The translations under genes and the position numbers were made by a program. A stretch of 64,000 nt of DNA, from positions 1-64,000 of the forward strand of contig JACYLN010000045.1 in NCBI GenBank assembly GCA_015272515.1, written 5' to 3'. The notes under the pieces are model-generated. The model did no database searches, was not told the origin of the DNA, and was given only the letters and a program-made list of their open reading frames with translations. Origin of the DNA: Leptolyngbyaceae cyanobacterium C42_A2020_001. GTDB taxonomy: Bacteria; Cyanobacteriota; Cyanobacteriia; Leptolyngbyales; Leptolyngbyaceae. This document shows positions 1 to 64,000 of this stretch, in pieces. Position 1 is the stretch's first letter. Every line of letters begins with the position of its first letter.

Positions 1-1083
1 CATCCCTTTGATGACCCGGATGTGATTGCCGGGCAGGGGACAATTGGGATGGAAATTTTGCGCCAGTATCAGCAGCCGATTCATGCGATTTTTGTGGCGA
101 TCGGTGGGGGTGGCTTAATTTCCGGCATTGCGGCTTACGTCAAGCGCATTCGTCCCGACATTAAAATTATCGGCGTGGAACCGATCGATTCTGATGCGAT
201 GTATCAATCTCTCAAAGCGGGTGAGCGAGTGCGGCTCTCCCAGGTAGGATTGTTTGCCGATGGGGTGGCAGTGCGGCAGGTGGGAGAAGAAACCTTTCGC
301 CTGTGCCAGCAGTATGTGGATGAAATTATTCGAGTTGATACCGATGCCACCTGCGCCGCGATTAAGGACGTGTTTGAAGACACGCGATCAATCCTGGAAC
401 CTGCTGGGGCTTTGACGATCGCCGCTACCAAAGCTTACGTAGAACGGGAACAAATTCAGAACGAAACATTGGTAGCCGTTGCCTGCGGTGCCAACATGAA
501 CTTTGATCGCCTCCGGTTTGTAGCGGAACGAGCAGAACTAGGGGAACGGCGGGAAGCCATTTTTGCAGTGACCATTCCCGAAACACCCGGCAGTTTACGA
601 AAATTTTGTGAATGCATGGGCAAACGCAGCCTCACGGAGTTTAACTATCGCATTGCCGACAATCAAGAAGCTCACATCTTTGTGGGGGTGCAAATTGAAA
701 ACCGAGCCGATGCTGAAAACTTAGCTGCCACCTTTGAAACGTGTGGCTTCAAAACCATTGACCTAACTGATGATGAATTGACTAAACTGCATTTGCGTCA
801 CATGGTCGGCGGGCACTCTGCCTTAGCTCATGATGAATTGCTCTACCGCTTTGAGTTTCCCGAACGCCCCGGTGCCCTGATGAAATTCGTCCGTTGCATG
901 AGTCCCGATTGGAATATTAGCCTGTTTCACTATCGCAACAATGGCGCAGACTACGGACGTATTGTGGTGGGAATGCAAGTTCCACCGCATGAAATGCAGG
1001 AATGGCAGGCATTTCTAGATACGTTAGGTTACCCCTATTGGAACGAAAGCCAAAATCCAGCCTACCACCTGTTTTTGGGGTGA
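1..1083 (+). CDS. ilvA: Threonine ammonia-lyase, biosynthetic (5' truncated by window edge)
   Basis: PLP-dependent threonine deaminase; converts threonine to 2-oxobutanoate, the first step of isoleucine synthesis. The reading frame is open from base 1, so the N-terminal part with the PLP lysine lies outside the window. The glycine-rich phosphate-binding loop (IGGGGLISG) is visible near base 105. The C-terminal third holds two ACT-like regulatory domains: one from about base 565 (TIPETPGSLRKF) and one from about base 840 (EFPERPGALMKF). This two-domain arrangement is typical of the long, isoleucine-inhibited biosynthetic enzyme rather than the short catabolic one. It ends 54 bp before the next plus-strand gene. 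The family call is secure; the true start cannot be seen. Confidence 0.93.
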   Translation, partial: HPFDDPDVIAGQGTIGMEILRQYQQPIHAIFVAIGGGGLISGIAAYVKRIRPDIKIIGVEPIDSDAMYQSLKAGERVRLSQVGLFADGVAVRQVGEETFRLCQQYVDEIIRVDTDATCAAIKDVFEDTRSILEPAGALTIAATKAYVEREQIQNETLVAVACGANMNFDRLRFVAERAELGERREAIFAVTIPETPGSLRKFCECMGKRSLTEFNYRIADNQEAHIFVGVQIENRADAENLAATFETCGFKTIDLTDDELTKLHLRHMVGGHSALAHDELLYRFEFPERPGALMKFVRCMSPDWNISLFHYRNNGADYGRIVVGMQVPPHEMQEWQAFLDTLGYPYWNESQNPAYHLFLG

Positions 1084-1137
1084 ACCTCCTGAACAATCTG
1101 CTCTATATTCAAAAGGATTGATTCAAACACCTCACCC

Positions 1138-2328
1138 ATGACTGATACTCCAACCGCGATCGCTTACGACATTGAACAAGCCGTGCTGGAACGCTACGAA
1201 GCGGGTGCTCACCAACCTGAAGCGTTGTTGTGCTGTCCCACCGATGGCTACGACTCCCGTTATCTAGAAAACTTACCTCCAGAAATTATTGAGAAAGACT
1301 ACGGCTGTGGCGACCCAACCCGCTATGTGGAAGTTGGCGAAACCGTTGTGGACTTAGGCTCAGGAGCCGGAAAAAACTGCTACATTCTGGCGCAGCGAGT
1401 TGGCGAAAAAGGACGTGTGATTGGCGTAGACTTTAACGACGAAATGTTGACCCTGTCTCGCAAATATCTCAACGAGTTCGGTGAAAAGCTCGGCTATCGC
1501 AACCTCTCGTTTGTGAAAGGCAAAATCCAGGATTTATCACTCAAACTTGATGCGATTGAGGCATGGCTGCGGCGCAATCCCATCACCACCTTAGAAGGGG
1601 TAACAGCGTTTGAGGCAACGTGCGATCGCCTCCGAACTGAAAACCCCCTCATCCCCAGCGACAGTGTAGATGTTGTGATTTCTAACTGTGTGTTGAACCT
1701 GGTGCGCCCGCAAGACAAGCAACAGTTATTTCAAGAAATCTTTCGTGTATTGAAGCGGGGCGGTCGCGCTGTGATCTCGGATATCGTATGCGATGAAGAC
1801 CCAACTCCCGCCATTCTCAACGATCCCAAACTCTGGAGCGGCTGTATCGCCGGGGCTTTCCGCGAACACGTCTTTTTGGAAATGTTTGAGCAAGCAGGCT
1901 TCCACGGCATTGAAATTCTGGCACGGCAAGAAGAACCCTGGCAGGTAATTGATGGGATTGAGTTTCGATCGCTCACCGTTCGAGCTTACAAAGGCAAACA
2001 AGGACCCTGTTTAGAACGGAATCAAGCCGTTATTTACAAAGGTCCCTGGAAGAGTGTGCAAGACGATGACGGGCACACACTCTATCGTGGGCAACGGATG
2101 GCAGTGTGCGACAAAACCTTTCACCTCTACACCAACCCCAACAGTTCCTACTACCTGGATATCATCCCAATTCAGCCCTATGCCGATATTCCACTGGAGT
2201 CAGCACAAACATTCGATTGTTCCCGCGATACCATTCGCCATCCTCGCGAAACCAAAGGGGCAGACTACCACGACACAGTGACAGACAACAGCAGCAGTTG
2301 TTGCAGTCCTGATCCGGGTTGTTGTTAG
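1138..2328 (+). CDS. ArsM-like SAM-dependent methyltransferase with Cys-rich tail
   Basis: Class I SAM methyltransferase of 396 residues related to arsenite methyltransferases. SAM-binding motif I is VDLGSGAGKN at residues 71-80, with an acidic motif II around VIGVDFN. ArsM-type cysteines appear in matching contexts: C57 in YGCGDP, C184 in SNCVLNL and C236 in SGCIAGA. There is also a CC pair at 32-33 and a C-terminal tail CCSPDPGCC. In characterised ArsM enzymes three such cysteines bind As(III), so arsenic or another thiophilic element is a reasonable substrate guess, but this is inference. The protein is longer than usual because of a region after residue 280 that I do not recognise. No arsenic operon genes flank it. 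Confidence 0.75.
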   Translation: MTDTPTAIAYDIEQAVLERYEAGAHQPEALLCCPTDGYDSRYLENLPPEIIEKDYGCGDPTRYVEVGETVVDLGSGAGKNCYILAQRVGEKGRVIGVDFNDEMLTLSRKYLNEFGEKLGYRNLSFVKGKIQDLSLKLDAIEAWLRRNPITTLEGVTAFEATCDRLRTENPLIPSDSVDVVISNCVLNLVRPQDKQQLFQEIFRVLKRGGRAVISDIVCDEDPTPAILNDPKLWSGCIAGAFREHVFLEMFEQAGFHGIEILARQEEPWQVIDGIEFRSLTVRAYKGKQGPCLERNQAVIYKGPWKSVQDDDGHTLYRGQRMAVCDKTFHLYTNPNSSYYLDIIPIQPYADIPLESAQTFDCSRDTIRHPRETKGADYHDTVTDNSSSCCSPDPGCC

Positions 2329-2411
2329 TCGGGCGATCGCTCCATTTGCTTAACCTTCACTCCATCCAGCAAGTCCTTGCGTCATGATTAAAGCAGGTTG
2401 TTGATCAAGTG

Positions 2412-3641
2412 ATGGAATTGGTGTTGAAGGTTGTTGTAATTGGTGGGGGTGCAGCGGGTTTTTTTGGCGCGATCGCCTGTGCCGAAGCTCACCCCCAAGT
2501 AGAGGTCATCCTGTTAGAGGCGGCACGGCAACCGCTGGCAAAGGTGCGAATTTCTGGCGGGGGGCGTTGCAATGTCACGCAAGCTTGCTTTGAGCCTGCT
2601 CTGCTGGTGCAAAACTATCCTAGAGGTGGCAAAGCCCTGCGGGGAGCGTTTTCTCGGTTTCAAGCAAAAGACACAGTGGAGTGGTTTAAAGCACACGGCG
2701 TAGCGTTAAAAACCGAAGCTGATGGGCGGATGTTTCCCGTTACGGATGATTCTGCAACGATTGTGGAATGCTTGATGCGGGCTGCCCACAAGGCAAGGGT
2801 ACACGTGCGGACAGGGGTGCACGTGCAGCGAGTGGTACGGCAAGATGGAGGATTTTTGATTCAGGTTCGCTCTGAGCAGGATATTATCTGCGATCGCCTG
2901 TTGTTAGCAACGGGAAATAGTGCTCAGGGTTACGCGATCGCTCAATCGCTGGGACACCATTTGCTGCCACCTGTGCCTTCTCTTTTCACCTTCAATATTC
3001 GAGATCCCCGCCTGCAAGACCTATCCGGCGTAGCAGTCAGCCATGTTCACCTACGGTTGCAAGCAGGTGATAACGCATCCTTTGAGCAAACCGGACCCTT
3101 GTTGATTACCCATTGGGGAGTGAGCGGTCCAGCCGTGCTCAAACTTTCGGCGTGGGGAGCCAGAGCCTTACACGCACAGAACTATCATGCGAGTTTGCGA
3201 ATCAACTGGGTACCGCAATCGAATCCAGAAACCTTACGACAACAGCTTCAGGCTGTGCGATCGCAACTTTCCCGCAAAACGATCGTCGCCAACTGTCCTG
3301 TTATGATTCCGCGCCGATTGTGGGAGCGACTCACAACAGTTGTGGGCATTCAGGAAGGCGATCGCTGGGCAGAAATTTCTAACAAAACGTTGAACTTGCT
3401 TATCCAAGAACTGACGCAAGGACAGTACACCATTGTCGGCAAAGGCGTTTTTAAAGACGAATTTGTGACGTGTGGTGGTGTAGATCTCAAACAAGTTGAC
3501 TTCAAAACTATGCAAAGCCGCATTTGCCCAGGACTTTACCTGGCGGGTGAAATCCTGGACATCGACGGCATTACAGGCGGGTTCAACTTCCAAAGCGCCT
3601 GGACAACGGGTTGGCTAGCTGGACACGCGATCGCAACCTGA
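2412..3641 (+). CDS. BaiN/YhiN (HI0933) family FAD-dependent oxidoreductase
   Basis: Flavoprotein of about 409 residues. The N-terminal dinucleotide-binding motif is VIGGGAAGFFGA, followed by the family motif SGGGRCNVT near residue 50. The C-terminal GLYLAGEILDIDGITGG segment closes the FAD site in this family. HI0933/YhiN proteins are widespread, but their substrate is generally unknown; some relatives (BaiN) reduce bile-acid intermediates, which does not transfer here. A GTG at 2409 directly precedes the ATG at 2412, and I take the ATG. No partner gene is obvious: upstream is the ArsM-like gene on the same strand (about 80 bp away), and downstream is a convergent gene separated by a repeat element. 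Confidence 0.85.
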   Translation: MELVLKVVVIGGGAAGFFGAIACAEAHPQVEVILLEAARQPLAKVRISGGGRCNVTQACFEPALLVQNYPRGGKALRGAFSRFQAKDTVEWFKAHGVALKTEADGRMFPVTDDSATIVECLMRAAHKARVHVRTGVHVQRVVRQDGGFLIQVRSEQDIICDRLLLATGNSAQGYAIAQSLGHHLLPPVPSLFTFNIRDPRLQDLSGVAVSHVHLRLQAGDNASFEQTGPLLITHWGVSGPAVLKLSAWGARALHAQNYHASLRINWVPQSNPETLRQQLQAVRSQLSRKTIVANCPVMIPRRLWERLTTVVGIQEGDRWAEISNKTLNLLIQELTQGQYTIVGKGVFKDEFVTCGGVDLKQVDFKTMQSRICPGLYLAGEILDIDGITGGFNFQSAWTTGWLAGHAIAT

Positions 3642-3717
3642 ACTAAAAACCCTGTCCACCTCCGACCCGCAGTTCTTCCTCAAACAACCTCCAGTTCTCA
3701 ATCTGGACTTGGTTTAC

Positions 3718-3819
3718 AGCGGTACTGCTATAGGTTAGGACTATCGAACTGCTGAAAGTCCTGAAGTGACTGGATTGCATTCTCAGCACTCAGTCCTCAT
3801 TACTCAGCACTTTGCTATA
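3718..3819. repeat. 102-bp MITE-like element, copy 1
   Basis: Aligns without gaps to 32066-32167 with 100 of 102 positions identical. The ends are imperfect terminal inverted repeats (TATAGC/GCTATA; in this copy the left end reads ACAGCGG). An internal AGGACT...AGTCCT pair could form a hairpin. The right part contains ACTCAGCACTCAGTCCTC-like short repeats. It fills the convergent intergenic space and ends one base before the stop codon of the minus-strand SH3 gene. No coding capacity. Confidence 0.75.
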
Positions 3820-3820
3820 C

Positions 3821-4555
3821 CTATTTGTAGATCACCCGTGCATCCAGCCCATTTGCGCGGAGGAGCGACGTGAGAGACTGCGCGCCATCATGGGTTGCAA
3901 AATTACCCGCATTCACAAACGATCCCTCCCGCGCCCGGTCTAAATAAGCGTTGGGCACAATCCGCCTGACTTGAGGCAACGTTCCTGCACCACCCGGTAC
4001 CGCAACGACATAAGGACCAGATGTCGAAATTGGTCTAAGGACAACATCTCGATAAATTGGACGGTTAATCGGTTCTGAATCACCCCCACAGGCTGAAATA
4101 GTTCGTAAGCAGTCGTTATCAAACGAGACATTCACAACCCCACTGTTGGTGACAAAATCGCTAGCAGCCCAACCACCTGTGGAAACCCGCTGCCAGCGAT
4201 AGCCATCAGCAAACACGGGTGAACCAATCAATCTCAAAAAGTTGCCATCATCAGCGCCACCAATCACAGGAAAACTTAACCCCGGACCAGAACGCACGTT
4301 TAAGCCAATGCCGCTGTTGGTAGCAACCACACCCGACTCAACCGTGGCACTAATTGGACGCTCGAAATAAATAACTTGGGCAGAAGATCGTTCGGCAGCG
4401 ATACCAAGACCGATCGCAGCCATCACAACACTTAGAAAATACAAACCGCTAAACCGAGGAACTTGAAACCACCACTTCATACTTCGAGGGAGTTGAGGTG
4501 AGGAAGAGGAGCCTTCGTGTGCAGTAGAAATATGCACTAAAGCTGAGTTTTTCAT
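3821..4555 (-). CDS. Secreted SH3-domain protein with SPOR-like C-terminus
   Basis: Protein of 244 residues. A hydrophobic segment (about residues 33-58) ends in ERSSAQVIY and looks like a signal peptide or anchor. A bacterial SH3 domain follows at about 78-140 (GLNVRSGPGLSFPVIGG, then WQRVSTGGWAASDFV). After a segment with two cysteines (CLRTISACGG), residues about 175-244 (GPYVVAVPGG..., LRANGLDARVIYK) resemble the SPOR-like end of many cyanobacterial envelope proteins. Likely periplasmic or cell-wall associated. The start could instead be the internal ATG at 4480 (MKWWFQV), since neither has a strong ribosome binding site. The gene is convergent with the BaiN-type gene and abuts a repeat element. 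Confidence 0.75.
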   Translation of the reverse strand: MKNSALVHISTAHEGSSSSPQLPRSMKWWFQVPRFSGLYFLSVVMAAIGLGIAAERSSAQVIYFERPISATVESGVVATNSGIGLNVRSGPGLSFPVIGGADDGNFLRLIGSPVFADGYRWQRVSTGGWAASDFVTNSGVVNVSFDNDCLRTISACGGDSEPINRPIYRDVVLRPISTSGPYVVAVPGGAGTLPQVRRIVPNAYLDRAREGSFVNAGNFATHDGAQSLTSLLRANGLDARVIYK

Positions 4556-4760
4556 ATTTAATGGTGAGGTAAATGACAGAGGAAGCTGCGACCCCGTCCG
4601 GTGAATGATAGGAGAAGAAGCTATCTCTTAAAGTATCAAAACCTAACATCATGTGCCTAGAGTAGAAAACTAATTCATCCCTGTTAAAAAACTTAACACT
4701 CTTTTTGAGAAAGCTGCTTTTCCCAGGATTTAAGACCATTTGAGCGTCTAGATTCACTTT

Positions 4761-5747
4761 TTGGCAGCAAACAAATTTTTGTGTCAGTTTGTATGGGTAA
4801 CTGCTTGCATTAGTGTGTGGCGACTTACCCAAAAGCACAAATCTAAGGTGAAACTCCAAACACGAAGCTTGAATTCTTCAATTGCCATTGCCCACGCTCA
4901 TACCAGTGGTACCTTATTTCATGGAGATGCCCTGGCATGGTTGCAAACCCTTGCCGATGCCTCGATTGATTTGGCGATCGCAGATCCACCCTACAATCTC
5001 AAAAAAGCAGAGTGGGATACCTTTGAATCTCAAGATATTTATATTGACTGGTCGCTTCTGTGGATCGCGGAAATTGCGCGGGTATTAAAACCAACAGGGT
5101 CACTCTACCTGATGGGTTTTTCAGAGATTCTGGCAGATCTCAAACGTCCAGCCAGCCGATATTTTAAGGGATGCCGCTGGCTGATTTGGCATTATAAGAA
5201 CAAGGCAAATTTAGGGCAAGATTGGGGGCGTTCCCACGAAAGCATTTTGCTATTTCGTAAAACAGAGTTTGCCCCGATCAATATTGACAATATTCGGATT
5301 CCCTATGGAAACCATACGTTGAAGTATCCGACTCATCCACAGGCGATGACGAGCCAATATGGTAAAGGCAATGACTGCGATCGCTACCAGAATTGGGTGC
5401 CCAATCCGCGTGGTGCCAAACCAAAAGATGTCATCGAAATTCCAACAACCTGCAATGGAATGCGGGAAAAAACACCCCACCCCACCCAAAAACCAGAAGC
5501 ATTGATTCGCAAATTTGTCCTGGCATCTTCTAATCCTGGAGATTGGGTGATTGATCCCTTTTCAGGCTCAGGAACCACCCTGGTTGTAGCGGAACAATTG
5601 GGACGACGCTGGATGGGCTGCGATAGCAATTCAGAGTATAACGAATGGGCAATTCGCAGAATTGAAACAGCAGAACAACTAACCGATCAGGAATGGTTCT
5701 GGCGCGATCGCAAAGATGAAGAACGGCGACGGCGCATTCGCTCTTAA
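4761..5747 (+). CDS. Solitary beta-class DNA methyltransferase (N6-adenine or N4-cytosine)
   Basis: DNA methyltransferase with motif order typical of the beta class: catalytic ADPPYN near residue 75, then THPTQKPEAL and the SAM-binding DPFSGSGTT near residue 265. DPPY occurs in m6A enzymes and in some m4C enzymes, so the modified base is not decided. No restriction endonuclease lies next to it, so it looks like an orphan regulatory or housekeeping methylase. Cyanobacteria carry several conserved solitary methylases. The start is uncertain: TTG 4761 gives an N-terminal stretch that does not look like the family, and GTG 4848 or TTG 4869 place the start closer to the conserved HGDALAWL. A long divergent leader separates it from the SH3 gene. 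Confidence 0.85.
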   Translation: MAANKFLCQFVWVTACISVWRLTQKHKSKVKLQTRSLNSSIAIAHAHTSGTLFHGDALAWLQTLADASIDLAIADPPYNLKKAEWDTFESQDIYIDWSLLWIAEIARVLKPTGSLYLMGFSEILADLKRPASRYFKGCRWLIWHYKNKANLGQDWGRSHESILLFRKTEFAPINIDNIRIPYGNHTLKYPTHPQAMTSQYGKGNDCDRYQNWVPNPRGAKPKDVIEIPTTCNGMREKTPHPTQKPEALIRKFVLASSNPGDWVIDPFSGSGTTLVVAEQLGRRWMGCDSNSEYNEWAIRRIETAEQLTDQEWFWRDRKDEERRRRIRS

Positions 5748-6114
5748 GAACGAGAATTGCCAAACTCTATTTTTGTAATCTTTACTACACCGCAAAAGGT
5801 GAGAGATTTGATCAGTGATTAATTGAAACTTGCAGCCATGATTTCTTGTGAGCAACTTCTGGCTTTTGTCAATGCTTCATGCCCAAAACTCTAACCCAAA
5901 CGGGCGGTGTTCATTCCATTTGAACTGTGAGAAAGTCATGTAAGTGAGGGGTTTAAGACCTAGTCAGACCATTGGATACGGCTCAAACATCCTCCTAAAA
6001 GAGGAGTAGAAATTTGGTCTGGGTGCTTAACCCAAAGAAATTGCATAAGATAAAGGTTGAATTATTTGTCCATTCCCCGTTAATGTCCTAATCTCTTTCA
6101 ATTCGCTATCCGAA
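5748..6114. other. Intergenic region 367 bp
   Basis: Holds the structured RNA at 5949-6033. Either side of it I see no open frame with a ribosome binding site and no repeat shared with the rest of the window. The 3' end is the leader of the Npun_F0494-like gene. Confidence 0.6.
5949..6033 (+). ncRNA. Structured RNA, candidate Yfr2/Cyano-1 family
   Basis: Three nested helices can be drawn. The outer one is GGGTTTAAG (5949-5957) with CTTAACCC (6026-6033), one T bulged. The middle one is CAGACCA (5965-5971) with TGGTCTG (6015-6021). The inner one is CTCCT (5992-5996) with AGGAG (6002-6006). The unpaired AAACATCCTCC segment and the GAGGAGT after the inner loop fit my recollection of the Yfr2 ncRNA family; Yfr1 carries the complementary ACTCCTC. 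The strand is assigned from that resemblance. The fold is seen in the sequence; the family name is from memory and needs a covariance search. It lies in a 367-bp gene-free gap. Confidence 0.5.
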
Positions 6115-6540
6115 ATGACTGCACCCTCTAGAATGCATCCGTCCAAAATGCATCAGTCTATTCAATACTCTCAACACTCTGTCCTCCGAGCAGAGCGGGC
6201 AATGCGATGTGCCCCTTTTCGGCTGCATTTATTTGATGAGATGGTTTCCCAGAGTGTGGCTCTAAGCGCGATCGCCCATACAGCAGGTGTGCAAAACGCC
6301 TACACCAACACCCCCTTATCTGAACGTCGGGTAGAAAGTGAGCTACTTTGGCTGATTCAGGTCGGTTTATTGCGAAGAGAGGTAGATGGACAGGGTTTGA
6401 CTGATAGCTTTCGGGTCACTCCCCTTGGCAGACAACTTGTAGCCAAGTGGCAGAACCAACCACCTTCAACGCGGTATACCCCCACCTGGGGCGATCGCCT
6501 TTCCAACGCCGTAACCCGATGGCTCCGACTACCGTTTTGA
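6115..6540 (+). CDS. Npun_F0494 family protein (function unknown)
   Basis: Small basic protein of 141 residues, probably cytoplasmic. The core RAERAMRCAPFRLHLFDEM...SVALSAIA and the winged-helix-like stretch ERRVESELLWLIQVGLLRREVDG...FRVTPLGRQLV suggest a helix-turn-helix-type fold. I recognise it as the cyanobacterial Npun_F0494 family, which has no assigned function. Nearby in-frame ATGs (6115, 6133, 6148) leave the start open. It sits 81 bp upstream of cobQ on the same strand and may be cotranscribed with it. Confidence 0.65.
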   Translation: MTAPSRMHPSKMHQSIQYSQHSVLRAERAMRCAPFRLHLFDEMVSQSVALSAIAHTAGVQNAYTNTPLSERRVESELLWLIQVGLLRREVDGQGLTDSFRVTPLGRQLVAKWQNQPPSTRYTPTWGDRLSNAVTRWLRLPF

Positions 6541-6621
6541 GACAAAGAACAGCAAGCCATCGCTTATCGTTGCTGCTCTTTCACCGTTCGCCTTCTTCAC
6601 TGTTTTGCACGGGGAACCCTA

Positions 6622-8103
6622 ATGAAAGCCATGATGGTAGTGGGAACCACATCCCACGCAGGTAAATCGCTCCTGGTAACGGCTATTTGTCGTATTTTGA
6701 GTCGGCGTGGTTGGCGAGTGTCGCCCTTTAAAGGACAAAACATGGCGCTCAATGCCTATGTCACAAGCAGCGGCGGCGAAATTGGCCATGCACAAGCAGT
6801 GCAGGCTTGGGCAGCGGGAATCATGCCATTGGTTGAGATGAATCCAATTTTGCTAAAACCGCAAGGTGACATGACTTCCCAGGTAATTCTCAAGGGCAAA
6901 CCTGTGGGGCGAGTGAATGCGGCGGAATATTACGAGCAATATTTTGACCAGGGCTGGCAAACCATTGAGGAGTCAATCAAACGGCTGTCTGAAGAATATG
7001 ATCTACTCGTGTGTGAAGGGGCAGGTAGCCCAGCCGAAATCAATCTAAAGCATCGCGACTTAACCAATATGCGGGTGGCTAAACACCTGAATGCCCCAAC
7101 ACTGCTGGTGGTAGATATTGATCGGGGTGGCGCATTTGCCCATATCGTTGGTACGTTGGAACTGCTCGACCCCGATGAACGCGACCTGATCAAAGGCATT
7201 GTGATTAACAAGTTTCGAGGGCAGCGATCGCTGCTGCAACCAGGGATTGACTGGCTGCAAGAACGCACTGGCATTCCTGTTGTTGGGGTCATCCCCTGGC
7301 TGGATCAAGCCTTCCCAGCAGAAGATTCTCTCAGCTTGTTAGAGCCTCGCGCTTCTAATTCCAACAGCGCCATTAACATCGCCGTGATTCGGCTACCTCG
7401 CATTTCCAACTTCACCGACTTTGATCCCCTGGAGGCAGAATCTTCTGTCTCCGTGAAATACATCACGCCTAAGCCTCCCCTCGGTCATCCCGATGCTGTG
7501 ATTATTCCTGGTTCTAAGACAACGATCGCTGACTTGATCGTGCTCCATAGAACGGGCATGGCAGAAGAAATTCAAAACTATGTAGCAGCGGGTGGCACGG
7601 TTTTAGGAATTTGCGGAGGGTATCAAATGTTAGGCAAGATCCTGGCAGATCCCGAAGGGATTGAAGGGCAGGAAGGACGTTACAAAGGTTTGGGGTTACT
7701 GCCCTTAAAGACTGTAATCGCCGGACAAAAAATTGCCCGTCAGCGTGTAGTCACCTCCAACTATCCCCAGGAAGGGCTACCTGTGACCGGTTACGAAATT
7801 CACCAGGGGCGATCGCGCTTGATGGAAGAAGCCACAGGCACCAATCCCCTATTTGATGATGCCAATCTAGGCGTAGTAGATGAAAGCCAATCGGTTTGGG
7901 GTACTTACCTGCACGGTATTTTTGATAATGGTCCCTGGCGCAGAGCATGGCTGAACCGCTTACGGCAACAGCGCGGCTTAAAATCCCTTCCCACAGGGGT
8001 TGCCAACTATCGGGAGCAGCGCGAAATGATGCTCGATATCCTGGCGGATATGGTGGAACCCCACCTGAACCTGACCCCATTTTTGCCTAAAGAAACAGCT
8101 TGA
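6622..8103 (+). CDS. cobQ: Cobyric acid synthase
   Basis: ATP- and glutamine-dependent amidase of cobalamin or pseudocobalamin synthesis; it amidates peripheral carboxylates of adenosyl-cobyrinic acid a,c-diamide. At 493 residues it has the usual length. The N-terminal synthetase domain begins with the P-loop-like VVGTTSHAGKSLL (residues 5-17). The C-terminal class I glutamine amidotransferase has its nucleophile C331 in GICGGYQML and its histidine H431 in YLHGIFD. The ATG at 6622 is preceded by GGGGAACCCTA, a weak ribosome binding site. No other cob genes are in the window, as is usual for cyanobacteria with scattered B12 genes. Confidence 0.95.
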   Translation: MKAMMVVGTTSHAGKSLLVTAICRILSRRGWRVSPFKGQNMALNAYVTSSGGEIGHAQAVQAWAAGIMPLVEMNPILLKPQGDMTSQVILKGKPVGRVNAAEYYEQYFDQGWQTIEESIKRLSEEYDLLVCEGAGSPAEINLKHRDLTNMRVAKHLNAPTLLVVDIDRGGAFAHIVGTLELLDPDERDLIKGIVINKFRGQRSLLQPGIDWLQERTGIPVVGVIPWLDQAFPAEDSLSLLEPRASNSNSAINIAVIRLPRISNFTDFDPLEAESSVSVKYITPKPPLGHPDAVIIPGSKTTIADLIVLHRTGMAEEIQNYVAAGGTVLGICGGYQMLGKILADPEGIEGQEGRYKGLGLLPLKTVIAGQKIARQRVVTSNYPQEGLPVTGYEIHQGRSRLMEEATGTNPLFDDANLGVVDESQSVWGTYLHGIFDNGPWRRAWLNRLRQQRGLKSLPTGVANYREQREMMLDILADMVEPHLNLTPFLPKETA

Positions 8104-8201
8104 ACCAGGGTTTAATTCAGACATTAGCCATTCCGCTTTAGTTTTCAACTCAAAGACGGTTGCTGTAGCATGGTTGAGTCCTGCTATCGGTTCAATGGAC
8201 G

Positions 8202-9314
8202 ATGTCTCTGGGTTCTCGTGTAAATGCTGCATTAGCAGCGATGAATGTGCAGTTTGTGAGAAAAACTGGGCTGGAACGGTTAAGAGCACTGGAACAGGAG
8301 TTTCAAGCCCTTTTAAGCGAGTATCAGGCGTTAAAATCTCGCCACGAACGCTTGAGCAATCGCCTGCATTTACCAGAAAAATTTTTTGAGCTATATCCCC
8401 ACTCGCGTCCCCTACTGCCCGATGGAGCCAATTATTTTCTAATCGATAGCAACACGCGCTTGACGGAGTTAACCCAGCGTTATCGAGCCGTGAACCATCC
8501 GGTGATGAATGCCTCCATGTGGACGGATGAGTTTGTGCATGAGGAGATTGATCTGCACGGGTTTCGGGCGGATGGTGGTTATGTCTGGCAGCATCGCGAG
8601 ATCAACACCGATCTGCACTACGCCCTCTGCGCGTACTATTTAAAATCCATCGACACATTGGGATTGTTTGAAAAACTGACCGAAGATACGCTGTTTGGAG
8701 CCTACACCGTGAAGGTCAGCGATCGCCCCGTCAGCCGCGACCTGCTTGACTCCATGACCGAAATTTATTTTCTGGAACGGCACCTTGCCATTTCCCAACG
8801 CCCCAACCTGACTATTCTCGACATTGGCGCAGGCTACGGACGGCTCGCCCATCGCCTGGCACAATCTCTATCCAATTTGGGAACCGTATTTTGCACCGAT
8901 GCGATCGCCGTCTCCTCCTTCTTGTGTGAGTACTACCTGCAATTTCGAGGTGTCAATCAAACCGCGATCGCCGTTCCCTTTGATGAACTGCGAACCACCC
9001 TGACGCAGAATTCGGTCGCTATCGCCATCAACATTCACAGCTTTTCTGAGTGCAGCCTGGACGCGATCGCGGGTTGGCTCGATCTCCTGACAGAGTTTGC
9101 CATTCCCCACATCATGATCGTGCCAAACGAACTCGACAACGGCGGCACCCAACTACTCTCCTGCGAAAAAGATAAAACCCGCATCAACTATCAACCCCTG
9201 CTGGAGCAGCGAGGATACCAGCTCATTGCCTGCGATCCCAAATTTCTCGACCCGACCGTGCAAGCAAATGGCGTATCCCCAACTCACCACTTCCTCTTCC
9301 AAAAATGCGTATGA
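8202..9314 (+). CDS. Putative sugar O-methyltransferase
   Basis: Protein of 370 residues with a short N-terminal coiled-coil-like segment (about 24-52, LRALEQEFQALLSEYQALKS). The Rossmann methyltransferase core starts at LTILDIGAGYGRLAHRLA (residues 203-220), where DIGAGYG is SAM motif I. The overall layout resembles the putative sugar O-methyltransferase family found with surface-polysaccharide genes. The acceptor is unknown. The gene stands alone between cobQ and a ferredoxin, so context does not help. The C-terminal half lacks other domains I recognise. Confidence 0.65.
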   Translation: MSLGSRVNAALAAMNVQFVRKTGLERLRALEQEFQALLSEYQALKSRHERLSNRLHLPEKFFELYPHSRPLLPDGANYFLIDSNTRLTELTQRYRAVNHPVMNASMWTDEFVHEEIDLHGFRADGGYVWQHREINTDLHYALCAYYLKSIDTLGLFEKLTEDTLFGAYTVKVSDRPVSRDLLDSMTEIYFLERHLAISQRPNLTILDIGAGYGRLAHRLAQSLSNLGTVFCTDAIAVSSFLCEYYLQFRGVNQTAIAVPFDELRTTLTQNSVAIAINIHSFSECSLDAIAGWLDLLTEFAIPHIMIVPNELDNGGTQLLSCEKDKTRINYQPLLEQRGYQLIACDPKFLDPTVQANGVSPTHHFLFQKCV

Positions 9315-9514
9315 TTTGGAAACATCCTTTGGTTAAGCAGCTTTAAACACAAAATAAGCGCAAACTAGATGCTCTAGCGCGCTTAAATCCCTAACCCTTT
9401 CGGTGCAACGTACCCGTTTGTCCTTGATTTATACAGTAAAGGGAAAGTCTTAAAAACCTCGACCCGTTTAGATATTCTTTAGAATCCCCTTAACCCTTAG
9501 TTACGCAAATCGCT

Positions 9515-9754
9515 ATGACTGTTCGTATTCAATTCCTACCCGATGATGTCACGGTCAATGCTGAACCAGGAGAAGCCCTACTTCAGGTTGCCAGTCGAGC
9601 CGGAATCACCATCCCAACTGGCTGCCTGATGGGATCGTGTCATGCTTGCGAAGTGGAACTCGATGACGGGCGCAGTATCTGTAGCTGCATCAGTAGCGTT
9701 CCCAGCGGGAAAGAACAGTTAACGATTCATTTATTTTCTGATCCAAGTTGGTAG
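9515..9754 (+). CDS. Short 2Fe-2S ferredoxin-like protein
   Basis: Acidic protein of 79 residues with a beta-grasp start (TVRIQFLPDDVTVNAEPGE) and a plant-type cluster loop: C37, C42 and C45 in GCLMGSCHACEV, followed by C56 and C58 in SICSCISSVP. In classical plant-type ferredoxins (about 97 residues) the fourth ligand lies about 29 residues after the third. Here it is only 11-13 residues away, so the loop is shortened and one of two cysteines must serve. Probably a small soluble electron carrier. It is monocistronic, with about 200 bp upstream and a repeat-rich region downstream. Confidence 0.8.
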   Translation: MTVRIQFLPDDVTVNAEPGEALLQVASRAGITIPTGCLMGSCHACEVELDDGRSICSCISSVPSGKEQLTIHLFSDPSW

Positions 9755-9756
9755 AA

Positions 9757-9990
9757 AGCGGGAATGGGGATAGAAGGAGGCAAGAGGATTGGGGATTGCT
9801 GATTCAGGATTACTGATTGAGCCAACCTGCCAATCCCCAATCTCTAATCTCCAATTGACACCCCATCACTCTTCTACCCCCTTTCCCCATCACTCTCTCT
9901 TCCCCATCACTCTTCTACCCCCTCTTCCCCATCACTCTCTCTTCCCCATCACTCTTCTACCCCCTCTTCCCCATCTCCCCGATCCCCATT
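9757..9990. repeat. G-rich/C-rich low-complexity region with hairpin and CCCCATCACTCT repeats
   Basis: Lies between the convergent ferredoxin and gdhA genes. The left part is purine rich and the right part pyrimidine rich. A perfect 12-bp inverted repeat, GATTGGGGATTG (9787-9798) and CAATCCCCAATC (9831-9842), forms a hairpin. From about 9860 the unit CCCCATCACTCTCTCTT / CCCCATCACTCTTCTACC is repeated several times. The same style of repeat occurs at 35418, 39717 and 61150. It may act as a bidirectional terminator. Confidence 0.7.
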
Positions 9991-9998
9991 CCCTCCTC

Positions 9999-11303
9999 TC
10001 AATTCCGGCTTTTGCCGCGCCCGTTGAGGTAGTAGTCCCGTGTGCCTTTGGCGCTGATGGCTTCTCCTAAACGACTGATTGCGTGGACATAGGCAGCGGT
10101 TCGCAGAGGAATGGCATTTTCTTGAGAGATGGTCCAGATGCGATCGGCTTCTTCGATGATGCGGCTCTGGAGTTTCTGGTTGACTTCATCCAGCGTCCAA
10201 TACAAGCCGCTACGGTTTTGTACCCACTCAAAGTAGCTAACCGTTACTCCGCCTGCATTCACCAGGATATCGGGAAAGACGTAAATACCTTTCTCGTCCA
10301 GGATTTTGTCTGCGGCAGAAGTAGTGGGACCGTTGGCAACTTCAAACACCAGTTTTGCCTGGATATAGGGGGCATTGGCTGCGGTGATTTGGTTTTCCAG
10401 GGCGGCGGGAACTAAAATATCCACGTCTAACTTGAGCAACTCTTCGTTCGTGAGAATTTCTTGATTGCTGATTTCGCAAACGCTGCTATCGCAATAGGGT
10501 GCACGCACATCACGAGTAGCTTCTTTGGTTCGCCGCACACTGGGAATGTCTAAGCCATTCTTGGAGTACACGCCGCCCTGAGAGTCGCTAACTGCAACGA
10601 CTTTATAGCCTTTGTGGTATAGCAGTTCTGCTAGAATGCCACCTGCATTGCCAAATCCTTGAATGGCGACAGTAGTGGATTCAGGATCTTTGTCGAATTT
10701 TGGTAGCATTGCCTGAATGACGTAGAATGCCCCCATTGCGGTCGCGGCTTCTCGTCCCACACTGCCGCCCATACTGATGGGTTTGCCAGTCACAACGGCA
10801 GGGCAGATGTGGCGTTTGATGATGCTGTATTGATCCATCATCCAACCCATGATCATGGAGTTGGTGTAAACATCGGGAGCGAGAATATCAACATCGGGTC
10901 CGATAAAGTCGGCGATCGCGTCGATATAGCCCCGGCTCAGCCGTTCCAGTTCCATGCGAGACAGGGCTTTGGGATTAACCGTAATGCCGCCTTTCGCTCC
11001 ACCAAACGGCAACCCCAATGCCGCACATTTGAAAGTCATCCAAAATGCCAGAGATTGCACTTCGTCCATTGTGACACTGGGATGATAGCGAACGCCTCCT
11101 TTTCCGGGTCCACGGGTGTCATCGTAGCGTACCCGATACCCTTGAAACACCTGGAGCGAGCCATCATCCATCCGCACAGGGATAGAGACGCTGAGGCTGG
11201 TTTGAGGAAACTTGAGCGATTCGATCGCATCCTCAGAGATGAAGGTATATTTCAACGCTTGTTCTAGTCGTTGGCTGGCATCAGCAAGCAGTGAATCCAT
11301 CAT
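9999..11303 (-). CDS. gdhA: Glutamate dehydrogenase (Glu/Leu/Phe/Val dehydrogenase family)
   Basis: Reversible oxidative deamination of glutamate. The family signature with the catalytic lysine is LPFGGAKGGITVNP near residue 100; a dinucleotide-binding motif (VAIQGFGNAGG) follows near residue 210. Its length of about 434 residues fits a hexameric GDH of the NAD- or NADP-using alpha type; coenzyme choice cannot be read with certainty. I prefer the ATG at 11303 because AAAGGTG lies about 10 bp ahead; the longer frame would start with a GTG at 11312. A GTA-N8-TAC sequence about 130 bp upstream suggests NtcA control. Confidence 0.9.
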   Translation of the reverse strand: MMDSLLADASQRLEQALKYTFISEDAIESLKFPQTSLSVSIPVRMDDGSLQVFQGYRVRYDDTRGPGKGGVRYHPSVTMDEVQSLAFWMTFKCAALGLPFGGAKGGITVNPKALSRMELERLSRGYIDAIADFIGPDVDILAPDVYTNSMIMGWMMDQYSIIKRHICPAVVTGKPISMGGSVGREAATAMGAFYVIQAMLPKFDKDPESTTVAIQGFGNAGGILAELLYHKGYKVVAVSDSQGGVYSKNGLDIPSVRRTKEATRDVRAPYCDSSVCEISNQEILTNEELLKLDVDILVPAALENQITAANAPYIQAKLVFEVANGPTTSAADKILDEKGIYVFPDILVNAGGVTVSYFEWVQNRSGLYWTLDEVNQKLQSRIIEEADRIWTISQENAIPLRTAAYVHAISRLGEAISAKGTRDYYLNGRGKSRN

Positions 11304-11432
11304 AATGAGCACACCTTTACACTTAGTTAGAAATGTTGCGCGGTCAGCAGTCTCTGTTTGAGGAAATCATGAGATGCAGAGGGTTGACGAAGAGGGAACA
11401 CGCAATTAGTTCGGAAAATTTTTCGATTTTCA

Positions 11433-11446
11433 GTATCAAAAGCTAC
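11433..11446 (-). promoter_or_regulatory. Possible NtcA-binding site upstream of gdhA
   Basis: GTATCAAAAGCTAC matches the NtcA consensus GTA-N8-TAC exactly (it is palindromic, so it reads on both strands). It is 130 bp upstream of the chosen gdhA start. A well-spaced TAN3T -10 box about 22 bp downstream is not clearly present. A random match in 300 bp is not rare, so this is a suggestion. Confidence 0.4.
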
Positions 11447-11554
11447 TAATTTGTATATCTTTACTATGACCCATTCTCAAAGGAGTCGCTACACTGCGAT
11501 CCCCGAACGACATAAAACGAAATAGTGGATATTTTGGGCTACCCAGTTTTCATG

Positions 11555-11591
11555 AAAAAACCCCGTCCTGATTGCAGAACGAGGCTTTTTT
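11555..11591 (-). terminator. Rho-independent terminator downstream of the NDP-sugar gene
   Basis: On the minus strand CCTCGTTCTG pairs with CAGGACGGGG (10 bp including two G-U pairs) around a CAAT loop, followed by six Ts. It begins about 20 bp after the stop of the minus-strand gene at 11613. The plus strand also ends in six Ts, so it could work in both directions. Confidence 0.85.
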
Positions 11592-11612
11592 ACCCTAGTC
11601 AACAGGCAGTGC

Positions 11613-12800
11613 TTAGGCACTTTGGACGTTGTTTGATTTGTTGTCGGCTTTTAAGAGTTCAGCGATCGCTTGCCCTTCGGCAGGTGGTTGGGTAGGTAAT
11701 TCCTGGCGGCGATCCGTAATTAGCCAGTCGAGCGAAGCCGCCTGTACGTCGATGGTTGCTCCTGTTTTATCCACACAGTAACGACCAAACACCAACTTAT
11801 CCACCAGACGCACTCCCGGACCCAAACGGGAATAATCGAAAATCACGCTATTATCCACCACTGCACCGCTGCAAATCCAGCAGTTGGGACCGATCATAGT
11901 GGGTCCAATAATGGTTGCGCCATCCTCAATATGAGTCATACCGCCAATGTAAACCGGGCCTTGAACGTTCACCTTGTCCCAGTTCACGGCAACATTTAGC
12001 CCGGTGTAGATGCCGGGGGCAACTTGGTGACCGGGGATCTCCACATTTTTTACATCTCCCTGCAACACCGCGCGAATGGCGTGCCAGTAATCGGGGACTT
12101 TGCCAATATCAACCCATTCAAAATCCATCGGCAGCCCGTAGAAGGGCGCACCGATTTCCACCAGTTTAGGGAAGAGTTGGCTGCCAATGTCGTATTCCAC
12201 GCCAGAGGGCACATAATCCAGCACTTCCGGCTCAAAAATATAAATTCCGGTATTGATGCAGTTGCTGAGTGCTTCTTCCACTTTGGGCTTTTCCTGGAAG
12301 GCTTTAATTCTGCCTTCGTCATCGGTGACCACTACACCGTAACTGGAGACTTCTTCTTGAGGTACGGTTTTCATGATGACAGTGGCGATCGAGCCTTTTT
12401 CTCGATGCCATTTCACCGCAGCCGTCAAATCCAGGTCAATCAAGGCATCTCCACATAACACCACAAAGGTGTCATCAAAGAAAGGAGAGAAATCCTGAAT
12501 GTGGCGCATTCCTCCTGCCGAACCCAGAGCCTTCCCAACTAGCTCACCGTCTTTGATATAACCCTCGAAGGAATAGGCAATTTGCACACCAAAGCGCTGT
12601 CCGTCGCGGAAATAGCCCTCTATCACGTCTGCTAGATGGCTAACGTTGACCATTATCTGGTCAAACCCATGCTGCCGAAGAAGTTCGAGCAAAAACTCCA
12701 TTACAGGCTTTTGCATAATTGGAATCATGGGCTTGGGAATCTCATACGTGATGGGACGAACACGTGTTCCCTTCCCTGCTGCCAGAATCATGGCTTTCAT
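11613..12800 (-). CDS. NDP-sugar pyrophosphorylase (mannose-1-phosphate guanylyltransferase-like)
   Basis: Sugar-phosphate nucleotidyltransferase of 395 residues. The N-terminal Rossmann-like domain starts with ILAAGKGTRVRPITYEIPKP (nucleotide binding) and carries LCGDALIDLDLTA (metal and sugar-phosphate site). From about residue 250 a left-handed beta-helix domain follows (VNVQGPVYIGG, ATIIGPTMIGPNCWI). This layout is shared by mannose-1-phosphate guanylyltransferase and glucose-1-phosphate enzymes; the sugar cannot be decided. It supplies activated sugar for glycan synthesis. It is a single gene with a clear terminator and about 200 bp upstream. Confidence 0.85.
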   Translation of the reverse strand: MKAMILAAGKGTRVRPITYEIPKPMIPIMQKPVMEFLLELLRQHGFDQIMVNVSHLADVIEGYFRDGQRFGVQIAYSFEGYIKDGELVGKALGSAGGMRHIQDFSPFFDDTFVVLCGDALIDLDLTAAVKWHREKGSIATVIMKTVPQEEVSSYGVVVTDDEGRIKAFQEKPKVEEALSNCINTGIYIFEPEVLDYVPSGVEYDIGSQLFPKLVEIGAPFYGLPMDFEWVDIGKVPDYWHAIRAVLQGDVKNVEIPGHQVAPGIYTGLNVAVNWDKVNVQGPVYIGGMTHIEDGATIIGPTMIGPNCWICSGAVVDNSVIFDYSRLGPGVRLVDKLVFGRYCVDKTGATIDVQAASLDWLITDRRQELPTQPPAEGQAIAELLKADNKSNNVQSA

Positions 12801-13003
12801 AGGTATTTTCTCTCAATCCTTCAGCCGTTAATTTTAACTGTCCGTGTAATCAAACGTCGCGTTCGCCCAGGAACCGGATTAAATGCTATGGGTAAGCCAA
12901 AAACTTAAAAGTAGTTGCCATTACCCCCATCTAAACTTTGCCAAATCTACAAACACGCTTCACAAAAAACCTAAGGGTAGTGTACCCTGTCCATCTTTTT
13001 AAC

Positions 13004-13828
13004 TCACGCCGAACCATCGATCGCATCAAGGTTGGCAGAGTCATTCAACGGGCGAACGCGTAAATCTTGATAAAACTCATCCTGTTCCAGTTCTACTTTA
13101 GACTGAGCAGACAAGAGTAAGAGTGCCCAAAAAATTCCCACGCGATCGTGTTGAGGGCTGTGAGTTTCTACATCAGGGTTGGAGCGATTATTTTGAGACT
13201 GAGTCCAAAGGTCTAACAGAAATTCAAAATCCAGCCAGGTTTGCGGATCGTGAACATTGGATAGGTGATCGGCGAAAAACTGCTCCAGGGCCGTTGCCAT
13301 CTCAGAAAGATTTTCCTGGTGAGCCAGTTGGGCGATCGCACGCACGGTTTGAGAGCGAGATTGTGCTGGGGGGCGGCGCAGGCGCTTTCGTGGCGTGGGG
13401 TCTTCCAACGCAGCGGCGATCGTCCGGAGTTGGTCAATCAGATCTTTTAAGGTGACTTTACGACGTTGCGGTGGCTGGGCAACCGCTCGGCGGCGAATCT
13501 GCTTCTCCAGGTTAGGAGGTAAGGCGGTTCTGCCAATTCCGTCTTCCAGCAAGGCTGCCTCATCCAGATCGATGTCTGTCTCTTCTGCTGGTTCTGGTTG
13601 AGTCAGGCTATCGGCTTTGAGGAGTACCAGCATGGAGGCATACAAAAATGCCTGCCCCGATGAAGACAGGCTTTTCTCGTAGGGTTCCTGCCCATTGATT
13701 GAGGGGGGCATTTCACTGAGAAAGCGGTCAATCACCTCAATCACTTTGACATCCCAGGGATCAATTTCTCCCTGCTCTGCCATATCTATTAAGAGAGCGA
13801 TCGCATCCTCTGCTAGCGAGAGCGCCAT
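13004..13828 (-). CDS. scpA: Segregation and condensation protein A
   Basis: Kleisin subunit of the SMC-ScpAB complex that compacts and segregates the chromosome. The 274-residue protein opens with the family pattern DAIALLIDMAEQGEIDPWDVKVIEVIDRFL, which includes the SMC-contact helix. An acidic middle follows (ETDIDLDEAALLEDG). The C-terminal winged helix (FWALLLLSAQSKVELEQDEFYQDLRVRP) contacts the SMC head. No scpB or smc is in the window. A 38-residue membrane peptide ends 13 bp upstream on the same strand and may be cotranscribed with it. Confidence 0.9.
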   Translation of the reverse strand: MALSLAEDAIALLIDMAEQGEIDPWDVKVIEVIDRFLSEMPPSINGQEPYEKSLSSSGQAFLYASMLVLLKADSLTQPEPAEETDIDLDEAALLEDGIGRTALPPNLEKQIRRRAVAQPPQRRKVTLKDLIDQLRTIAAALEDPTPRKRLRRPPAQSRSQTVRAIAQLAHQENLSEMATALEQFFADHLSNVHDPQTWLDFEFLLDLWTQSQNNRSNPDVETHSPQHDRVGIFWALLLLSAQSKVELEQDEFYQDLRVRPLNDSANLDAIDGSA

Positions 13829-13841
13829 GAGCTAAAAGCCT

Positions 13842-13958
13842 CTAAGGTCGAGAAAGCCGAACAAACCAAACAGCCGCCATCACAATCAAGGTCAGGAGCA
13901 TCAGCGGCACCCAAAGGCTCAAAGGATTCAGCGGAGTCACAAAGTCAATAGCCGACAT
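13842..13958 (-). CDS. Small single-span membrane protein (38 aa)
   Basis: Encodes 38 residues starting MSAIDFVTPLNPLSLW and ending WFVRLSRP. The middle (WVPLMLLTLIVMAAVWFV) is a clear transmembrane segment, and the C-terminus is positive, giving an N-out/C-in prediction. AGGA sits 8 bp before the ATG, a good ribosome binding site. It lies between the LapA-like gene and scpA on the same strand, 13 bp before scpA. I do not recognise the family. It resembles in size the small subunits of thylakoid complexes but matches none I know. Confidence 0.6.
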   Translation of the reverse strand: MSAIDFVTPLNPLSLWVPLMLLTLIVMAAVWFVRLSRP

Positions 13959-13994
13959 GATTGAATCCTAGCTCAAGTTTGGCGCGTAGGGCGG

Positions 13995-14360
13995 CTACTG
14001 AGAGACGAGTTCTGCTTCAGTAGTCGCTTCCTCCACTACAGTTTTAGCGGCTGGGAGCAAACGCTGTTGTTCAATTTCTGCCTTGTACCGCTCAACATCC
14101 TCCTCCAGTTCCTGGATACGCGTATCGCGCACCCGAACCTCCTTACCCGTTTCCACCATCCGCTGCACCCGAGTCCACACGCTAAATACCCAGGCAAATA
14201 CCGCTCCAATTCCCATTGCTAAAATTAGCTCAATTGAGAGGGGAGCCTGAACCTGAACGCCTTTGATGATATGAATCGGCACAGGCTCGGTGTTTTCAAT
14301 GCCGAACAACACTAGAGCCAGACAAATCACAAAGATGACTACAAAATTAACTTGTCGCAT
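13995..14360 (-). CDS. LapA family (DUF1049) membrane protein
   Basis: Protein of 121 residues with two N-terminal membrane spans (about residues 5-23 and 43-62, separated by the family motif NTEPVPIHIIKGVQVQAPLS). A charged cytoplasmic coiled coil follows (RDTRIQELEEDVERYKAEIEQQ). In enterobacteria the LapA/LapB pair adjusts lipopolysaccharide synthesis; here no LapB is adjacent, so only the family name is safe. It lies on the minus strand between AI-2E and the 38-residue peptide. Alternating short genes on the same strand suggest an operon running toward scpA. Confidence 0.8.
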   Translation of the reverse strand: MRQVNFVVIFVICLALVLFGIENTEPVPIHIIKGVQVQAPLSIELILAMGIGAVFAWVFSVWTRVQRMVETGKEVRVRDTRIQELEEDVERYKAEIEQQRLLPAAKTVVEEATTEAELVSQ

Positions 14361-14542
14361 AGCCTCAAAAGAATTAAGTAGACGTGATGCGGAGTACGCT
14401 ACTCAAAGTTTTACCAGAGGCTGGTTAGGAATACGTCAGATTTGAATTAATTCTTTTGATAAAAACTGCGTCCAACCCGCAAACTAAAGGTTCTTCTAGG
14501 GAAAAACTACGGGTTTGGATGTGGACAAGGTTTAATTTGGTC

Positions 14543-15610
14543 TTACTCTTCAATGGCGGCTGGCTCTTTGGTTTTGACATGGCTTTTACGAACGGCTTCT
14601 AAGGTTCCTTTAATTGTTCCGGCGATCGGCACGGCCACAATAATTCCTAAAAACCCGCCAATTTGCAGCCCCATCAGCAAAGCAATAAAGATCCAGATGG
14701 GATTTAGCCCAGTAATATCTCCAAGCAGTTTAGGCGCAAGAACATTGTCTCTCACCTGTTGAAGAATGGTGGCAGAAATGGTGACCTGAATGGCTAACCA
14801 GGGATTTTGCAACATTAACAGGATGGCAACTAAGCCGATACCGAGTGTGGGACCAACCAAAGGGATCACCTCAGCGATCGCGATTAGCACCGCAAACAGC
14901 AACGCAAAGGGAACTTGCAGTGCCAGAAAAACTGGGATCAGTGCCACCCCCATAAACACGGCTAGCAGAATTTGGCTGACGATGAAGTTGTGGAAATTTA
15001 GCTCTAAAGAGTCTCGAAACGGAAACCCGTACTGGGGAGGGAATAAGTTAATTAGCCCATTCCACAACTGGTTACCATACAGCAACATATAAAACGCCAA
15101 TACCAAAACCAGGGTGCTGGCAATCAACCCACTAAAGGTTAAGATCGCCAGATCGAGCGCTTGTTTGGGAAGACTCTGAAGCAACCCTTCGATCTGGTTG
15201 TTGATGCGATCGCTAAATCCCATCAAATCGAGGGGTAAATTTCGCGCCTTTGCCCAGCCATCTAAGGTTTTGATGTTATCAGCACTTGCCTGGAGCCAGC
15301 CCGGAATTTTGCTAAAAAGTTGGGCAGTTTGCTCAGTGATGATTGGCACAATCGTAATGCCCGTAATCACCATTAGCGTCACCGTAATAAACAAAACGAG
15401 AGTGACTGCCTGAGCGCGGGAGAATTTGGCACGCTGGAATAACCGAACGGGGTAGTTCAACAAAAACGCCAGAATCGCGGCGGTTACGAGAATGGTGATC
15501 AACCCTTGAAAAAATTGAAACAGTTGAGTCAGCACCCAGACATTTAGCGCCACAATTGGACCGCTCAAACCCAAGATTAGTAAGCGTTGAAGGTTAGCTG
15601 AACGGCGCAT
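14543..15610 (-). CDS. AI-2E family transporter
   Basis: Polytopic inner-membrane protein of 355 residues with about seven to eight spans. The family layout is clear: two N-terminal helices, a large extracytoplasmic loop (residues about 85-150), then AEVIPLVGPTLGIG and LLGDITGLNPIWIFIALLMG in the C-terminal half. Members export or facilitate small molecules; the link to autoinducer-2 holds only for TqsA-type proteins, and others are Na+/H+ antiporters. The substrate here is unknown. It is followed on the minus strand by the LapA gene. Confidence 0.85.
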   Translation of the reverse strand: MRRSANLQRLLILGLSGPIVALNVWVLTQLFQFFQGLITILVTAAILAFLLNYPVRLFQRAKFSRAQAVTLVLFITVTLMVITGITIVPIITEQTAQLFSKIPGWLQASADNIKTLDGWAKARNLPLDLMGFSDRINNQIEGLLQSLPKQALDLAILTFSGLIASTLVLVLAFYMLLYGNQLWNGLINLFPPQYGFPFRDSLELNFHNFIVSQILLAVFMGVALIPVFLALQVPFALLFAVLIAIAEVIPLVGPTLGIGLVAILLMLQNPWLAIQVTISATILQQVRDNVLAPKLLGDITGLNPIWIFIALLMGLQIGGFLGIIVAVPIAGTIKGTLEAVRKSHVKTKEPAAIEE

Positions 15611-15656
15611 CGTTGGCTACAAGAAGGCAAAGGGCAAGACAGGAATCGACGGCATA

Positions 15657-16529
15657 CTAGGTGAGGGAAGGTTGCTGAGGGGAACGGGGCGATCGCGCAT
15701 TTTTGAGGAATTGCCCCAGGAGTACCAGCCCAATGATCAGGGCAATTCCAATGCCTAACGGACTCGGCATCCAGAAGACACTTTCAAGCGTGTTTGGTTC
15801 ACCCGGAATCAATCTCCAGACGAGTTGTTTGCCGTTGCGAGATGGTAACAGGTTTGTTCCACTCACGTTTCGAGCACCCCAGGGCGTTTCTAGCTTAAAC
15901 TCTAGCTTGATCAAAGAGGCAGGACTGACAAGTAACGTACCGGTTGTAGAGGTAACGCCCAGAGAGCGCAAATCCACCTCGACCCGTAGCCGATTTCGCT
16001 CCAAAAGTAAAAAATTGCTGTGAGTCACTGTCAACCGAGAGGCGATCGCGGGTAAACTGGCTCCTTCAAAGATTTGCTCCTGATTAAATACTGCCTCAAA
16101 GAACTGGTTGAATTTTTGCTCCAGTTCATCACTGCTAGTAAATGGAATTTTCACCGTTAACCCTGCCTGATTGGTGCGTTGCACCCGCCCACCCAGGCTA
16201 GCTGCCTGTCGTTCAATGGTTTTAACCCACGGTTGCAAACTGCCACCACTAAGCGCCTGCAAACGATCGCCTAGTTGAATATGCTGCACAATTTCCCCCT
16301 GGTTAGGATTCTCAAACCGGAGATTCACATCCGATTCCACACAACCCATCAATACAGTCGCCAGCACACCCACGAATACCAGCATCCGCATTCGGTGGGC
16401 GACATAAGTCAGCGATCGCATCCAGGCAGCAACAAGAATCCTGAATTGAACTGTCATGAGGGACCTCATGGTAGGGAAATTTGTTGATTGGAAAGAATCT
16501 ACATCAACTGTGATGTTAGTGTCTCTCAA
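15657..16529 (-). CDS. DUF3153 lipoprotein
   Basis: Cyanobacterial DUF3153 protein. A hydrophobic signal (MRMLVFVGVLATVLMGC) ends at a lipobox with C63 in the long frame, so the likely start is the ATG at 16391; residues before it look spurious. The body has alternating beta-like segments (ESDVNLRFENPNQGEIVQHIQLG, LLERNRLRVEVDLRSLGV). A C-terminal membrane span (IGIALIIGLVLLGQFL) precedes a basic tail. Function unknown. It sits 30 bp downstream of a TPR-like gene on the same strand, probably in one operon. Confidence 0.75.
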   Translation of the reverse strand: MRDTNITVDVDSFQSTNFPTMRSLMTVQFRILVAAWMRSLTYVAHRMRMLVFVGVLATVLMGCVESDVNLRFENPNQGEIVQHIQLGDRLQALSGGSLQPWVKTIERQAASLGGRVQRTNQAGLTVKIPFTSSDELEQKFNQFFEAVFNQEQIFEGASLPAIASRLTVTHSNFLLLERNRLRVEVDLRSLGVTSTTGTLLVSPASLIKLEFKLETPWGARNVSGTNLLPSRNGKQLVWRLIPGEPNTLESVFWMPSPLGIGIALIIGLVLLGQFLKNARSPRSPQQPSLT

Positions 16530-16559
16530 GTTGGGGATATTGGGTAAAAAAATCCTAAC

Positions 16560-17090
16560 TCAGGCAAACCACATGAGGCTGCCTAAAAGCACCAACGCCG
16601 CCAACAGCGCCACCCAAACAAACCGATTATCTTCAGTGTTCACCTGGCTCAAGTCTACCGACTCTAGCTTAAATTGAGAGGATTCGCTTGTCGCTCGTCC
16701 TTTAGCAGGCATGGGTGAGCCTCCAACGCGATCGCGCGCATCCCGATCCGCAAGATTTTCTAAATCAGGAATTTGAGTTAACCACTCTGGGCGGGTTTGC
16801 AGCTTGGGCGCTTCCAGAATGTAAAGGATGCGCTTCCCTTCCTTGCGCGTTTTCCAATCGGGGTGAGCGGTTAGCTGGCGACATAGAGCGATCGCCTCCT
16901 GCTGTTGCCCGGTTGCCTGGTAAGCCGTCACCAACCAGGTTTGTACAGTTCCTCCCAATACCGAGTTGGGGTTCACCAGTGCACTCGCCCTTTCCAAATG
17001 CTCAACCGATTTGCGATAGTTGCCCCGTTCAAACGCTATTTTCCCTGCTTGAAACTCTGCCTGGAGCGCACTCGAATCACTAGAATTCAC
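16560..17090 (-). CDS. TPR-like protein with C-terminal membrane anchor
   Basis: Protein of 176 residues. Residues about 10-80 form two to three helical TPR-type repeats (FQAGKIAFERGNYRKSVEHLERA, TWLVTAYQATGQQQEAIALCRQL). A linker with LEAPKLQTRPEWLTQIPDL follows, then a C-terminal single span (FVWVALLAALVLLGSLMWFA). Probably a tail-anchored scaffold on the cytoplasmic side. It lies directly upstream of the DUF3153 gene. No specific family name can be given. Confidence 0.7.
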   Translation of the reverse strand: MNSSDSSALQAEFQAGKIAFERGNYRKSVEHLERASALVNPNSVLGGTVQTWLVTAYQATGQQQEAIALCRQLTAHPDWKTRKEGKRILYILEAPKLQTRPEWLTQIPDLENLADRDARDRVGGSPMPAKGRATSESSQFKLESVDLSQVNTEDNRFVWVALLAALVLLGSLMWFA

Positions 17091-17203
17091 CGTTTTCTAC
17101 CTTCTGCCTTTCGCCTTCAACCTTTTGCCATTCTACAGAATCGCTCAAAGCCCAGTAATTTAATGATCTACCACTCATCTATTAATTACCCATGCCCATC
17201 CCC

Positions 17204-18169
17204 TCAACTCACCATCTTCATCAGCGTTACTTCCCACACCAGCCGAGGGTTTACGTTCTGAAGCAGGTAATCTCGCGCTTTTTCTAAAAGTTGTAATTGC
17301 ACCACCGTTTGTTTAAGTGAGTGAGACGGCAGGGCGTGGGGTTGCCAATAGCGGTGTTGCAGAAAGTCAATTAACCACAGTTGAGATTCGGGCGCGATCG
17401 CCTGGTTAATTTGCCGCGCCAAGCTCAACGCCTCTCGATGCGATCGCGGCGGCTGAGAGACACTTTGAAGCAGTTCTGGCGACAGTTCCTGAAGATTTTG
17501 CCAGTGGGCAATTGCCTCTCCTGGGCTACCCTGGGCTAGCTGCAAAATTGGGGGATGCTGCAACAGATCTGCGTGTCCTGTAGTTTGCAGCACCTGAGTC
17601 AAGGCATCTGGCGACAGTCGAAAAAATGGAATCCGCTGACATCGAGACACCAGAGTTGGCAGCAAAGACTCCGACCCATTGGCGATCAAAATCAGGGTTG
17701 CCTGTCCAGGTTCTTCTAAAGTTTTCAACAATGCATTTGCTGGAGCTTCCGCCATCGTTTCAGCGTGTTCTAGCACAACCACTGATCGAGGAGCTTCCAG
17801 GGCTGAGCGCGAAAGAAATTGACTAATCTCCCGAATTTGCTCTAACCGGATGACGGGTGGCGTTTTGCGTTTGATCCCGGCGGCGATCGCTTCCGCGGTT
17901 GAAAGCCGCTTGCCCTGGTGTAAGTACGTTGGCTCCACCCACAGTAAATCGGGATGGTTACGCTGCCGAATACGATTCTGCAAACTCTGAGCGGAACGGC
18001 TTCCTTGCGGGCTAAATAAATACTCGACAAAACACAGAGCTGCGAAACTCCGTCCCACTCCTGGAGGCCCAGCAAACAAATAAGCAGGAGCAATTCGCTG
18101 CTGGGTGACAGCTTGAGTCAGCAGTTCAACGGCACGAGGTTGTCCGATAAGGGGGGAAAAGGGGGACAT
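17204..18169 (-). CDS. holB: DNA polymerase III delta-prime subunit
   Basis: Clamp-loader subunit, AAA+ fold, 321 residues. The P-loop reads GPPGVGRS (residues 34-41): the usual lysine is replaced by arginine, consistent with delta-prime subunits that do not hydrolyse ATP. Further AAA+ elements are VVVLEHAETMAEAPANALLKTLEEPG (Walker B region and sensor) and SLLPTLVSRCQRIPF. The gene follows tmk with an 83-bp gap on the same strand, a common tmk-holB arrangement. The gap contains a short G-rich low-complexity stretch. Confidence 0.88.
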   Translation of the reverse strand: MSPFSPLIGQPRAVELLTQAVTQQRIAPAYLFAGPPGVGRSFAALCFVEYLFSPQGSRSAQSLQNRIRQRNHPDLLWVEPTYLHQGKRLSTAEAIAAGIKRKTPPVIRLEQIREISQFLSRSALEAPRSVVVLEHAETMAEAPANALLKTLEEPGQATLILIANGSESLLPTLVSRCQRIPFFRLSPDALTQVLQTTGHADLLQHPPILQLAQGSPGEAIAHWQNLQELSPELLQSVSQPPRSHREALSLARQINQAIAPESQLWLIDFLQHRYWQPHALPSHSLKQTVVQLQLLEKARDYLLQNVNPRLVWEVTLMKMVS

Positions 18170-18252
18170 GGGAATAGGAAAAGAGGGAAGGGGGCTAGGA
18201 GATGGAGATGGGGTTTTGGAGAATTTTGAATTCTGTAATCTAAATTCTCTCC

Positions 18253-18924
18253 CTACACCCCAAACCAGCGAGTTAACGATTGTATTAAGGCAGCTTGAAT
18301 GTGTTGAGTAACCAGGTCTTTTGGTTGGCTTGCGTCAATGCGAACGATGCGCTGAGGATGCTGCTGGGCGAGTTGGGCAAAGCCTTTTTGCACTTGTTGA
18401 TGGAAAGTGAGATCGGCTTGCTCGATGCGATCGCTAGTGCCCCGTTGCTGAGTTCTGGCAAGTCCCAGTTCGCAGGGTAAGTCTAGCCAAAAAGTGAGAT
18501 CACTTTCCAGACCGCCACTGGCAATCTGGTTCAATTGGTTGATGAGAGTCAGATCTAGCCCCCGCCCATAGCCCTGATAAGCCACGGTAGAGTCGGTGTA
18601 GCGATCGCAAAGAATCAGTGCTCCCGCTTCTAGCTGGGGACGCAAAAACCCTTCAACGTGTTGAGCGCGATCTGCCGCATATAACAACAGTTCTGCCCGG
18701 TCTTGAATCGCTTCCTGGCTAGAGTGATTCAGGAGAAGTTGTCGAATCGCTCGTCCTACTTCTGTACCACCGGGTTCGCGGGTCACGACCAGATCGCGGA
18801 CATACCCTTTTGCTTGCAAACGCTCTAACCAGCCGCTTTCCACCAGCCATTGCCGCGATCGCTCCAATTGGGTTGTCTTTCCACCTCCTTCTCCACCCTC
18901 AAATACAACAAAACGTCCTCTCAT
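18253..18924 (-). CDS. tmk: dTMP kinase
   Basis: Phosphorylates dTMP to dTDP. The 223-residue protein carries the P-loop FEGGEGGGKTTQ (residues 8-19), the DR(Y/F) segment LILCDRYTDSTVAYQGYGRG and the TREPGGTEVG stretch that binds the nucleotide. Length and motif spacing are normal. The start ATG at 18924 is the only good candidate. The upstream gap of 183 bp is divergent with the small plus-strand gene at 19108 and so holds promoters for both. holB follows it. Confidence 0.93.
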   Translation of the reverse strand: MRGRFVVFEGGEGGGKTTQLERSRQWLVESGWLERLQAKGYVRDLVVTREPGGTEVGRAIRQLLLNHSSQEAIQDRAELLLYAADRAQHVEGFLRPQLEAGALILCDRYTDSTVAYQGYGRGLDLTLINQLNQIASGGLESDLTFWLDLPCELGLARTQQRGTSDRIEQADLTFHQQVQKGFAQLAQQHPQRIVRIDASQPKDLVTQHIQAALIQSLTRWFGV

Positions 18925-19107
18925 CTTGTGGAACCTCGTCCGGTTTGATTACAATCCATCCGTAAATATATAAATTGAGATGGCTGCTTGATGTGAACTA
19001 ACCCGCACAATACCAATTTCTTTAATAGAAAGATCTACGGGTTAACTAACGCTCTTCCAGAATGAGCGTTATTATGACAAAGTCGAGATACACCCCCAGG
19101 ATTTATC

Positions 19108-19455
19108 ATGGCTCGATACACTGGTTTATTTAAAATCGCGGTTCCCGTCAGCAGTCTTCAGCAACTACTGGGCGAGATTTTAGAATCCTGCAATTTTAAT
19201 ATTGTTTATCGAACCGAAGATTATTTGATGGCGCGCGAAGTCCCCGGACAGGTGGCGTATCATCAATTGGTGACGGTAGAAGTACTGGTGGATAAAACTA
19301 CAGCAACTGACAGTGAAATTCAGATGCAGATGGTGATTAAGAACGAGGAATTGCCCCTACAAATTGACAACCACTGCCGCCAAACCTATAAGCGAGTGAG
19401 TCAGGCAATGACAGATGCTCACCATTGGGAACTGATTGAAGCAGTTGCTGGCTAA
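19108..19455 (+). CDS. Conserved cyanobacterial protein of unknown function
   Basis: Soluble alpha/beta protein of 115 residues starting MARYTGLFKIAVPVSSLQQLL. I see no catalytic motif, signal or membrane span. The pattern of a strand-helix start, a central VTVEVLVDKTTATDSEIQMQMVIKNEE strand pair and a C-terminal helix suggests a small compact domain that may bind a partner or ligand. Clean start codon, GC content like its neighbours, and a short distance to a convergent FHA gene support it as real. Unknown function. Confidence 0.65.
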   Translation: MARYTGLFKIAVPVSSLQQLLGEILESCNFNIVYRTEDYLMAREVPGQVAYHQLVTVEVLVDKTTATDSEIQMQMVIKNEELPLQIDNHCRQTYKRVSQAMTDAHHWELIEAVAG

Positions 19456-19507
19456 AAACCGCGATCGCCACACCAGCAGCCAGCTTCAAACTCACCCCAC
19501 TCTTAAC

Positions 19508-19933
19508 CTAGTCGTCTTCTGGGTCACCGATCATGTTCGGGCTGATCAAGGTAATGTCAAACTCATCAGGCGGCACTGTGACAACAGCATCTCGCCTAAG
19601 TAAGTAATAGATGGCTCGAACTTTAGGACCAAACACAACTTCATCTTCGTTTCGCAAATCGTGAGCTTGTAGTTTCCGACCATTGATCAGCAGTCCATTT
19701 GCACTAACTCGACCTTTGGCGTTTCCATCCACGATGCGGTAAAAGAATGTGCCGTCATCATTGGTTAGCTGAACCAGCGTGGCATGACGACGGGAAACAA
19801 ATTGAGAGACTAGCCGAATATCACATTTAGGATCTCGACCGATCGAATACAGTGGGGCATCTAGAAGAAACTCACGACGACCCTTGTCATCTTCGATGAT
19901 TAACAGATGGTTTTGTTGCGGTTCTGATGGCAT
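19508..19933 (-). CDS. FHA domain protein, paralogue A
   Basis: Protein of 141 residues that is essentially one FHA phosphothreonine-binding domain: YSIGRDPKCDIRL, then FVSRRHATLVQL (the SxxH-type core) and NGLLINGRKLQAHDLRNEDEVVFG. The tail DEFDITLISPNMIGDPEDD is shared almost exactly with the next gene upstream (20343-20765). The two are about 70 percent similar along their length by eye, so they are a recent tandem duplication. Such small FHA proteins may read Ser/Thr kinase signalling; no kinase is adjacent. Confidence 0.85.
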   Translation of the reverse strand: MPSEPQQNHLLIIEDDKGRREFLLDAPLYSIGRDPKCDIRLVSQFVSRRHATLVQLTNDDGTFFYRIVDGNAKGRVSANGLLINGRKLQAHDLRNEDEVVFGPKVRAIYYLLRRDAVVTVPPDEFDITLISPNMIGDPEDD

Positions 19934-20342
19934 TGAATGCTAAGAGCGTGATGTTACTGCTGAGTACAGACTCCGGCAAAGCATAGAAAGGCAACACGAA
20001 AGCGCTTCCCTCCGGACAATTTCATCATCAACGATGAGCGCAGATGGGGGATTAGTTTAGTTACCTCAGAGCGGATTGGACTGCTGAAGCCTCAGAGAAA
20101 AACAAAAAGAGGTAACAATGACACAACAGAGAACGACACAAACAAGGAACAAAAGAAGGCTGAGGTAAACAGGGGCAACGTTGACTCGTGTATCACCCAG
20201 ACTAAGCACTGAAAAGATACCAATGGATCTCGTTCTAAGTATATCTAACTAGAGTACGTCGCCAGCACCTAACCGAGTTCATCTTACAATGACTCATCTG
20301 CGATCGCGCATTAATAATTGCACTATTTACTCCACGCGAAAG
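19934..20342. other. Intergenic region between FHA paralogues
   Basis: 409 bp with no credible gene. It holds an 8-bp inverted repeat GTTACCTC (20060-20067) / GAGGTAAC (20109-20116), and inside it a direct repeat CCTCAGAG (20064-20071 and 20090-20097). This could be part of the control region of paralogue A, but the evidence is weak. Confidence 0.5.
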
Positions 20343-20765
20343 TTACTCTTCTGGGTCGCCTATCATGTTTGGACCAATTAAGGTGATGTCAAACTCATCC
20401 AATGGGGCAGTGTTAACCTCATCCCGCTTCAGGAGTAAGTAGGTTGCACTCACTTTAGGACCAAAAACTACTCGATCCTCGTGCTGCAAATTGTGAGCAC
20501 GTAGTTTGCGCCCGTTGATTAATATTCCGTTCGAGCTTGGCTTGCCCGCCGGAATGCCATCCACAATTCGGTAAGAGTAGGTGCCGTCATCGTTGGGTAG
20601 CTGTACCAATGTGGCATGGCGACGAGAGACAAACTGAGAGACTAGCCGAATTTCGCAGCTAGGATCGCGCCCAATGGTGTACTTAGGACCTTCTAGAGAA
20701 ATCTCATGTCGTCCTTTGTCGTCTTGAATAATTAATAAATGGCTTTGATGAGGTGCGATAGGCAT
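20343..20765 (-). CDS. FHA domain protein, paralogue B
   Basis: Protein of 140 residues with the same one-domain layout as paralogue A: YTIGRDPSCEIRL, FVSRRHATLVQL, NGILINGRKLRAHNLQHEDRVVFG, and the conserved tail DEFDITLIGPNMIGDPEE. The shared tail, outside the FHA fold, hints at a common docking segment. Differences cluster in surface loops. The two genes are separated by 409 bp, so each may have its own promoter. The upstream 265 bp to the copper ATPase contains nothing I can name. Confidence 0.85.
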   Translation of the reverse strand: MPIAPHQSHLLIIQDDKGRHEISLEGPKYTIGRDPSCEIRLVSQFVSRRHATLVQLPNDDGTYSYRIVDGIPAGKPSSNGILINGRKLRAHNLQHEDRVVFGPKVSATYLLLKRDEVNTAPLDEFDITLIGPNMIGDPEE

Positions 20766-21030
20766 TGGAATTTAGGTGTTGCGACAAATTGGGGGAAGCG
20801 TTGCTGAACTAAAAAGGGGCAGGAGCAGTGTCGATGGATGAGCACTCAAGGGGTGCCAGAGATACGACAGTTGTAACCTCGCCAGCCTTTTTCCAAGCTA
20901 AACCGTGAACGATGCTATCCCCTTGAGAAAGGTTCTATTTGTAAAAGTACCCCAATTGATTCAGGTATTTTACATGGTTAACATCACTCCCCGGCATGGG
21001 GGGTGTTTCTCTCTTGTTGAAACCGGATGT

Positions 21031-23520
21031 TTAATGATTTTCATGGAAAAAAGACTGTTGACGAAATGTTACGTATAACAACAGGGAGTTTACAACCACA
21101 CTCACCGAGCTAAATGCCATCATGGCACCCGCTGCCGCCGGGCTGAGAAGGATTCCATAGCCAGGTAAAGCTACACCTGCGGCGAGAGGAATTCCTAAGA
21201 TGTTGTAGGCAAATGCCCAGAAGAGATTTTGTCGAATTTTAGAGAAGGTAGCGCGACTGAGGTGAATTGCTTCTACAACATCCTTTAAGCGATCGCGCAT
21301 CAGAATGATGCCTGCGGTTTCGGTTGCTACATCGGTTCCAGAGTGCAGAGCAATGCCTACATCGGCTTGGGCCAGAGCAGGTGCATCATTAATCCCATCT
21401 CCCACCATCGCCACACGGTGCCCCTGGGCTTGAAGTTGAGCAATCACTTCGGCTTTACCCTCTGGCAAAATTTGGGCAAAAACGTTTTCGGGCTTGAGTT
21501 TTAGAGTGTGAGCGATCGCCGTGGCAGTCTCTAAGCGATCGCCCGTTAACAGCTTCACGTCCAGTTTCATAGCTTGTAGTGCTGCAACCGTTGCGATCGC
21601 ATCCGAGCGCAGCCCATCAGCAACCGCAATCAGCCCCACCACTTCACCCTCAACCGCCACATAGATCGTGGTTTTGCCAGCCTGCGCCAAATCAGCAGCC
21701 CGATCCCGAAGTGGACCCGTTGGACTGATTTCGTATTGGTTGAGCCAGGCTTCGGTACCAAGCATTACACGCTGAGGTATACGATTTTCGCTCATCAAAA
21801 CCGTTGCAGCAACTCCCATCCCTGGAACAGTGAGAAAATCTTGAGCGGTCAAGAGTGGTAGATTTTGCGTTTGGGCAACTTGCTGAATCGCCACAGCCAA
21901 AGGATGGCGAGTGCCACTTTCAACCGTTGCTGCCAATTGGAGCAAGGATTCTTGAGAATAGGAGGTTAAGGGTTGAGTTGGAATCACATCCGTAACAACT
22001 GGTTTGCCTGTGGTGAGGGTGCCAGTTTTGTCGAGAATCAGGGTATCAAGATGATAAACCCGTTCCAGAACGTCGTTCCCCCGGATCAGTAGACCGCGTT
22101 CTGCCCCAATCCCTGACCCAACCAAAATGGCAGTAGGAGTTGCTAATCCTAAAGCGCAGGGGCACGCAACGACCAGAACTGCGATCGCCAATTTTAAACT
22201 CAGCAGTAAGGGTGAGGGAGTAGTGGGGTGGTGAGTAAAGAGATGGTGGGACATTAAGTGCCCACTGCCCATTGTCATTTCAGCATTGCCCAGCACATCA
22301 CTCCAGACATGGGTGCCAATGAAGTACCAGAACAGGAACGCCAGTGCGGCAATCGCCATTACGCCGTAGGTGAAATAGCCGGCCACAGTATCGGCAAGTT
22401 TTTGAATCGGCGCTTTCTGCGTTTGGGCAGTTTCTACCAGAGCAATAATTTGGGCAATCGTTGTGTCGCTGCCAGTGCGGGTGGCACGCAACGCGATCGC
22501 GCCCGATTGGTTGAGGGTACCTGCTGCAACGAAATCTCCCGCTTGCTTGAGAACCGGGATCGCTTCTCCCGTCAGCATCGATTCATCTACGGTGGTTTGT
22601 CCTGCAATGATTTCGCCATCCACAGGAATGCGATCGCCCGGAAGCACCTGAAGCCATTCACCCACCCGCACCGCCTCTGCCGGAATTTCAATTGACGGTA
22701 GCGCAGTCTCTAGGGTTAGATTTATTCCCCCGTCTTTCTGATTTCTGGATGAGATCAACCGGGCCGTTTTTGGTTGAAGTGCAATCAGCGCTTGAAACGC
22801 CGTAGCAGCTCGATTTCGTGCCTGTTGTTCTAGCGTTCGTCCTAAAAGAATAAACCCAACCAGCATCACTGGCTCATCAAAGAAGCACTCCCAGCCAAGT
22901 TGAGGAAACGTCAGCGCGATCAAACTGGTGAAGTAAGCGGTTAACGTTCCTAAGCTAACAAGGGTATTCATGTTAGGGACATTGCGCCGCAGCCCCCGCC
23001 ATCCATCCAGGATCATGGCTCGTCCGGGACCGACTAATGCTAAGGTTGCTAATCCGCAGTGAAACCAGATGCTGCTCAGTCCGGGAATGGAGATTCCAGC
23101 CAGCAATTCCAGGTGCCCAATGGCAGATAGCAGCAGCAGCAACGTTGCGATCGCCAAACGCCAAAGCTGTTTTCGGGTTTCAAGCTGTCGTTGTGCTTGA
23201 ATATCCAGCAACCCCCCCTCTTCCAGGGTTGCGGACCCGGCTGGAATGCGTGGCTGCGAGGGGAATCCCGCAACGGTTAGCTGCTTTGCCAATTCGACAG
23301 GCTGCACAACCTCTGGTTGGTACTGCACAGTCGCAACTTCGGTCGCCAAATTCACGGTTGCTGAAACCACACCAGCACACTGCTGCAACTCCTGCTCAAC
23401 CACACGAACACATCCAGCGCACTTCATGCCCGTAACATCTAGGGCAACCGTTTGGGCAGCAACACTGTTTTCAGACGATCCGACGCGAACGTCTGGAGGA
23501 TTTGAAACTGACTGTGACAC
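21031..23520 (-). CDS. Copper-translocating P1B-type ATPase
   Basis: Heavy-metal P-type ATPase of 829 residues. One N-terminal metal-binding domain has GMKCAGC (C34, C37). The membrane metal site is C453-P454-C455 in ACPCALGLATP. The phosphorylated aspartate is D497 in DKTGTLTTGKP. The HP motif is TRHPLAVA and the hinge is VGDGINDAPAL. This fits CtaA/PacS/CopA-type Cu(I) transporters; import versus export to thylakoids cannot be read. A His-rich loop (SGHLMSHHLFTHHPTTPSP, about residues 420-440) precedes the CPC span and looks like an insertion of low-complexity DNA. Long 3' neighbours are two FHA genes. Confidence 0.92.
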   Translation of the reverse strand: MSQSVSNPPDVRVGSSENSVAAQTVALDVTGMKCAGCVRVVEQELQQCAGVVSATVNLATEVATVQYQPEVVQPVELAKQLTVAGFPSQPRIPAGSATLEEGGLLDIQAQRQLETRKQLWRLAIATLLLLLSAIGHLELLAGISIPGLSSIWFHCGLATLALVGPGRAMILDGWRGLRRNVPNMNTLVSLGTLTAYFTSLIALTFPQLGWECFFDEPVMLVGFILLGRTLEQQARNRAATAFQALIALQPKTARLISSRNQKDGGINLTLETALPSIEIPAEAVRVGEWLQVLPGDRIPVDGEIIAGQTTVDESMLTGEAIPVLKQAGDFVAAGTLNQSGAIALRATRTGSDTTIAQIIALVETAQTQKAPIQKLADTVAGYFTYGVMAIAALAFLFWYFIGTHVWSDVLGNAEMTMGSGHLMSHHLFTHHPTTPSPLLLSLKLAIAVLVVACPCALGLATPTAILVGSGIGAERGLLIRGNDVLERVYHLDTLILDKTGTLTTGKPVVTDVIPTQPLTSYSQESLLQLAATVESGTRHPLAVAIQQVAQTQNLPLLTAQDFLTVPGMGVAATVLMSENRIPQRVMLGTEAWLNQYEISPTGPLRDRAADLAQAGKTTIYVAVEGEVVGLIAVADGLRSDAIATVAALQAMKLDVKLLTGDRLETATAIAHTLKLKPENVFAQILPEGKAEVIAQLQAQGHRVAMVGDGINDAPALAQADVGIALHSGTDVATETAGIILMRDRLKDVVEAIHLSRATFSKIRQNLFWAFAYNILGIPLAAGVALPGYGILLSPAAAGAMMAFSSVSVVVNSLLLYVTFRQQSFFHENH

Positions 23521-23617
23521 GCGAGTTCAACTATCTGAGGGACTTCCTTGAGCGTACAAGGAAATCGCCGGTTCCTGCCTAAAAGTTCCAGGGATTTTTT
23601 AAAGTGACTTTTTTTCC

Positions 23618-25240
23618 TTAAGATTTAGTTCCCAACCTGTACAAGTCAAACTCCTGAATTGAAGTCTCTCGGCGATAGCTCTGCTCTAGAGCCTGGTTAA
23701 GCCGATTGATGAAATTTTTGTTGTCATCTACTTGAGCCAAATCTTGGAAAGTTCGTGGCTTGATGATATAAGTCGGCTGTTTTTGAAGAATTCGCTCAAG
23801 CTCTTCTAGAGAATTAACACCTGTAATGTTGGGTAAATCAGGTCGAATTAACAAAAAAGGTGGAAACGCGTAGCGAGTAGGAATTTTGGCATCCACCAAA
23901 AAGTAAACAATTGGGGCGTTATCAACTACATAAATGTAGTCGTTCGGTTTAACATTTGGCTTCAAATATTCCGCAATCAGCGCAGGAGTATCCTGCCAGT
24001 GTTTAATTCCTTTGATATGGGTAAAATACGCGTATCGAACGTTGGTTTTGAATGTTCCAAATATACCTGCATTATCAAGGAGAATGATTAAAAGCGCAGC
24101 CAAGATTAAATATTGCCTAAATTCAGATTGTGCTTCTCTCCCTAAGTTAAAGAAAATCAAGCGAATTAAGACATAGGCTGTGATAAAGCAAAGAGCTGGA
24201 GAGAGTTGAAGAAAATAATGGATGTATAAATACCCTCTAAATACAGCACAAATGCCAAGTATAATGACAAAGAACCAAACTATAAAACCCGATATAACCC
24301 ATTTCTCTCGAAGTGATTTAGGCTTAGCAATAAAAAGGTAAATGGCCGCAGATGGAATAGAAAGCCAGAAGAATTTATTGGTTTGAACTTGATACGCGAT
24401 CGCTTGCACTAAGGGAGTAATTGAAAATTCAAGACCTACTGTTCGTAATTTATTAGCCGTAAAATTGGCGTAAACATAATCATCAAAGTGACCAATCAGC
24501 CAAAAATACAGCGAGACAATAATAAAAGGTAGAACAAATCCTAAGGAAATGAGAGAGCTAGCTTGAAGAATTGAACGATACTTTGTGCTCGATTCAATTC
24601 GCAGAATAAATACAGCTATCAAAATTAAAAACAAAGCAAGAAAGTCAAACAAAACAACATATTTAATCTCAAAACCAATCCCTAATAGAAAGCCAATTAG
24701 AAGCAACTTTAAATAATAACTAGAAGAAAGTTCTCGAACATCAAGAAATTTCGAGAAAAATAAATAGAAAGCAGCTACTACGAACATCGAGTAGAATATT
24801 TCTGTGTTTGCAGCAATTCCACCATTATTTAAAGTTGCAACTGCGTAGAAACCTCCTGCGAGTAGCCCAATTCCCTTACCGTTATGTTCTATCAAACCTC
24901 CGATTTTATAGAGAAAGAAACAGGTTGTTGCAACAAAAAAACAAGCCAGAATTCTAATTGATAAAACAGAATGGCCCAATATAGAAATAGCAGTCAAAAA
25001 GATTGCATAAATTCCTGGGGGTTTATTATCCCAAACAGTTGTGTATGGAGGATTGCCGTTTGACCAAGCTTTGGCAACTAAAAGATATAAACTTTCGTCC
25101 CAACTGATAACAGATTGATAGAAACTAGACCAGCGCAAGAAAACAACTAGAATAATAAAGAATATAAAAGCTAACCAGGGCTTTTTACTTAAGAAAACGT
25201 CTGCATTACGAACGCTTGATAACATTTTCTCTAAAACCAT
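23618..25240 (-). CDS. GT39-type (PMT/ArnT-like) membrane glycosyltransferase
   Basis: Polytopic protein of 540 residues with about 11-12 spans. After the first span comes YQSVISWDESLYLLVAKAW, whose Asp-Glu pair matches the catalytic loop of GT-C enzymes of the PMT_2 class, and then YTTVWDNKPPGIYA, another family hallmark. The C-terminal domain (YIYVVDNAPIVYFLVDAKIPTRYAFPP) is extracytoplasmic. It probably transfers a sugar from a polyprenyl-phosphate carrier to an envelope acceptor. Its DNA is visibly richer in A+T than both neighbours and has almost no HIP1 sites (one near 24400), which suggests a different origin. Confidence 0.82.
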   Translation of the reverse strand: MVLEKMLSSVRNADVFLSKKPWLAFIFFIILVVFLRWSSFYQSVISWDESLYLLVAKAWSNGNPPYTTVWDNKPPGIYAIFLTAISILGHSVLSIRILACFFVATTCFFLYKIGGLIEHNGKGIGLLAGGFYAVATLNNGGIAANTEIFYSMFVVAAFYLFFSKFLDVRELSSSYYLKLLLIGFLLGIGFEIKYVVLFDFLALFLILIAVFILRIESSTKYRSILQASSLISLGFVLPFIIVSLYFWLIGHFDDYVYANFTANKLRTVGLEFSITPLVQAIAYQVQTNKFFWLSIPSAAIYLFIAKPKSLREKWVISGFIVWFFVIILGICAVFRGYLYIHYFLQLSPALCFITAYVLIRLIFFNLGREAQSEFRQYLILAALLIILLDNAGIFGTFKTNVRYAYFTHIKGIKHWQDTPALIAEYLKPNVKPNDYIYVVDNAPIVYFLVDAKIPTRYAFPPFLLIRPDLPNITGVNSLEELERILQKQPTYIIKPRTFQDLAQVDDNKNFINRLNQALEQSYRRETSIQEFDLYRLGTKS

Positions 25241-25763
25241 ATTGATTACATAAACTCACTTGTGATGGTTAAATGACATAATTGTTCTCTGGTTGTCCAC
25301 AGAACGCGAGATAACAACGCCCATGACAGTTTGAGTATCAAATTAGAAGAGAAACTGCTTCGACGGATGCAATTTTATGGGAGTTTTGTAAAAACTTTAC
25401 AATATTTGAGAGCGGTCTGCTACTTGTTTAAGGATTGTAGGTCGAACGGCTCTTGAGGCAGACCTCAGTTGTTAAATACCCTAAAACAATTTATTTGGGT
25501 CTGTTCTAAATTTCTCTCTTCAATGTGAGTAGAGCTGCTCTGCCTTAATCAAGAGCTAAGTAGGAAGGTGCAATCATTTATAGGATGGGTTAGCGTAGCA
25601 TAACCCCTATGGACGTTGGGTTTCGTGTCTCAACTCAACCTCCGTTGTTTTATATTTAATTTCGCCCAGCTACTTATAGATTGGAGACTATTCTTTCTCA
25701 AGTAGGAGGAATTGAGCAGGCGTTTTCGATACAGTCTGGGGTGTAGTGATTTAGTAAAGAACT
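25241..25763. other. Intergenic region 523 bp with a repeat remnant
   Basis: No gene supported. The segment 25583-25650 (GGGTTAGCGTAGCATAACCC, then GTTGGGTTTCG...) resembles a dispersed cyanobacterial repeat: GGGTTA...TAACCC is a hairpin with an AGCGTAGC-like loop. The first 150 bp is AT rich like the adjacent GT39 gene. Probable promoters for both divergent genes. Confidence 0.5.
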
Positions 25764-26339
25764 ATGGATAATCTGCCAAACAATCTAGACAACGCCGCAA
25801 GAGAAATTCCCGAAAACTTTGAGAAAGCTCATCAGGCAGAGGAGAATGCTGTTGAAAGAGCAAAAGATGCATTCAAAAACCAAGCTGAAAAACTGCCTGT
25901 TCCTACCCCTCCTGCTTCTGTTTTTCACAGCAAAGCAACCGCTCATGAGTTAAAATCTCGTTTGAACTGGGGCGAGCCTAATTTGACGATTCTGGATGCG
26001 CGCGATCGCGAAGCATTTGACCACTGCCATATTTTGGGCGCATTGAATACACCCGTGGATATGCTACCAGAGGCGGCTGATTTGAGTTTGCAGCACAAGC
26101 GCGATATTTATATCTATGCCGACAACAATGAGCAAGCTCAGACGGCTGCTCAAAAATTGCGTGATGCTGGCTTCCAACGAGTCGCAGAACTGCAAGGCGG
26201 TTTGCAATCTTGGATGGAAATTGGCGGCTCAATTGATGGTAGCCAGACCCAAATCGATCCAGGGCCAGAAGCTTACAACGTGTTCTCTCGCCTCAAGGCA
26301 TTCTCTGAAGTAAGAGCAAAAGAGAAGCAAATGAAGTAA
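25764..26339 (+). CDS. Rhodanese-fold protein lacking the catalytic cysteine
   Basis: Protein of 191 residues. The rhodanese domain spans about residues 55-150: NLTILDARDREAFDHCHILGALN is the typical start, and GFQRVAELQGGLQSWMEIGG the typical end. The active-site loop, normally Cys-x4-Arg after the central strand, reads IYIYADNNEQAQTAA, so the cysteine is replaced and sulfur transfer is unlikely. The first 40 residues form a charged amphipathic helix (NAAREIPENFEKAHQAEENAVERAKDAFK). It may be a binding or scaffold version of the fold. It lies upstream of the glutathione-reductase gene on the same strand. Confidence 0.8.
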   Translation: MDNLPNNLDNAAREIPENFEKAHQAEENAVERAKDAFKNQAEKLPVPTPPASVFHSKATAHELKSRLNWGEPNLTILDARDREAFDHCHILGALNTPVDMLPEAADLSLQHKRDIYIYADNNEQAQTAAQKLRDAGFQRVAELQGGLQSWMEIGGSIDGSQTQIDPGPEAYNVFSRLKAFSEVRAKEKQMK

Positions 26340-26365
26340 GTTGTTTACTTCATTTAGAAATGTCG

Positions 26366-26403
26366 GGAGTCAGAAGTTAGGGTTTATTCCAATTTCTGAC
26401 TCC
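26366..26403. repeat. Hairpin GGAGTCAGAA / TTCTGACTCC
   Basis: Perfect 10-bp inverted repeat (26366-26375 and 26394-26403) with an 18-bp loop, located between the rhodanese-like gene and gor. It carries the heptamer TCTGACT found in tandem at 61324-61352. It could serve as a terminator, although no T-tract follows. Confidence 0.65.
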
Positions 26404-26490
26404 TCTGTGCTGAATTAACAAATGATGAATTGGCATGAGTTCGGCAGTGGTTCTTTGCAGATGGAATCCACTTCTCAACACTAGATTCAT

Positions 26491-27837
26491 ATGACATTCA
26501 ACTACGATTTATTGGTAATTGGGGCTGGCTCTAGTGGCATTGCCGCAGCAAAGCAAGCCGCTAAGTATGGTGCGAAGGTTGCCATTACTGAATCTCAAGA
26601 GCTAGGTGGAGTTTGTGTTAATCAGGGCTGTATTAGTAAAAAACTAATGGTTTATGCTTCTGATTTTGCTGATTTAGCGAATGATGCAGCCGATTACGGT
26701 TGGCAAATCCGGGTTGAACAGTTTGATTGGCAACGGTTTAGATCGGTGCGAGATCAGGAAGTTGAACGATTAAGACAGGTTCAAGAAAAGGTTTTGACTC
26801 AAGCTGGTGTTGATATTGTCCGATCGCACGCCACTTTCATTGATCCGCATACGCTAGATATGGGCGATCGCAAACTTACGGCAGACAAAATTCTGTTAGC
26901 CGTTGGTGGCAAACCCTTGAAACCTAAACTTCCTGGGATTGAACATACGATCACCTCTCGTGAGATTTTTAACTTGCCAAACATTCCTCAACGACTGGCA
27001 ATTATTGGTAGTGGATATATTGGAGTAGAGTTTGCTAGCATCTTTTGTAGCCTCGGTGTTGAAGTCACCTTAATGGATAAGGAAGACTCGATTTTAAAGG
27101 GATTTGACGATGACCTACGCAATCATGTGCGCTCTGGACTGATTAAACGTGGGATTCAAAGCTTTGGCAATACAACGGCTGAACGCATTGAGAAGACGGC
27201 AGAAGGCATACAACTGACTCTGGAAGGCGATCGCGCAGGTTCACTTACAGTTGATACGGTTTTGTGCGCGGTTGGACGAGTGCCTAACCTGGAAGGATTG
27301 AATTTAGAGAATGCCGGAGTTGAGGTAGAAGGAAAGGCGATCGCGGTAGATCAGTACAGCCGCACCAGTCAACCTCACATCTTTGCCGTAGGAGATTGCA
27401 CCAATCGACTACCACTGACTCCGGTAGCACGGGCGGAGGGGCGTGCCTTTGCCGATACAGCCTTTGGTAATCATCCCCAGCCGTTGGATTATACCCATGT
27501 TCCTTCTGCTGTGTTTGCTCGTCCCGAAGCGGCAACGGTTGGATTGAGTGAAGCTCAGGCACAACAACAGCATGGAGCCGAAAATATTCGCTGCTACCGG
27601 GCAGAATTTCATTCACTCTATCGCAGTGTGAATCGTTGCCCTGACCCATCGTTGATTAAGCTCGTCATTCATCAAGCATCCAAACAAGTATTGGGTGTAC
27701 ACATCATTTGCGAACATGCGGCTGAAATCATTCAAGGAATTGCAGTTACCGTCAAAAAGGGGGTTACTAAGCAAGAACTCGACGACATGATTGGAGTTCA
27801 TCCCACTTCAGCCGAAGAATTTTTTACCAGCTTATAA
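26491..27837 (+). CDS. gor: Glutathione-disulfide reductase-like flavoenzyme
   Basis: Pyridine nucleotide-disulfide oxidoreductase of 448 residues. FAD motif VIGAGSSGIAAAKQ (residues 9-22); redox cysteines C42 and C47 in GGVCVNQGCISKKLMVYAS, the pattern of glutathione reductase; NAD(P) motif IIGSGYIGVEFASI near 170; C-terminal HPTSAEEFFTSL with the His-Glu catalytic pair. After the second strand of the NAD(P) fold the sequence is VTLMDKEDSIL, with an acidic residue where enteric enzymes carry arginines, so NADPH preference is not assured. It overlaps nothing; the next gene starts two bases after its stop, so the two are probably cotranscribed. Confidence 0.85.
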   Translation: MTFNYDLLVIGAGSSGIAAAKQAAKYGAKVAITESQELGGVCVNQGCISKKLMVYASDFADLANDAADYGWQIRVEQFDWQRFRSVRDQEVERLRQVQEKVLTQAGVDIVRSHATFIDPHTLDMGDRKLTADKILLAVGGKPLKPKLPGIEHTITSREIFNLPNIPQRLAIIGSGYIGVEFASIFCSLGVEVTLMDKEDSILKGFDDDLRNHVRSGLIKRGIQSFGNTTAERIEKTAEGIQLTLEGDRAGSLTVDTVLCAVGRVPNLEGLNLENAGVEVEGKAIAVDQYSRTSQPHIFAVGDCTNRLPLTPVARAEGRAFADTAFGNHPQPLDYTHVPSAVFARPEAATVGLSEAQAQQQHGAENIRCYRAEFHSLYRSVNRCPDPSLIKLVIHQASKQVLGVHIICEHAAEIIQGIAVTVKKGVTKQELDDMIGVHPTSAEEFFTSL

Positions 27838-27838
27838 A

Positions 27839-29062
27839 ATGACTCGAATTGTACTCGTTGCTGGCACCTATCAGCCCAATCATTGTGGCGTTGCCCACTA
27901 CACTCATCATCTACGGCAGGCATTGCATCAGCACCAGGTTGAGTCTGTTGTGCTAACAACCTGTGAGGCTGCTAACAAGGTTCAGGAACCGAGTGTGTTT
28001 GGTGTAGTTCCTGATTGGACGCTGCGAAGCCTTCTACCGTTAGTTCGGGCAATCCACCAGACCAACGCCAATCTGCTTCATATGCAACACGCAGCGGGAA
28101 CTTATCAGTTTGAGCGAGCTATTTTTTTACTGCCCCTGTTACTGCGACTTACAGGTTGGCGATCGCCCATCGTCTCTACCATTCACGAGTATGGTTGGTG
28201 GGAGTGGCAACCCCAATGGTGTCCGGCTCCTGTGTTGGAATCGTTGAAAGCCTGGGGGCAAAATCAGGGTTGGTGGGATCGGGAAGATGGCTTTTTGCTC
28301 ACTCAAAGCGATGCCATCGTTACCACCAATCGCAACGCGACTCAGGTGATTCATGCTCGCTTGCCGCAGTTGCGCGATCGCCTTCACGAGATACCAATTG
28401 GGGCAAACATCGGTGTAGCGTCCATTGATCGGGCTGCTGCCCAGCGTCAGGTTCGTCAAGTTTGTGGCTGGTCAGAAAAGGCTGTCATCATTACGTTTTT
28501 TGGGTTTCTGCATCCGGTTAAAGGTCTGGAAACCTTGCTACCTGCCTTTCAGCAAGTTGCAACCATGCACCCGCAGGCAAGACTTTTGCTCGTAGGTGGC
28601 GTTGAGAGTTTGGCGCTTCCCGATCAGCAGGCTAAGCAGTACTGGCAGAAACTCACAGAGGCGATCGCCCAACTGAATTTGCAAAATCAAGTTTACAGGA
28701 CAGGCTACGTCGATGATTGCACCGCGTCGCAATATCTTTCTGGCTCAGATATCGGCGTATTACCGTTCAATCATGGGGTAACGCTCAAAAGTGGTTCTTT
28801 GCTGGCAATGATGGCACACGGGCTTCCCGTTATCGCAACTCGTTCCCATCCCCCCGATCCTGACCTGGATGAAATGCTAATTCCGCAAGTTGCACCACGT
28901 GATGTTGATGAGTTGGCAATGGAGTTGAACCGATTGTTGAAGGATTCCAGCCTACGAGAACAATTGGGCACAGCCGGAACAGCCTTCAGTCAAAAGTTTT
29001 CCTGGGCTGCGATCGCCAGTGCTCACACCCGTATTTATCAAACCCTATTTAAGTCCAGATAA
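27839..29062 (+). CDS. GT4 family glycosyltransferase
   Basis: Protein of about 407 residues with GT-B fold. The N-terminal domain starts MTRIVLVAGTYQPNHCGVAHYTHHL, the usual acceptor half. The nucleotide-sugar half has FGFLHPVKGLETLLPAF, RLLLVGGVE and IGVLPFNHGVTLKSGSLLAMMAHGLPVIAT, the GT4 signature. I chose the ATG at 27839, two bases after the gor stop; a TTG at 27791 would overlap gor. Sugar and acceptor are unknown. It is the first of two adjacent GT4 genes, 5 bp apart, so they probably act in the same glycan pathway. Confidence 0.85.
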   Translation: MTRIVLVAGTYQPNHCGVAHYTHHLRQALHQHQVESVVLTTCEAANKVQEPSVFGVVPDWTLRSLLPLVRAIHQTNANLLHMQHAAGTYQFERAIFLLPLLLRLTGWRSPIVSTIHEYGWWEWQPQWCPAPVLESLKAWGQNQGWWDREDGFLLTQSDAIVTTNRNATQVIHARLPQLRDRLHEIPIGANIGVASIDRAAAQRQVRQVCGWSEKAVIITFFGFLHPVKGLETLLPAFQQVATMHPQARLLLVGGVESLALPDQQAKQYWQKLTEAIAQLNLQNQVYRTGYVDDCTASQYLSGSDIGVLPFNHGVTLKSGSLLAMMAHGLPVIATRSHPPDPDLDEMLIPQVAPRDVDELAMELNRLLKDSSLREQLGTAGTAFSQKFSWAAIASAHTRIYQTLFKSR

Positions 29063-29067
29063 GAATA

Positions 29068-30177
29068 ATGAAAGAGCCATTGCGGGTGATTGCTTATACG
29101 GATTCTGCGGGCATTGGGGGTGCAGAAATTAGTCTAAGTCATCTAGTTGCAACTGCATCCAATGAATTTGAAATCATTATCGTCGGTGTTTCGCAAACGG
29201 TGATAGATGCGATCGCCGCTCGTCGCCCTCAAGCAATGAAAGTAATATTACCTGCAAAGGGCTTGTCAGGATTGATCGCTCATTTACGAACCTTTTATCG
29301 CCTCAAACCTCACGTTATTCACTGCAATTTGTGTACACCCTGGGCAGGCGCGATCGCCCTTGCAGCCGCGTTGTGGTTGCCCAATGTGCGAATTGTACGG
29401 GTGGATCAGTTACCGTTACGCACGACGGAGCTATTGACTCTGTTGCGGACTCGATTCTTATCCCTACGCCTGGATGCTCACGTTGCCGTGGGTGAAGCCA
29501 GTGCTCGTCGTATGGAAGATTTTTACGCTCTGGGTCGTGATTCGGTGATATCAATTCCCAATTGCATTCCAGATAGCGAACCTGTTTTAGAACCGCCGTC
29601 ATCTGATCAAACAATAGTGGTTGCCAGCGTGGGCAGGCTGGATGCGATGAAAGCCCACGACGTGTTGATTCGAGCGATCGCACAGGTACAAAACGTTAAG
29701 GCATTCATTTTGGGAGATGGGGAACTGCGAACCTACCTGGAAGAACTGGCGGCAGATTTGGGAGTGGGCGATCGCATTTGCTTTTACGGCTGGCAAAATC
29801 ATCCCCGCACCTATCTACCCAACTGTGATGTGTTTGTCATGCCGTCCCGCTCGGAAGGGTTTCCGCTGGCAATGGTGGAAGCGATGCTGGCAGCCCGTCC
29901 CGTAATTGCAACACGGGTAGGCAGTATGCCAGAAGCCGTAATTGCGGGCAAAACGGGCTTGTTAATTGACAAGAATGATGTAGAGGGATTAGCCCAGGCA
30001 TTGCAACAATTACGGGACGATCCAGTTCTGCGGCGACAATTGGGGCAGCAGGCAAGAGAGATGGCAGTTGCCCATTTCACAGTTGAGGCGATGACTACAC
30101 GTTATGAACAACTGTGGCGATCGCTAATTGTGCGTCCTGCCGCTCCTCGCTGGTGCGTTCCCCGTCCAAAAGATTAG
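29068..30177 (+). CDS. GT4 family glycosyltransferase
   Basis: Protein of 369 residues. N-terminal YTDSAGIGGAEISLSHLVA is the classic GT4 start; the C-terminal half has VASVGRLDAMKAHDVLIRAIAQV, AFILGDGELRTYLEEL and VFVMPSRSEGFPLAMVEAMLAARPVIAT with the two glutamates of the E-x7-E signature. Probably a cytoplasmic enzyme using a nucleotide sugar. It is 5 bp after the previous GT4 gene and almost surely cotranscribed with it. No flippase or polymerase is adjacent. Confidence 0.87.
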   Translation: MKEPLRVIAYTDSAGIGGAEISLSHLVATASNEFEIIIVGVSQTVIDAIAARRPQAMKVILPAKGLSGLIAHLRTFYRLKPHVIHCNLCTPWAGAIALAAALWLPNVRIVRVDQLPLRTTELLTLLRTRFLSLRLDAHVAVGEASARRMEDFYALGRDSVISIPNCIPDSEPVLEPPSSDQTIVVASVGRLDAMKAHDVLIRAIAQVQNVKAFILGDGELRTYLEELAADLGVGDRICFYGWQNHPRTYLPNCDVFVMPSRSEGFPLAMVEAMLAARPVIATRVGSMPEAVIAGKTGLLIDKNDVEGLAQALQQLRDDPVLRRQLGQQAREMAVAHFTVEAMTTRYEQLWRSLIVRPAAPRWCVPRPKD

Positions 30178-30412
30178 CCACCACAAAACTTTCCCGAATC
30201 AAACTCTCCCTCTGTGTAGAGGAACTTTAAGTGTACCGAGCAACGTCCTAAATTGGGTAAGAGGTGAATGGGCATGGACGCACTGCGCCTATCCAAATGC
30301 CCAACAACGTGAAGTAAGTGCATGAGTCCTGACGATTCAGGCGATGCGAATTTGTGTGAAACGTCGCAACGCCCCCATTGCACACCTATTGGTTTGAGGT
30401 TCGATTATTCCT

Positions 30413-31963
30413 ATGAAACTCCATTATCAACGCACGGCTTTGTTGAGCCGTCCTTTTGTGGCGAAAAGCATTTTTCTCAGTCTCGCATTAACCAGCGTTT
30501 TGTCGAGCGGTGTTGCTCTGGCAACCAGTGAAGCGGCATCTGCTTACGCATCGAGAACGCAAACTGCTCAAGCGCTACAAGATCTAGACCAGCCTGTTCA
30601 AAATCGCAGAGTTCCGAAGCGATCGCCCCAGGCAATTGCTCAGCGCGTGTTGCAAGATGCCTCGCAGCGATCGGGCGTTCCCGTCAATCAGTTGAGCATT
30701 TCTCGACTGACCGCAACCACCTTTGATAATTCCTGCACCTTTAACTTTGGCGAAATTTGCAACGACATATATCAACCGATTTCAGGCTGGAAAGCCGTGT
30801 TGAACGTCAAAGGCCAAACCTGGACTTATCACATCAATCAGTCGGGGTCTCGCATCGTACTCGATCCAAAGGTGGTCAAGGAAACCCCTGTCAGCACCAT
30901 GCCCGGAGCCTACATTGATGCCGTCATTATGGATGCGTCACGGCGAGCAACCATTTCTCCAGCCGAAGTGCGAATTTTGCAAAGCCGACCAATGACCTTT
31001 GGCAACCCTTGCGTGTTTAACTTTGGCGAGATTTGCACCAAGGAATACAATCCCATTGATGGCTATGAAGTGTGGGCCCAGGTGAAAGGGCAAACCTGGA
31101 AATACCATGTCGATCGCGGCGGAACGCGCGTTGTCCTCGATCCCAAAGTGGCAACTTCTACCATCACCCTGCCTAGCGCCTTGCAAACCCGCATTCTCAA
31201 TGATGCTGCCACCCGGTCTGGCTTGCCTGCCTCCAGTTTGCAAATTACGCAGGCAACTCAGCGAACCTTCAGCAATTCCTGCGTTTTTGGCTTTGGTGAA
31301 GTCTGCCCCATGATTTACCAGCCAATTGAAGGTTGGGAAGCAGTGGTGAAGGTGCGGGATCAATCCTGGACTTACCACATCGATCGCACAGGTGCTCAAC
31401 TCGCTCTTGATCCGCGCCTTACCAGCGTGGGACGGTTGCCCGCTGCGGTTGAAAATGGGGTGCGGCAAAACGCCAAAACCTGGACGAATTCATCCACACT
31501 GCAAATCGTATCTGCCAAGTCACAAACTTGGGGTAACAGTTGCGCCTTCAACTTTGGCAAACTCTGCCCAGCAAACTATCAGCCCATCGATGGCTGGGAA
31601 GTGAAGGTAAACGCGGGTCCGCTGGAGTGGACGTATCACACCAATCGGGATGGTAGCCAGATTGTCATGGATCGGCGTGGGGTTTTGCCGTCGAGAGTGG
31701 CAGATGCGATCGCCCGTGATGTGGCAAAGCGATCCGGGCCATCAGTTGACTTAAACTCACTTCGCTTCCTGGAAGTAAAGGAGCAATCGAAACGGGTTTG
31801 CTTCCTGTTTGGCGGTTGCCGCAATGAACTTGCTTACTTAACAATCGTGTCCAACGGTCGCCAGCAGTGGGGTTACGAATCGGATGATCAGGGCAGACGA
31901 GTCTTACCGGTTTCCATCGCTCAGGTGCGCCAAGCAACCGACAACTCAATCAGCCAACGCTGA
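30413..31963 (+). CDS. Secreted protein of five disulfide-type repeats
   Basis: Protein of 516 residues with an N-terminal signal peptide (SIFLSLALTSVLSSGVALA, residues 19-37). Five repeats of about 80 residues follow at roughly 74-152, 165-244, 254-333, 342-420 and 425-498 (the last is diverged). Each has a Cys pair eight apart (108/116, 200/208, 290/298, 377/385; 463/469 in the last) inside FNFGEIC-type sequence, then a core YQPIxGWxxxVxVxGQxWTYHxxxxGxxxxLDP. I know similar single units in small cyanobacterial proteins, without a function. The Cys pairs suggest disulfides in the periplasm or outside. Its leader is 235 bp. Confidence 0.8.
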   Translation: MKLHYQRTALLSRPFVAKSIFLSLALTSVLSSGVALATSEAASAYASRTQTAQALQDLDQPVQNRRVPKRSPQAIAQRVLQDASQRSGVPVNQLSISRLTATTFDNSCTFNFGEICNDIYQPISGWKAVLNVKGQTWTYHINQSGSRIVLDPKVVKETPVSTMPGAYIDAVIMDASRRATISPAEVRILQSRPMTFGNPCVFNFGEICTKEYNPIDGYEVWAQVKGQTWKYHVDRGGTRVVLDPKVATSTITLPSALQTRILNDAATRSGLPASSLQITQATQRTFSNSCVFGFGEVCPMIYQPIEGWEAVVKVRDQSWTYHIDRTGAQLALDPRLTSVGRLPAAVENGVRQNAKTWTNSSTLQIVSAKSQTWGNSCAFNFGKLCPANYQPIDGWEVKVNAGPLEWTYHTNRDGSQIVMDRRGVLPSRVADAIARDVAKRSGPSVDLNSLRFLEVKEQSKRVCFLFGGCRNELAYLTIVSNGRQQWGYESDDQGRRVLPVSIAQVRQATDNSISQR

Positions 31964-31992
31964 CGAGAAATTGAATGGCTGCTTTCTTTCAA

Positions 31993-32018
31993 CCTCCCTC
32001 TCCACGCGGAAAGGGAGG
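31993..32018. repeat. REP-like hairpin CCTCCCT / AGGGAGG
   Basis: Seven-base perfect stem (31993-31999 / 32012-32018) just after the secreted repeat protein, followed by AGTTAGGGTTG. The wording resembles half of the larger REP-like elements at 37016 and 57691. Could also end the upstream transcript. Confidence 0.55.
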
Positions 32019-32065
32019 AGTTAGGGTTGTACCGATGGGCAGTTAGCTAAAGTAACCACAGCTAT

Positions 32066-32167
32066 AGCGGTACTGCTCTAGGTTAGGACTATCGAACTGC
32101 TGAAAGTCTTGAAGTGACTGGATTGCATTCTCAGCACTCAGTCCTCATTACTCAGCACTTTGCTATA
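32066..32167. repeat. 102-bp MITE-like element, copy 2
   Basis: 100 of 102 positions match 3718-3819; the two differences lie at the 13th position (C versus A) and in AGTCTT versus AGTCCT. Here the outer bases CTATAGC...GCTATA form a clear terminal inverted repeat. The internal pairing survives because AGGACT can pair with AGTCTT through a G-U pair. It sits in a 357-bp gap between two plus-strand genes. The rest of that gap holds no gene I can support. Confidence 0.75.
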
Positions 32168-32320
32168 TCACTCTTGGTTCGCCATTTCAGACGTAGCTCT
32201 AGCAATTAATCTCTGGTTGCGATTTTTAGGGCAACCAAACAGAACTCATTTCGTTTTGGTTGATAGTAAAGAAGGGATGGTAGATAGTAGAACAAAACCA
32301 ATTCACAGCTTCGTTTTGCG

Positions 32321-32800
32321 ATGTCAGACTCTATGCTGCACAAACCCACTGATGCCACGATTAATTCTGTTCTAGCTGGACCTGTTTTGCGTCCGTGGGA
32401 TGTTGAGCCAGCCGTGGTGGAATTGCAAGAACTACTGCGGGCGCACGGTTTTCGGTTAACCATTACCGGAGAATTTGACAGCCACACAGAAGATGCTGTG
32501 TTGATTTTTCAGCGCCAGAAGGGGGTTCGCATTGATGCGATCGTAGGTCCTAAAACCTGGGCAGCTTTGAAGCAAAATCTCAAACCAGGAGCACGAACGT
32601 TACGGAAGGGGCATTCCGGGATGGATGTGTATGAGATGCAAGGGCTGTTGCAGGTGAATGGGTACGCTACAAATCGGGACGGATTTTTTACAGACGAAAC
32701 GAAACAAGCCGTTTTAGACTTTCAACGGAACCACAAACTGCGCGAGACGGGGCAGGTCGATCGCGTCACCTGGTCTGTTTTAGAGAACAATCCTCAATGA
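32321..32800 (+). CDS. Peptidoglycan-binding protein with two PG_binding_1 domains
   Basis: Protein of 159 residues made of two tandem peptidoglycan-binding repeats: residues about 25-80 (AVVELQELLRAHGFRLTITGEFDSHTEDAVLIFQRQKGV...IVGPKTWAAL) and about 95-155 (DVYEMQGLLQVNGYATNRDGFFTDETKQAVLDFQRNHKL...VDRVTWSVL). No signal peptide is visible, so export would need another route, or the domain is used inside the cell. No catalytic domain is attached. The neighbour upstream is a secreted repeat protein. Confidence 0.85.
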   Translation: MSDSMLHKPTDATINSVLAGPVLRPWDVEPAVVELQELLRAHGFRLTITGEFDSHTEDAVLIFQRQKGVRIDAIVGPKTWAALKQNLKPGARTLRKGHSGMDVYEMQGLLQVNGYATNRDGFFTDETKQAVLDFQRNHKLRETGQVDRVTWSVLENNPQ

Positions 32801-32921
32801 CACTAGGGACAATGCATCATTCAAATGTAAAATTCAAAGTGGCAAAGCCTTACTGGAAAGCATTTTGAATTTTACATTTTTTATTAGTTCTCATTCTTAA
32901 GAATTGCAAATGTGCATAGTC

Positions 32922-34007
32922 TTATTTGGTTGAAGCTGATTGTTCAGAAAGCTGGAACACCGCTTGTCTCCGCAGTAGCTCTGCGATCGTCACATTAGGT
33001 TGTGGCACCCCTTCAAACACCGTGCCAATTTCACCCCGCGTAAACTGGATTGTCGCCAACCGATAACCATCTGCTGGCAGCGGAATATACCCAACCGTAC
33101 CGGCAGCTCGTGCCGCATTCGCTAAGTAGTACTCTACAAATGCTTTTAACTCTGGTTTATCTTGAGCAGATTTTGCATTGACATAGATAAAGAGAGGACG
33201 AGAGAAGGGTTGGTATTGCGCTTGTTCTACCGTTTCTCGCGATGGTTCAACAACTCCCTTACCGCTATCAATCGCCAGTGCTTTTAGCTGTTGCTGGTTT
33301 GCTTCAAAGTAAGCAAATGGAATATACCCCAGTGCATTTGGATCGCTTTCAATTCCTTGTACGATAATGTTGTCGTCTTCGCTATCGTTATAGTCTCTGC
33401 GGCTACCTTTAGCGTCTCCAGTCAACACTTCGTTGAAATAGTCAAACGTCCCAGAATCACTTCCAGCTCCGTATAAATTCAAAGGACGATTTGGGAAGGA
33501 GGCTCGAACCTGGTTCCAGGTCTTGATCTTACCTTCAGCATCTGGTTCCCACATTTTCCTCAGTTCTTCAACCGTCAGGTCTTTTGCCCAATCATTTTTG
33601 GGATTGACTGCAATGGTTAAGGCATCAAACGCGATTGGTAGTTCAATAAAAGCAATGCCTGCTTGGGCGCATTTTTCCATTTCAACTGCTAAAATCGGGC
33701 GAGACGCGTTACTAATGTCTGTTTCGCCATTACAAAACTTGTTAAAACCAGCGCTGGTCCCGGAGAATTTCACATCAATAGCGACATTGCTTTTAGATTG
33801 GCGATATTCTTTCGCGATCGCCTCCGAAATAGGATAAACCGTACTTGAACCGTTAATCTTAATCTCTCCTCCCTGAGATGCTTGGGCATTGCCTGACTGA
33901 TCGCTTTCAGGCGCACAGCTTGCCGATGTTAGCAGCAAACCAACAACAACCAGTAGAGAAGCAATCTTCCGGGTTGGCAAGGATGGGGAGGCTGAAAAGA
34001 GTTTCAT
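32922..34007 (-). CDS. pstS: Phosphate ABC transporter substrate-binding protein
   Basis: Periplasmic phosphate-binding protein of about 361 residues. The signal (IASLLVVVGLLLTSASC) ends at a lipobox-like cysteine. The phosphate loop starts INGSSTVYPISEAIAKEY and includes FSGTSAGFNKFCNGETDISNASRP; later GSDSGTFDYFNEVLTG is the second loop. I chose the ATG at 34007 because AGGA lies 9 bp ahead; the longer frame starts at 34040. pstC, pstA and pstB are not next to it, so it is a lone copy. I saw no obvious Pho box in the 435-bp upstream gap. Confidence 0.9.
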   Translation of the reverse strand: MKLFSASPSLPTRKIASLLVVVGLLLTSASCAPESDQSGNAQASQGGEIKINGSSTVYPISEAIAKEYRQSKSNVAIDVKFSGTSAGFNKFCNGETDISNASRPILAVEMEKCAQAGIAFIELPIAFDALTIAVNPKNDWAKDLTVEELRKMWEPDAEGKIKTWNQVRASFPNRPLNLYGAGSDSGTFDYFNEVLTGDAKGSRRDYNDSEDDNIIVQGIESDPNALGYIPFAYFEANQQQLKALAIDSGKGVVEPSRETVEQAQYQPFSRPLFIYVNAKSAQDKPELKAFVEYYLANAARAAGTVGYIPLPADGYRLATIQFTRGEIGTVFEGVPQPNVTIAELLRRQAVFQLSEQSASTK

Positions 34008-34040
34008 AAAGGGATTTCCTGTTGTATCGCCAGAAACCAA

Positions 34041-34476
34041 TGTATCGGCACACAGTTAATCATCATTTCAAATAAATTTGGTTTGTCAAGTTCGCTAAAA
34101 CACCTGTCAAGCGAATTTTCTTGAAGAAACACAATCAAATGTAAACCTCGACCAAGTTGTGCAGAGGATAACGGACTAGAGCGGTGCAGTTTATTGACCA
34201 GCATCCCGTTCCCATGAAGGCAAAAATTTCAGAACCTTACGTTGCAGTGGTCAAAGCATGGATGAAAACCAACCCCTACCCAATGGCATAGAACAAACTC
34301 TCTTATCAATTTTTCTTGAAATGACCGCCGCAATAGCAGCAACTCATCACCGGCTTAGTTGCGCTACTGGTTTAAGACTGTAATTTTCAACTCTAAAAGT
34401 ATGGCAAGACCATTTTATTAAGTTTGAAATAAGGCAAAATGGCAAGGAGACAATTAGCAAGAGTGGATGAAAGAGG
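34041..34476. other. Divergent intergenic region 436 bp
   Basis: Promoter region of pstS and of the fatty-acid-hydroxylase gene. I looked for CTTAAC-type Pho repeats and found none. A 25-codon frame at 34215 lacks a ribosome binding site and is not reported as a gene. Confidence 0.5.
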
Positions 34477-34995
34477 ATGGGTGGAATGACACCAATTGAG
34501 GCAACACCATTGCTAGTAGGAGGTAGCTGTTTTGCGATCGCCTTCGTATTTGCTAGCCTGGTAGAATACTGGATTCATCGCTTGATGCACCGCCCACTGA
34601 AATTGGGAGAACGACATCGCGACCACCATCGCCGCAACGAAGGGCAGGGCGTACTGTGGGAGTTTTGCGACTACCTCAAAGGCTCAATTGTGGTGATGCT
34701 GCCCATGTTCTTGATTTCGCTCTCCGCTGGCATTGGCTGGATGTTGGGCGGAGTGGTTTACGCCGCTTTCTCATCCTATGCTCATCAACTTCAACACGAA
34801 AATCCTACCAAGTGTTTCTGGATGAAGATGCCTGTTCACTACGTGCACCACAAATACAATATGTGGCACCACAACTTTGGTTTAGGGGTTGACTGGTGGG
34901 ATCACGTGTTTGGCACCTACAAGCCTGTGGAGTGGCTCAGTGAAGACGAACTCAGCCAGGGCGATCGCGGCTTCCTGCAACTGCGCTGGTGGTGA
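34477..34995 (+). CDS. Fatty acid hydroxylase / sterol desaturase family protein
   Basis: Short di-iron membrane oxygenase of 172 residues. The histidine clusters are in the family order: HRLMH near residue 37, HRDHHRRN near 49, YAHQLQHEN near 105, and HYVHHKYNMWHHN near 125. Two hydrophobic spans lie between (VVMLPMFLISLSAGIGWMLGGVVYAAF). Such small enzymes hydroxylate or desaturate lipids; the substrate is unknown. The alternative ATG at 34486 is possible. The next gene encodes an Mpo1-like protein, which acts on 2-hydroxy fatty acids in yeast, so a lipid-oxidation pair is plausible. Confidence 0.82.
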   Translation: MGGMTPIEATPLLVGGSCFAIAFVFASLVEYWIHRLMHRPLKLGERHRDHHRRNEGQGVLWEFCDYLKGSIVVMLPMFLISLSAGIGWMLGGVVYAAFSSYAHQLQHENPTKCFWMKMPVHYVHHKYNMWHHNFGLGVDWWDHVFGTYKPVEWLSEDELSQGDRGFLQLRWW

Positions 34996-35104
34996 CGGCA
35001 CTTTTTAAATCCAAAGATTTTCCCTCACTCTGTAATCACTCCAAAAAGCCCGTGCTATGGTGCTTACAACCATTTGCCCATTAGGGCTGCTTGGAGGAAA
35101 CCCT

Positions 35105-35419
35105 GTGAGCTATTTTCAAGAGGCAAAGGCACACTTCATTGCCAGCCACCAAAATCCAATTAATCAAGTTCTGCACCATCTCACGAACCTGTTGGCGATC
35201 GCGGCAGTCATCTTTTTGTTCATGGACTGGCGTATCACCCTGGTTTGCTTAGTATTCACGCAAGTCTTCGCCCTCGGTGGGCACGCCTTCTTCGAGAAAA
35301 ACGAGCCTGCCTTCGTCAAATATCCCGGCATCACCATTCTTGCGTCCCTCTCCTGGTCACTCGATCACTGGTTCGGGTTGAAGCAACTGCTTCGTAGAAG
35401 ACAGGCAGCGGACGGGTAG
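35105..35419 (+). CDS. Mpo1-like (DUF962) protein
   Basis: About 104 residues with two to three hydrophobic segments. The DUF962 pattern is seen: YFQEAKAHFIASHQNPINQVLHH (His residues that bind iron in Mpo1), LTNLLAIAAVIFLFMDW, FALGGHAFFEKNEPA and SLSWSLDHWFGL. Yeast Mpo1 is an Fe(II) dioxygenase in alpha-oxidation of 2-hydroxy fatty acids. I chose the GTG at 35105 because GGAGG lies 7 bp upstream; the ATG at 35057 lacks a ribosome binding site. Its neighbour upstream encodes a fatty acid hydroxylase. Confidence 0.75.
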   Translation: MSYFQEAKAHFIASHQNPINQVLHHLTNLLAIAAVIFLFMDWRITLVCLVFTQVFALGGHAFFEKNEPAFVKYPGITILASLSWSLDHWFGLKQLLRRRQAADG

Positions 35420-35520
35420 GTGAGTAGATGGGTAGGTGGGTAGATGAGGCAGATGAAATTTCACTCACCCACTTACCCACTCATACACTCTCCTACTCAC
35501 TCAACCTCCCATTCCCCATC
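35418..35520. repeat. Palindromic G-rich/C-rich element around TGAAATTTCA
   Basis: Purine-rich left half (GGTGAGTAGATGGGTAGGTG...), centre TGAAATTTCA (35454-35463, a perfect palindrome), then a pyrimidine-rich right half (CTCACCCACTTACCCACTC...). The halves are imperfect inverted copies. The same architecture appears at 39717-39893 and inside the TPS gene near 61246. Confidence 0.7.
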
Positions 35521-35547
35521 CCCTTTTCCCTCATTCAAAGGAGACCT

Positions 35548-36954
35548 ATGTACGACGGATTGTTAGTGATCGATGCTGATGCCCACAAGCTAGAGAATCC
35601 GCTGATTATGCGGGATTATTTGGAGCCGCAATATCGCGATCGCATCGGCTTGGTAATTGACAACTTGGGCGATCAGCGCGTTAGAATTCTGGACTTTAAC
35701 CCCAAAACGGGGGAAAACGATTTGGCGCAATTGTTTCCTCAACCCAGCGGTTTAGGCAAAGGTGGCTTTCGCACTCTCCACCCCGAAACAACCCTGGGAG
35801 CCATGTTCAACCGTGCCCGAATTGAACACATGGATCAAGAAGGAATCGATGTCCATGTAATTTATGGAACGTTGAACCTGATTTTTCCATCTCTGCTCGA
35901 TAAAGAGCTGGCAGTGGCGTTGTGCAAAGCCTACAACAGTTACATGGCGGAAGATTGTCATCCCTATCGCGATCGCCTCAAACCGATCGGCGTGTTGCCA
36001 CTGCAAGATGTGAACGAAGCCATCCAGGAAATGCATCGCTGCGTCAACGAACTGGGGATGATCGGAGTGTCTGTTCCCCCCAACCTGCCTGCCCCCCATC
36101 CCCGTGCGCCCGAAGCGTTCCCCGAAATTCGCACCTGTAAAGCCATAAGCCATCCCGACTTTCGCGCCGTACTGCAAGCAGCAGTAGACCTCGATGTATC
36201 GTTAGGCATTCACGGCGCACCAGGGTCTTACATGATGGGGGGCATTGCCGACCACATGGAAACCTTTGTGCTGACTCACATCTTCGTACAACGCAACCAG
36301 CAACAACACGCCATGACCCGCATGGTGTTTGATGGCGCATTTGAGCAATTCCCCACTCTGCGCGTTGGCTTCCTGGAAGGAGGATGTGGCTGGCTTCCTG
36401 ACCTTGCCCACGCCATGCACGAACATTGGGAAAAACGCGTCCGCGACTTCGATCCCAAAAACCCCTATAAACCACCCTTGATGGAACTCTCTAAGTTAAT
36501 GATGCAGGAGCGCGGCATCCACAACAGCACAACCGTTTTAAGTCAAATGAAAGGAATGTTTGATTTGCTCTGGTCTGCCGATCGCACCACGCTCAATGTG
36601 GAAGATTCCAGCCTGTATGAACACTACAATTTGCGGCATCGTGACCCGATGGAATATTTTGAACGGGGTCAAATTTTTGTCTCCTTTGAGTCAGATGATC
36701 CTGCACCTGCCTATATGCATCTGGCAATGGGCGAGGTTGGCAAACGTTTGGCGTGTTTTTCGGGGGATTATGGACACTGGGATGGTGTGTTGCAACACTG
36801 CGTTCGAGATGCGGCCACAAAGGCAGATTATGATCGCGATCATCTTGCCCGCTTACTAGGTGGGAATGCCTTAGCACTTTACGGCGATCGCCTCCGCAAT
36901 TCCCTGCCTAATTCCTGTCAAGAATCCCCTCATTTGGCAACCTCCATTCACTAA
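35548..36954 (+). CDS. Amidohydrolase family protein
   Basis: Protein of 468 residues of the amidohydrolase_2 class (decarboxylase/hydrolase TIM barrels). It starts MYDGLLVIDADAHKLENPL with the family DxDxH metal motif. Later elements are GVSVPPNLP, SLGIHGAPGSYMMGG (H ligand), GCGWLPDLAHAMHEHWEKR, and CFSGDYGHWDG near the end (Asp/His). AAGGAG lies 7 bp before the ATG at 35548. The substrate is unknown; relatives include ACMSD-like decarboxylases. Its position after the hydroxylase and Mpo1-like genes suggests a shared pathway, but a low-complexity palindrome separates it from them. Confidence 0.85.
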   Translation: MYDGLLVIDADAHKLENPLIMRDYLEPQYRDRIGLVIDNLGDQRVRILDFNPKTGENDLAQLFPQPSGLGKGGFRTLHPETTLGAMFNRARIEHMDQEGIDVHVIYGTLNLIFPSLLDKELAVALCKAYNSYMAEDCHPYRDRLKPIGVLPLQDVNEAIQEMHRCVNELGMIGVSVPPNLPAPHPRAPEAFPEIRTCKAISHPDFRAVLQAAVDLDVSLGIHGAPGSYMMGGIADHMETFVLTHIFVQRNQQQHAMTRMVFDGAFEQFPTLRVGFLEGGCGWLPDLAHAMHEHWEKRVRDFDPKNPYKPPLMELSKLMMQERGIHNSTTVLSQMKGMFDLLWSADRTTLNVEDSSLYEHYNLRHRDPMEYFERGQIFVSFESDDPAPAYMHLAMGEVGKRLACFSGDYGHWDGVLQHCVRDAATKADYDRDHLARLLGGNALALYGDRLRNSLPNSCQESPHLATSIH

Positions 36955-37015
36955 TATTATTTAGTGACAAAACGCAAGATGTGACTTTCCTAAAATGCCG
37001 AAGAGCTTTGCACTG

Positions 37016-37106
37016 CCTTATCCCCAATCCTTCTCCCAAGTTTGGGGGGAGTTAAAACTCAAAATCCCTCTCTCAAGGTTGGGAGAGAAATTTAGGGTGA
37101 GGGCGC
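37016..37106. repeat. REP-like double-hairpin element, copy 1
   Basis: TTATCCCCAATCCTTCTCCCAAGTTTGGG... then CCCTCTCTCAAGGTTGGGAGAGAAATTTAGGG. First stem TTCTCCC/GGGGGGA-type, second stem CTCTC/GAGAG with AAGGTTG loop. A second member of the family is at 57691-57793. Known style of cyanobacterial dispersed repeat; no coding capacity. Confidence 0.65.
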
Positions 37107-37161
37107 AAAGGTGACATGCTCCCTAGTCAGGTGAGAACAAGGTCGTTGCCTATCGTGTAAT

Positions 37162-37211
37162 AAATGGCATAGATGACTTGGCTGAAAACAGAACTTATCT
37201 ATGCCATTTTT
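37162..37211 (+). terminator. Rho-independent-type hairpin
   Basis: AAATGGCATAGAT (37162-37174) pairs perfectly with ATCTATGCCATTT (37197-37209), with a 22-bp loop, and Ts follow. It lies 200 bp after the amidohydrolase stop and could end its transcript or that of a small RNA. Confidence 0.7.
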
Positions 37212-37395
37212 GAGTGAGTAATTGACACTTTTGTGCAAACAATTTGCCGCATAAAATCAAGAAAATCACCTGATAGTACGATGTAAAGTCATTTCAGTTG
37301 TGGAGATTGCATTAATTAATAGAATTCCGCAAAAATGTACGGATTCGTTCTAACAAGATGAGGAATCAGTTTTTAACTGGTGAGTAAATGAGCAC

Positions 37396-37420
37396 GGGCA
37401 ATCGTTAAGATTGCCCTTTC
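37396..37420 (+). terminator. Terminator or attenuator hairpin before devC
   Basis: GGGCAATC (37396-37403) and GATTGCCC (37409-37416) form a perfect 8-bp stem with a GTTAA loop, followed by TTTC. It lies 47 bp before devC, so it ends an upstream transcript or attenuates devC. Confidence 0.65.
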
Positions 37421-37466
37421 TGCCTCCCAGATGTACTAACGTGAAAGCATCTCATCTACCAATCTC

Positions 37467-38711
37467 ATGGCTTCTATTGCCCGTAAAAATCTGCTTGAAG
37501 ACATTCCCCGCTTTATCGTGGCGCAGGCGGGGATCATGTTTGCGGTGAGTCTGGTTACTATTCAGGTTGGCATTTTAGACGGGTTTGGTCGCTCCACCGT
37601 GCGACTCATTGAGCAATCAGACGCGGATATTTGGGTGGGCGCAAAGGAAATGTTGCATCTAGACGTAACATTGCCCATTCCCCTAGAACGTTTGATCCAG
37701 GCACGCAAAGTCACTGGCGTAAAACACGCAGAAGCGCTCATGTCTCGGCAGGCAGTTTGGTTAGATTCGAGCGATCGCATCGTTCCGGTGAGAGTATGGG
37801 GCTTTAACCCCAGTGGACGGTTGTTTGGCAACGGCATGGTTTCTAAAGGTTCCCTAGAGACATTAAAAGAACCTTATTCATTCATTACTGACCGCAGTAA
37901 TCTCGCTACCCTAAACTTAAAGCAAGTTGGTGACATTGGAAAAATTGTCCCATTTCGAGCAAAACTAACTGGGCTAAGCGAAGATACTCAATCTATGGCA
38001 TCGAGTACCTCTCTATTCGCCTCCCTGGAGAATGCCAACGCCTTTGGAGGAGGCAATAACTCCTCACTCAACTGCACCATCGATGGAGGACAAGTGGAAT
38101 GTTTGAACCCGTCCCAATCGTTCAATGGTAGTAAGGCACAAACTGCCGCTTCTTCCCCGCGACGGTTGAATTTAGCTGACCCAATCTCCTACGTTTTAGT
38201 AGAGGTTGAGCCGGGGCAAGATTTAGCCAAGCTTAAGCAGCAGCTAGAAGCCGCTTTACCTGGAACCCGCGCCCATACAAAAGAAGAGATTGCAGACATC
38301 ACCCGTGCTTACTGGCAACAGCGCACAGGCGTTGGTTTCATTTTAGGTTTAGGAGCAACAGTGGGTGTGGTTGTGGGAATGGTGGTTGTTAGCCAGATTT
38401 TGTACTCCTCTGTATCAGACCACATCAAAGAGTTTGGAACTCTCAAAGCGATGGGCGCGTCAGATTGGGTTATATACGGTGTGATTACGGAACAGGCTCT
38501 CTGGATGGCGATTCTTGGTTACATTCCCAGTATGGCGTTTTGCTTTGCCCTAGGAGCCTGGACAGTTGCCGCAAAAGGAATTGTAATTTTAATTACTCCA
38601 GCAACGGCGATCGCAGTGTTTGGTGTGACAGTAGTGATGTGTGTTGGTTCAGCCCTATTTGCAATTCAGAAGGTGACCCATGTAGACCCCGCAATTGTGT
38701 TTAAAGCCTGA
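37467..38711 (+). CDS. devC: DevC-type ABC exporter permease
   Basis: MacB/FtsX-like permease of 414 residues. One span near residues 17-40 (FIVAQAGIMFAVSLVTIQVGIL), a large periplasmic domain, then three C-terminal spans (VGFILGLGATVGVVVGMVVVSQILYSSV, ILGYIPSMAFCFALGAWTVAA, TAIAVFGVTVVMCVGSALFAI). In heterocyst formers DevBCA exports glycolipids; homologues in other cyanobacteria serve other exports. The membrane-fusion protein devB is not found upstream as usual; a hairpin and repeat region occupy the space. The ATPase gene follows after a 215-bp gap measured to the chosen start. Confidence 0.85.
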   Translation: MASIARKNLLEDIPRFIVAQAGIMFAVSLVTIQVGILDGFGRSTVRLIEQSDADIWVGAKEMLHLDVTLPIPLERLIQARKVTGVKHAEALMSRQAVWLDSSDRIVPVRVWGFNPSGRLFGNGMVSKGSLETLKEPYSFITDRSNLATLNLKQVGDIGKIVPFRAKLTGLSEDTQSMASSTSLFASLENANAFGGGNNSSLNCTIDGGQVECLNPSQSFNGSKAQTAASSPRRLNLADPISYVLVEVEPGQDLAKLKQQLEAALPGTRAHTKEEIADITRAYWQQRTGVGFILGLGATVGVVVGMVVVSQILYSSVSDHIKEFGTLKAMGASDWVIYGVITEQALWMAILGYIPSMAFCFALGAWTVAAKGIVILITPATAIAVFGVTVVMCVGSALFAIQKVTHVDPAIVFKA

Positions 38712-38926
38712 CCTACGGTTAGAAACAATACTAGGGAAATCGCTTGCTCACATATTTCGTTACACTGGTTAACAAATCCTTGAAGAAAATTGCTGGAGAA
38801 TTGAACTATCTGTCCGTCATCAACGTCTAATGTTCGTACTTACCAGTGCTTGAAGGCGAATCCCTCGCCCCCGTCTCAACTCCGCACACACCTGTATCAT
38901 TTACATGCATCCCAAGAAATAATCGA

Positions 38927-39709
38927 ATGACAGCGTCTCAAATCAACATTACTGAATTTATCAAAAGTTCAGAGCGTTCTGTATCTACTGCTCGGGAATC
39001 TTCCGTTGCTCATCTGGGTGCTTTGGAGCGGGTGAGAACTAAAGCAGTGGTTGCAAAAGGGGTAGAGATGACGTTCCAATCAGGAGTCGAGTCGTCTCTG
39101 GTTTTGCAAGGTGTGGATTTAGAAATTCCCTATGGCGAAATTCAACTCCTCATGGGTCCTTCGGGTTCTGGTAAAACCACATTTTTGTCAATTTTAGCGG
39201 GGATTCTTACCCCTACGGCTGGAACAGTCCATCTCTTAGGACAAGAGATCACCCAAATGTCCAAAGATGAACTGTCAAAATTTCGCCTCAAAAATATTGG
39301 GTTCATCTTTCAAGGCTTTAACCTGTTTCCAGCCCTGACCGCTGCCGAAAATGTTGAGGTTGCCCTGCGGATGAAGGGAATTAAAGGGTCAGCCGCAAAA
39401 CGAGAAGCCCAAGACTTGCTTTATCAAGTGGGGTTGAGTAACAGAGTCAACTATCTTCCTCGTGATCTGTCGGGTGGTCAGAAACAGCGAGTGGCGATCG
39501 CCCGCGCTCTGGCTGGCAACCCCCGTTTGATCATGGCAGACGAACCCACCGCTTCCCTGGATTCTCACAGTGGGCATACGGTAATTGAGTTATTGCGCGA
39601 CCTGGCAAAGGAAAGCAATCGAACCGTGCTGATTGTGACCCACGATCCCCGGTTGATAGATGTCGCTGATCGGGTGACTTACCTGGAAGATGGGATATTG
39701 AAGAACTAA
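38927..39709 (+). CDS. devA: DevA-type ABC exporter ATP-binding protein
   Basis: ATPase partner of the preceding permease, about 260 residues. Walker A is LLMGPSGSGKTTFL, the signature LSGGQKQRVAIARAL and Walker B RLIMADEPTASLD. Before the ATPase core lies an N-terminal extension (about 40 residues) with no clear role. I chose the ATG at 38927; the longer frame begins with a GTG at 38846. The order permease-ATPase matches dev clusters. Without devB in the window, the exported compound and the outer-membrane route cannot be told. Confidence 0.87.
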   Translation: MTASQINITEFIKSSERSVSTARESSVAHLGALERVRTKAVVAKGVEMTFQSGVESSLVLQGVDLEIPYGEIQLLMGPSGSGKTTFLSILAGILTPTAGTVHLLGQEITQMSKDELSKFRLKNIGFIFQGFNLFPALTAAENVEVALRMKGIKGSAAKREAQDLLYQVGLSNRVNYLPRDLSGGQKQRVAIARALAGNPRLIMADEPTASLDSHSGHTVIELLRDLAKESNRTVLIVTHDPRLIDVADRVTYLEDGILKN

Positions 39710-39716
39710 CAAACCA

Positions 39717-39893
39717 GAGGGAATGGGGTGTGAGAATGGGTTAGTGGGTTGGGGGTCATGGAGAATCAAGGGTGGGGGATAGGAAAAAGGGAAAAGGCGA
39801 AATTTCATACCCTACACCCTGCACTCCATACCCCGTCTAAGCTTCTCACTCCTCCAGCTTCCCCACACCTCCTACCTTCTATCCCCATCCCGC
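39717..39893. repeat. Palindromic G-rich/C-rich element around GAAATTTC
   Basis: Purine-rich half (GGGAATGGGGTGTGAGAATG..., GGTGGGGGATAGG), centre GAAATTTCAT (39799-39808) and pyrimidine-rich half (CCCTACACCCTGCACTCC...). Same layout as 35418-35520 and the element inside 61150-61320. It fills the gap between devA and nanE. Confidence 0.7.
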
Positions 39894-39897
39894 TTCT

Positions 39898-40602
39898 ATG
39901 CCAATTTCATCTAACCTTTTGAACTCCCTCAACAGGGGACTGATTATTTCCTGTCAGGCTCCTGCGGATTCGCCAATGCATGAACCGAGTGTGATTGCAG
40001 CAATGGCTCAGGCTTCAGTGAACCAGGGAGCAGCGGGGGTGCGAATTGAAAGTCCTGCCCATGTGGAAGCAGTGCGAAACGGGGTGTCTGCACCGATCAT
40101 TGGGCTATGGAAGCGGCAGATTCCTGGGTATGAGGTTTACATTACGCCGCAGTTTCAGGATGCGGAGGCGATCGCTCAAGCCGGAGCCGATATCATTGCG
40201 ATCGATGCCACGCTGCGCCCTCGGCCGCAGGGAGAAACGCTGGAAACCTTGATTGCCAAAATTCACACCGATCTGGGTATGCCCGTGATGGCAGATGTGG
40301 ATACGCTGGAAAACGCGATCGCGGCTGTTAACGCTGGAGCGGATATGGTGGGCACGACGCTCTACGGCTACACGGCTGAAACCAGCCACCTCAAGCCCCC
40401 CGGTTTTAATTTGCTGACGCAACTGGTGGAAACACTGGAAACCTTCATCATTTGCGAGGGGGGCATTGCCTCGGCAGAGATGGCAAAACAGGCGATCGCC
40501 CTGGGAGCCAATGCCGTCGTTGTAGGCACTGCCATCACGGGAATCGATTTGCAGGTCAAAGCTTATTGTGAAAACGTGCGATCGCTCAAACTAAATAGCT
40601 AA
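39898..40602 (+). CDS. nanE: N-acetylmannosamine-6-phosphate 2-epimerase-like
   Basis: TIM-barrel protein of 234 residues. Family features: ISCQAPADSPMHEPSVIAAMAQA (start, with the substrate-binding region), GVRIESPAHVEAVR, IIGLWKRQIPGYEVYITP, IIAIDATLRPRP (catalytic Asp region), PVMADVDTLENAIAAVNAGADMVGTTLYGYT and FIICEGGIASAEMAKQAIALGANAVVVGTAIT (phosphate loop). Converts ManNAc-6-P to GlcNAc-6-P. No other sialic-acid genes are nearby, so the role may be amino-sugar recycling. The ATG at 39898 directly follows the low-complexity element. Confidence 0.87.
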   Translation: MPISSNLLNSLNRGLIISCQAPADSPMHEPSVIAAMAQASVNQGAAGVRIESPAHVEAVRNGVSAPIIGLWKRQIPGYEVYITPQFQDAEAIAQAGADIIAIDATLRPRPQGETLETLIAKIHTDLGMPVMADVDTLENAIAAVNAGADMVGTTLYGYTAETSHLKPPGFNLLTQLVETLETFIICEGGIASAEMAKQAIALGANAVVVGTAITGIDLQVKAYCENVRSLKLNS

Positions 40603-40636
40603 CCCCAGGACTTTGGCGATCGTGGTCCGAATCATC

Positions 40637-40888
40637 CTATCCCACGGTATCCGTCGCGAGATAGGTTTCAATCTCTTCCTGATTCGCATGGTAGGACGCT
40701 AATGCTACATAGACCTGAGCCAGCGTTAAGAATGGGTATTCAGTAACAATGTCTCTTGGGCTAAGCCCTTGACGATGCAGCGTTGCCGCCTGTTGGACAG
40801 AAAACCAAGTTCCAGTAATGCGTGGTCGCCCCCCGCCCACCTCAGGGGTGGAGACAATTAACGTTCCAATGTCTACTAGGGTTAACAT
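40637..40888 (-). CDS. DUF433 protein (antitoxin-like), solitary
   Basis: About 83 residues starting MLTLVDIGTLIVSTPEVGGGRPRITGTWFSVQQAATLHRQGLSPRDIVTEYPFLTLAQVYVALASYHANQEEIETYL, the DUF433 pattern with a helix-turn-helix-like centre. These proteins often pair with a DUF5615/PIN toxin encoded just downstream. Downstream here is the convergent nanE end, 34 bp away, so no toxin partner exists. The longer frame begins at 40963; I prefer the ATG at 40888, which matches the family start. Likely an orphan regulator or antitoxin. Confidence 0.75.
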   Translation of the reverse strand: MLTLVDIGTLIVSTPEVGGGRPRITGTWFSVQQAATLHRQGLSPRDIVTEYPFLTLAQVYVALASYHANQEEIETYLATDTVG

Positions 40889-40952
40889 ACTTCGCCCTAT
40901 ATTCTTCGCATTTATTGTAAACTTCTCCACTGAGTAAAGCATTTTGTGCAGT

Positions 40953-42179
40953 TCAAACGGCAATTTCTGGTGCTTTGCCAGCGCGTTTGAGAATGATCAT
41001 CTCGGAGCCGATCACGGGGCTGCGGGCTAATAGTTCTCCTGCGGGATCGGTGAGTTCCAGTTTGACGAAATTCAATTGCTGAGTACGTTTAAGAATATCG
41101 TTGGCGAGTTTGTCTTGCTGGGCGGGTTCTAGCCCATACCAGCGATCGCCCACTTTCACCGTTAAGCGGCTGGCACGGAAGTTTGCCTGCACGGATTGAA
41201 TCAATCCCGCGACGGATTGGTTGCTGACATCTGCGACTTCGTCTTGAATCCGGGCAATCAGTTTTTGTTCCGGTGTGAGTTTGAGCGGCGGCGGGGGAGG
41301 TGTGGGGGAGGGAGCGGGTTTGGGGGTGGGAGAGAGGGAGGGGATAGGGGTGGGGGAGGTAGATGAGGGAGATGGCGAAGGGGAGGGAGTGGGTTTGGGA
41401 GACGGCTTGGGTGGAGGAATGACTTTGACCTCTGGCAGATTTTTGGGTTTGGGTGTCTTCTTTTCTGGAGTGGGTTTGGCTGGGGCGGACTGGGAAGGGG
41501 GCACGATCGCTACTTGCTTCGGTGGTTGGCTGGAAAACAGGGATGAGGTTGTCCAGAGAACGAGTACGAGAATGCCTGCGATCGCACCTGTGAGGGCCTG
41601 ATCGGATAACGCTTCGTTGACTGAGGCGGGGAGGCGATCGCGAATTGTGGGCAAAATCGGACTCCACCATGCGCAGAAGCGTTGCCAGCCCTGTTGCAGC
41701 AAGCTACCGAGGTTATTCACCCAGTTAGAAAGTGCCGAGGGTGAGGAGGGTGAGGGGGAAGTAGCAATCTCTTCTGCGGTGGCAGGCTCTTGTTCCAGGC
41801 GGGCAACGGTGGTTTCTAAAACCTGAATTGTGGCTTTGAGGAAGCGAATGGTGCCTGCTTTGAGGCGGGGTTGGGCTTCCTGCCAAAGTTGCTGAAGTTT
41901 CTGCAATGTCTGGCTTTGAGCCATAGGAGCGGGGGGGAGTGCCGATTCTGGGGATGGGGTGGGTTGGGCGATCGCGGTCTCCGCCTCATCCACAGGTGCA
42001 GAAATTTCTTGAGCAGTTTCCTCCGCTACTGTATCGCTGCTTTCTAGCGAAGTTTCTGGAGATGTCGCAGACTCATGCGCTGCTAACGGAGCCGCGTCTG
42101 AAGCAGAATCAAACGGCAGATCGGATTCTTCCGAATTGGGTGGGGTGGGGTCGGGTGTGGGTGGCTGTTCCTCAGACAT
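40953..42179 (-). CDS. Proline-rich membrane protein of unknown function
   Basis: About 408 residues. An acidic, Pro/Ser/Thr-rich N-terminus (EEQPPTPDPTPPNSEESD), a helical segment (LQKLQQLWQEAQPRLKAGTIRFLKATIQVL), a single span near residue 205 (ALTGAIAGILVLVLWTTSSLF), then a Pro-Ser-rich linker (SPSPSPSSTSPTPIPSL) encoded by G-rich low-complexity DNA at 41280-41410. The C-terminal domain of about 105 residues (LTPEQKLIARIQDEVADVSNQSVAGLIQSVQANF...) is the conserved part and probably periplasmic. No function known. The ATG at 42179 is preferred to 42206. Confidence 0.65.
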   Translation of the reverse strand: MSEEQPPTPDPTPPNSEESDLPFDSASDAAPLAAHESATSPETSLESSDTVAEETAQEISAPVDEAETAIAQPTPSPESALPPAPMAQSQTLQKLQQLWQEAQPRLKAGTIRFLKATIQVLETTVARLEQEPATAEEIATSPSPSSPSALSNWVNNLGSLLQQGWQRFCAWWSPILPTIRDRLPASVNEALSDQALTGAIAGILVLVLWTTSSLFSSQPPKQVAIVPPSQSAPAKPTPEKKTPKPKNLPEVKVIPPPKPSPKPTPSPSPSPSSTSPTPIPSLSPTPKPAPSPTPPPPPLKLTPEQKLIARIQDEVADVSNQSVAGLIQSVQANFRASRLTVKVGDRWYGLEPAQQDKLANDILKRTQQLNFVKLELTDPAGELLARSPVIGSEMIILKRAGKAPEIAV

Positions 42180-42366
42180 CGTTTCCTCCTCAGAGGCAGC
42201 ACACAAAACCTCGAAAACTCTCGCGCTCCCTCAGTGCATCACTCTAACATTTCCTGATCCCCAGACTTCTGCATTTTTTTCGTGCAAACCCAGAAATGCT
42301 GCTGATAATGGTGAGGGCATTGCATTTTGCATCGCCTGGTTACACAGCGAAGGGGCACGGAAAGCA

Positions 42367-43281
42367 ATGGTGTCGGAAGTGGTGGCGGAATCACGGGGGC
42401 GCAGGTGGGCAAATCACCGAGTCTTGCTGATTGGGCTATGGCTCACCCTGATGATGCTGGCAATCAAAGTTTGGGTCGGTTGGGGCACGCGATCGCTGAG
42501 TTTAGCATCCGATGCCTTGCATACTCTGGTCACAAGTTTTAGTTTGCTGCTGAGTTTGCTCGCAGTCTCGGCTCCTTGCTCGGCAAAACGGGCAGCGACC
42601 GGGCATACGCGGCTAGAGTCGGGGTTGACGCTGATACTGGTGGGCTTTTTGGGCGCGTCTTACTGTTTTTTGGTGGGGGTAGCGGTAGAGCAAATCGGCT
42701 TTTTGGGCAATACAGATTCTGCAACCAGCCAGGTGAATAGCCCAATCTTGCAACTGTTGGGCGGGATGGTGCTCGTTAGCTTGGGGTTGAGTTTGTTTGG
42801 GCGGCATCAGGCACTAACGCTGGAAAATGCCATGCTGCGCTTTAGTTTTAGCCAAAGTCTGCAAGATGCGGGTTTGCTGGCGTTGGTGTTTGCCGGGTTG
42901 GTGGGGGTGCAGGCGGGAATTGCCTGGCTCGATCTAGCGTTGACGGTGGTGGTGTTACTGGTGGTGTCGTTCAACATTTGGCGGATTGTGAATTGGCAAT
43001 TGCCATCGATGGTGCAACAAACGGCGATCGCCCCGGAAGCGATCGCTAAAACAGCGCGACGAGTGGAGGGAATCCTGCACTGTTACGGCATTCACTCGCG
43101 CGGCATGGTGGGTCGCATGATTTACGTGGAACTGCGGCTGATCGTGCATCCAGAGTGTGTGGCAGTGGCTCCGGCGATCGTGCAGCGGGTTGAACGGTTA
43201 ATCATGCAACAGTACGGTCCAGCGAAGGTTGTGGTTCAAGTGGATGATTCACCAGGGAGTGCCGATCATCGTAAAGGATGA
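42367..43281 (+). CDS. CDF-like transporter with altered metal ligands
   Basis: About 304 residues with six spans: the layout and SLSLASDALHTLVTSFSLLLSLLAV segment are those of cation diffusion facilitators. In canonical members the second span has HxxxD or DxxxD; here it reads HTLVT, so the second acid is replaced by threonine. The matching motif in span five (LQDAGLLALVFAGLVGVQAG) also lacks the usual His-x3-Asp. The C-terminal cytoplasmic domain (GILHCYGIHSRGMVGRMIYVELRLIVHP) is kept. It may transport a different ion or be a non-transporting relative. The start ATG at 42367 follows a long leader. The 3' end overlaps the convergent giant ORF by 33 bp. Confidence 0.7.
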   Translation: MVSEVVAESRGRRWANHRVLLIGLWLTLMMLAIKVWVGWGTRSLSLASDALHTLVTSFSLLLSLLAVSAPCSAKRAATGHTRLESGLTLILVGFLGASYCFLVGVAVEQIGFLGNTDSATSQVNSPILQLLGGMVLVSLGLSLFGRHQALTLENAMLRFSFSQSLQDAGLLALVFAGLVGVQAGIAWLDLALTVVVLLVVSFNIWRIVNWQLPSMVQQTAIAPEAIAKTARRVEGILHCYGIHSRGMVGRMIYVELRLIVHPECVAVAPAIVQRVERLIMQQYGPAKVVVQVDDSPGSADHRKG

Positions 43282-46200
43282 CCAGTAGTAGGGATGAATC
43301 AGTTTTTCGTCGCGGGTGGGAGAGTCTTCTGGTAAGGGAATTCCGATGGGTTCCACCCCTTGAATTTGATTGTTTTGGATAAACACTTGCCCGCGAATCA
43401 TTGCCAGTTGGGTTTGCTGGAGCGCTTCTGCTTTAATCCGAGCTGTTTGCAAGTCTTTATAAAAGCGGGTGATCAGAGCAGTAGTTGCCGCATCGTTGAC
43501 TGCCCACAAACTGGCGAGTGCTGATTTCACGCCGGATTGCACTGCCAAACCGCCAAAGCCTAGTTCTGCTTCGCGATCGCCTAACGCAGTGGAACAGGCG
43601 CTCAACACCAGCAGTTGCACTTGCGGATCGTTCCAGCCCAATTGTCGAATTTGATCCAGTTGCAACCGTTGATCCCAAAGTTGAATGTAGGAATCGGATA
43701 AGCTTCCAGGCAGAAAATCGGCGTGGGTGGCAAGATGAATGATGCCATAGGGGCGTTTCTGGCGGGCTGATTTCAAGGTTGAAAGCGTTGCTGTTTGATT
43801 CAAAAACGCACTTCCCGACCACAGGGTATTGACTAGCGTTGCTACTTCAACCTGTACTGATGGCAGCGGTTCTTGTCCCTGAACGCCCTCAGAAATGCCC
43901 AGGGTTAACAGTTGAGCATCTTTAATGTCTTGGTAGCGGGTGTCGGCAAGGCTAACACTGGGCATCAAGCCAATGCTGTATTGTTCCACTAAAAACTGCT
44001 GTCCATTGTGCAGGGCTGCTACAGGGAGCGATCGCAATCCCGTATCCAGCAAAAACACCAGGTTGTTGATCTGGCGGGTCTTCAATTCTGGCTGCACGGG
44101 GGCGATAAACCAGCGATAGAATTGCTGCGCCATCGGCAAGTAGGTTGTTGAGCGAGTCTTGCGCGGATCGGATACCTCCTGCCGGAACTGATCTGCTAGT
44201 TGCATCACGGCGGCGCGGGTTGCCTGGGGAATGCGTCTGCGAATCGCGTTACCCTGGGCGGTGACGATCAGCACTTCTAATTGATCATCGGGGTGTTCGG
44301 CGATCGCGCTGGATGTTTCGGCTCCAGCCACCAAGCCTGCCACACTGGCAGCGTTTAATGAAGCTGGCACAAAACTGACGTAAACAAACGCGGGTTTAAT
44401 TCCTGTCTCACGCTCAACCTGACGCAAAATGTTGCGCTGCTCATCAACCGCGACCACATTGGGAGTGGGCAAACCCAGATAAGCAACAAAATCGGCAGTG
44501 AATCGGGCTTCTGGCGTATTGGGAATCAAAACGTCAGCCGATGCAGCGGGAAGAGTTGGATTGATGGGTGTTCTGGGAGTGCAACTGGTGAGAATGCAGG
44601 TAGGGTTATCAAAGGTGGGATTAGTGGGATTGGTGGGATTGGTGGGATTGGTGGGTTCAGTGCCGATGGTAAGGGCGATCGCGCGGGGTGCTGAGGTGGA
44701 AATTACATCATCCACCGTTACCGAAAAAGCATTGGTCAACGTGCCGACAAATCCCGCTGGTGGCACATACTCCAGCGTGGCATCGGCAGGAATCAGCGTA
44801 CCTGGAACCGCAACGACTCCATTAATTCGCAATGTGGCTCCCGGCGCGATCGCCACCACCCGCACAAATCGATTATCTGCATTCAAATCTTCTGTCGTAA
44901 TACCCAACACCGCTACGGTTAAATTTACAGGCTGGTTGACAGTCGTTGTTGGCAATGAGTTGACTGCGGTGATGCTGGGTGTGTCGTTGGTGAAAGTAAT
45001 GCTGATATTGCCGCCCGGTGACACAAATGGACTGGCGGAGAAATCAAACGTCCCCGACGCAATCAACTCCGTGCCGCCCGTGTTGATATCTGCTGCCGTG
45101 CCGTTGGTAACACCCGCCCCTGCTCCCACCACAAACGATTCGTTCGTAATACCGCCATCATGTTGAATTTGCACAATGCCGCCCGTACCGCCGTTTGCGC
45201 CCCCCGTGGCGATCGTTGCCCCATTTGCCAACGTGCCAAAGCCCTGTACCTGTCCCCTGGCTGAGATAATCACATTGCCACCATTCACCGCAGGATCCTC
45301 ACCAGCTCCCTGTACGTCGATGGTTTCAAAGCGAATGTCGCCGCCATTGCTCAAAGTTTGCAGGGTTACCGTGTTACCAGCGATCGGATCAATCGTGAAG
45401 GGATCTGCTGTTGACGCAATCGCGCCTACGGTAATACTGCCTCCCCTACTCGTAACTGAAATTGCACCAGCCGTCGCTATCCCGTTATACCCGTAGCCAT
45501 TGCCAATCAGGTTGCCTGCAACAATGTTGCCCGTCGCTTCCAGGGTAATGTTGCCCCCATTACCAGACCCCAAGAAGGAAATCGCTGTGGTATCAATATT
45601 GCCCAGGGTCAGCGTATTGCCCGTGAGGGAAACATTTCGTCCTGGAGCCAGGATTGTGTCGCTGGCATCCATCGTAATCGCGCCGCCCGCCTCAAAAGTG
45701 ACATTGCCCGTTCCTGGTTGAAAGCCGAGAAGATTATCCGCTAAATCCTGAATGGTGATGGCATTGGTTGCCTGCAAAATCACATTCGCAGTTCCAGCAA
45801 GAGCTTCCAATGCCTGCTCAGAAATGGTGAAAGATGCGGCTCCCCCATCGGCGGCAAGAATTTGTCCGTCTAACACTTCTGCGTCGTCTGCGCCTGCTCC
45901 GCCGTCAACAATGGTGATGTTCACCGGGTCGAGGAGCAGGGTTCCGGTTTGCCCATTCGCCGCCCGCACATCCACATCGCCGCGAAACATTAGAGTTTCC
46001 TTCCCCGACACTTCCACAAACCCGCCATCGCCCTTCGATGCCCCACCCCACGCGTTGATCATGCCTGCAAACGTCGTATTTTGATCTGCCCAGATGATTA
46101 CCCGTCCGCCGTTACCAGTTTGCAGGGCATTGGCGTTAATCGTAGAATCTCGACTGACGAAGGTTTGACGGGCAGTGGGGAGGGTGCCCTGCCCCTGATA

Positions 46201-47991
46201 ATCCCCCCCTACATAGACTGAGCCGCCCCCATTCGCGCCAGAGGCATTGAGGGACGCGCCTACCAGTCCGACCTGGTTTCCTATCACCGCGATCGCGCCT
46301 CCGGTTTGTCCCGATGTATCGAGGTTGCCGCTAGCGATCGCCGTTCCAACCGTGGTGGGAATCGTCACTCCACTCACTAACCGCACAGAGCCATCGGGAT
46401 TGACGGTTAAGCCTGTAGCATTGCCCAAATTGCCGCCCGTGAGTAGTTGAGGCAGGGAGGGGGGAGGTGAGGCAGGTGAGGGAGAGGGGGAGGTAGGGAT
46501 GAATTCCAGGCTGAGTAAGTTTCCTGGCTGGCTGAGGCGAACGAAATTTTGCCCCGGCACAGCGGAGATCAGAATTTGCCCATCGGGAGCCATGAGTTGC
46601 CCGGTGTTGACCACGGTGCCGCCAATCAACGCCAACGTTTGCCCGGAAGCGACGGCAAGATTGCCTGCATTGACGATCGCTCCCGCTTGGCTGGTGTTGA
46701 AGCTGAAGCCGTTGGGTGATCCGACTAATGCCGCGTAGTTATTACTTCCAGTTGCATTGAACCATTCGCAGCCTGTCCCCGCTGGGCCGCAGCCAAAGCC
46801 AATGCTGTTTGCCGTAGTTGCGGTGAAGGCGGCGGGCACATTCAGGCTGGCATTGGGACCAAACACTATTCCGGCAGGATTCAGCAGGTACAGGTTGGGG
46901 CTACCGCCGGAAACTTGAATCAGCCCGTCGATGATCGAGGGATTGTTGCCAACCACGCGCCCCAGAATATTTTGCAGTTGGGGGTTGGCAATGAAGTTGG
47001 CGATTTGCCCCTGGGTTAGCCCAAACTGCTCAAAGCTGTGGAAGAGATTCGTGCCATTGCTGGAAACGGTGCCGCCCGTGATGTCTAACCGATTTCCAGC
47101 AGGGGTGACAATGGTGTTGGTACCATCGTTGGCAGGGGTAATGGATTGGGCATGGACGGCTCCAGCTTGAACACTGAGCAGCGGTACAGCCGCCAGGAAC
47201 GGTGCCAGTTTTGCCGAAGCAAGCTTGCTGGTGGACAGTCGTTTCAAGGTGAAGCGCCCCGTGGCAATATCCAGATCGATCGCGTGGGTGGTTGCCATGC
47301 CTCGCCGCTGCAATGCCCGCTTGAGAATGGCATGGGTGCGGAGGGTTTGCTCCAGCTTAAATTCTTGAGAGGCACTATTGCTGTGAACCCGGTAGAAGTA
47401 AAGCGGCTGGGGAATGCGCTGGATTTGCGTCACTTCGGAGAGGCGCAGACAGAGATCGTAATCCTCCACAAAGTCGAGTGCTCCCTCCATGCCGCCCACC
47501 TGCTGATATAGCGATCGCCGCAGCAACCGAAAGTGGAACGTCATGAAGTCCAGCAGTAGGCGATTTTTGGAGTAGGGAATGCGGCAACGCTGCCCATATT
47601 GGAGAATACGCCCCTGCTCATCCATGTCGTAATAGTCGGTGTAGACCATGCCCACCGATGGACAGGCATCGAGCCGTTGCACGGTTTCTGCCAGCGCGGT
47701 TGGAGCCAGGCGATCGTCACTGTCTACCCAGCCCAGGTAAGTGCCTTGTGTTTGGGCGATCGCGTCTGCCAAAGCCGCCACCCGTCCCTGATGATTCGCT
47801 GCCACCACTCGCACTCGCGTGTCCCGTCGGGCATAGGCTTGTGCTAACGCAACTGACCCATCGGTTGAACCGTCATCCCATACCAGCAACTCAAAGTTTG
47901 AGTAAGTTTGCTGCAAAACGCTGGCGATAGCGGCTCCCAGAAACCGTTCCCGGTTGTAGGTTGTGATGATGAGCGAAACAAGCGGACGCAT
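43249..47991 (-). CDS. GT2 glycosyltransferase - TPS haemagglutinin - CHAT protease fusion
   Basis: Uninterrupted ORF of 1580 residues. Residues 1-235 form a GT2 glycosyltransferase (VSLIITTYNRERFL, WDDGSTDGS, GWVDSDDRL, FVEDYDLCLRL). A signal-peptide-like segment follows (KLAPFLAAVPLLSVQAGAVHAQS, about 261-282), then a TPS haemagglutinin domain (GTNLFHSFEQF, NPAGIVFGPNASL, about 283-500) and a long beta-rich region. After a (NPT)n stretch near residue 1120, the C-terminus is a CHAT caspase-like domain with H1423 in HLATHADF and C1466 in LSACSTALGD. A start at M232 (47298) would yield a normal TPS-CHAT protein, but its ribosome binding site is weak. The GT2 start has GGGAG upstream. Confidence 0.85.
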   Translation of the reverse strand: MRPLVSLIITTYNRERFLGAAIASVLQQTYSNFELLVWDDGSTDGSVALAQAYARRDTRVRVVAANHQGRVAALADAIAQTQGTYLGWVDSDDRLAPTALAETVQRLDACPSVGMVYTDYYDMDEQGRILQYGQRCRIPYSKNRLLLDFMTFHFRLLRRSLYQQVGGMEGALDFVEDYDLCLRLSEVTQIQRIPQPLYFYRVHSNSASQEFKLEQTLRTHAILKRALQRRGMATTHAIDLDIATGRFTLKRLSTSKLASAKLAPFLAAVPLLSVQAGAVHAQSITPANDGTNTIVTPAGNRLDITGGTVSSNGTNLFHSFEQFGLTQGQIANFIANPQLQNILGRVVGNNPSIIDGLIQVSGGSPNLYLLNPAGIVFGPNASLNVPAAFTATTANSIGFGCGPAGTGCEWFNATGSNNYAALVGSPNGFSFNTSQAGAIVNAGNLAVASGQTLALIGGTVVNTGQLMAPDGQILISAVPGQNFVRLSQPGNLLSLEFIPTSPSPSPASPPPSLPQLLTGGNLGNATGLTVNPDGSVRLVSGVTIPTTVGTAIASGNLDTSGQTGGAIAVIGNQVGLVGASLNASGANGGGSVYVGGDYQGQGTLPTARQTFVSRDSTINANALQTGNGGRVIIWADQNTTFAGMINAWGGASKGDGGFVEVSGKETLMFRGDVDVRAANGQTGTLLLDPVNITIVDGGAGADDAEVLDGQILAADGGAASFTISEQALEALAGTANVILQATNAITIQDLADNLLGFQPGTGNVTFEAGGAITMDASDTILAPGRNVSLTGNTLTLGNIDTTAISFLGSGNGGNITLEATGNIVAGNLIGNGYGYNGIATAGAISVTSRGGSITVGAIASTADPFTIDPIAGNTVTLQTLSNGGDIRFETIDVQGAGEDPAVNGGNVIISARGQVQGFGTLANGATIATGGANGGTGGIVQIQHDGGITNESFVVGAGAGVTNGTAADINTGGTELIASGTFDFSASPFVSPGGNISITFTNDTPSITAVNSLPTTTVNQPVNLTVAVLGITTEDLNADNRFVRVVAIAPGATLRINGVVAVPGTLIPADATLEYVPPAGFVGTLTNAFSVTVDDVISTSAPRAIALTIGTEPTNPTNPTNPTNPTFDNPTCILTSCTPRTPINPTLPAASADVLIPNTPEARFTADFVAYLGLPTPNVVAVDEQRNILRQVERETGIKPAFVYVSFVPASLNAASVAGLVAGAETSSAIAEHPDDQLEVLIVTAQGNAIRRRIPQATRAAVMQLADQFRQEVSDPRKTRSTTYLPMAQQFYRWFIAPVQPELKTRQINNLVFLLDTGLRSLPVAALHNGQQFLVEQYSIGLMPSVSLADTRYQDIKDAQLLTLGISEGVQGQEPLPSVQVEVATLVNTLWSGSAFLNQTATLSTLKSARQKRPYGIIHLATHADFLPGSLSDSYIQLWDQRLQLDQIRQLGWNDPQVQLLVLSACSTALGDREAELGFGGLAVQSGVKSALASLWAVNDAATTALITRFYKDLQTARIKAEALQQTQLAMIRGQVFIQNNQIQGVEPIGIPLPEDSPTRDEKLIHPYYWSSFTMIGTPW

Positions 47992-48084
47992 AGGGCACTC
48001 CCAAATTCCCAGGTTTCGGTTGTAGCACCCCAGATGTTCACTCAGTCAAATTCATTCCAAATCTTCAATATTCGCCTGGTCGCG

Positions 48085-48669
48085 TTATGCCAACTGCCAC
48101 TCACTGCTGGGTCGGCGTTGATAAATGCCGTTGTTACGCTGCATCATCTGGTAACCAATCAGCTCTCGACGCAGGGTGGCGCAGTCGGGGTGGTGACGTT
48201 TGATGATGTTGTTCAGCGTCGATTCAGGATAGGGGAGATTTGGGTCAAATTGGTTCACGAGCCACTTTAGAATTACCCAACGTTTCTTACGACTGGCAGG
48301 AATTTCTTTGATGCGATCGCCCTCCAAAAAGTTGCTCAACACCTTCGTTTCCCAGGCATCTTCTTCAACGCCGCTACTCAACGCCACCATTTGCTCAGGG
48401 GTCAAAATCGCTTTACTAAGAGTTTGAAGCGTATCGCTGCTGAGCTTGTAGAGATGGGTGTTGCCATCGGGACGCATTTGCACTAATTCCAATTCCTTCA
48501 GCTTTGCCAAATGATGAGAAATGGTCGGTTCTTTCAGGTTGAGCAGTACCGCCAGTTCTTCTACGCTGCACTCCTGCTGCGACAAAATCCCCAAAAGTTT
48601 GAGGCGGCTTTCGTTCGACAACGCCTTGAAAAACTGCAAGAGCGTGTTCAAATTTTCAGTTTGCATCAC
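48085..48669 (-). CDS. ArsR-family regulator with DUF2087 domain
   Basis: Protein of 194 residues. The N-terminal winged helix (LLQFFKALSNESRLKLLGILSQQECSVEELAVLLNLKEPTISHHLAKLKELELV) is ArsR type. The C-terminal DUF2087 domain (about 115-185, KKRWVILKWLVNQFDPNLPYPESTLNNIIKRHHPDCATLRRELIGYQMM) is a common fusion, role unknown. It has no metal-binding cysteines in the helix (only one Cys near residue 33), so it may not sense metal. A perfect 10-bp inverted repeat lies just ahead of the start and overlaps the stop of the amidase gene, consistent with autoregulation. Confidence 0.85.
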   Translation of the reverse strand: MMQTENLNTLLQFFKALSNESRLKLLGILSQQECSVEELAVLLNLKEPTISHHLAKLKELELVQMRPDGNTHLYKLSSDTLQTLSKAILTPEQMVALSSGVEEDAWETKVLSNFLEGDRIKEIPASRKKRWVILKWLVNQFDPNLPYPESTLNNIIKRHHPDCATLRRELIGYQMMQRNNGIYQRRPSSEWQLA

Positions 48670-48675
48670 AAGCCT

Positions 48676-48715
48676 CTAATTCGATGAATATCTAATTAGA
48701 ATTCTATCGAATTAG
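48676..48715. promoter_or_regulatory. Operator-like inverted repeat upstream of the ArsR-type gene
   Basis: CTAATTCGAT (48676-48685) and ATCGAATTAG (48706-48715) are perfect inverted copies, 20 bp apart, with the palindrome CTAATTAG (48692-48699) in the middle. It starts 7 bp ahead of the ArsR-type start codon and its right arm covers the amidase stop. Three CTAATT units occur in 40 bp. Confidence 0.65.
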
Positions 48716-50535
48716 TTTTGCGATTGCCAAGTCCATTGGGTGATGCCATCAGCGATCGCCCGTGCCAGGCGGCGTTGCTCCTGGGGATTAACAATCCATT
48801 CGTATTCATCGGGGTTGATCATGAAGCCCAACTCCAGCAACACAGCGGGAGCGACAGCGGGGCGAGTCAGTGCCAGATTATTCCAGAACACGCCATAGGA
48901 CGGACGTTTGAGCGTTTTAACCAGATGATTATGCAGGTAAACGGCGAGGCTGTGCGCCTGAGCGTGATACCAGAACATCCCCACGCCTTTGGTTTTAATC
49001 GCGTCACCATCGTCGGGGAGGGCGTTGTAATGCAAACTAAGGGCAAGGTCGGGTTGCTGATTATTAATCAAATCAATCCGCTCCTTTAAGCCCAGATCCA
49101 CATCCTTTTCGCGGGTCATGACTACCGTGGCACCCCGTTGCACCAGTTCATCTCGCACCAGTTTAGAAATCGTCAGCGCTACAGCTTTTTCGGGGGTGCC
49201 AGTGGGTCCCCGCGCGCCCAGGTCTTCCGGGCCACCATGCCCCGGATCGAGGACAATTTTCATACCTGCCAGCGATCGCCCGCCATTGCTCCGGCTCAGT
49301 TTGGGCGGATGCTTCAGCGCCAGAATCAGGCTGGTGCCTTCGTAGCGTAGCTTGTACCCCCACTGTTGATTCGTTTTCAGGTTGAAGACGTATTGCACCT
49401 GTCCTGGTTGAGTTTGAGTCCAGTCGAGGCGGGCAATCAACGGGTCGTCATCCAGCTTGATGGTGTCGGTTTGGGCGGTGGTGTTGTGCAAAGTCAGCGT
49501 GAAGGTGCGATCGCCCTGTTGCACACTTACTGGAACCGGAATTTGCAGCGGAAACACAATTTCCGTCCAATCTCCCGCCCGTCGAGCTTTGACACTGCGA
49601 ATCAGAGAAGACGGCGGCGTAGCGGCTTTGCGAATCTGTACCTCATTGCGCCGAATCCACGCGCCATAATCCAGCCGCACCCACTCCCCTTCATACCCAG
49701 TAATGCTGGCTTGAGTACCTTTGGGCAGTGGGGTAAGGCGAGAATAATCGGTGCTGGGTCCGGTGCGGGCAGTGCCAGAATCCGCCGTCACTTCCACCAC
49801 TTCTAACTGAGCCGGAGTAAGAATCTGAATGCCACCTGCTCCAGTTTGCTGTTTTCGCTGATCGCCAATGTTGAGTTCAAAGATCGGTTGCCCCAAATTG
49901 CCGACTAACACGGTACGGGTGCAACCCTGGTAAAATCCTGCGGCTGGCAGCGTGGTGGGTTGGTTTTGCTGGGTTAACACAGCCGAGTTGGGCGGCAGTT
50001 CAACAAATTGATTTTGTGGTTGCAGCGGAATTGCCTGACTGTTTGCCAAGCGCACAGTAACGGTTGCGCCCTGCGGTGCCGTAGCTCCAAAACACAGCCA
50101 CTCGTTGGGCTGGCGACCAATGTTGACAGCGGGCGTAAGGGAACCGGGGACAAAATCCGCGCTGGATGGCAGTTGGGGCGTGGGGCTAGTGCGCGTGACG
50201 TTGAGCCGAACTTCCTGATTGCCGTAGCGCAGAACAAACGGGTTGGTGCCGACTTTGAGGGGAAAACTGGGGGCAAAATGTCCAGCCGGATTGCGGGCGA
50301 TCGCCTGCCCGTTGACCGTCACCTCGCCACCTTTAGGAGCGGTGCCAATCAAGAAAATTTTGCTGGCAGTGGTTTCGTGGGTGCCAGGAGGATAGGCAAC
50401 AAATAGCCTCGGCTGGGCGATCACGGGAGCCGAAGCCACTAATATGACCGAACACAGAAGGGGCAGCAAAATTGGCGAAAGGGGCAGAATCGTTCGATTC
50501 AGGGCAAACAGGTCGCGGTGGTGAAGCCGTTTCAT
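48712..50535 (-). CDS. N-acetylmuramoyl-L-alanine amidase (Amidase_3)
   Basis: Periplasmic cell-wall amidase of about 607 residues; cleaves the bond between muramic acid and L-alanine. Signal peptide at the start (ILPLLCSVILVASAPVIAQP). An SH3-like segment in the middle (ARTGPSTDYSRLTPLPKGTQASITG). A beta-rich AMIN-like region (about 315-410, AGDWTEIVFPLQIPVPVSVQQGDRTFTL). The catalytic Amidase_3 domain follows from KIVLDPGHGGPEDLG (His), EKAVALTISK (Glu) and LALSLHYNALPDDGD (His) to a C-terminal EWIVN region. I chose the ATG at 50535; a TTG start 18 bp upstream would add six residues. The stop overlaps the operator of the following gene. Confidence 0.9.
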   Translation of the reverse strand: MKRLHHRDLFALNRTILPLSPILLPLLCSVILVASAPVIAQPRLFVAYPPGTHETTASKIFLIGTAPKGGEVTVNGQAIARNPAGHFAPSFPLKVGTNPFVLRYGNQEVRLNVTRTSPTPQLPSSADFVPGSLTPAVNIGRQPNEWLCFGATAPQGATVTVRLANSQAIPLQPQNQFVELPPNSAVLTQQNQPTTLPAAGFYQGCTRTVLVGNLGQPIFELNIGDQRKQQTGAGGIQILTPAQLEVVEVTADSGTARTGPSTDYSRLTPLPKGTQASITGYEGEWVRLDYGAWIRRNEVQIRKAATPPSSLIRSVKARRAGDWTEIVFPLQIPVPVSVQQGDRTFTLTLHNTTAQTDTIKLDDDPLIARLDWTQTQPGQVQYVFNLKTNQQWGYKLRYEGTSLILALKHPPKLSRSNGGRSLAGMKIVLDPGHGGPEDLGARGPTGTPEKAVALTISKLVRDELVQRGATVVMTREKDVDLGLKERIDLINNQQPDLALSLHYNALPDDGDAIKTKGVGMFWYHAQAHSLAVYLHNHLVKTLKRPSYGVFWNNLALTRPAVAPAVLLELGFMINPDEYEWIVNPQEQRRLARAIADGITQWTWQSQN

Positions 50536-50606
50536 TGAGTCAAGCAGGGTCAATTAGCAAGTCTCAAGTGTACAGGGTTTCCTTGAAGCGGCGGCTCCGT
50601 TTCGTT

Positions 50607-53600
50607 TCAATTGTTTGCAACCTCTGCCCGCTGATACAGGCTGAAGTTGGACAGAGAGAACTCGGTACAGGCGGGATCCAATGGCTCAACGCTCACCGTT
50701 TGAATGCCTTTGGCTAAGAGCCAGCGAGGAGCCGCATCCAACGGTACGATTTGTTTGCCGTTGCGGGGGGTGAGTTGCATAACCGCCTCCGGGTCAGATC
50801 CGACTGAAGTGCTCTGCCAGCGAATCGCCAATTGACCTTTGGAACGTTTCTTACAAGCGAAGTCAAACACTAGCAGTCCTGTATCGCGACCGTTCACATT
50901 TAGAGCAGACACATCCAGTGTCAGGCGAGGATTTGCGCTTGTCACTTTGTAGCGATCGCCATTCACCGTTTCCACCCCATTCAATGCTGGCTTGGCATCC
51001 ACCTCACCAACCTTCCGCATTGTGGACTTTAACGAACCGAAGGAACGTCCCCACGAGCTAGGAACCCCATCGAGCTGAGGCAGTTCAAAAGCATAGTCTA
51101 AAAGCGTCATCCGCGTGGACGCATCAGCATCCAGCACCATCGGAATTAACGGAGCATCCACTGCTGGAATCGCATTTTGCAGTGCTTTCAAGCGTTGTAC
51201 GCGATCAGGCTGCACGAGCAGCAAAAATTGATCTACCGCAACGGGTACATAGTTTTCGACCACGTATCGGTAGATCAAGTGCGATCGCAATGCCACCTGA
51301 TTGCCGCTCAGTCGGCTGGCTGCATCCGCTGCAAACACCACAGGTGGAGGATTGGTTTGCAAACGCTGCACCGCCCGAAGTTGCTGATTTTTATGAATGA
51401 CGTTATAAACGGCTCCCGCTTGAATAGGCGGGGGATAGCCCAGATAGAAATATTGCGCGTTGCGATTGGTCAGGTCTAAGTAGGTTTCGCCCGGTTCCAA
51501 CACAGCATTCATTATGGCTTTGACTTTTTGCAGCCGCAAGAGATGGGCCGGGTCAGCCACCACCCCATCTAGCACTGGCAGCCCGATCGCGGCACCATTC
51601 ACCAGATTCAAACCAATAGGGTTCACTACGGCAACGGGTTGCTGCATGATGCGTTCAAAACTAGGTGGGGCTTCAAACCCGAACCCCAGCAGCCCTCCCA
51701 CAAGCGCAATGCCCAGTAAACTTACCGCTCTACCCCGCCGCTCAAAGGTAATCATCAGCACAATGGGCAGCAGCAGACAGATAATCCAGGCACTTGTTTG
51801 CCCCAGGCGCGACAATGAACCGGGGTCGATTCGTCCTGCGGCACGGGGAATTAGTAATACGGCAATCAGCAGCACCGGAACGGTAAACGCCAGAAAGCGC
51901 GATCGCTGCACCCGCTCTCGCTGCAACACCACCTGGTAGGTCAGCAAACCAAGCCCCACTGTGATCACAATCCAAGATGCCCGCACCAGTTCCCACAGGG
52001 AGTAGCTCAAGAAGGTTTGACTACCACGACTTTTGAACCATTCATAGCCGTAGGCAACGGAATTTAGTGATGACTGCTCCAAGCCATAGCGAATTGCCCC
52101 CAGCAACATCTGATCCAGCGGGGTAAAAACAATCAGAACCAGCGCCACCCCCACCACGACGATCGCCCCCCGCAGGAGATAACGCCGTTCCAGTCGTCGA
52201 GTTTGGTACAGCGCGATCGCTGTCAGCGGAAAAGTGGCGATGGTAAATAGTCCGCCATTACCCGGTGCAAACAAAATCAGCAGGGGACACAACGCCAACC
52301 AGGTAACCAGATACCGTACCCAATGCTGCACCACAAACGCATTGGCTAACAGGCAAAGCCCAGCAGTTACCAACAAATCGATCTCAAACAATCCCCCTGG
52401 GCTGGGCATCACTATTAATGCCAGGAAAGCGGGCAACAGCCCAATGGTGTTTGCCAAAATCGGCAGCGCGATCGCGAAATAGGGAACGGACAAAATCGGT
52501 TTACTTGCCACTGCAAGGTAGGATGCCGCATCTCCGCTAAAAAACAGGTTGGCAAATAGCCCTGGCACGTAATTCACTAAACCACGCGCGGGTTCATAAT
52601 CCTGAAAGGGTACATAGTGGAACGTTTGCCATAGCCACCACGGCAACAAAAACTCGCCCCAGTGGTAATCATCCGGATTCAAAAAATTGGCTCCCGCGAT
52701 CGGCATTTTGATGTAAAGCAGCAGCCCCACCAAGCACAACGGCGAGAGCACCAAGAAGAGATCCGTTGGCTGTTTAAAGTCCCGCTGACGACGCAAGCGT
52801 TTACCCCAGTCAAGGTAGCTGATCGCCATTAGAACGGCAATTAAGCCATACAAGGCAGGCGTGAAGCGATCGCCCCAAAACCTCCCCTGTTCGCCAATCC
52901 AGGGGGTTGGTAGCAAGGCGAAAAAATACAGCGGCAACCCAATTTGGGCAAGTCCCAGGCAAAAGCGCAGTTGTTTTTGTAACTCGAAATGGCTGACCGC
53001 GCGGAGCCAAAGGACGATCAACCCGGCGATCGCCACCCCCACCCCCACCCCAGCCGCAAGAATCACAGCCCCAATCTGAAACTGCCAGGCGAGGTTAAGG
53101 CGGCTGAGGGCAAGCATCAGCGCCACCCCATTAAACAATGCCAGTGGCACCAACAGAACACTTCCCCCCACACTGGCAACATAGTCTGCTTTGGAGCTAG
53201 TTTCCAGGCGTTTTACCAGTGCTGCCCCAGCAAATGCCAATACCAGCAACAGCAAAACGGTAGAAAAAAGAATCAGATCCAGAGTGGGATCGTTGCTTAA
53301 ACAGCTATAACTAATCCACAACCCAATGGGAATTAGCGCATAAAGTAAAAGCTGACGAAATGCTTCTTCCGCTACACTGCCATTGGTTTGCTCAATCGCG
53401 GCGGAGAGCAACCGCAACCCCGGATAGACCAGAAAAAACGCAACGAGAAAGCCAGCCAGAATCAGGTAATCGGGAGATTTGGAGCCGACTTCCCACGCCA
53501 GTTCACCCACAATAAGCTGGGGGTATTTTTGGGGAAATAACCCACTGTTAAGAGCCGCGATCGCCCGTCCTAAAAGCGTCGCCAGCACCAAGCTCACCAG

Positions 53601-53675
53601 CACGTGCTCCCATACCAGCAACGGAGGACGCAAAAGGGTTTGCAGTGGTCTCAACAGATTCAACAGGCACCTCAA
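50607..53675 (-). CDS. Large GT-C-like membrane protein (1022 aa)
   Basis: Polytopic protein of 1022 residues with perhaps 12-14 spans over the first 650 residues, then a soluble, probably periplasmic C-terminal half that ends in a beta-sandwich-like stretch (ALNVNGRDTGLLVFDFACKKRSKGQLAIRWQS). I find no exact family. The span-rich half with a large periplasmic loop (NPDDYHWGEFLLPWWLWQTFHYVPFQDYEPARG, where NPDDYHWGE carries acids next to a span) resembles GT-C glycosyltransferases, whose catalytic acid lies in such a loop. It is third in a minus-strand series with a GtrB-like GT2 and a flavoprotein. The start is uncertain (TTG at 53675). Confidence 0.6.
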   Translation of the reverse strand: MRCLLNLLRPLQTLLRPPLLVWEHVLVSLVLATLLGRAIAALNSGLFPQKYPQLIVGELAWEVGSKSPDYLILAGFLVAFFLVYPGLRLLSAAIEQTNGSVAEEAFRQLLLYALIPIGLWISYSCLSNDPTLDLILFSTVLLLLVLAFAGAALVKRLETSSKADYVASVGGSVLLVPLALFNGVALMLALSRLNLAWQFQIGAVILAAGVGVGVAIAGLIVLWLRAVSHFELQKQLRFCLGLAQIGLPLYFFALLPTPWIGEQGRFWGDRFTPALYGLIAVLMAISYLDWGKRLRRQRDFKQPTDLFLVLSPLCLVGLLLYIKMPIAGANFLNPDDYHWGEFLLPWWLWQTFHYVPFQDYEPARGLVNYVPGLFANLFFSGDAASYLAVASKPILSVPYFAIALPILANTIGLLPAFLALIVMPSPGGLFEIDLLVTAGLCLLANAFVVQHWVRYLVTWLALCPLLILFAPGNGGLFTIATFPLTAIALYQTRRLERRYLLRGAIVVVGVALVLIVFTPLDQMLLGAIRYGLEQSSLNSVAYGYEWFKSRGSQTFLSYSLWELVRASWIVITVGLGLLTYQVVLQRERVQRSRFLAFTVPVLLIAVLLIPRAAGRIDPGSLSRLGQTSAWIICLLLPIVLMITFERRGRAVSLLGIALVGGLLGFGFEAPPSFERIMQQPVAVVNPIGLNLVNGAAIGLPVLDGVVADPAHLLRLQKVKAIMNAVLEPGETYLDLTNRNAQYFYLGYPPPIQAGAVYNVIHKNQQLRAVQRLQTNPPPVVFAADAASRLSGNQVALRSHLIYRYVVENYVPVAVDQFLLLVQPDRVQRLKALQNAIPAVDAPLIPMVLDADASTRMTLLDYAFELPQLDGVPSSWGRSFGSLKSTMRKVGEVDAKPALNGVETVNGDRYKVTSANPRLTLDVSALNVNGRDTGLLVFDFACKKRSKGQLAIRWQSTSVGSDPEAVMQLTPRNGKQIVPLDAAPRWLLAKGIQTVSVEPLDPACTEFSLSNFSLYQRAEVANN

Positions 53676-53732
53676 TTCGAGTCATCGCTTGCCAACTAGA
53701 CATCGAATCTTAACATTCAATGCTCTGTTTTC

Positions 53733-54731
53733 TTAGTCTTTGGGTCGCGTCACGTTAATATCCTGCTTACGGAGTAATACCAAGCTGCGGCTCTCGCGGG
53801 TCACCAGGTAAAAGGGACGATTTTGATTGGTGATCACCAACCGCGCCACGTATTCCGATAAAACTGCCAGAATCATAAACAGAATGAAAAACATCACCGA
53901 ATTTTGCAACGAGAGGGTAGTCCACCCTTCGGCAACGGTGGATTTAAACACATTCACCAGCACTACATAAATGCTGTAAAGCACGTTGAGAAACGCACCT
54001 GCCAGCGCCGTAAAGGTGAGCAATCGCAGCGGGTAATGGGACGACAGAAAAAATAGCCGAAAGGCGCGAGAAATGGCAGCAGAGTAACTCTGATTCACAG
54101 GTTGCCCAGTGCGGTTGAGCCGCTCGTAATTGAAAGTGCGGTAACGCAAGCCCGAAAACGCCCCAATTACGGGAAACAGGCTGTAGCGATCGCTATTGTC
54201 TAAAAACGAGTTGATGGCGCGGCGAGTGTAGAGGCGCAGGGTAGAGGCGGCGATCGGCAGATTTTCTTTGGTCACAAACCGATAAAGCTGAAAGAAAACA
54301 CGGCTCAAGCCGTTGTATAGGCTAAACGACCGTTGCAGGCGATCACTACGTAAGCCATACACCATGTCCACACCGCTGCAGCTGAGATGCACCATTTCCG
54401 GGATTGGGTCAACCGGGTCAAAGGCAGCATCCAGTGTTACCACCACATCCCCGATCGCCTGCTCCAGCCCCACAACAAAGGCACTCTCGTGGGGAATAGG
54501 CCGTGCCAGCGAATAGAGTTGAATGTTGCGAAGCTCTTGCTGCAAACGCTCCACCACTTCCACCGTGCCATCCGTTGAGGCATTATCAACCAGTACAATC
54601 TCAAAATCTTTGTATTCATTCACCAGCAACGCCGACACTTGCTGCAAATAAGTTGCGATCCAGCTTTCCGCATTTCTAATCGGCGAAATTACAGAAACCA
54701 ACACATCCGATCGCTGGTTAGCAAAACTCAT
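53733..54731 (-). CDS. GtrB/DPM1-like GT2 glycosyltransferase with membrane anchor
   Basis: Protein of 332 residues. The cytoplasmic GT2 domain starts VSVISPIRNAESWIATYLQQV; FEIVLVDNASTDGTVE and VVTLDAAFDPVDPI hold the metal and nucleotide sites. Two C-terminal spans (ALAGAFLNVLYSIYVVLVNVF, LSLQNSVMFFILFMILAVLSEYVARLV) are followed by NRPFYLVTRES, the layout of GtrB and polyprenol-phosphate sugar synthases. It probably makes polyprenyl-phosphate-sugar. The gene starts 12 bp after the flavoprotein gene and is followed by the large GT-C-like gene, so the three form an operon. Confidence 0.82.
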   Translation of the reverse strand: MSFANQRSDVLVSVISPIRNAESWIATYLQQVSALLVNEYKDFEIVLVDNASTDGTVEVVERLQQELRNIQLYSLARPIPHESAFVVGLEQAIGDVVVTLDAAFDPVDPIPEMVHLSCSGVDMVYGLRSDRLQRSFSLYNGLSRVFFQLYRFVTKENLPIAASTLRLYTRRAINSFLDNSDRYSLFPVIGAFSGLRYRTFNYERLNRTGQPVNQSYSAAISRAFRLFFLSSHYPLRLLTFTALAGAFLNVLYSIYVVLVNVFKSTVAEGWTTLSLQNSVMFFILFMILAVLSEYVARLVITNQNRPFYLVTRESRSLVLLRKQDINVTRPKD

Positions 54732-54743
54732 CCAACAAACTCC

Positions 54744-55850
54744 TCACGCAGCACTCAAGTATTGATCAACCGCTTCCAGCGCGTCATAAATGTTATCAAT
54801 TTTAGACCCAAGCAGCGAGACAATCCGAGACTGAGCAGGATCCACTTCAAACAAAATGGGTCGCCCATCGTCGTTTTCATTTTTTACCAGTACGGTTTTT
54901 AGCTCAAACAGCGAATCGCGATAAACCATGTTTGCCAAACAGGGAATGTACCGCTGGGCATCTCGTACCATGAACCCAAAATTAGAGCGTTTTTCCAAAC
55001 TTTCCAGCGTTATATAGGGGTTGGGGTTGGGTGGTGCTGCTTCTGTCCAGGCAGATTGGGGCGTATAGCGGACGTGGGAGAACGTGGACAATCCCCGGTT
55101 GGGAAAGGGCATGAACGAGAAGAAGGGACCATCCATGACGGTAACAGAGACCTCCCGCAGTTCATCGGGAAGCTGCACCAGCGGCATTTCAGCAATTTCG
55201 TGCTTCAACCTGAGCCGACTGGGAGCAATCCCGGCGATCGCGTTTAAGCCAGAATAGGTGCAGTTAAATACGTAATCAACGCCCGCCCCGTTGCCGTTGC
55301 TATCCACGACCGTCAGCGGATTTACCGTCCCCACTTCTACCGCTGCGATCGCCGTTGCTAATTTCACCGTCACCCCTGCCTGGGCTAACCGTTCTCGTAA
55401 CAACCGCCGTAACACCGCTGCATCAAAGGCGTATTCCTGGGTTTCGTAAACGCTGCTAATTAAGCGAGGAGAGAATAGATCTAAAAAACACGACCGAGCC
55501 GGACGAATTGGCGCTTCGATGTTGTGACAGAACACTTCAAACTGACGCGGGCTGACTTTTGACCCGACTCGCGCGATCGCGTACAGCTTAACAAACTCCG
55601 TTACAATCGCCGGACGAAATTCATGCAGAAACCGCTGGAAATTGAGCCGACTGCGATACGCCGTACTAAAGCTGCGTGGGTAGTGGTAGCCGTTATGCAG
55701 CCGGGCTTGATTGTGGTACGAGGCGCGAGTCAGTAAATCGGGCGATCGCTCAAACAACACCACGTCTGCCCCCTGCTGTGCCAGGTGAATGGCAACGCTA
55801 CAGCCATAAAACCCCCCTCCAATCACCGCGACCCTAGAATCCATCCGCAC
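54744..55850 (-). CDS. FAD-dependent oxidoreductase (DAO family)
   Basis: Protein of 368 residues. The N-terminal FAD motif is VAVIGGGFYGCSVAIHLAQQGADVVLFERSP; the middle has YHNQARLHNGYHYPRSFSTAYRSR, a segment typical of sugar- or amine-acting DAO-type flavoproteins; the end (DPAQSRIVSLLGSKIDNIYDALEAVDQYL) carries the second FAD contact. Substrate unknown. The GTG at 55850 has GAGGA 6 bp ahead; the ATG at 55844 is an alternative. First gene of a three-gene minus-strand operon whose other members act on lipid-linked sugars, so a sugar or sugar-amine substrate is possible. Confidence 0.8.
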   Translation of the reverse strand: MRMDSRVAVIGGGFYGCSVAIHLAQQGADVVLFERSPDLLTRASYHNQARLHNGYHYPRSFSTAYRSRLNFQRFLHEFRPAIVTEFVKLYAIARVGSKVSPRQFEVFCHNIEAPIRPARSCFLDLFSPRLISSVYETQEYAFDAAVLRRLLRERLAQAGVTVKLATAIAAVEVGTVNPLTVVDSNGNGAGVDYVFNCTYSGLNAIAGIAPSRLRLKHEIAEMPLVQLPDELREVSVTVMDGPFFSFMPFPNRGLSTFSHVRYTPQSAWTEAAPPNPNPYITLESLEKRSNFGFMVRDAQRYIPCLANMVYRDSLFELKTVLVKNENDDGRPILFEVDPAQSRIVSLLGSKIDNIYDALEAVDQYLSAA

Positions 55851-55876
55851 AAGTCTTCCTCGTCCCTGGGTTAATC

Positions 55877-56203
55877 ATGACGCATTCCGGCTCAACAACC
55901 GTTGCCATCTCTGATAGAACAACGGCTGTCAGTCAGCCTCCCCAGACTAGCGGTTTATGGGACAACGATTGTCTAAAGCTGACTGATCATCGCTACATTA
56001 AATCTACATCAAGCGGTATATGCACAAGCGAGCAGTTCATTACGTGTGCTTACCAGATGTTTGTGTTGGAGCAGGTTGGCGCGAAGATGACAGCCGTTGC
56101 TTCTGGATTAGAAGTACTACAAGTCTTAGATCAGATCATTCCTGATGTGATTGTTAGCGATGTGGGTAGGGCTGGAATGGATGGCTATGATGCTGGCAGT
56201 TGA
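55877..56203 (+). pseudogene. Response-regulator receiver remnant
   Basis: The only recognisable part is the end of a receiver domain: about residues 60-105, FVLEQVGAKMTAVASGLEVLQVLDQIIPDVIVSDVGRAGMDGYD, with the phosphoacceptor D in VSD. The start of the fold (DD pair) and everything after the DGY step are missing, and the N-terminal 60 residues are unrelated. It is 108 codons long and would not fold as a receiver. Likely decayed from a longer multidomain gene such as a hybrid kinase. An FHA gene lies convergent just downstream. Confidence 0.65.
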
Positions 56204-56245
56204 AAGAGCAGAGAGTGGTTGTTTGAAAAACTTCTGTCAAAGCAG

Positions 56246-56788
56246 CTAAACCTGAGTATCTTGCAACGAAGCAGTTTTCACATTCCAACCGGAGATAAAA
56301 AACTCAACTCGAAATTTGCTGAACTGCAACAAGTCTCCATCGTTCAGAAACCGTTGCTCTAAGGGCTTTAGTCTTGAGTGATTAACAAATGTGCCATTGC
56401 TGCTTCCCAAGTCTTTGATGTAAAAACCTTCCCCAGGATAATGCCCAATTACAGCATGGCACCGAGAGACGGATCGATCTAAAACAGCGATCGCGCAGTT
56501 ATGACTACGCCCAACCAGCCAACTCGTTGCGACTTCAGAAACATTTGTTTGATGAAAGTCTGGTAAGTTGGTTGTTAAAAAAGCAGTACGCCCTGTGGCA
56601 ACTGCCTGGATGTAGTACAAGCTAACCTCGCAGCGTTTAGGAGCTTCTAAGATTGGCTCAATAATGGTTGAAACCTGGCTAATATTGTCACCAAGTTCAG
56701 CAATTAACGTTTGGGAAAGGGCGGGATTTTCCTTTAAAAAGGTTATGGTCTGTTGGTCAACTAGACCAGAAGGCTTCAGATTCAACAT
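56246..56788 (-). CDS. FHA domain protein
   Basis: Protein of 180 residues. A helical N-terminal part (about 1-60, LKENPALSQTLIAELGDNISQVSTIIEPILEAPK) precedes an FHA domain at about 85-165: SWLVGRSHNCAIAVLDRSVSRCHAVIGHYPGEGFYIKDLGSSNGTFVNHSRL. The core arginine (GR) and SxxH-type residues are present. It is not a paralogue of the tandem pair at 19508-20765. The partner phosphoprotein is unknown. It lies next to the receiver remnant, and 342 bp upstream no gene can be supported. Confidence 0.83.
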   Translation of the reverse strand: MLNLKPSGLVDQQTITFLKENPALSQTLIAELGDNISQVSTIIEPILEAPKRCEVSLYYIQAVATGRTAFLTTNLPDFHQTNVSEVATSWLVGRSHNCAIAVLDRSVSRCHAVIGHYPGEGFYIKDLGSSNGTFVNHSRLKPLEQRFLNDGDLLQFSKFRVEFFISGWNVKTASLQDTQV

Positions 56789-57188
56789 GAATACCTAGTA
56801 AAAGAAATCTACACTACGCAACGACCGTGTTCTCCAACGCAGGACATCGAAACCCTGATGAAATCTCATGCACCAAACTCGTCTGATTATCTCGGAAAAG
56901 TTTCATCCCTCTAATGGGTGATCGGTACAGTTACGTAGAATAAACAACACATAGACAGGGGATGGCAACTCCTAGAAGTCAACTTCGTATAACCTTTACA
57001 TCTCTTAGAAATTTGGAGGGGATTTATTTAAGTTTCTGCAATGCCTTCCTTTAAACTCATTTCACAATTGCTGCCGTGTATGAACAAAAAATTGATGGGA
57101 AAAGAATAAAAGTGTGCTTCTCCACCTGTGCTAATTGAGCGATCGCCAACCCGACTCGATCAAGTTGGGAAAGACGGTAGCAAGGTTT
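56789..57188. other. Intergenic region 400 bp
   Basis: No supported gene. A+T-rich stretch near 56940-57110; no repeat shared with other parts of the window. It holds the presumed promoter of the FHA gene. Confidence 0.45.
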
Positions 57189-57476
57189 CTACCACATTCG
57201 TCTTGGTTGCCCTGAGGTGTTTGAGCCAGCTTCACTGTCAGAGGTATTACCAGGGTTTGGTGAGGCTTTGATGATGGTAGTCTCACCGTTGTTTGTAGCA
57301 GACACCTGAATGCTTGCTCCGGTATTAACGGTTTGAAAGGTTCTACGTTGGCGATCGAACAGGCTAAACCACCACTCCGTAGAGCTTGCATACCGAATCC
57401 CAGCCCCTGCCAGAATTAAGAGAATCAGCGCAGGTAGCCACCACCCTGTTTTCTTACGCTTACTTTCTTTGCTCAT
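57189..57476 (-). CDS. Small membrane-anchored protein (95 aa)
   Basis: 95 residues: a basic start (MSKESKRKKTGWW), one transmembrane segment (LPALILLILAGAGIRYASS), then a soluble tail rich in N, T and G (TNNGETTIIKASPNPGNTSDSEAGSNTSG). AAGGAG lies 8 bp before the ATG, a strong ribosome binding site. The tail would be periplasmic. I do not recognise the family. Its 3' neighbour is a REP-like element on the far side of the start; the downstream region is gene free for several hundred bases. Confidence 0.6.
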   Translation of the reverse strand: MSKESKRKKTGWWLPALILLILAGAGIRYASSTEWWFSLFDRQRRTFQTVNTGASIQVSATNNGETTIIKASPNPGNTSDSEAGSNTSGQPRRMW

Positions 57477-57690
57477 GGTAGGCTCCTTCCGAGTTCAAGA
57501 CGAACTAATCAAGATGCTGCTGCCCGTACTCAAGCAACAAACGGCTGATTGTGAACACTTTTATCACTGCTCGTTGGCGATCGCACAACTTAATTCTATA
57601 TGTTCCCACCTCGCAGGAATCTCTGTCCCACTCCAACATCCTGATAGGGAATAACTTGGAGAGCATATCAGTTTTGTAAGTCTCTGCCTT

Positions 57691-57793
57691 CGCCCTCATC
57701 CCCCAACCTCTTCTCCCAAATTTGGGAGTAAGGAGAGTCAAGGCTCAACGTCCCTCTCCCCAAATATGGAAAGGGATTTAGGATAAGGGGCAC
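57691..57793. repeat. REP-like double-hairpin element, copy 2
   Basis: CGCCCTCATCCCCCAACCTCTTCTCCCAAATTTGGGAGTAAGG..., then CCCTCTCCCC...GGAAAGGGATTTAGGATAAGGGG. Contains stem TTCTCCCAA/TTTGGGAG, stem CCCT/AGGG and an outer CATCC/GGATAAGGG. Related to 37016-37106. It lies between the 95-residue gene and the deacetylase gene. Confidence 0.65.
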
Positions 57794-57804
57794 AATTGCC
57801 AGGT

Positions 57805-58518
57805 TTACTCCATATCCCAAAGTTCACTTAAAGTCACCGTCTGATAATTGCGTTGTTTCAGCTCAGCTAAAATCAGCGTTAACGCTTTGGCTGTTTGTCT
57901 ACAGCGTGCAGCGGAACCTCCATGCAATAGTAAAATAGCTCCCGGAAAGATGTGCTGCGTCACATACCAGGCAGTAAAAAGGCCATCATCCGTAGGTTTG
58001 AAGGTGTCTACGGGCAGCATAGATGCCAGGGCAAATCGGGGTACATAGCCAGGCATTTGTTGCAGGCAGTGAAGCATGGCTTTGTTGTATAGCCCTCGCC
58101 CCGGACGATACCAGCGCAAAGGTTGCTGATGTTGCCTGACAATGCATTGATGAGCGGTGCTTAATTGTGTTGCAAAAACCTCTGGATGCAACAATGCTGT
58201 GGTTTCATCTGCTGTTCCATGATTGCCAAGCTCATGCCCTTGTTCAAGTATGCGTTCCATAATCGTCGTCTCGTCACATAGATGATTGCTGATGACAAAA
58301 AAGGTTGCTCGAACTTGATCGCTGATTGATGCAATGCTCTGATTGTGAGTCGCGATCGCATCCAAAATCAGTAGTGTCGAGGCATCATCTGTCTCATTGG
58401 GCGTGGGCACATCGTCAATTGTTAAGGCAACCACTTTTTTAGATGTTTCCTTGTAAAATAATGCGTCTGGAAACAAGCGGGCAACATGAGCAACGAGTTG
58501 TTGCGGAGGCGTTTGCAT
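57805..58518 (-). CDS. Polysaccharide deacetylase family protein
   Basis: NodB-type deacetylase of 237 residues without a signal peptide. The first motif is ALTIDDVPTPN (two Asp). The second is HELGNHGTADETTA, where the usual HxxxH is H-G-T-A-D, so the second metal ligand is not histidine. Further motifs are WYRPGRGLYN and ILLLHGG. Members remove acetyl groups from amino-sugar polymers; the substrate is unknown. The absence of a signal peptide suggests a cytoplasmic role or an unrecognised start. It sits between a repeat element and the cyclase gene. Confidence 0.75.
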   Translation of the reverse strand: MQTPPQQLVAHVARLFPDALFYKETSKKVVALTIDDVPTPNETDDASTLLILDAIATHNQSIASISDQVRATFFVISNHLCDETTIMERILEQGHELGNHGTADETTALLHPEVFATQLSTAHQCIVRQHQQPLRWYRPGRGLYNKAMLHCLQQMPGYVPRFALASMLPVDTFKPTDDGLFTAWYVTQHIFPGAILLLHGGSAARCRQTAKALTLILAELKQRNYQTVTLSELWDME

Positions 58519-58666
58519 AGGTCACTCGTTTGGAAGCGGATCTACAAATACACTAACAATTTCATTTGCTATAGCAGCCTGAATCATTCGTGAAAGAGAG
58601 TTGTAAAAGTCTTTCCCTGTAGGAAAGCCCTTTCACAATCTAAATAGGATCGCTACAGCCCAGCAA

Positions 58667-60931
58667 TTATGATGTTGGCGCGATCGTTTGCAAGGTAGAG
58701 AAGAATGTTTTTACCGCCACTGGAACGGAGGTAAATCGAATATGAAATCGATTCGCAGCAAGATCTAGAACTTCTACAACTTTAGCGTAAACATCCCACA
58801 ATTCTGTTCCAGTTTCGGACTTCACCAACACATTAATCACCAGGTTTGTCAGAGGCTCCAGGGGTTGATGCGCTTGTAGTTCCGCAGATTTTTGAGAAAG
58901 TTGCAGCAGTGCTCCCTGAAACGTTTCATCTGCAAGAGTTTTTCCTTCTAAAATGCGATACTGCACGGCAACAGGAGGAGTCAGTGGAGTCAGTTGCAGG
59001 TCTTCTTTGGGTAATAGGAGATTGTAGGTGCCTGTCATTCCAGAAACTTCGTAAAGGTTAAGTGGCTCTCGAATACCCTTCGCTCGCATTTGCAATTTTC
59101 CACTCACTTGTACCCGTTCTTTTGTGTGTTGAAAAGTGCTATCTGAAATCAGAACTTGTTCTCCAACGGTATAAGATTCGATGCGAGATGCTAAATTAAC
59201 AGTGTTACCAATAACGGTGTACTTTGCTCGTTGATTAGAGCCAATATTACCCGCGATCGCTTCTCCAGTATGAATCCCAATGCCCATTTCAAGAGTGGGT
59301 AAGTTTTGCTGAATCAGTTGTTGGTTGACGTTTTTCATGGCAAGCTGCATGGCGATCGCGCAGGCAACCGCCCGTTCTGGGTCATTTTCTCGTTGTACGG
59401 GCGCACCAAACATAACAAAAATGCCGTCTCCCAAAAATTCATTAATGGTGCCCTGATATTGATTAACTACATTTGTCATTGCTTCTAAATACAAGTTGAC
59501 CACCGAAACAGCATTTTCTGGCGACAATTGTTCTGAAATCGCGGAAAACCCTCGTAAATCTGAAATCAAAACGGTGATAATGCGGCGTTCCCCACCCAGC
59601 TTTAAGCCTTCGGGCGTTTCCAGCAGGTTTGCCACCACTTCATTGGTCAGATAACGTCCAAAGGTTTGTCGCATTTCCGCCGCGCTCCAAGCAGTGTAAC
59701 CTGTGATAGCGGCGGCTGACCCCAACAGAGCGATCGCCGCTGGAGCAACCGGAATCCACCAATTATTTAGGAACACCAGATAACTCCCGCCCACTAAACC
59801 TCCAGTGACCACTGCAACCGCGATCGCCGTCCACGGAAGTTTATCAAGCAATTTGCTGGATGAGTTCCAGGCTCTACCCCGAAATCGCCCAAACCAGCAC
59901 AACCCTGCGCCAACCACCGCCCAACCCAAAATCCAGCCATACTCAACCGGGTCAGCCCAGAAACGCAACAGCGGACGACCTTCTAACGCTGCACTGATCA
60001 ACTGGCTGGCAACATCGGCATGAATCGCCACCCCGCTGGAGGCTCCTGTTTCACTCAAAGCACTACCCTGCCGGTAAGGCGTGAAAAAATTATCCCCAGC
60101 ACTTTCTGCGGTAATGCCAATCAACACGATGCGATCGCGGGCAAAGTTATCTGGCATTTTTCCCTCCAATACCTCCGTCATGGAGATGGAGCGAAAGCCA
60201 TTGCGTAAATTGCGGAAGTTTCCCAAAATCTGATAACCGCCCGCATCCAACCCCATATAGCTACCGTCGTTTGCACTCAATGGCTCAAACACGGTCTGCC
60301 CTAACTGAATCTGGCTCTTTTTCGCATCCAGTGTTTTTAGCTCCACCCCCTCTGCCTGCAAATACAAAATTGCCAGCTTTGTTCCCAGGCTAAGGATCGT
60401 TTGCTTTTGGCGATCGCGAAGTGACAACAAACTCCGTCGAATCCGCCCATCCCCATCCGACAACAAATCATTGGCACCCACCTGCCCATTTTTCTTCAAC
60501 GTCGGTGGTGCATTCACCGCCATTCCAGCCGATTCTCCCACTACCTTTTGAATGCCAATCAGGTAAGGTGTAGACTCAAACACCTGCACCAACTTTTCAT
60601 GACCTGGCTCAACGGGCAAATCACGGTACAGATCCAGCCCGATCGCCCGTGGTTTCTGCCGCTTAATTTGATTCAGTAACCGTGCCAGCTTTTCATCCGG
60701 CATCGGCCACTGCGCCGCCTTTTGCAAATCTGCTTCGGTGATTTCGACAATTACAATCCGCTCATCCCGCGTCTCCTCAGGACGCAACCGAAAAAACTGA
60801 TCCAGCGCCGCAAACTCCAACGGTTGCAACACACCCAGCAAGCGCAAACCAATCACGGCTCCTGCCACACTAGGAACTGCAATCAGCATTCCCCGCAACT
60901 GCCACAATTGCTTTCTAAGCCTCATCCACAT
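58667..60931 (-). CDS. CHASE2-domain adenylate cyclase
   Basis: Membrane cyclase of 754 residues. The extracytoplasmic CHASE2 sensor spans about residues 37-330 (FAALDQFFRLRPEETRDERIVIVEI, RDRIVLIGITAESAGDNFFTP). Three spans at about 333-410 follow. The class III cyclase domain is at about 425-630: D458 (LISDLRGFS) and D502 (LGDGIFVMFG) are metal ligands, and RAKYTVIGNTVNLASRIE holds the purine-selecting Lys and the transition-state Arg. The Lys favours ATP over GTP, hence cAMP. A C-terminal tail of about 100 residues (KSETGTELWDVYAKVVEVL) is unassigned. It may be single. Confidence 0.88.
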   Translation of the reverse strand: MWMRLRKQLWQLRGMLIAVPSVAGAVIGLRLLGVLQPLEFAALDQFFRLRPEETRDERIVIVEITEADLQKAAQWPMPDEKLARLLNQIKRQKPRAIGLDLYRDLPVEPGHEKLVQVFESTPYLIGIQKVVGESAGMAVNAPPTLKKNGQVGANDLLSDGDGRIRRSLLSLRDRQKQTILSLGTKLAILYLQAEGVELKTLDAKKSQIQLGQTVFEPLSANDGSYMGLDAGGYQILGNFRNLRNGFRSISMTEVLEGKMPDNFARDRIVLIGITAESAGDNFFTPYRQGSALSETGASSGVAIHADVASQLISAALEGRPLLRFWADPVEYGWILGWAVVGAGLCWFGRFRGRAWNSSSKLLDKLPWTAIAVAVVTGGLVGGSYLVFLNNWWIPVAPAAIALLGSAAAITGYTAWSAAEMRQTFGRYLTNEVVANLLETPEGLKLGGERRIITVLISDLRGFSAISEQLSPENAVSVVNLYLEAMTNVVNQYQGTINEFLGDGIFVMFGAPVQRENDPERAVACAIAMQLAMKNVNQQLIQQNLPTLEMGIGIHTGEAIAGNIGSNQRAKYTVIGNTVNLASRIESYTVGEQVLISDSTFQHTKERVQVSGKLQMRAKGIREPLNLYEVSGMTGTYNLLLPKEDLQLTPLTPPVAVQYRILEGKTLADETFQGALLQLSQKSAELQAHQPLEPLTNLVINVLVKSETGTELWDVYAKVVEVLDLAANRFHIRFTSVPVAVKTFFSTLQTIAPTS

Positions 60932-61031
60932 GAAATCACCAGATATGAGAGAAAATCCTTAGTCGTCTATCCTAATCGGCTGCGTCGCGAGATTTGGGGG
61001 AGTGTCATTAAAGTTTGTAAGGGGTGAGGGG

Positions 61032-63359
61032 TTAAGGGATGAGGGGCGGGGGGTGAGGGCAGGAGAGAGTGGCAAACAGGGGAAGGGATGCGGCGGGGCG
61101 AGGGGGATGGGCAACGAGAACGGTCTCTCCAGTTTGATCCACTACCCAGCCCTGCGCTTCGATGATAGGAGATGGGGGATAGGGGATAGGGGATAGGGAA
61201 GGGGGAGAGGGTGAGGTGGAAGAGTGGGTGGGTGGATGGGTGGGTGGAATTTCATGCACTTGCTTACTCGTCCACTCCCTCACTCCTCTACCTCCCTCAT
61301 TTTCCCGACCTCCCTCATCACGTCTGACTTCTGACTTCTGACTTCTGACTCCTGCCTCCTGAACTCCTGCTTGCGATGCGATCGCGGGTTCAACTAACTG
61401 CGCCAACTCCACCAGCGGATTATTGAGCAGCAATGCTTCTTCTGGATAGGTTGGCAAGCCGCCCCGTCCAGTTACAACAAAGCGGTTCAGTCTATTGCTG
61501 GCGGAACAACCCACCACAATTTGATTGGATGGATCAACGAGGGTGGTGGATAAGGCATCAACTCCGCGACTGGGATCGAGATCAGGGGTGCTGAGAATGA
61601 CTGTGCCACTGACTCCAAACTGAGAACTGGCAGTAATGTCGCTGAATGGGGTGGGGCGGGGCTGAAATTTTAAGCCGTAGATGCCCTGAGCCGTGATGGA
61701 GACTCTGCCCCCTCTGCCCGTAAACGCATTGGCGCTGATGTCGCTATTTTCGGTCAGTACTCCCAGCACAAACGGAGTGCTGAGGGTAATGTTGCCGCCA
61801 TTGCCCCCTGCCCCAATTCCGCCTGCGGTGGTTGAGATCGTGCCGCTATTGCGTAACAGTACATACTCACGGGCATTCAGGGTAATGTTGCCGCCGTCGC
61901 CGTTGCTGGTTGTGGCTGCAATTTGTCCGCGATCGCTGAGGATGAGTTTTCCCGTGTTGATGGTAATATCGCCTGCGTTGCCGCCGAGGGGTGTTTCATT
62001 GCTGACAATCAATCCGCTGGGAAAGGGAGTACCTGTGGCACTCCGAAGTACTGGATCAACGCCAGAAATTGTGACCGTATCGGCTACGTCGATCGCTACG
62101 TTGCCTGCATCCCCTCTACCTCCCTGCACCACGGCTGCTGCAATTTGGGCACCACTGGTTAAGGAGAGCGATCTCGCCTGGATTCGGATTGTGCCGCCAT
62201 TGCCGATCGCCGTCTCGCGGACAGAACTGCGAATGCCTGTGGTTTCGCCTAGTTCAATAGAATCTTGCACTTGAATGATAATATTTCCGGCATTTCCTTG
62301 TCCTAGCGTGCTGGTGTTGAGTTGGGCGCGAGATTGCATCACCAGATTGTTGGCGCGAATAACAATGCTGCCGCCCGATCCCACCGCTTGAGCCGTTAAC
62401 ACTCCATTGAACAGGTTGCTGCCCTGGGCCAGGGTGACCGTTCCCGTCGCATCAATTTCAATGTTTCCTGCTTGGGCTGCGGCTCCAGTTTGGTTAATCC
62501 CCACGGTCAGAGGACTGGCAGCAATCGTCAAGTTTTGGGCTGCGATCGCAATATTTCCCCCGCCCAACGCCCGCACATCGATCGCCGAACGATTTAAAGC
62601 AACATTGGCGCGGCTACTATCTGCTGGCAAGATTAGCCGAAAATCTCCGCCTAAGTTAATCAATCCAGCCGTTGCCAGCCCACCCAACTCCACCCGGCCA
62701 CCTGGTGCGGTTAGTCTGGCTCCATCCAGGGATACTTCTCCCCCAACCAGGGCTAAGGTTTTCCCAGTAGGGACGGTGAGGCGAGCGTTCGCGGTGATTG
62801 GGGCAGGCGCAAGCTGACTGTAGAACAATGCGGATGGATTGACTGTGAGCAAGGATGAGGGTAAAACGGGTGCAACGGCACTGAAGCGATCGCCGTTGGG
62901 AAATACTACGTCACTGGCAGTCGTAGCCACAAACGACCCACCCAGCGACAACTGCGCGTTTGGTCCAAAAATCATGCCACTGGGATTGATCAGAAATAGA
63001 TTGGCAGTCCCATCCACTCGGACTGTGCCCAAAATGGTAGAGGCTTGCCCACCCGTCACCCGACTGAAAATGGTTTGAATTTGAGTTGGAGGGCTGAAGC
63101 GTGCCGTCTGCCCCTCTCCAACGGAAAAGGTTGAAAAGCTGTGAAAGAGATTGCTGCCACGCACCGCTCCACCCTCGATCAAAAAAGTGTTGGCGGCGGG
63201 TTGGGTAACCTGAGAAAATTCGTTGCCTAAGGTGGCATCTGCCGCAATTTGAGCTGGAACTGGTAACGCAGCCGCGATCGCCCACCCTGGAAATACACAA
63301 AAACAGACAAGACGGCTCCAAAACACTTGAACACATCGTCTTGTCTGCTTACGCTTCAT
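61032..63359 (-). CDS. TPS exoprotein with filamentous haemagglutinin N-terminal domain
   Basis: About 775 residues. Signal peptide (WSRLVCFCVFPGWAIAAALPVPAQ), then the haemagglutination TPS domain (GSNLFHSFSTFSVGEGQ, NPSGMIFGPNAQLSLGG) that the partner pore recognises, then beta-helix-type repeats rich in GGNITIN and AGNIxI, and a C-terminal GWVVDQTGETVLVAHPP that is common to cyanobacterial TPS proteins. Residues about 690-760 are a low-complexity insertion encoded by repeat DNA. It has no CHAT domain. I chose the ATG at 63359; the longer frame starts at 63431. No TpsB gene is in the window. A 45-residue secreted peptide lies just upstream on the same strand. Confidence 0.85.
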   Translation of the reverse strand: MKRKQTRRCVQVFWSRLVCFCVFPGWAIAAALPVPAQIAADATLGNEFSQVTQPAANTFLIEGGAVRGSNLFHSFSTFSVGEGQTARFSPPTQIQTIFSRVTGGQASTILGTVRVDGTANLFLINPSGMIFGPNAQLSLGGSFVATTASDVVFPNGDRFSAVAPVLPSSLLTVNPSALFYSQLAPAPITANARLTVPTGKTLALVGGEVSLDGARLTAPGGRVELGGLATAGLINLGGDFRLILPADSSRANVALNRSAIDVRALGGGNIAIAAQNLTIAASPLTVGINQTGAAAQAGNIEIDATGTVTLAQGSNLFNGVLTAQAVGSGGSIVIRANNLVMQSRAQLNTSTLGQGNAGNIIIQVQDSIELGETTGIRSSVRETAIGNGGTIRIQARSLSLTSGAQIAAAVVQGGRGDAGNVAIDVADTVTISGVDPVLRSATGTPFPSGLIVSNETPLGGNAGDITINTGKLILSDRGQIAATTSNGDGGNITLNAREYVLLRNSGTISTTAGGIGAGGNGGNITLSTPFVLGVLTENSDISANAFTGRGGRVSITAQGIYGLKFQPRPTPFSDITASSQFGVSGTVILSTPDLDPSRGVDALSTTLVDPSNQIVVGCSASNRLNRFVVTGRGGLPTYPEEALLLNNPLVELAQLVEPAIASQAGVQEAGVRSQKSEVRRDEGGRENEGGRGVREWTSKQVHEIPPTHPPTHSSTSPSPPSLSPIPYPPSPIIEAQGWVVDQTGETVLVAHPPRPAASLPLFATLSCPHPPPLIP
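61150..61320. repeat. Palindromic G-rich/C-rich element inside the TPS gene
   Basis: G-rich left half (GGGGGATAGGGGATAGGGG, GTGGGTGGGTGGATGG), centre GGAATTTCAT (61246-61255), C-rich right half (CTTACTCGTCCACTCCCTC...). Same plan as 35418 and 39717. Next to it at 61324-61352 lie four 7-bp units of the type CTGACTT. All are read in frame as part of the TPS tail. Confidence 0.65.
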
Positions 63360-63472
63360 GATTTTTATGCTAATGGGGAGTAGAGGGCGGCAGGCACATC
63401 TAAAGAGCCGCAAAATCCGATTGGTACGCAACGAATCACAAATCGGTTAGCCCTACTCCAGAATTCCCACTT

Positions 63473-63610
63473 TTAGCGAAAACAAACCTCTCCTGGATCG
63501 CAGCCGGGATTGATGATATTAGCGTTGGCGGTTGATGCATTGGCAACCACATTGGCAACCACAGAACCAACAATAACGAGAGCTGCCACAAGTGAAAGAT
63601 TGCGTTTCAT
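63473..63610 (-). CDS. Small secreted protein (45 aa)
   Basis: 45 residues: MKRNLSLVAALVIVGSVVANVV... with a signal peptide whose probable cleavage is after NASTANA, leaving a short mature part NIINPGCDPGEVCFR with two cysteines. AGGAG lies 6 bp before the ATG. The two cysteines are 6 residues apart in the mature part and could form a disulfide. It lies about 113 bp upstream of the TPS gene on the same strand, so the two may be cotranscribed. I do not recognise a family. Too short to be certain, but ribosome binding site, signal and spacing agree. Confidence 0.65.
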   Translation of the reverse strand: MKRNLSLVAALVIVGSVVANVVANASTANANIINPGCDPGEVCFR

Positions 63611-64000
63611 AAAAGACTCCTGATTTAGGGCGGGAAACCAGCACTGACTGCGAGTTTTGTGACTGCAAGCTGGTGGATTAATTTCATCCTATGCGTGTTG
63701 AACCAGGCGACATGTGATAGATGTCACAGGGTGCCGAAGGTTCATCACGTCCTCATAAAAGCCCATGCTCTGACAAAATTTTGACGAAACTTGCGAAATC
63801 AGGGTTATTTCTGTGCCTGACAGCAACGAGGTGCATTCTGTTCTGGATTATGCATTGTCAGACGCGTGTGCGATCGCACACATTGCTACTTGATCATTAC
63901 AAAATCCACAGATTGTAGAGACGTTGCAACCTATTGGTGATTCCTTGTATCACACTGTACAATCGGGCACTTGCATTTCGGGTAAGAACACCAGAAGGCA
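63611..64000. other. Unannotated right edge
   Basis: 390 bp to the window end. A 65-codon frame on the plus strand (63721-63918) has no ribosome binding site and no recognisable content. It may be promoter DNA of the small secreted protein; I see nothing else. Confidence 0.4.

What the first reader, a model, noticed from the sequence alone, without database searches (positions are those of the whole stretch)
43249..47991. One ORF joins a GT2 glycosyltransferase, a TPS haemagglutinin and a CHAT protease
Seen: 1580 codons without a stop. A complete-looking GT2 domain (1-235) runs straight into a signal-peptide-like segment (about 261-282) and then a TPS domain and a CHAT domain with its His (1423) and Cys (1466). 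Known: TPS proteins are secreted through a TpsB pore, GT2 enzymes work in the cytoplasm, and CHAT domains are caspase-like proteases used in immunity or programmed cell death. Inference: either a glycosyltransferase that modifies its own exported partner, a read-through pair translated also from an internal start at 47298, or a stop-codon loss that fused two genes. A signal peptide buried in the middle is very unusual. If real, this would be a surface-borne CHAT effector with a built-in sugar-adding module.
Basis: partly seen in the sequence, partly recalled or inferred. Interest (0 to 1): 0.82.

Follow-up and report, generated by a model that had tools for sequence, protein, structure and literature searches.

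The report
Sugar-transferase fused to secreted CHAT protein
Many filamentous cyanobacteria carry one gene that joins a sugar-attaching enzyme to a large secreted protease-like surface protein, with an export signal buried in the middle; the fusion is real, old and kept by selection, and it probably lets the enzyme decorate its own cargo before that cargo leaves the cell.

Summary
The minus-strand ORF 47991-43249 (1580 aa) encodes a complete GT2 glycosyltransferase, an internal Sec signal peptide, a TPS domain with passenger, and a CHAT domain. It is neither a local stop-loss nor an assembly error: 68 distinct loci in several cyanobacterial families keep GT2 and TPS in one frame, and 58 of the 80 best named GT2 relatives are fused. 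The linker is under purifying selection. The signal-peptidase -3/-1 residues are kept in 57/57 aligned fusions, as are the GT2 aspartates; CHAT His1423 and Cys1466 are invariant in 23/23. In about 34 loci a TpsB gene lies head-to-head with the GT2 end. Unfused members of this GT2 subfamily often sit beside T1SS, contractile-injection or giant extracellular-protein genes. Best reading: a two-partner secretion system with a built-in cytoplasmic glycosyltransferase, parted by signal peptidase, that most likely glycosylates its own passenger, as the separate HMW1C and EtpC enzymes do. Covalent continuity and the sugar acceptor are unproven. New variant of a known kind.

The parts
43249..47991 (-). 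whole GT2-TPS-CHAT gene, 1580 codons plus stop
   Evidence: orthologues in same-genus G002 (83%) and G001 (69%)
47236..47991 (-). GT2 glycosyltransferase domain, residues 1-252, including the C-terminal hairpin tail that standalone GT2s also have
   Evidence: Pfam, AlphaFold, standalone GT2s of 252 aa end at the same tail, nearest solved structure K4CP 2z86/2z87
47149..47235 (-). linker plus internal signal peptide, residues 253-281 (basic n-region, hydrophobic core LAPFLAAVPLL, signal peptidase site VHA|Q after 281)
   Evidence: core hydrophobicity equals that of unfused TPS-CHAT; -3 is A/V/T and -1 is A/T/S/G in 57/57; dN/dS 0.16 and 0.25 against same-genus relatives
47296..47298 (-).
   Evidence: Met in 3/57, start-capable codon in 17/67 homologues
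46519..47136 (-). TPS secretion domain, residues 286-491
   Evidence: Pfam PF05860; PDB sequence matches to EtpA 8vba/8cpk
44137..46518 (-). passenger: repetitive region, then a Thr/Pro/Asn-rich linker (NPTNPTNPTNP), residues 492-1285
   Evidence: translation; description by eye
43261..44136 (-). CHAT domain, residues 1286-1577
   Evidence: Pfam PF12770 1.3e-67
43723..43725 (-). CHAT His1423 codon
   Evidence: invariant in 23 fused homologues
43594..43596 (-). CHAT Cys1466 codon
   Evidence: invariant in 23 fused homologues

Best explanation
It is a TpsA exoprotein of a two-partner secretion system made as a polyprotein-like precursor. The GT2 domain is translated first and folds in the cytoplasm. 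The internal signal peptide then engages Sec, and signal peptidase I cuts after residue 281. The GT2 stays on the cytoplasmic side, probably held in the membrane by the leftover signal segment, while the TPS-passenger-CHAT part goes through a TpsB pore to the surface. The GT2 most likely attaches sugar to its own passenger in cis before or during export, doing the job that separate HMW1C/EtpC genes do for HMW1 and EtpA. The CHAT domain is a surface or released protease with an unknown target. Shown by sequence: fusion in frame and under selection, intact residues in both enzymes, conserved cleavable signal, TpsB gene head-to-head in many relatives. Inferred: translation as one chain, cleavage, membrane retention, and the passenger as sugar acceptor. 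My odds: one translated chain about 0.9; internal cleavage about 0.8; passenger as acceptor about 0.55.
For: Fusion kept in 68 distinct loci, 58 of them reaching CHAT in frame, and in 58 of 80 named GT2 relatives across Leptolyngbyaceae, Oculatellaceae, Nostocaceae, Calotrichaceae, Tolypothrichaceae, Coleofasciculaceae, Trichocoleusaceae, Oscillatoriaceae and Xenococcaceae. Linker+SP dN/dS mostly 0.06-0.32; GT2 about 0.1-0.25 in most pairs. No enrichment of start codons (ATG 1.5% against 1.4% inside GT2) or of SD-like motifs (7/190 against 33/765) in the linker. Some fusions run from the GT2 helix straight into the signal core (L191, L192, L194). (-3,-1) rule met in 57/57, and GT2 D39, D40, D90, D92, D93 invariant. 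TpsB gene head-to-head with the GT2 end in about 34 loci. Standalone GT2s of the subfamily lie near T1SS ABC/HlyD, eCIS core/baseplate and RTX/Ig giant-protein genes. Separate cytoplasmic GTs glycosylate the TpsA adhesins HMW1 and EtpA (PMC3983070, PMC5422565).
Against: No protein-level data. The sequon excess over shuffled sequence in fused passengers is small (1.18x against 1.09x in unfused), so no acceptor motif is evident. The nearest solved GT2s are polysaccharide synthases (K4CP, heparosan synthase), so a glycan or lipid-linked acceptor is possible. E176 of the ED motif is not conserved (E34/Y16/Q6 of 57), although D177 is. In the TPS-CHAT tree fused and unfused forms interleave (at least 3 changes), so the GT2 is dispensable in some lineages. 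The association of standalone GT2s with export loci was not compared with a control set of other GT2s. The window locus has no adjacent TpsB; its genome has five POTRA_2 matches elsewhere, and the partner is not identified.
Confidence: 0.55

Rival explanations
1. The GT2 is an active enzyme tethered at the inner membrane that builds a polysaccharide or lipid-linked glycan, co-produced 1:1 with the surface CHAT protein but not modifying it. Same precursor and cleavage, different acceptor.
For: Nearest solved GT2s are chondroitin and heparosan synthases and SpsA; several standalone relatives are tandem GT2-GT2 proteins.
Against: Standalone relatives lie beside protein-export, eCIS and giant extracellular-protein genes rather than obvious polysaccharide clusters in most of the loci inspected; a glycan role does not explain why the GT2 is fused to a TpsA.
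Confidence: 0.25
2. The GT2 works mainly as a cytoplasmic N-terminal cap or chaperone that delays or times export of the long passenger, like the extended signal peptides of some TpsA proteins; catalysis is secondary.
For: The extended signal peptide of FhaB slows export and delays cleavage (PMC5422565); a large N-terminal cytoplasmic domain would delay Sec engagement.
Against: GT2 aspartates D39, D40, D90, D92, D93 are invariant in 57 and GT2 dN/dS is low, as expected of an active enzyme.
Confidence: 0.1
3. Two products: a GT2-containing full-length chain and, mainly, a TPS-CHAT chain from an internal start (Met232 at 47298 or another codon).
For: Met232 is an ATG in the window and a few relatives; the signal peptide looks like that of unfused TPS-CHAT proteins.
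Against: Met232 conserved in 3/57; no start codon before the signal core in 30/67 fusions and no ATG in 52/67, while 0/22 unfused controls lack a start; no start or SD enrichment; frame and linker kept under selection. Rare starts such as ATT or CTG were not considered.
Confidence: 0.07
4. Stop-codon loss, misassembly or pseudogene in this one genome.
For: Two relatives show split or broken versions (L106, a 4x-coverage MAG contig; L074).
Against: In-frame fusion in 68 distinct loci, including single-contig genomes G002 and G015, with invariant residues in both enzyme domains.
Confidence: 0.01

Closest known systems
HMW1ABC / EtpBAC: two-partner secretion with a third partner, a cytoplasmic glycosyltransferase (PMC3983070, PMC5422565)
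   Same: TpsA + TpsB + cytoplasmic glycosyltransferase; the TPS region of the window matches EtpA structures by sequence
   Different: There the transferase is a separate GT41 (GT-B fold) gene; here it is a GT2 (GT-A fold) at the N-terminus of TpsA itself, before the signal peptide; the passenger carries CHAT
Cyanobacterial TPS-CHAT proteins without GT2
   Same: Same signal peptide, TPS and CHAT domains; 22 compared here, including G000:C112 in the window's own genome
   Different: Lack the GT2; signal peptide is at the N-terminus
GT2 (GT-A) enzymes such as the second half of chondroitin polymerase K4CP (2z86)
   Same: Fold and aspartate motifs
   Different: About 26% identity; not fused to a secreted protein; acceptor of the window's GT2 unknown
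FhaB-type extended signal peptides (PMC5422565)
   Same: Extra cytoplasmic sequence ahead of the TpsA signal core
   Different: A short extension there, a complete folded enzyme here

Membership tests
TpsA exoproteins of two-partner secretion (type Vb) | TPS secretion domain directly after a Sec signal | tested here: met
   PF05860 9e-40 at 286-491; signal with (-3,-1) residues in 57/57; but the signal is internal, not N-terminal
TpsA exoproteins of two-partner secretion (type Vb) | cognate TpsB (POTRA_2) gene | tested here: met
   Head-to-head TpsB in about 34 homologous loci. Not adjacent in the window; five POTRA_2 matches elsewhere in its genome, partner unidentified
TpsA exoproteins of two-partner secretion (type Vb) | secretion across the outer membrane | not testable with these tools
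   needs exoproteome data
GT2 glycosyltransferases | GT-A fold with DxD and a catalytic acidic residue | tested here: met
   Pfam 4e-30, AlphaFold/Foldseek to K4CP, D90/D92/D93 in 57/57, D177 in 56/57; activity not tested
CHAT peptidases | CHAT domain with His and Cys dyad | tested here: met
   PF12770 1.3e-67, H1423 and C1466 invariant in 23; activity not tested
HMW1C-like (GT41) adhesin glycosyltransferases | GT41 GT-B fold with AAD domain | tested here: not met
   Domain is GT2 with GT-A fold; works like, not a member of
HMW1C-like adhesin glycosylation systems (function) | sugar on the TpsA passenger that depends on the partner transferase | not testable with these tools
   needs mass spectrometry; sequon excess is weak

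The most novel reading that the evidence does not exclude
A bacterial polyprotein in which a cytoplasmic protein glycosyltransferase and its own exported substrate, a surface CHAT protease, are made as one chain and parted by signal peptidase at an internal signal peptide, fixing enzyme to cargo at 1:1 and making glycosylation act in cis; the same GT2 subfamily, as a separate gene, serves T1SS, contractile-injection and giant extracellular proteins, defining a new class of export-linked protein glycosyltransferases.
Probability: 0.4. Interest if true: 0.85.

Novelty: new variant of a known kind. Interest (0 to 1): 0.7.

Why it matters
TpsA proteins are thought to begin with their signal peptide, and adhesin glycosyltransferases are thought to be separate genes. 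A widespread, selected fusion that places a whole folded enzyme ahead of a cleavable internal signal would show that the bacterial Sec pathway routinely accepts such precursors, would offer a ready system to study cis-glycosylation of exported proteins, and points to an uncharacterised GT2 subfamily linked to several secretion systems. It also gives a testable role for surface CHAT domains in multicellular cyanobacteria.

Tried and rejected
Stop-loss or assembly error: rejected by in-frame orthologues. Internal start: tested by start-codon census, SD-like motif census and Met232 conservation, not supported. Simple operon read-through of two genes: no clean stop-separated GT2/TPS-CHAT neighbour pair was found; L106 and L074 are split but have further frame breaks, and L091 and L115 look solo because the contig ends. 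GT41/HMW1C membership: not met. N-glycosylation sequon enrichment: weak and composition-driven. Literature searches for CHAT with two-partner secretion or haemagglutinin returned no paper; 'internal signal peptide' with 'cytoplasmic domain' none. The library lacks most subscription journals, so absence there is weak evidence of novelty. One phage-resistance study lists a filamentous haemagglutinin N-terminal protein among mutated surface genes (PMC10811720), but nothing links it to this architecture.

Full report
Observation. The ORF lies on the minus strand, 47991 to 43249, 1580 aa. Pfam finds Glycos_transf_2 (6-165), TPS (286-491) and CHAT (1286-1577), each far above cut-off. AlphaFold on a 57-sequence alignment gives a confident GT2 fold for residues 1-251, including a C-terminal beta hairpin at 236-251, a low-confidence stretch at 255-280, and a TPS beta-helix from 282. 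The GT2 part is complete: standalone GT2s of the same subfamily end at the same tail after about 252 residues. The nearest solved folds are chondroitin polymerase K4CP and other GT-A enzymes.

The fusion is real and old. Among 39 genomes searched first, the same order recurs in one frame in many, with 83% identity in G002 and 69% in G001 of the same genus; 27 loci of the first set carry GT2 and TPS in one ORF. Of the 80 best-scoring named loci that encode the GT2 (217 matched), 58 have it fused to a TPS domain in one ORF, in Leptolyngbya, Stenomitos, Tildeniella, Nostoc, Anabaena, Calothrix, Tolypothrix, Coleofasciculus, Trichocoleus, Phormidium and a Xenococcaceae. After removal of duplicates there are 68 fused loci, 58 reaching CHAT in frame within the fetched DNA. 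In an even sample of 386 genomes of the phylum at least 12 have it, so it is a minority trait. I found no clean pair of neighbouring genes with a stop between GT2 and TPS-CHAT; the two split cases, L106 and L074, have further frame breaks, and L106 lies on a contig with 4x coverage.

Selection through the junction. Linker plus signal peptide shows dN/dS of 0.16 (window against G002) and 0.25 (against G001), mostly 0.06-0.32 elsewhere, with one outlier of 0.61. The fused set has no in-frame stop in the linkers, by construction, while the other two frames hold 210 and 111 stops.

The signal peptide is kept as a cleavable one. Its core hydrophobicity (mean 2.23) equals that of unfused TPS-CHAT proteins (2.15). 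In the 57-row alignment, which does not presuppose the motif, position -3 is A, V or T and position -1 is A, T, S or G in all 57 rows, followed by Q in 56. Three fused loci (L075, L080, L082) have a hydrophobic stretch just after GT2 and a spacer before TPS.

An internal start is not supported. The proposed start at 47298 is Met232, inside the GT2 tail; it is Met in 3 of 57 and start-capable in 17 of 67. Between the GT2 end and the signal core 30 of 67 fusions have no ATG, GTG or TTG and 52 have no ATG; all 22 unfused controls have a start there. Start codons and SD-like motifs are not enriched in the linker. In L191, L192 and L194 the GT2 helix runs directly into the signal.

Both enzymes look intact. 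D39, D40, D90, D92 and D93 are invariant in 57 GT2s and D177 is D in 56; E176 is not conserved. His1423 and Cys1466 are invariant in the 23 full-length fused proteins aligned.

Context. In about 34 loci, mainly Nostocales, a TpsB gene lies head-to-head with the GT2 end, so the shared intergenic region precedes the GT2, which is therefore the natural start of the gene. The window locus lacks an adjacent TpsB; five POTRA_2 matches lie elsewhere in its genome and I cannot say which is the partner. A downstream cation-efflux gene is shared with three close relatives.

History. The GT2 tree groups most fused forms apart from a clade of 23 standalone GT2s (35 of 95 inner branches are unresolved). 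In the TPS-CHAT tree fused and unfused forms interleave, with at least three changes on well-supported branches. One old fusion with repeated losses fits, but multiple gains are not excluded.

What the GT2 may do. Standalone GT2s of the subfamily often sit near export machinery or giant extracellular proteins: ABC-C39 and HlyD (L165; ABC-C39 in L199), eCIS core domain or baseplate genes (L158, L165, L169), RTX/Calx-beta, Ig-like or CARDB giants (L138, L155, L160), and very large genes called polymorphic membrane protein on Calothrix and Aulosira plasmids. I did not compare with control GT2s. With the fusion to TpsA, this suggests glycosylation of exported proteins. The precedent is HMW1C and EtpC, separate cytoplasmic GT41 enzymes that glycosylate their TpsA (PMC3983070, PMC5422565). 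Sequon counts give only weak support, and a polysaccharide acceptor remains possible.

Verdict. A real, selected architecture, undescribed in the library searched: a new variant of two-partner secretion with a built-in glycosyltransferase and an internal signal peptide. The cis-glycosylation step is inferred.

Noticed in passing
L158, L165, L169 (also L127, L150, L156, L168): Standalone GT2s of this subfamily lie next to contractile-injection genes (Phage_base_V, Baseplate_J, eCIS_core) in cyanobacteria and Desulfosarcina; only L158, L165 and L169 were scanned with Pfam, the others judged by look-alike ORFs.
   Followed up: partly
L198 8001-8759; L199 8001-8759: Standalone GT2s are annotated 'filamentous hemagglutinin outer membrane protein', probably a transitive annotation error from the fused genes, and lie beside genes of about 31 kb.
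   Followed up: partly
L149 7004-14743: A Xenococcaceae ORF of over 2580 aa carries GT2 and two TPS domains; it runs off the fetched stretch.
   Followed up: no
window 61032-63446, minus strand: A second TPS-domain protein of about 804 aa without CHAT.
   Followed up: no
window 48085-48669, minus strand: ArsR-type HTH plus DUF2087 protein just upstream of the fused gene on the same strand; not found in the other loci compared.
   Followed up: partly
L073, L074, L086, L087 (genome G007): One genome with many copies of this GT2, several with frame breaks, as if the family were expanding and decaying there.
   Followed up: no

Follow-up and report, generated by a model that had tools for sequence, protein, structure and literature searches.

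A possible six-part Gtr-type cassette for remodelling a lipid-linked sugar in cyanobacteria and on proteobacterial plasmids

Three consecutive genes in the analysed window, a stretch of 64,000 nucleotides of contig JACYLN010000045.1 from Leptolyngbyaceae cyanobacterium C42_A2020_001, are with a probability of about 50%, judged from sequence comparisons, the second half of a six-part Gtr-type decoration cassette that would remodel a lipid-linked sugar. The first gene of the block encodes a DAO-fold flavoprotein of 368 aa (FAD; 54744..55850, minus strand; Pfam DAO), the second a putative pseudo-GtrB of 332 aa with two C-terminal membrane spans (GT2B; 53733..54731, minus strand; assigned from a PDB phmmer search, the spans and lost residues) and the third a polytopic membrane protein of 1022 aa with 16 predicted spans (50607..53675, minus strand), possibly a GT-C-like transferase. 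Coordinates and open reading frames confirmed the original observation of three minus-strand genes with gaps of 12 bp and 57 bp. The proposed system for decorating a glycan, which includes a DAO-type flavoprotein of its own, is still the best reading, but it has more than three parts, given that an SDR, a TIM barrel protein and another GT2 protein (GT2A) also belong to the set. The probable job of this six-part travelling set is to attach a sugar to a membrane lipid, to convert the sugar by an oxidation and a reduction, and to pass it on to the cell surface. A literature search restricted to open-licence papers found no paper on the cassette, and its proteins have no public annotation beyond 'FAD-dependent oxidoreductase', 'TIM barrel protein', 'glycosyltransferase' or 'hypothetical protein'.

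The second block, consisting of the SDR, the ketose-epimerase-like TIM barrel and the DPM1-like GT2A, is located on another contig of the same genome (C121:8021-10421). FAD, GT2A, TIM, SDR and the 1022-residue protein were searched for in all 42 genomes of the family; SDR, TIM and close GT2A homologs were found in the same seven genomes, which also hold window genes, and full-length FAD was present in six of these seven and in none of the remaining family genomes. This phyletic match of SDR, TIM, GT2A and FAD supports the reading as a cassette. The order SDR-TIM-GT2A-FAD-GT2B is consecutive, as one operon, in G027 and G003, and the set also occurs in two genomes of other families, G172 and G167, the latter copy stopping at a contig end inside GT2B. 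The incomplete genome G001 (84% complete) is without FAD and GT2B, and G358 and G417 have GT2A without the other four. In the phylum, FAD matches at E≤0.001 were obtained in 36/292 genomes and extended near the whole length only in G000, G167 and G172, the remaining matches being short or weak. The GT2B searches, covering 35 of the 42 family genomes, were unspecific, with a match in 58/58 genomes and close orthologs in only six. An ArsR/DUF2087 protein encoded in the window (48085..48669, minus strand; Pfam) is a possible regulator and was not counted as a cassette part; a look-alike (L035:9269-9856), compared by eye only, adjoins the cassette SDR gene in G003.

The genes had been expected to travel together, and FAD and GT2B are indeed neighbours in four of the six family genomes holding both, which places their grouping beyond chance. 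A purely coincidental position of an amino-acid oxidase-like gene beside glycan genes could be argued from G015, where FAD and GT2B are distant, and from G019, where they are on separate contigs. In both genomes, however, the FAD gene apart from GT2B sits with SDR-TIM-GT2A, and plasmids from a different phylum have these genes linked in the same way, so that this extremely improbable explanation was rejected.

GT2A was detected at E≤1e-30 in ten plasmid records, and the identical ten have FAD at no less than 39% identity. All five proteins were together in 9/9 of those proteobacterial plasmids that were read. Ten of the 13 plasmids with FAD were read, i.e. all except Cereibacter H7, Mesorhizobium H13 and Agrobacterium H14; the Mesorhizobium H12 plasmid has FAD, SDR and TIM and neither GT2A nor GT2B. 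The plasmid cassettes usually also include a polytopic protein and a flippase of the GtrA or SMR type, the GtrA/SMR gene being inside 8/9 cassettes (Pfam-backed for 7/8) and absent in Azospirillum. In cyanobacteria, no cassette had a GtrA gene nearby, and G027 had no GtrA anywhere. Gene fusions join GT2B to GT2A in Psychrobacter and GT2A to the polytopic protein in two Cereibacter and in Rhodobacter. Among 80 of the 161 viral FAD relatives, 75 had FAD alone, four had it with SDR and TIM and one (L151) with all five. Direct scans of viral contigs for the large protein and for GT2A gave no confirmed homolog; L151, which carries GT2A, was reached through FAD. Ten viral FAD proteins were chosen for scanning because of their long N-terminal part, and seven of them contained a Gfo/Idh NAD-binding domain.

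The middle gene had been described as GtrB-like, and its GT2 domain (Pfam Glycos_transf_2, E 2.8e-19) and two spans at residues 241 and 278 (hydropathy) agree with this, as do the matches to GtrB sll0501 among PDB sequences (phmmer, E 1.1e-20) and to the GtrB PHROG (E 4.4e-41); the description fails at the active site, where GtrB's DxD and catalytic acid are missing. The DxD metal motif (D94 and D96 of sll0501) is degenerate in the window protein, with DAA replacing DAD at residues 101-103 (54423..54431, minus strand), and the second Asp and the Gln of DxDLQ are gone. The catalytic acid D157 corresponds to T164, and 0/12 cassette GT2B members have Asp at this column. DxDLQ was present in 0/12 cassette members as compared with 23/23 ordinary paralogs (23 of the 24 loci L007-L030, the short L015 being left out). 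The window protein and three close orthologs still have the first Asp (D101), which is lost in G172 and in 6/7 members outside cyanobacteria. The lipid-phosphate/acceptor arginines R122, R125, R200 and R290 are kept in the window GT2B; R122 and R200, the acceptor-phosphate arginines, are its R128 and R207, and R200 is kept in just 4/12 GT2B members. Of nine juxtamembrane GtrB positions reported to be essential, five are kept and four changed (K132, A136, Y140 and L212). By its sequence, GT2B is a pseudo-GtrB in which the catalytic residues are gone and the phosphate arginines retained.

Catalysis has probably moved from GT2B to GT2A, whose conservation is the highest in the set by pairwise comparison and which is without a membrane domain of the GtrB type. 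PHROGs gave 'GtrB-like' for both GT2 proteins, and no system name. Given that GT2A is itself off-type, with DGN[NG]K instead of DxDLQ in 11/11 members, it stays a candidate for the enzyme that charges the lipid. Alternatively, GT2B, with its unusual site, could be an active, metal-independent polyprenyl-phosphate glycosyltransferase, and GT2A could add a second sugar or act later. The retention of D101 and the acceptor arginines in the window protein and its three close orthologs and the GtrB PHROG match are compatible with such activity, but the lost second Asp, Gln and catalytic acid, the loss of even the first Asp in most distant members and the high conservation of GT2A make it quite unlikely.

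FAD has the DAO fold (Pfam DAO, E 2.9e-22) and GxGxxG and is 33-82% identical to 15 relatives (alignment A2). Its AlphaFold model (pLDDT 92.3) was most similar to GlpD (VIA Z 31.3), and its closest profile was glycerophosphate oxidase (E 2e-9). By fold, alcohol and amine oxidases cannot be told apart here, given that glycine oxidase and opine dehydrogenase are among the entries within 2 Z of the best match and are placed first by Foldseek. FAD resembles GlpD/GlpO (glycerol-3-phosphate dehydrogenase/oxidase) over its whole length and by best profile match, but identity is 13-15% and the invariant NQxRxHxGxHYPR stretch is the FAD family's own. TIM is closest to ketose 3-epimerases (profile, E 8e-16) and has in 11/11 members the tetrad E149/D183/H209/E244, which we take to be its metal ligands; this tetrad and the profile match are common to D-psicose, D-tagatose and L-ribulose 3-epimerases, from which the cassette protein differs in being linked to FAD and SDR. 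Of the two motifs of extended SDR proteins (epimerases/reductases), the cassette SDR has GxxGxxG and lacks YxxxK, with YxxxR in 9/10 rows by pattern and YGLHR in the tenth by eye.

These relationships also bear on an alternative order of events, in which an unusual sugar, either free, phosphorylated or nucleotide-linked, is first completed by FAD, TIM and SDR in the cytoplasm, whereupon GT2A with GT2B loads it on the lipid and the polytopic protein passes it on. The closest solved relatives, ketose epimerases and glycerophosphate oxidase, have small substrates that are either free or phosphorylated, and FAD, SDR and TIM of this genome have no predicted membrane span. On the other hand, the plasmid cassettes have no annotated nucleotidyltransferase or sugar kinase between their core genes, and in the sections of PMC11127046 considered here the authors of the characterised parallel in Citrobacter youngae expect epimerisation after lipid loading. 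We regard this cytoplasmic route as a serious contender, with somewhat lower odds than remodelling on the lipid.

The third gene was correctly described as long and polytopic with a soluble C-terminal part: hydropathy gave 16 spans, none of them beyond residue 669, and the C-terminal third is soluble (50610..51668, minus strand). This soluble part is the only one with blocks above pLDDT 60 in an AlphaFold model of overall pLDDT 37 built from two sequences, and its final approximately 130 residues appear beta-rich and may be CBM-like. The protein had no Pfam or NCBIfam match at E≤1, and a search of PDB sequences gave nothing at E≤10. An hhalign comparison of 17 of the 21 rows of its family with 25 PMT_2 GT-Cs gave a weak match (E 0.0018, probability 15%; controls: DUF2142 E 0.52, permease E 0.37). 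The polytopic proteins of Psychrobacter, Roseobacter, L151, Cereibacter and Rhodobacter jointly matched PMT_2 (hhalign E 8.5e-7, 376 columns), those of Sagittula and Sphingomonas did not (E 0.28), and in single Pfam scans the best result was a sub-threshold match, for L151. The first outer loop of GT-C enzymes carries an acidic motif, and DDYHWGE at residues 335-341 (52653..52673, minus strand) is a candidate catalytic loop. It is identical in the five close orthologs read, reads DDHHFGE or DDHHYGE in 4/16 rows of distant relatives (m1 and L037 seem to be one protein), has no such pattern in 12/16, and its Sagittula counterpart is DDPFHFGE. The PMT_2 alignment begins past DDYHWGE, and the two acidic motifs are thus not aligned. 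Orthologs, whole or as pieces, were found in five other family genomes. A second, unrelated polytopic gene is located upstream of SDR in G000, G002 and G015.

Taken by sequence, the protein may be a GT-C-like transferase. It could instead be an exporter or scaffold, with a different polytopic protein of the genome transferring the sugar; the missing family match, the E value against PMT_2, the second polytopic gene and G019, which has the five other proteins and no homolog of the 1022-residue protein, are in line with this. That role is nevertheless rather unlikely, given that the gene adjoins GT2B in G000, G027 and G015, at the place of the polytopic protein in proteobacterial cassettes, that its profile matches the polytopic proteins of the cassette genomes G172, G003 and G167 (E 5.8e-6, 345 columns) and that it has the DDYHWGE motif.

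For remodelling on the lipid we infer the following reactions, order, sugar and acceptor. GT2A, encoded elsewhere in the genome, would charge polyprenyl phosphate with a sugar, and GT2B, as an inactive GtrB relative, would be its membrane platform and lipid-binding partner. FAD would oxidise one sugar hydroxyl to a ketone, TIM would invert the adjoining carbon and SDR would reduce the ketone, yielding an unusual sugar. A flippase, GtrA or SMR in proteobacteria, would expose the lipid-linked sugar, and the polytopic protein would move it to an envelope glycan or protein. The proposed remodelling by FAD, TIM and SDR is much like the work of DprE1/DprE2 for mycobacterial arabinose, an oxidase and a reductase that, as summarised in part of PMC11127046, epimerise a polyprenyl-phosphate sugar for a GT-C, with an SMR-family flippase proposed. 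The cassette differs in the DAO/GlpD fold of its flavoprotein, set apart from DprE1 by description only, and in the extra metal TIM epimerase-like protein. The three-component periplasmic pentofuranose systems of Citrobacter youngae O1/O2 share, as far as the same sections describe them, a lipid-linked donor, a flippase, a GT-C and, as an option, an epimerase of the SDR or DprE1/E2 type that changes the sugar; they use PRPP as donor and PPPRS as synthase, whereas the cassette has GT2-type proteins, one of them without catalytic residues, together with the DAO flavoprotein, TIM and SDR. The GtrA/GtrB/Gtr serotype-conversion systems (GtrB sll0501; PMC4728340, in the part considered) are alike in a GT2 protein with two spans, in the GtrA of plasmid forms, in a variable polytopic protein and in mobility, and differ in that GT2B is without DxD and D157. 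In human DPMS the membrane parts are likewise on separate chains.

More specifically, the cassette may be a mobile pathway in which a polyprenyl-phosphate sugar is remodelled by a DAO flavoprotein, a metal TIM epimerase and a reductase, with a dead-GtrB platform and a separate DPM1-like transferase whose metal site is altered (DGNxK), and in which the product is a glycan sugar undescribed in these bacteria; this full version is offered tentatively and is, as a whole, less likely than not. Kelly et al. 2024, in the part of PMC11127046 considered, state that no further epimerases were known to them from systems for O-antigen side-chain glycosylation. If our reading is true, the cassette would be a further, chemically different case, spanning cyanobacteria, alphaproteobacterial plasmids, a Psychrobacter plasmid and a human-faecal contig. 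It would also be a bacterial parallel of a polyprenyl-phosphate sugar synthase divided into catalytic and membrane chains, and would predict an unusual surface sugar together with gene markers for it.

The three genes on the minus strand of the window, separated by gaps of 12 and 57 bp, are arranged as the original prediction described. The first encodes a DAO flavoprotein (FAD), the second a GT2 protein with two C-terminal spans (GT2B) and the third a polytopic protein of 1022 residues with 16 predicted spans (the large protein), for which no known family was found in Pfam, NCBIfam or the PDB sequences. The idea of a three-part set was too narrow and covered half of the pathway, given that in relatives (G027 and G003) the genes for SDR, a TIM-barrel protein (TIM) and a second, DPM1-like GT2 (GT2A) directly precede FAD-GT2B. 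Two genes past the block lies an ArsR/DUF2087 regulator gene (window 48085-48669, minus strand), and a look-alike (L035:9269-9856) adjoins the SDR end of the G003 cassette. A gene of the type of PMT_2, a family of GT-C transferases, is also located at window 23618-25240 (minus strand; family match 24524-25024).

Matches to SDR and TIM were found in exactly 7/42 family genomes (G000, which is the genome of the window, G001, G002, G003, G015, G019 and G027), and close GT2A proteins (75-100% identity) were found in the same seven, 31 others giving weak GT2 matches only. Full-length FAD was present in six of the seven and in none of the other family genomes (42 searched), and close GT2B in the same six (35 family genomes searched). 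The large protein was also found in six of the seven, G019 being the exception, and is fragmented in G001 and G015. In G000 the SDR-TIM-GT2A block is located on another contig (C121:8021-10421), and in G015 and G019 it is adjoined by FAD with GT2B elsewhere. The genera g17 and g18 each contain one genome with the set and one without (the g18 genome without it is 85% complete), which suggests that the set is gained or lost as a unit. The large-protein gene of G015 is interrupted after about residue 84 by an insert of about 1.1 kb (L032:8942-10117) with two ORFs that resemble an IS630-type transposase.

Outside the family, the set was found in the cyanobacterium G172 and in G167, where it ends at the contig end inside GT2B; G358 and G417 carry GT2A without other core genes within the stretch examined. 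Among plasmids there were 13 matches to FAD and 10 to GT2A, the latter being the ten best for FAD, and all five core proteins occurred together in 9/9 of these ten that were examined (Azospirillum, Sagittula, Sphingomonas, Roseobacter, two Cereibacter, Ruegeria, Rhodobacter and Psychrobacter). A GtrA or SMR protein, both candidate flippases, lies inside 8/9 of these cassettes (seven confirmed by Pfam, the eighth, L241, by annotation), and most end with a polytopic protein or domain. GT2B and GT2A form a single ORF in Psychrobacter, and the polytopic part is fused to GT2A in the Cereibacter and Rhodobacter records. On the very small Psychrobacter plasmid pA22P4 (L149, 10.8 kb) the annotated cargo beyond replication and mobilisation is the whole cassette. 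A 4 kb human-faecal contig carries SDR-TIM-GT2A-FAD, and of the viral contigs with FAD relatives (80 listed of 161) one had all five genes and four had FAD-SDR-TIM. The contig L151 (IMGVR_UViG_2903814385_000001), which is listed as viral, combines the five core genes with an opposite-strand PMT_2-like gene and a repressor-like ORF, and is possibly a serotype-converting element.

Both GT2 proteins depart from the usual motif. GT2A is DPMS-like (match to 5mlz, E = 2.7e-11) and lacks a C-terminal membrane domain, the G000 copy giving a single weak span prediction at residue 162; it carries DGN[NG]KD in 11/11 members at the site of D[AG]DLQ in ordinary paralogs, and the orphan GT2A of G358 has DGNNQD. 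DxDLQ was found in 0/12 cassette GT2B members as compared to 23/23 ordinary paralogs. When the window GT2B was aligned to the characterised GtrB (sll0501), the second metal Asp was replaced by Ala103, the Gln was deleted and the catalytic acid D157 was replaced by Thr164, with R122, R125, R200 and R290 retained as Arg128, 131, 207 and 297. The GtrB study (PMC4728340) proposes that the lipid phosphate is bound by R122 and R200, and it found that activity was lost on mutation of any one of nine juxtamembrane residues, all four of the above arginines among them. The window GT2B keeps five of the nine (R122, R125, R200, R290 and A216) and has four changed; R200 is retained in just 4/12 cassette members, the alignment being loose for the distant ones.

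The confident structural model of FAD (pLDDT 92.3) has a DAO fold along its whole length and matched GlpD best (Z 31.3 over 343 aligned residues, rmsd 2.9). Further members of the DAO family, both alcohol and amine oxidases, ranked closely behind; the best solved relative by profile was glycerophosphate oxidase (E = 2e-9). The nearest relatives of TIM are ketose 3-epimerases, enzymes that act beside a carbonyl, and four acidic/histidine positions are kept in 11/11 members. SDR is RmlD-like and has GxxGxxG, but YxxxR. Among long forms of the viral FAD relatives, 7/10 scanned carry an N-terminal Gfo/Idh NAD-binding domain (L155, L156, L168, L178, L180, L184 and L203), so that the flavoprotein is again paired with a nicotinamide enzyme. 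The neighbourhood of L155, the one of these examined, is rich in sugar-modifying genes.

Beyond the family, the relatives of the large protein are proteins of about 700-840 residues from f43, a family in another class of the phylum (hhalign E = 3e-33, residues 244-1017). A profile including the f43 rows matched the G172, G003 and G167 polytopic proteins (E = 5.8e-6, 345 columns) and gave a weak match to PMT_2 (E = 0.0018; controls 0.37 and 0.52) that begins past the motif DDYHWGEFLLP, which is similar to the Sagittula stretch DDPFHFGEFLAP. The large-protein profile gave E = 0.0069 against the Sagittula-Sphingomonas pair and E = 0.65 against the remaining five polytopic proteins of proteobacterial type. 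Five proteins of proteobacterial type, including that of L151, match PMT_2 GT-Cs as a group (E = 8.5e-7), and two others do not. A membrane protein (Pfam DUF2142) adjoins the large protein in G002 (L031:8876-10291), with a look-alike in G001 (L141:6624-8036). Directly upstream of SDR a conserved polytopic gene of about 790 codons occurs in three genomes (L135:5632-8010, L136:3841-6240 and L142:8636-10924); its product, with no Pfam match for the G000 copy, is a candidate further transferase.

The cassette most likely works as follows. GT2A and GT2B would load a sugar onto polyprenyl phosphate, FAD, TIM and SDR would then oxidise, epimerise and reduce it, and a flippase and the polytopic protein would carry it to an outer acceptor; we infer that the remodelling takes place on the lipid rather than before loading. 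The surroundings of the cyanobacterial cassettes revealed no flippase, and GtrA had no match in G027. DprE1/E2 and the auxiliary epimerases described by Kelly et al. (PMC11127046) provide a precedent for the oxidase-reductase logic; in the systems of the latter study, the flippases are of the MATE or SMR type and the transferases are GT-Cs. The pathway is real and mobile, it is undescribed as far as the literature searched shows, and the three window genes are half of it.
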